A stretch of 14,764 nucleotides of DNA from Candolleomyces eurysporus. Taxonomy: Eukaryota; Basidiomycota; Agaricomycetes; Agaricales; Psathyrellaceae. Under the pieces are notes generated by a model, which made no database searches, was not told the DNA's origin, and was given only the letters and a program-made list of their open reading frames with translations. This document shows, one piece after another, positions 1 through 14,764 of this stretch; the stretch's first letter is position 1; each line of letters begins with the position of its first letter. Position numbers and translations under genes: made by a program. The stretch lies in assembly GCA_027579435.1 (NCBI GenBank), contig JANBPK010000411.1, positions 1 through 14,764 on the forward strand, read 5' to 3'.

Positions 1-878
1 TGTTATCTTTTGCATGTTTAAGTTCAGAAGTCGTTTTGGAGGCCATGTCCTCATCGCGTTGTCAAAGTTATATCGTGTCGAGACCGTGTTCTCACTTCTG
101 AAGTCGAATCCGTGTATTGTCGAAGTCTGTTGTCTACGAAGTTTAGCTTCCGAAGCAATAACATCGAACCTGGTTGAGCCTTAGCTCCCCCCTCAAACTT
201 GCGATTGCAAAGTTTACGTTCCGAAGCCCTAGTCCAGCTTGACTTAGAGCTTTTCACTATACCCTTGCCCGCCTCTTATCTTCAGAAGATACTTGGTGTG
301 TTTGTTTTGTGTGTGTGTTGGTGTTAGAGTTTGGTTCTTTGTCTTGTTGTGATTTGAGCCTTAGAACGTGACCTGCGCATCAGCGGACCTTCAATAGTCA
401 AATAATGAGTGCATAAATGCTCGCAGCCTGAATTCTCTGAGATCTCCATTGCGGACAGGGTCTGAATAGCCTCTGAGGGCTCAGGCACCACTACAACTTT
501 ATGTTTTGCATATGCTTTGCAATTTTGAATGCAACAAATCTCCTTAGCCCTGAAAAATATTGAGTCTCTGGATCTGCAAGTAAATGCTTGTTACATACCC
601 TGGCTTGAGGCTCCTCTCAAGGCGTTGGGTTTGACAGGCCATTTTCCGTTCTTCTGGTGTATGGTACTTTGATCTTTGGCCCATGCTGAGTGCCAAGAGT
701 AGAAGGCGGAGCAGTTTGATGCTATGCAATCTAGTTATTATGCACTCAGACTGAAATGCAAAGTAAATTGGACCAAACAATTGTCAGATCTCCATAACTT
801 TTGTCGTCCAAGAAATATCACTGCTTCTCTTCATTCATTAAACTCTACACTTCTTTTGTTTCTATACTCATCGCTTCA
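1..878. other. Upstream stretch without a recognised gene
   Basis: I see no coding similarity on either strand. Positions 1-300 contain several scattered GAAGT/CGAAG-type words on both strands, a texture common in fungal LTRs, and the window opens with TGTTAT, but no matching CA end, target duplication or second copy is visible. Positions 300-345 are rich in TG and TTG. The last 130 bases before the KDZ start codon at 879 are pyrimidine-rich, as is common upstream of basidiomycete start codons; no convincing TATA box is seen there. The short open frames here are not supported. Confidence 0.4.
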
Positions 879-2525
879 ATGGGGAGAAATCAAGGTGGAA
901 ATGGCAAGAAGAAGGACAAACTCAAGTCTACCACCCGCATTCCCTCCTTGGCCATCCAAGGATCCAGCTCCCCTCTTCTTTCCGCGTCCACGATCAAGGT
1001 CAAGAAGCTTAAGTCCACAGGAACGGGATTCAAAGTCACTGACAGCGCTTTCCGCTCTGACGTCAACACTACAATCGCCGCTTTTGCCTGGAAGGAGACT
1101 CATTTATCAAACTCCCAATTGGATACAGTGTGGAGCCGAGTTCATGGCTCATCAGGTTGGGATCAAGGATACGTCGATAGCTTCATGAATCAGGACAAGC
1201 TACCACCCGAAGCCGATCCTGAGCTTCCAAAGACAAACGGGAAAGGGGTATGTGCCTTATGATCATTATCAATCCCGCTAATTAATCGAGATGTAGGACA
1301 AAGCAATGCATGAGTGGATGAAACACGTTGACACTTACCTCCGAGCACTAATTACGCTGGAGGGGTGTGGAGAGTCCACTCATGATTGTTGCTTGTTATG
1401 TCGAATTCAGGACCACAAGGGTCAGTTCCGGTGCCTGAGCTGTTCCAACTTGGGCCTGGTTTGTCGGAACTGCATCATCTCAACGCATCAATACTCACCT
1501 CTGCATCGCATAGAGGTACGAATTCTTCTCTCAGGCAATATCTTTCTGACAGGTGTGTTCATAATAGATGTGGAATGGGATCTACTTCAAGAGATCTTCC
1601 CTCTAGTCCCTTGGTGTTCAAATCCAACTCGGCCACCCAGTTGGCGAATGGTGCCCCTGCCCCAACACATCCTGGGGGGATGATTTTGTCATAATTGATT
1701 GCGATCAGATCCATTCAGTCAGGTTGGATTACTGCAGCTGTGGTTGAACCTCAAAGGGCCAGGTTGAACAATTGCTCGAATGGCATCTCTATCCAGCGAC
1801 TGTGGTCAATCCCAAGACGGCAGCAACTTTCCGAGTTCTCAAATTTTTTGAACTGCTGCAGTATGAGTTGAAGCTCTTGACCTACGAATTCTACCAAACC
1901 ATTTCTCGTCCGACAGATAACACTGGGATACATGTGCCCAAGGTACGCCTTTCCAAATTGGCTGATTTGAGACAATCTGAATCTATTGGAATTAAGGATC
2001 GTTATCCTACCCTACTCTGCATAGTCCACCAATGGAGACACCTCAAACACCTCAAACATACCGGTAGGGGGCATGATCCGGTCTGTGGTGCATCAGAAAC
2101 CCAACCAGGAGAATGTGCGCTCCTCTGCCCACCCTGCCCTCATCCGGGGATCAACCTTCCAGAGGGATGGGAAAATGCGGCCAAGGGATTGAAGTGCGCC
2201 TTTTGTTTTCTTGTTTCAAGTCTCATCTGAACAAGCTCTTGAATAGATTCCTGTATGCTCTCAATATAGCCCTTGATGCATGCTTTCGAATGAAATGCAA
2301 GGACTGCTCCAGCGAAGTAGCTGATCCCAGTCTCAGCAAAGGCTTTGCATACATCGTGGAGGAGTCGGCATTCCAGGAGTATTTGAAGAAGCACAACAAT
2401 GAAACTGAGCCAAAGAGCACATGCTCCCGTCATGATGCGGTGAATCTTGTGGACATGCAGCCAGGCCAAGGATACACTTTGACCGGAATAGCAACAGTGG
2501 AATGTAGCTGACATAACTTCAAGCA

Positions 2526-2798
2526 CACTGTGGTTTTTGATGTGTTTGTTCAAAGAGCACATTTTAAGCAAACCAAATGCAAGGGTTGACTTTGTCTACA
2601 ATCTGCAATACAAATGTTCAAGCTAGGCAAATTCAAATTTGCATTGCATGTGTCTGGCCTCCTTCTGCCACCACTAAAACTTTGCTCAATATGTGTCCAA
2701 TGTGGGCACATTAAACAAAAACTGTAAACATATACATTCCTTGCACCTGATTTACTTAAGATGTGCTCATTGAAAAAACACATAAAAAAACCACAGTG
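2526..2798. mobile_element. CACTA-type MITE, copy 1 (273 bp)
   Basis: Non-autonomous element with CACTGTGG at the left end and CCACAGTG at the right end. The terminal inverted repeats run about 60 bp, with roughly one mismatch in seven and one small indel. It is flanked by a direct GCA (2523-2525 and 2799-2801). Removing the element and one GCA restores the KDZ codons ...HNFK-QLQ-AV..., in the length the family expects, so the insertion site is exact. A second copy lies at 7222-7493. CACT(A/G) ends with 3-bp target duplications are the mark of the CACTA/EnSpm superfamily. It has no coding capacity; open frames across it are incidental. Confidence 0.9.
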
Positions 2799-4181
2799 GC
2801 AGCTGCAAGCAGTGTGTGACATGCAGAGGGGTGAACAGTGCATATTCCATTCTCCAGACTCCTCGACATCTCAGGTGTTAACATCCAAGACAGCTACTGC
2901 AATATGGACTATATCACCATCCTGAGCATTCAAGCTTTTCTTCAGCTGTTCTTTATTTCTTATGACATTGCGTGCCAGTGGTTCATCCACTTGCTCATGC
3001 GGCTTGCTCAGATTGACCCCACATGCCCACTTCTTTGCCTGGAGGTAGAGATACAATTTCTTGTTTCTAAGTTTCATCTCCTGGCCCATATCCCCGCTTG
3101 TCGAAATTGGTTTGCTTTCATGTTGACACCAGGCGCTGGGCTTGGAGATGGAGAAGCCCCAGAGCATGGATGGGGTGAACTTAATCCTTTGGCAACCAGC
3201 ACTCGTGAGATGGGTCCCGGTACATGTCGGGACACGCTCGATTATCACTTTGGCAACTACAATTGGAGGAAAATTGTCAGATTGAGTGAGTCTTAATTTA
3301 GATGCACCAAATCAGTATAAATGCTGGTGACCAGTTGACGTCCTTCACCTCTAAACAGGTGACTCTCTTTTGAAGAAGATGGTGACTGCTACCTCTGATG
3401 TAGCGGAGCACATCATTGCCCACCAGGAGTTGGAGTCAACGATCAGCCTCGAAAAACTCCAGACTTGCACAGAGGCTATGCTTGCATGGGAACTCAATCC
3501 ATCCAGCCCTAATCCATACGAGATTGCCATCAAGACGCCAACACAAGCAGCGGTAAGACGTCAGCTCGCAGCAGAGGAAGAGCAAGCCTTGACGGTAGGG
3601 GTTGACATTGCCCTGTTGGACGAGGTGTTGCCTTCTTCATTGATCGCTAGGGGCATAGATCTCAAAGGCAAACAGTACGTGCACCTCCTCCAATGATTTG
3701 CTTGGTGTCTGATCCCTCATTTAGGCACTCGTTGAAGATGTTAACTAACTCGCTGTGGGAGCACTCTCAAGACCGTCAGATCACCCGGGTCACATTGCGA
3801 TCGAATGTGCTTACGCAGAAACTCGAAGAATGGTTCAGTCTCCTTCAGCTTTACATCCCTGCTTCCATCCTTTTAAGGAAGCGGGAACCACAATGGAAGG
3901 AGAGTCCAAAACTGTTCGATGTTCAACTCTGGTTACCCTCTCACATTGGAAAATTGGTCCCCTTCGACAGATCCCTGGCCAAAATTGAGTACAAACTCTG
4001 CAATGCCCAGGCCCACAAAGCGCTTGGAGTCCTCCGCTGCAACCTCCAGATTTGTGCCACTCTATACGATGTGAAGGACCATTGGCTTTGGGGTCAAGGG
4101 GCCAATACACGAGCCCTGAATGCTATTGCCACTGTACAAGCACACATCGCGGCAGCACGAGACGAGTACCAATAGGCTCAG

Positions 4182-5221
4182 TGTTACAAAGTAACCCATG
4201 TACTATAGGACACCCNTTTTTTTCTTTGAACCTACTATATTAGGACTAGTTACTATCTTTGGGATCAATAGTTACTAAGCCTTCCAGAAAACTTCTACAT
4301 ACTTAGCTACCACTGTTTCGGTCCTGACTCAGGACCCAGAAGTTTTACAGAAGCACAGACTTCTCCGAGACGGGTAGTATAAATAGGCTAGTACTTCCAT
4401 TGTAGCTCCCTAGCTTGTTCTCAAGAATCAAACCTTGACTACCTGTAACTCCGCTCGATACCCGAACGAACCACTTTTGCTCTGCCTCAGACGGCATAGT
4501 ACACTCAACCAAGAGTACCCCGCCCATTGTATGATCAGAGCCAGCTCCACTAGCGAGATCAATGACAAGACTCTGACAATCTGGATCCACGTGTTCCTCA
4601 ACCTCGAACCCGCCGCGCTCATCAAAGTAGGGACAGCCATCCTCCGCATCCCTATTGACTCCGTCCTCGTACAATACAACCAGCAGCGCCTACTGTCCTC
4701 AATTTCCCCCGAACTCAGGGCCACCCTCTCTATACTCGAACTGGGGGTTCTTTCAGCTGGGAAGAAGGAGCGCTTGTTATCCGCCTGGCGAACGTCGAAC
4801 ATTATCCGGGCCGCACTCCGGTTAATCAACTCTACTGCATCACTGTCAATAGCTATCCAGACGACTTCATCATCACAGTCGAGCACCCACCCTTCCGCCT
4901 TTAGCCGTGGACATTCAACACCTTCTCGATTGACCTCCCGCTCCCCCTCCCCCCGACAACGACGACCCAAGCGTCCCCAAGTTTCCGTCTCTCCTCGACA
5001 CTCCTCCAGAACCTGAAGGCCACGACTCGTACCCCCTCCTTGTCCACCACGTTTCCTCAGAAGGGACCGCTTTTTGCCTTCTGTCTTTCCATCTCACTTA
5101 TTATCCTGCGACTTACCTTTGTGAAGCCTATTATTGACCCAAGATCCACTTTTGCATGGCAGATCCCAAGCACGGTCATTTTAGTTCCTCCAAGTACCCC
5201 CTTGGAGACTACACCCTAACA
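4182..5221. mobile_element. Solo LTR (1040 bp) inserted in KDZ exon 8
   Basis: The insert starts TGTTAC and ends CTAACA, so TGTTA/TAACA are its inverted ends, and it is flanked by a 5-bp direct CTCAG (4177-4181 and 5222-5226). Removing it with one CTCAG joins ...DEYQ-stop-AQ to IALLALADLLG in frame, as expected for this part of the KDZ family. TG...CA ends, a 5-bp duplication, an internal TATA-like box and no recognisable gag or pol indicate a solo LTR left by recombination between the two LTRs of a retrotransposon. The length is on the long side for a fungal LTR. Overlapping open frames on both strands (about 190 codons each) are rich in Ser, Arg and Pro and look like no known protein. The superfamily (Ty3 or Ty1) cannot be decided. 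An N sits at 4216. Confidence 0.85.
4378..4384 (+). promoter_or_regulatory. TATA-like box inside the LTR
   Basis: TATAAAT lies about 195 bp from the left end of the LTR, where a U3 core promoter would be expected if transcription runs to the right. This would orient the vanished retrotransposon on the plus strand. It is a weak motif on its own in AT-rich surroundings. Confidence 0.4.
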
Positions 5222-5832
5222 CTCAGATCGCACTTCTGGCTCTGGCTGACTTGCTAGGCCATATGAAGGTCGACCAGGAGTTCTTACCGCTGGAGGAACA
5301 GGATATTAGGTCAATGGTAGAAGCAGAACCTGGTCAGGGTGAGACTCGAAGGACGCTCTCGTGGATTTGGAGAAGGGTAAATGCGGCTGATGCCATGGAA
5401 GAAGAGACAGAGCAGTTCGTCACAGAGAGTGAGTGAGTGTTACAACCTCCTTTGACTAGACTACTCACCTGAGCTGCTCTAGCGATTCGTGTTGAATGGG
5501 GGAAATCGCGGGCCAGAGCACAGCGATATCAAGAGGAAATTCAGCTGGTTCAGGAGGAGATGGATTGCACCCTTTGTTTCTTTGTTTGGAAAGCTGCTGA
5601 CTGGCAAAGTAAGGGTATCACACCTTGAACAGAGCCCATTTCCGCCGAATATTTGAAGGCATATGCTGAAAGACAAGTGGTGCTATGCGAGTCTCTCTGT
5701 AGCTCATTCAAATCTCAGTGGACGGAGGTCCCTGGTCTTGTCAAATCCGCCAAAGAGGAGATGGAGGAACCAGAATTATTTTATCAGCAGAAGCAGCGGG
5801 ACTATGAGAGGAGGAACNAAAAAGGCCGATAA

Positions 5833-6679
5833 AATCTTTACTTCTGGGTTGAATTCTGTACCCCCGTTGTCGACAGCTCCCAAGACCTAAAAGCTGCCAA
5901 ATATGTAAATTCAATATTGTGTACTGTAAATGCATCTTGATTCTTGGCTCTTGGTTGTTACCATTTCAGTCCAGTGGCATTTGAGAGTAAGGAAGAAACA
6001 CGAAAGGACCATTTCCGAGACTTGTGTCTCAATGGAGAGCACGGCACCAACTCAACCCTGAGTTAATTGGTGGTGCATACAGAAACACGTCTCGTCTCCT
6101 CAATTACGCATGTCGATGACGACCTTTAAAAACAGATGCACAAGGTGTGAGTGGTGGGGTGATTCCAAGAGTTAATTGCATCGTGAAGTGGTGCATAGTA
6201 TCTCCGCCCCCTCGATATACGTGTGAGATCAAAATTTCAATAGTGCAATTCTCTATAGCTAAGTCACATCCGAATCGACATCAAAGAAAAGAAGNAAAAA
6301 AAAACCATAAATGCGGTGACGACCATGTCAACCACGGTCGTTGCTGGTACATCAGAAGGGATACCAGACTCGAGTGCTGAGTAAAAGGGGTAACTAGAAC
6401 GGATTAGAGTGGCGTGGGAATAAGATGGTGGATGGTGTAAGGGATTGAGCGGCATCGGGATTTACCATAAAGGAGCATCAGGCTACAGTGGTGTATCAAC
6501 AAGGATTGAGCAATGTCAGGATGCAGTTTGATTGTACCTGGATTAAGGTGAGGATGGGGCCACATCGGGCTACCATGATTGAAGTGTATGGTTTAAGGAT
6601 GATGGCAGGAACCACCAAGTTGAGCGAAAGCGTACAATTGGGTAGTGCAACGAAAATGTGTGGTGTAACGACAATGGGC
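5833..6679. other. KDZ downstream region without a gene
   Basis: After the KDZ stop (TAA 5830-5832) the sequence is noncoding as far as I can see. AT-rich words around 5895-5935 may hold the 3' end signal of the old gene. I found no terminal inverted repeat or target duplication that would mark the right end of the KDZ element. From about 6140 occasional GTGGTG(C/G) words appear, which become the repeat field further right. An N at 6295 precedes an A run. Confidence 0.4.
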
Positions 6680-7221
6680 TAGTGTCAAGCTGCAACACCA
6701 AAGTGGTGTATGTATATCATGAGTAAGTAGTGTGATCGGGGTGAAGCGAGGACATTGGACTATGGGACCTGAGTAGTGCTATGGTGGTGCAATCAGGTAG
6801 GGCTGCAGGCTCAAGCAGTGGTGATTCCCGAGGGCGGATGGTGCATCAGTGTAAGAATCCTAGCAGGCTGACACTGAGCTTCGAAGTGGTGCTACACTGG
6901 TGCAATCAAGGCGGGGAGAGGTTGTAGGTTCAGAGCATCTGACAGCAGAAAGTGGTGCAAGTGGTGCAACCAAGGTGAGGGATGTCAGGCTACGGCAAAG
7001 TGGTGCTCAGGGCATACAGGATCAAGTGGTGCTTGGTGGTGCAATCAAGGCGGAATGAAGTCGGGTTCCGGGCTTATGAATGAGGATAGCTGGTGCAAGC
7101 CTGATATTGTGGATGAAAACACCAGCATCAAAGTGGTGTTAACACTGGTGCAATCAAGGCATGAGGTATGGGCTCACAGCATCGGCCTAGAGTATCAAAG
7201 TGGTGCTTGGTGGTGCAATCA

Positions 7222-7493
7222 CACTGTGGTTTTTGATGTGTTTGTTCAAAAAGCACATTTTAAGCAAACCAAATGCAAGGGTTGACTTTGTCTACAATCT
7301 GCAATGCAAATGTTCAAGCTAGGCAAATTCAAATTTGCATTGCATGTGTCTGGCCCCCTTCTGCCACCACTAAAAATTTGCTCAATATGTGTCCAATGTA
7401 GGCACATTAAACACAAACTGTAAACAAATGCATTCCTTGCACCTGATTTGCTTAAAATGTGCTCATTAAACAAACACATCAAAAACCGCAGTG
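7222..7493. mobile_element. CACTA-type MITE, copy 2 (272 bp)
   Basis: Same family and orientation as the copy at 2526-2798, differing at a modest number of positions by eye. It begins CACTGTGG and ends CCGCAGTG, and is flanked by direct TCA (7219-7221 and 7494-7496). Without it, the repeat word GCAATCA continues into the repeat field, so it landed inside an existing repeat unit. The different 3-bp flank from copy 1 (TCA versus GCA) confirms the element boundaries independently. Confidence 0.9.
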
Positions 7494-7560
7494 TCAGCCG
7501 GGGTATGGGCTTGAGGGCAGAGGGTGGCATCAAAGTGGTGCTGCATTGGTGCAATCAAAG

Positions 7561-7646
7561 TAGACCGGTAACCAATCGGTCTTGATATGAAGACTGCGTG
7601 GTCTATCGACAGACGTAGGCTTCATATCAGACCGGTTACCAGTCTA
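7561..7646. mobile_element. 86-bp foldback element
   Basis: Begins TAGACCGGTAACC and ends GGTTACCAGTCTA. The arms, about 30 nt each, pair almost throughout (TAGAC, GGTAACC, CGGTC, TGATATGAAG) with a few mismatches and a small indel, leaving a short centre. It is flanked by direct CAATCAAAG (7552-7560 and 7647-7655). Because CAATCAAAG is itself close to the surrounding repeat unit, the true target duplication could be 7-9 bp. TAGAC-type ends with an 8-bp-class duplication would suit a hAT-derived MITE; a 9-bp duplication would suit Mutator-like. Assignment is open. Confidence 0.75.
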
Positions 7647-8215
7647 CAATCAAAGCAGGGGAGGATAGCTCAGTAACGATTGAAGTGGTGCACAGTGGTA
7701 CAATTATGGCAGGGGAAGGGACGTATTCACTGATGTTGCGCTACAGATCAAGTGCAGCTCAGTGGTGCAATCAAAGCGGAGCAATGTCGGGCTACGGGCT
7801 TAATATGAGGGCAGCTGGTGCAAGACTGAACTGGTGCATAACACTGGTTGATGATTTGAATTGAATACACCAAGTGGTGCGCAGCTGGTGTAATGTAAAA
7901 ACTCAGTAACATATGACTGGTGCAATGAAGGTCAGTGTGAAACAATTACACCAAGTGGTATATGCTGGTGTTATGGCTGCTGATGCACAACAGTGCTGGG
8001 ATGAATTTGATACATCAATTGGTGCACATTGGTGCAATGACGGATGGTGCAGAACGGTGCTGGGATGCACCACTTGGTGCAGGGCTGGTGCAAGGATGAC
8101 TGGTGAGCGTAGGCCTACGGTGCGTTGTGAGGGGAGAGTACAATCAATGTCATTATTGCATCAGAGGGAGACAACAATTGTACTAGAATAATGCACCAGC
8201 CTGCCAGGGCCTGGT

Positions 8216-9199
8216 GTTGAGGGAACCCTAGGCAAGCCTCAGGCTAGTAACATTATTAACAATGCCGGTGTTGTTGAAACTTGAATTGCCAACACCAGGT
8301 GCTTTGATGTGCGCACGGGAACATGGCCATTGTTTACTTTTACTTGTGCCACGACCATGACCACTGATTCCATTTTTCCACTCAAATCATTTGTTCTCTT
8401 TCAATGAGAAACTCTAGATGACGTCCTTCCAAGTCTCATAGATGGAATTGGCAAAACCCCAGTGATCTCAACAGCCAGTCCTCTATTCAAGCATGCCCAA
8501 CTCTTTTGCACAGCAACAGGAGATCCAGCAGTGGGATATTGGGTTCAGCAATCTTTACCAGCAACTGCTGTTAAGTCTCAGCTTACAGGTTGTTTGACGT
8601 TGCATTCTTCTCTGCCTCTGCCGTCCTCATTCAGGCATGCCTCAGCGCCCTCCGTCCGCTTTCAACGTGCTTGCGGGATGGACAAGTCCACCGTCTCCAT
8701 CTGCCTATGTTGGCTGCGGGCTTCTCTTAGCAGGCTGCAGAGGAGGGGAGGATGCCGGGAGGATGTCAATTTCAATTGATTTCAGTGAGTGTTCTGGGTC
8801 TACAGCGTTTGGCCGGGAGTGTGTTGCTGAAGTGGGCTGCAATGGCTAGGCACCACGTTCTTGGGTATGGCTCTTTGCGTAATACTGGGTGGACCGGTCC
8901 AGCGGACTCTTACGCACTGTGTAATTTGGGTGACCTCTTCCAAGCACTTGTAAATGGACATCCTTCCCAGCGGTTCAGGTGGAACACTGCAACCTTTCGG
9001 CTGGAATTTTGGGAAAGACATGGCCTTACCAGTAACATAAATAAACTGAAAGAGGACACCCGAGATGTGGTGCAAGAGAACCACAGTATCACCACATTTT
9101 GGGGTGGCTCTCTTGCATGTATGAGCTCCCTTATCAGAGCCACGCTGGGCGCTTCAAAAAGAGGTTCCTCAAGTCAAATTCTGATATAATACAAGATTC
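8216..9199. other. Stretch without a recognised gene
   Basis: A 9-bp inverted pair, CTGGTGTTG near 8211 and CAACACCAG near 8290, sits at the right edge of the TGGTGC field and may mark the end of that repeat. Further right, open frames at 8462-8779 and 8752-9189 (plus strand) are 105 and 145 codons long. The second contains a fairly protein-like run (for example SYALCNLGDLFQALVNG, then RWNTATFRLEFWERHG), but I cannot place it in a family and see no introns or start context that decide it. It could be a fragment of a decayed gene. Confidence 0.3.
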
Positions 9200-9475
9200 T
9201 TAGTACGCCTTTCGCTCCATATACATACTATCAATCCAGTTCTTGAGTTCCTCGACCATTCCCCAACTGAGATGTCGCTTTATCACGGAATTACACGAGA
9301 TCGACGTTGTCTGCGCGTCGGCGGATGCGCTGAAAGTGCGGCATGAGTACCTTTTGTCGGTCACAGAAGACTGACTACAGCACGAGGCGTTATCGACCCC
9401 TGGTTGCCTGGGTCTGATTATGGGGAACACAAACCAAGGAGGAATGACTGAATCGAGTTTATGATTCCGCGCCAC
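9200..9475 (-). CDS. Possible C-terminal fragment of an unknown protein
   Basis: A 91-codon open frame on the minus strand, lying just downstream of the otubain remnant in the same direction. It ends in a protein-like tail (VEELKNWIDSMYMERKAY). I do not recognise it, its N-terminal half is rich in Ser and Cys and not convincing, and no upstream exon is identified. It may equally be chance. Confidence 0.15.
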   Translation of the reverse strand: MARNHKLDSVIPPWFVFPIIRPRQPGVDNASCCSQSSVTDKRYSCRTFSASADAQTTSISCNSVIKRHLSWGMVEELKNWIDSMYMERKAY

Positions 9476-9609
9476 ACTCCATGGTCTTTCACGCAGAAGT
9501 GTTCAGTCACACGGGATTAAGCAGCCACAGGGCGCTCAATGCCTCCAAGATTTGTACGAATTCGGGTGTCTTAATCCGTGTCGTTGTGCATTTAAATAAC
9601 CACCCCGTT

Positions 9610-10340
9610 TCACCCTTCCTTGACCAGAATGTCATAGTGTCCAGAGCTATAGACACCGAAATCAGTCACGGCCCTGATAGGCCACCAGTAAGCCAGAGAG
9701 ATGCACCGATACAGCACTGTAAGTGGTTTCTGAGTCTCAGGGCCCTCTCAAAAATGCTCAAATTTGACGCCATCTGTTGGTCGTCTGTCTAAATATGCTA
9801 CGTTGAGATTGAGCTCGAGAGCCCAGGACAGAGCAATCACTTGCATTGTGATCTAGAGGGTATTGGCATGGGTTGAGTGCCTTGGTGGGGTACACCAGTA
9901 TCACTGTACCTGCTTCCGTGCCGATTGGATCAATGTATTTGTTACAGAAAGATTCAGCGTCAAGATGGGTCCCAGTATCGGTGTCGTTGAGGAAACTTTC
10001 ATATTCTTCCACGTTGTTCTTTACTTGAGCCCGCTGATTTAGGGTGTGAGATCTCATTCAAATCATTGTATTATTGGACCTCACCGTCGGCAGTCGTAGA
10101 TAGAAGATGATATTGAGCAGCGTGGACCCTTGCCAAGAGACCAGTATCAATAAGCATCTATCTCGAAATAAGGGTGATGTAACACTACCGATGATGTGGT
10201 TGCTTTCAGACTCTTGCGCTTTGAAGATCTCTAGTAACCTTGTTGGGGTCAGTGTTCGCTGTTGAGAGTCGGGTATGAAGATGTTCTCAATCAATTTTTC
10301 AAACTTTTCGAATGCATCGACGACAACGATCGCCTCAGTG
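9610..10340 (-). pseudogene. Otubain-like deubiquitinase remnant, 3' part
   Basis: Otubains (peptidase family C65) are cysteine proteases that cleave ubiquitin chains. Reading leftwards on the minus strand: VVDAFEKFEKLIENIFIPDS and LTPTRLLEIFKAQE from 10331 to about 10189, FYLRLPT near 10090, then 10057-9910 (RSHTLNQ..., FCNKYIDPIGTEA), 9839-9707 (IALSWALELNLNVAYLDRR) and 9646-9610 (SGHYDILVKEG-stop). These match the family order, including the C-terminal GHYDIL that carries the catalytic His. Introns at 9840-9909 and 9647-9706 are GT-AG and keep frame; one at 10129-10188 is likely but less sure. Two in-frame TGA codons, at 10060-10058 and 9750-9748, break the frame. The gene's upstream part continues at 14636-14764 beyond the inserted element. 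Confidence 0.82.
10334..10340. repeat. Target site duplication, left copy (CTCAGTG)
   Basis: CTCAGTG directly precedes the left terminal inverted repeat and is repeated exactly at 14636-14642 directly after the right one. In the otubain gene it encodes part of GTEA. Confidence 0.85.
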
Positions 10341-10381
10341 TAAGGTTGGCGAGAACCGCACGGTAGGAATTTCTCGCGTGC
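10341..10381. repeat. Left terminal inverted repeat (41 bp)
   Basis: Starts TAAGGTTGGCGAGAACC and runs to CTCGCGTGC. It pairs with 14595-14635 with mismatches only at positions 3, 4 and 12 from the outer end. Inside this point the two ends stop matching. Confidence 0.9.
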
Positions 10382-10403
10382 GCACACACTAGAAACTTCC
10401 ATC

Positions 10404-10752
10404 CCAGGTTTTTTCCCTGGCGGAGAGACCTGGCTTTTCCAGGCGAATTTGTTGGCTATCCCAGAGTCCTTTCCTGGAAAGACCATGTCAGGTCCTGGAG
10501 TGACCAGGGACGCCCGTACAGGTAAAATATCTGGGTAAACTCTGTCAAATTTTCCAAAAGCCTGGAAATGTTTTCCCCTGGCTTTTCTATGGAAATCCCA
10601 TAGAATTTTGCTTGTGTCTTTCCAGGTCATATTTCTGGAGTTACCAGTAATTTCTACCTGGGATTGCCAATGCATTTCCAGGTTCACGCACATGGTAAAC
10701 CCATTAAAAATATCGTTGTAAGCCAATAAATGTCCAGTATTCATTCCAGGCG
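10404..10752. repeat. CCWGG cluster near the left end of the element
   Basis: Thirteen CCAGG/CCTGG words occur in about 350 bp, where chance would give about one. Several form palindromic pairs with fixed spacing: 10404-10420 (CCAGG, 7 bases, CCTGG), 10429-10443 (CCTGG, 5 bases, CCAGG) and 10494-10508 (CCTGG, 5 bases, CCAGG). Subterminal repeats of this kind bind the transposase in CACTA, hAT and P elements; such a role here is inference. A long minus-strand open frame crosses this cluster and the TIR into otubain; it is not a real gene. Confidence 0.7.
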
Positions 10753-11811
10753 TCGTATACAGCGAAAGTACAATAATTTGTGGGGGGAATATAGGGATGT
10801 TTATGTAGAAATATAAAACCAGAAGGAAAGTATNAAAATCCTTATGGAAAAAAGGTGGAGTAGCCGTGCGTCATGAGGTAACCAACTGAGGCTTCCTGAC
10901 CTTCAACTTGACGTGCTATCATATCACGTCCCAAATACAATAATCATCGCCTGGGAAGGAAGTTGAAAGGGGAGCTGAATATCGGACACCGCCAACCACT
11001 AACCGCCATTGCCAAAGCCGCAATATGAACAGGCCCTTCCGTCTTGCGAATCAAACCGCCAAGCCCCGCTCCCACACTTTGTTGGTCTTCAAGAACACAT
11101 CGACTTGGAACGGCAGGCGGAAGGAGTCATTGTCGATGTCCGGTGGGATATTGCACAATAACAGAGGAAGGGGAGAGAGACGGTGAAGCGTTGTGGGTGA
11201 CAGTGAAGGCAAAGGGTAAGAGAGGAATGCGAGGGAACGCCACAACATATGGGCTGGCGGCTGACAGCCCAACCGCCGATTTGGTCTGACCTATTTTTAT
11301 CAGGATACCAAGTTAGATCGTCTCAGTCAACACTCGCCATCGCCACCAGGTCCCATCTCTCTAATTTCGCCAAGTACCAGTGATTTCAAGCGATGCTGAG
11401 AACAAGGGCACCGATTAACTTAGAGAATGTGATACCATTTTCAGTTTATACAAATCCCTTTCTGACTGCAAACGAGAGGCAGTAAACGAGTCTGGTTTTA
11501 CCAGAGCTTCTCCAGGGTTGACACAGGAAGAAGACCTGTCATTGAAACACCTGGTCGGTTTCCCTGGACGCGGCCAAGCTGACAAACCGGGAATTTTCCA
11601 AAAACCTGTCACGATCAGGTCTGGGACGGATGTGTCCAGAGCAAGCCAGGGAAATGACCTGGGAAATGGTTTCATAGTGACACTAAGGGACAAACACTGC
11701 CAAACCAAGCAGTGCTAGCAAGCGCAGGCAAGGTTCGTCGTGCATATTCATGGTAATAAATAGTACAACAAATGGAATGAATTACCATACTAAGTCTTTG
11801 AGAAAGCTGCT
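10753..11811. other. Left interior of the element, no gene seen
   Basis: No coding similarity found. A second CCWGG group lies at 11491-11662: TCTGG-N5-CCAGA at 11491-11505, CCAGG at 11512, CCTGG at 11550 and 11563, and CCAGG-N7-CCTGG at 11646-11662, repeating the 5- and 7-base spacings of the left cluster. A small hairpin, GGGCTG-N8-CAGCCC, is at 11251-11270. An N at 10834 precedes an A run. The 3' untranslated part and end signal of the integrase gene should lie left of 11812 but no clear signal stands out. Confidence 0.5.
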
Positions 11812-13756
11812 CTATCCAAGAGCTGCATCGCATGGGATGTGTGGAAGCATCAGGGTGAATGTCTCCCATCCCGTCGTTGGTGGGCTTAATGACGGGGATC
11901 CAATGGTAATGAAGGCAGCCTGAGCAATGTGAGAGAATTCAGCGCTAACCCATCGCATTGCCTCATCGCGAGGGGTGGGTATCTTTGATCGAAGGTGGTC
12001 AAGAACCTCCTGATGCACCGGAATTGATACCTTTTCTGCCGGCGCTTTGGGCGCAATGAAAGCATGTTTAGGAGTTGAGCCGCACATGTTGGGCTTCTCC
12101 TTTTGGGTGCGAATACGATGGGTGTTCCAAAACTCAGTGAAAGTATCGAGCTGCTCTTGTACAACCTTAGGCCACAGCCAGTAGAACAGAAGCCTGTGCA
12201 AGATGAGCAACATGCATACCTATGACAATACAGCAGAACTTACAGATGTACGGGATTATTTGGGTTGTAAAAACCATCTCGATATCCATTAACAATAACA
12301 TCCTTGATGTTGAGGCCATATGTCTTCAGGAACCAGTGCCATAAACCTTCAATGGGTGTGTTGTGTATGCTGCGAATTTGGATCATGGGAGGGTACTTGT
12401 CCACATCAAAATCAGTGTAAACCGTACTTTAAAGTAGTCAGTGTCATCATCAGTTCATATTACAAGTATCTGCACGTACCGAAGTCCTGTTTGATGAGCA
12501 AACATTTCTCCAATCTCTGAGCCTTTGTCAACGACCATCGTGATGGGAATGACTGGATGAGCGAAAATGACAGCCCAATCAGAGCATGTTTGTAGTGAGA
12601 TGCCTGTTTGAAACTTATGTTTCTCCTTCTCAACGGCATCAAGATAGACATGTCCAATGGTGTCCGCAAGTCGATTGTTGGGCACGACAACGAGGTGGAT
12701 GATGAATGAAGACCACTGGTCTTTGATACCGTAGATGGTGATCCCAACCCCACCCATTCCTAGAGCTTGTGCATTGAGCTTCTCATGACCGTCTGCGTGG
12801 TACTGGTGGCCGGGTCCTAAGGCTGAGAGCGATGATCGCTTGATACGATTTATACCTGGGAACCGTTTATCTAGCCCTTCAGGTGCATGCAATGCAAGAA
12901 TCCGTCGAATGGTATCACTATGGAACGTCAATAAAGAATGTCAACTCAGCTGAAACACCAGAAATGTACCAAGAAAAGCTCACCGAGGTATCAATATTCT
13001 TTTGTTCGCAATAAGAGTCCCAATAGTTGCTGTCCCGTACACGTCGCATACCATCATGCCGGGAAATCGTACCGGATAGATAAGTCTGTGGTTTCCAGCC
13101 ACGTCCCCAAAACCCAAGATCCAGATTAGCGGACTTGAGGCTCCGTTTATCTTCCGTCTTCACTCGGCATTCAAAGTTCACAATGACGTTGTCTTCTCCG
13201 GTGGAGGAAATACTCGAGCTGGATCTTCCAAGAGGTCCTCCAGGAGCAAAGGCTGGAGCAGGCTTCTTGGTGAGGCGAGCGTCAAGGACTTGAAGCACTA
13301 GCCGCATCGCATGCCAACCTCTCAATCTCCGAGCGTTCTGCAAATAACGATGGTCCATTAAGTAATTTTCCTCAAAAAAAAGCGTCAGATTTCATCCACC
13401 TGCCAGGGTTTTCTCAGAACTTGTTTGCCGGGGAGGTGAATCACGCAGCCCATACTCAACACAGCCTCGAGCTCCACACGTCTTCCCGATGAGGCGCTTA
13501 TATGTCGTGCTGCACGCAATACATTGAGCATAGTCCTAAACAGGTTACACCATAAGTGAATGATACAGCAAGCTAGTTAAGAGGAGAATACGCATACCAG
13601 CAATTTTTTGTACTCCAGGGAACCCTCTTCAAGGGAAGAAAGCTTCTCGCACTTGTCGCAGAGTCCGGCCAACGGTTTCTGAGGGAACCATCCACCGCAG
13701 CCGTCCCCGCTAATCCCAAAGTCCAAGCAGAGACCAGCAGTATTGTCGCCACCCAT
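11812..13756 (-). CDS. Zinc-module / integrase-core transposase (529 aa model)
   Basis: Presumed transposase of the surrounding element. Exons on the minus strand: 13756-13598, 13535-13400, 13318-13073, 13029-12984, 12917-12480, 12426-12244, 12193-11812. All six introns are GT-AG (43-81 nt) and the sum is 530 codons including stop, without internal stops. Residues 1-78 hold a Cys module: C33-x2-C36, C58-x2-C61, C73-x4-C78. Residues about 140-180 (VNFECRVKT..., LDLGFWGRGW, TYLS) resemble the region before agaricomycete alpha-kinase domains. The integrase part begins near 182 (TIGTLIAN, IPRDTIRRIL) and has ADGHEK (D238), VDKGSE (D326) and NTPIEGLWHW (E368), a complete D-D-41-E set, then LLFYWLWPKVVQ, FWNTHRIR and the C-terminal WVSAEF...IGSPSL. 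From 12984 leftwards the model is firm. Weaker points are the 43-nt intron 13030-13072 and the acceptor at 13319; a better-looking acceptor at 13338 leads to a stop. The alternative is two genes, an alpha-kinase-like fragment and an integrase with a start near 13057. Confidence 0.75.
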
Positions 13757-13851
13757 GATGAGAACTAAGAGACTGAATAACTCAGAAGTAATGCGTACAG
13801 AGGTGGTTGGAAGTTAGGGTATGAGCCGCCTAAGTTGACTTCAATATGGCT

Positions 13852-13861
13852 GTATATATAT
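13852..13861 (-). promoter_or_regulatory. TATA-like box of the transposase gene
   Basis: TATATATA-type run on the minus strand about 100 bp before the start codon at 13756, a plausible core promoter distance. No other candidate is nearer. Confidence 0.5.
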
Positions 13862-14560
13862 GAGCACTGTACCGTTTCAAGGCTCAGCGTATTCTGACAT
13901 GAATTCGTCTCCCCTCTGCATAAAAATCGAATGATGTTGAGGATTTTTGCGTTCCCAGTCGGCTGTGACTGTTTGAATTTTACTTACTCTTCTGCCGGCA
14001 TCACCTGGTTCTCCAGGAATACAAAGGCTACGCTCGATTCTGTTTTATCCGCTCGCTGTTAGCACCTGAAAGGGGTCGAGGCTCGGAGACCATCTTTTTT
14101 TTACAGCATAACATCTCGGTTTCTCAGAAGCAGCCTGGACTCCGATGGCCTTGAATGTGGAATTTAACGGTGAGGTGAGTCTTCCGAGCTTGATCCACAG
14201 ACTTAGAGCCACGGGATGAAGCATTCCTTGTTCCCTTTTCGCACTTAGCATTTGAGTGCATGCTCTGGGATCTTTATTCCTGCATGTAATACACCTTGCT
14301 TCTGGCAACTTTCCTTCCACTGTGGATTACCGGCTAGCTTCTGACTCGAAGCGCACTGTACTGCCGGCGGTACTGACCCTTTCTCAATGGAAAGAACGAT
14401 GTCCTCCTCTTCTCTGCATGTATAAACAGTTACATTAGTCCTTTGCAGCAATACCGACGCGTCCTTGATCAAATCTGGTTCCACAGAACGCGAGAATCGA
14501 ACCATCTTTACTGTTGACTCGAGAAGCGGCGGAGCCTGAAGCGTCGTTGACGGTATCACC
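13862..14560. other. Right interior of the element, no gene seen
   Basis: Probably the transposase promoter region and right subterminal DNA. Minus-strand open frames at 14045-14320 and 14245-14598 are unrecognised and overlap each other, so they are unlikely to be genes. CCTGG and CCAGG occur together at about 14006-14018, one further spaced pair like those at the left end, but no dense cluster is present here. Confidence 0.4.
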
Positions 14561-14602
14561 GACTGGGCGCACAAGACTGGGCGCGCGAGACTGGGCACGC
14601 GA
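14561..14602. repeat. Three 14-bp tandem units running into the right TIR
   Basis: GACTGGGCGCACAA, GACTGGGCGCGCGA and GACTGGGCACGCGA follow one another without gaps at 14561, 14575 and 14589. The third unit contains the inner end of the right terminal repeat (GCACGCGA). The left end lacks these units, so they arose by duplication at the inner edge of the right TIR. Confidence 0.85.
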
Positions 14603-14635
14603 GAAATTCCTACCGTGCGGTTCCCGCCAACGCTA
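14595..14635. repeat. Right terminal inverted repeat (41 bp)
   Basis: Starts GCACGCGAGAAATTCC and ends CCCGCCAACGCTA. It is the inverted partner of 10341-10381 (38 of 41 match) and is followed directly by CTCAGTG. Confidence 0.9.
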
Positions 14636-14764
14636 CTCAGTGCCGGCTTTGATGATTACTTCCTTTGTCGAAGATAGAATGGAAAGCTGGATCATAGCTT
14701 CGACTTTGAGGTCGTCTCGAGGACAGCTGAGGCTGTTCAATATAGGCGAACGCGAGAGCTTCAT
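14636..14764 (-). pseudogene. Otubain-like deubiquitinase remnant, 5' part (runs off the window)
   Basis: On the minus strand from the window edge, one frame gives EALAFAYIEQ, matching the helix that follows the catalytic Cys (GNCFYRA) in otubains; that Cys would lie just beyond 14764. After about 12 further codons the similarity continues in the next frame (LKVEAMIQLSILSSTKEVIIKAGTE) and then joins the part left of the element. The residue count between the two frames fits the family, so a single-base indel near 14711-14735 is likelier than an intron. The first 7 bases (14636-14642) are the right target duplication, CTCAGTG. With the two stops downstream, this gene copy is dead. Confidence 0.72.

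Follow-up and report, generated by a model that had tools for sequence, protein, structure and literature searches.

Results

Structure of the locus and its insertion site

The window, by which we mean the whole 14,764-nucleotide stretch of Candolleomyces eurysporus DNA analysed here, carries at 10341–14635 a transposon whose inverted ends, found twice independently, agree at 38/41 positions and, when extended, at 40/44. The left end reads TAAGGTTGGCG... and the right end, as reverse complement, TAGCGTTGGCG.... The features of the locus are the following:

10058–10340, minus strand: host frame downstream of the insertion (...AIVVVDAFEKFEK...), from alignment with natural uninterrupted copies
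10334–10340, no strand: left target duplication, CTCAGTG, an exact direct flank
10341–14635, minus strand: IS3EU-like transposon in its present state, 4,295 bp in all, of which 2,999 bp remain once the nested insert and its duplication are set aside
10341–10384, plus strand: left terminal inverted repeat, TAAGGTTGGCGAGAACCGCACGG..., sharing 40/44 positions with the right end
10387–11679, plus strand: nested non-autonomous CACTA-type element, CACTA...TAGTG, 1,293 bp, flanked by ACA at 10384–10386 and 11680–11682
11812–12193, minus strand: last transposase exon, with a weak PF24764 match on its ORF (E 0.0023, under the curated cut-off)
12244–12426, minus strand: transposase exon with the catalytic Glu (codon near 12348–12350)
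12480–12917, minus strand: transposase exon with the first and second catalytic Asp (codons near 12791–12793 and 12527–12529), from homologue comparison
12984–13057, minus strand: first recognisable transposase exon, modelled limits, homology beginning at residue 96 of the full-length relative P0002
13071–13708, minus strand: residual front of an alpha-kinase gene that lacks its kinase-domain part
14592–14635, minus strand: right terminal inverted repeat, TAGCGTTGGCGGGAACCGCACGG... (read inwards), from comparison with the left end
14636–14642, no strand: right target duplication, CTCAGTG, an exact 7-bp direct flank
14636–14764, minus strand: host frame upstream of the insertion (MKLS...IIKAGTE), from alignment with natural uninterrupted copies

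Joined together, the flanks of the element find an uninterrupted paralogous counterpart at two places in this genome, C1010 (aligned at 89% over 1189 columns) and C508 (94% over 235 columns), and CTCAGTG occurs only once at each of them, its last base being N in C1010. These natural copies read ...IIKAGTEAIVVDDAFEKFE..., and the host frame that the preliminary description had rejoined by removing the element and one flank is therefore correct. The 38/41 match of the 41-bp ends and the perfect 7-bp flank reported there were likewise reproduced, and the DNA transposon with an integrase-core transposase that it proposed is real in its ends, duplication and empty site. A second copy, 98% identical and located at an unrelated site (C887:11372–14365), has the same two end points. 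Another candidate, C1055:182104–182167, was dropped, since its 129-bp right flank is 100% identical and Ns lie to its left, which probably makes it a duplicate assembly of the same site rather than an independent copy. C1260 has one end only.

A nested element and the true size of the transposon

The preliminary description treated the locus as one 4.3-kb transposon. A single unit of this size is ruled out by the C887 copy, from which the insert at 10387–11679 is missing, and by further, independent copies of this CACTA-type insert. The 98% identical sibling lacks these 1,293 bp, so the length of the integrase element is about 3.0 kb, or 2,999 bp once the nested insert and one ACA are subtracted. 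The nested element is like CACTA/EnSpm transposons, which have CACTA ends and 2–3-bp duplications, in its CACTA...TAGTG ends and its 3-bp duplication (ACA/ACA in the window), and by its size it is non-autonomous. Related copies elsewhere also have 3-bp duplications (ACA/ACA in C1052, TCA/TCA in C673). No Pfam match was found in the one ORF scanned for the nested element (10058–10744), which spans its left end.

Gene content of the window element and its relatives

In both the window copy and its C887 sibling, the front of an alpha-kinase gene continues into a transposase core, and about 95 residues are gone from the beginning of the enzyme. The kinase part was recognised by protein-level matches to the fronts of the kinase genes in the C868 and C534 elements, and the deletion junction in the window copy lies between about 13036 and 13071. 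A 66-nt stretch within 12480–12917 has the look of a GT-AG intron in C887, whereas its GT donor is absent from the window copy. Our first gene model, in which the ORFs at 13756–13000 formed the transposase N-terminus (a 548-aa spliced protein, with a 456-aa part), was rejected, as comparison with C868, C534 and the homologues identifies them as the alpha-kinase front; one splice site was also wrong. C917 has two related ends in the same orientation, which gave no pair, and its transposase matches P0002 from residue 97 onwards.

Larger relatives have an alpha-kinase gene besides a transposase that matches full-length homologues. The alpha-kinase domain (PF02816) is found in the C534, C868 and C650 elements. 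Kinase and transposase lie on the same strand in C534, C868, C1184, C1077 and C195 and are oppositely oriented in C650. Across the genome, 8 of the 11 contigs with an alpha-kinase match have an integrase match within about 3.1 kb; TET/JBP genes gave 26 matches, each of them more than 5 kb away from any integrase match. At the curated cut-off, a Pfam scan of the listed ORFs (of 100 aa or more for the window, 5/5, and C650, 6/6; of 90 aa or more for C534, 7/7, and C868, 6/6) returned only PF24764 and alpha-kinase. PF18758 was seen in the window at 2113–3296, apart from the element and absent from its ORFs.

PF24764 is the sole Pfam family in 12/12 homologues of the transposase. In the predicted fold of P0002, a helical N-terminus precedes an RNase H core of the retroviral-integrase kind, which contains D, D and E residues; the structures matching this core include retroviral integrase, IstA and TnsB, at 9–15% identity in the matches shown. 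In the consensus of 54 homologues, the first 140 residues form helices and contain no conserved His/Cys (HHCC) pattern. A search of PDB sequences with a 12-protein profile gave five chance matches only (E 0.17 or more), and no rust protein is named among the matches listed in three protein searches (all 54, the best 120 of 144 and the best 120 of 184). The two strongest PF24764 places of the genome, C99 and C24, showed no convincing terminal repeats in 5.5-kb stretches.

Related ends and duplication lengths across the genome

Paired related ends delimit 13 elements, with unpaired single ends (C44, C211, C957, C1029, C1077, C1142, C554, C614, C1218, C1226), C1219 and a second right end of C1027 excluded from the count. 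The flanking duplication is an exact 7 bp in four of the 13, the window included, and an exact 6 bp in five; in two it is imperfect, and two (C868, C1027a) lack a duplication in fitting register. As a control, left and right flanks were swapped among 12 elements, and none of the 132 pairs matched exactly in direct orientation over at least 5 bp. A fixed 7-bp duplication is ruled out by C1045, C264 and C989, where it is strictly 6 bp. Nor is the 7-bp length diagnostic, because the 98% identical C887 sibling shows 6 bp; a 7-bp reading is formally possible in C887 and C293, as the target base that follows is identical to the terminal T.

The termini read TAA/TAG in the window and C887 and TAT/TAT in C650, C868 and C469, while the remaining relatives have TG at one or both ends. 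The inverted repeats of C650 span 224 bp, with TATGG..CCATA ends, an imperfect 7-bp flank repeat and a transposase homologous to the others; those of the window span 41–44 bp and start with TAAGG/TAGCG.

Integrase matches were counted only if they extended past residue 129 of the 456-aa query, since matches within its first 129 residues on C868, C1077 and C534 represent the kinase front. In 15 of the 22 contigs so counted, a related end lies within about 5 kb.

Discussion

We conclude that the window contains a 3.0-kb DNA transposon, bounded by 41-bp inverted ends, whose insertion duplicated 7 bp of the target. It belongs most likely to the IS3EU/GingerRoot superfamily, and a CACTA-type element of 1.3 kb inserted into it later. 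A full-length enzyme of the P0002 type would bind the TRN(G/C)GTTGGCG ends and join them to the two target strands at points 6 or 7 bp apart, and repair of the gaps would then generate the target duplication. The kinase-front/transposase-core layout of the window and C887 copies probably arose by internal deletion; such copies would be non-autonomous, moved in trans by the enzyme of a full-length relative.

A separate superfamily of Agaricomycetes, undescribed and related to but distinct from IS3EU/GingerRoot, with 6–7-bp duplications and TRNGGTTGGCG-type ends, is the strongest competitor, and we regard it as unlikely. The 7-bp duplications of four paired elements, the common TG ends, the integrases without a TET/JBP match nearby and the same-strand kinase and transposase of C534, C868, C1184, C1077 and C195, as opposed to their opposite orientation in TET-bearing IS3EU (PMC12730594), would fit it; however, C650, from the same genome, combines the published fungal IS3EU anatomy, opposed kinase included, with a homologous transposase, its flank being an imperfect 7-bp repeat. 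The integrase could also be a passenger on ends moved by another enzyme, as the truncated transposase gene of the window and the lack of a transposase match in 5 of the 13 paired elements (C1045, C264, C293, C989, C1027a) might suggest, but this is highly improbable given that related ends recur around integrase genes and that no other transposase domain appears in the ORFs scanned; the outcome favours the integrase over an unrelated transposase on the same ends. Slightly less probable still is a Ginger1/Ginger2-type transposon, which shares the integrase-like core fold but has published duplications of 4 bp (Ginger1) or 4–5 bp (Ginger2), against 6–7 bp here, and in Ginger1 an HHCC domain (PMC10045372) that the N-terminal consensus lacks. 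Duplication length alone would leave the hAT7 subgroup of hAT, which makes 7-bp duplications (PMC12730594), and hAT is ruled against by PF24764 and the integrase-type fold; Kyakuja elements, with a KDZ transposase, 7-bp duplications and CA..TG ends without TIRs (PMC12730594), are ruled against by the TA..TA ends and 41-bp TIRs, PF18758 lying only outside the element's ORFs.

Two observations are new here: duplications are of 6 or 7 bp even among near-identical copies, and 8/11 contigs with an alpha-kinase match have an integrase nearby. We lean slightly towards the broader view that IS3EU-type integrases of mushrooms form a lineage with a 6- or 7-bp stagger, even between 98% identical copies, and that most alpha-kinase genes of this genome travel with them. 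If so, a single mobile-element family would embrace both the alpha-kinases of Agaricomycetes and their many orphan 'integrase core domain' proteins. The analysis supplies a set of mushroom proteins now annotated by that domain or as hypothetical with ends, target duplications, empty sites and non-autonomous derivatives, and links alpha-kinase genes to them. The variation between 6 and 7 bp offers a compact and clear example on which to ask how an integrase determines the spacing of its cuts. For annotation, the results suggest that the genes for these integrases and alpha-kinases be masked as parts of transposons and left out of host gene counts.

Comparison with known elements

The proposal that the element defines an undescribed family is not supported, as its ends, 6–7-bp duplications, fold, lack of HHCC and alpha-kinase match published IS3EU/GingerRoot. 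IS3EU elements have been counted in annotations of Ganoderma and Phlebopus, and among titles and abstract beginnings (Repbase being outside this scope) we found no agaricomycete IS3EU element described with its ends and alpha-kinase. Retroviral integrase, IstA and TnsB are alike in the predicted fold of the catalytic core and unlike in host, ends and gene content; prokaryotic IS3 and IS481, whose relationship is taken from PMC10045372, differ in the same three respects.

In fungal IS3EU the TIRs exceed 30 bp, the ends read TAYGG..CCRTA and there is an alpha-kinase gene; the TET-bearing elements of rusts and Tuber are reported to have TET/JBP genes between a transposase and a kinase of opposite orientation (PMC12730594). 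Ours resemble these TET-bearing elements in TIR length and in the alpha-kinase adjoining the transposase; the ends agree exactly in C650, those of the window reading TAAGG/TAGCG. They differ in that all TET/JBP matches lie farther than 5 kb from the integrase matches and in the same-strand arrangement of five relatives, and the window copy lacks both the kinase domain and the transposase front.

The window element most likely belongs to IS3EU/GingerRoot, judged by its ends, the length of its duplication, its genes and its fold and not by a tree. For this group, TA..TA ends (occasionally TG..CA in GingerRoot), duplications mostly of 6 bp and an integrase-like DDE enzyme that lacks the HHCC motif have been described (PMC10045372). 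Duplication length points both ways: the exact 6 bp of 5/13 elements agree with this description, and the exact 7 bp of 4/13, the window among them, do not. The TA..TA ends of the window and C887, the TG of several relatives and an integrase-like DDE core with no HHCC pattern before it are shared.

A transposon carrying a nested CACTA-type element

The genome of Candolleomyces eurysporus, a psathyrellaceous mushroom, comprises 65.85 Mb in 1,296 contigs, and the window is contig C919. The window element has inverted ends at 10341-10384 and 14592-14635, identical at 38/41 and 40/44 positions, and CTCAGTG lies on either side of it. Paralogous copies of the host sequence on contigs C1010 and C508 are uninterrupted, hold a single CTCAGTG at the site (its last base is N in C1010) and read across it as ...IIKAGTEAIVVDDAFEKFE.... 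Therefore, the inverted ends, 7-bp direct flank and rejoined host frame reported in the preliminary description are sound. The window's right end and an identical 129-bp flank are also present at C1055:182104-182296, with Ns and different sequence on the left, which is probably the window site assembled twice. A lone window-type end at C1260:17124-17168 has an outer flank that ends in ...CACTCAG; the reverse complement of the window's right flank, CACTGAG, is similar.

The view of 10341-14635 as a single 4.3-kb unit had to be abandoned, since C887:11372-14365, a copy with 98% identity, contains neither 10387-11679 nor one of the ACA trinucleotides. This segment starts with CACTA, ends with TAGTG and is flanked by ACA on both sides; relatives occur on ten other contigs, and two whole relatives have 3-bp duplications of their own (ACA/ACA on C1052, TCA/TCA on C673). 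These 1,293 bp are a nested, non-autonomous element of the CACTA type. The integrase element proper has a length of 2,999 bp in the window, against 2,994 bp for the C887 copy. The window element is a real transposon, interrupted by another element and probably internally deleted. Other features of the window are:

1772-3296, plus strand: reading frames with Pfam domains CxC2 (PF18803) at E 5.1e-15 and KDZ transposase (PF18758) at E 2.3e-30, making up a transposase gene of the Kyakuja/Dileera/Zisupton type that lies upstream of the studied element
2520-2789 and 7216-7485: two direct copies of a 270-nt repeat, sharing 95% identity and separated by 4.7 kb
7414-7494: inverted partner of the 270-nt repeat
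6765-8067: units like AAGTGGTGC..GGTGCAATCA, present in several degenerate copies

Probable internal deletion of the window copy

Using a 422-aa Ephemerocybe angulata homologue (P0002) as the tblastn query, transposases on C534, C868 (whose gene contains stops) and C1184 match from residue 3-4 onward, while matches start at residue 96 in the window and C887, 97 in C917 and 56 in C650. An alpha-kinase gene (PF02816; E 4.5e-10 on C534, 4.6e-11 on C868) lies upstream of the transposase on both of these contigs; its front is matched by window 13071-13708. From the match start at residue 96 and this kinase-front match it follows that ~2.4-2.5 kb present in C534 and C868 is missing from the window element, the kinase front being joined to the transposase core between ~13036 and 13071. 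The three acidic residues are still present in the core. A 66-nt stretch can be read as an intron in C887, and the protein record of that sibling (P0001) leaves it out; in the window this stretch has no GT donor and would insert 22 residues between the two Asp. Judging from sequence, the window copy appears to make no working transposase. The window and C887 copies share their gene arrangement in two unrelated targets, and this sibling pair would have been moved in trans.

Related ends and variable target duplications

An end pattern derived from relatives (≤3 mismatches) had 32 genome matches versus 0 for the reversed control, and a 13-base core had 46 versus 11. Ends were paired on 13 elements, 12 in one set and C650 separately; eight of the 13 have transposase sequence and five have none. 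With the element start set at TRN before GGTTGG (CGTTGG at the right ends of the window and C887), the 7-bp flank of the preliminary description is exact in four (window, C534, C1216, C469). Five others have exact 6-bp duplications, strictly so in C1045, C264 and C989 and by parsimony in C887 and C293, where the next target base is countable too. Flank repeats are imperfect in C650 (6/7) and C1097 (5/6), and none was found in the TRN-GGTTGG register in C868 and C1027a, the latter possibly mispaired. Swapping flanks among the set of 12 elements yielded 0/132 matches of at least 5 bp. C887 is inserted in a high-copy repeat, uninterrupted copies of which match both flanks with a 6-bp overlap; related, uninterrupted copies of this short repeat, the target site at C887:11372, number in the dozens genome-wide. 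Within the short paired element at C1216:83017-83896 are two oppositely oriented fragments of the transposase C-terminus.

Association with alpha-kinase genes

PF02816 has 13 matches on 11 contigs, eight of which have an integrase match within ~3.1 kb of the kinase, on the same strand (C868, C1077, C1184, C534, C195) or the opposite one (C650, C417, C981); the integrase matches on C195 (7.8e-5) and C417 (1.7e-4) are weak. No integrase match lies within ~3.1 kb of the kinase on C539, C93 and C61. Under random placement (22 integrase contigs, 3.5-kb reach), the chance of 8/11 is roughly 1e-19. TET/JBP (PF12851) is matched once on each of 26 contigs, 23 of these matches being above the curated cut-off; C99 is the sole contig among them with an integrase match, ~10 kb away. 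Two stronger PF24764 (integrase-type transposase) loci at C99:34060-34628 and C24:17274-17839 are of a different subtype with no evident terminal repeats.

Comparison with IS3EU/GingerRoot

IS3EU/GingerRoot elements are described as having TA..TA ends (occasionally TG..CA), duplications usually of 6 bp and no HHCC motif (PMC10045372). TET-bearing IS3EU elements of rusts are described with TIRs >30 bp, TAYGG..CCRTA and 6-bp duplications, and TET-bearing IS3EU families with the TET/JBP gene between an oppositely oriented transposase and alpha-kinase (PMC12730594). As in these descriptions, C650 has TATGG..CCATA in 224-bp TIRs and a kinase opposite to the transposase; unlike them, its 7-bp flank is imperfect and it has no recognised TET gene. 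Because C650 fits this anatomy and its transposase is homologous to those of the other elements, the window element likely belongs with IS3EU, and the proposal of an undescribed family is not supported. Relative to the published accounts, the set differs in its 6-or-7-bp duplication, in the TG ends of part of the set and, compared with TET-bearing IS3EU, in having the kinase on the same strand as the transposase in several elements. The window element is most likely a new member of an already known kind of transposon; the variable stagger and the alpha-kinase link of the set are of most interest.
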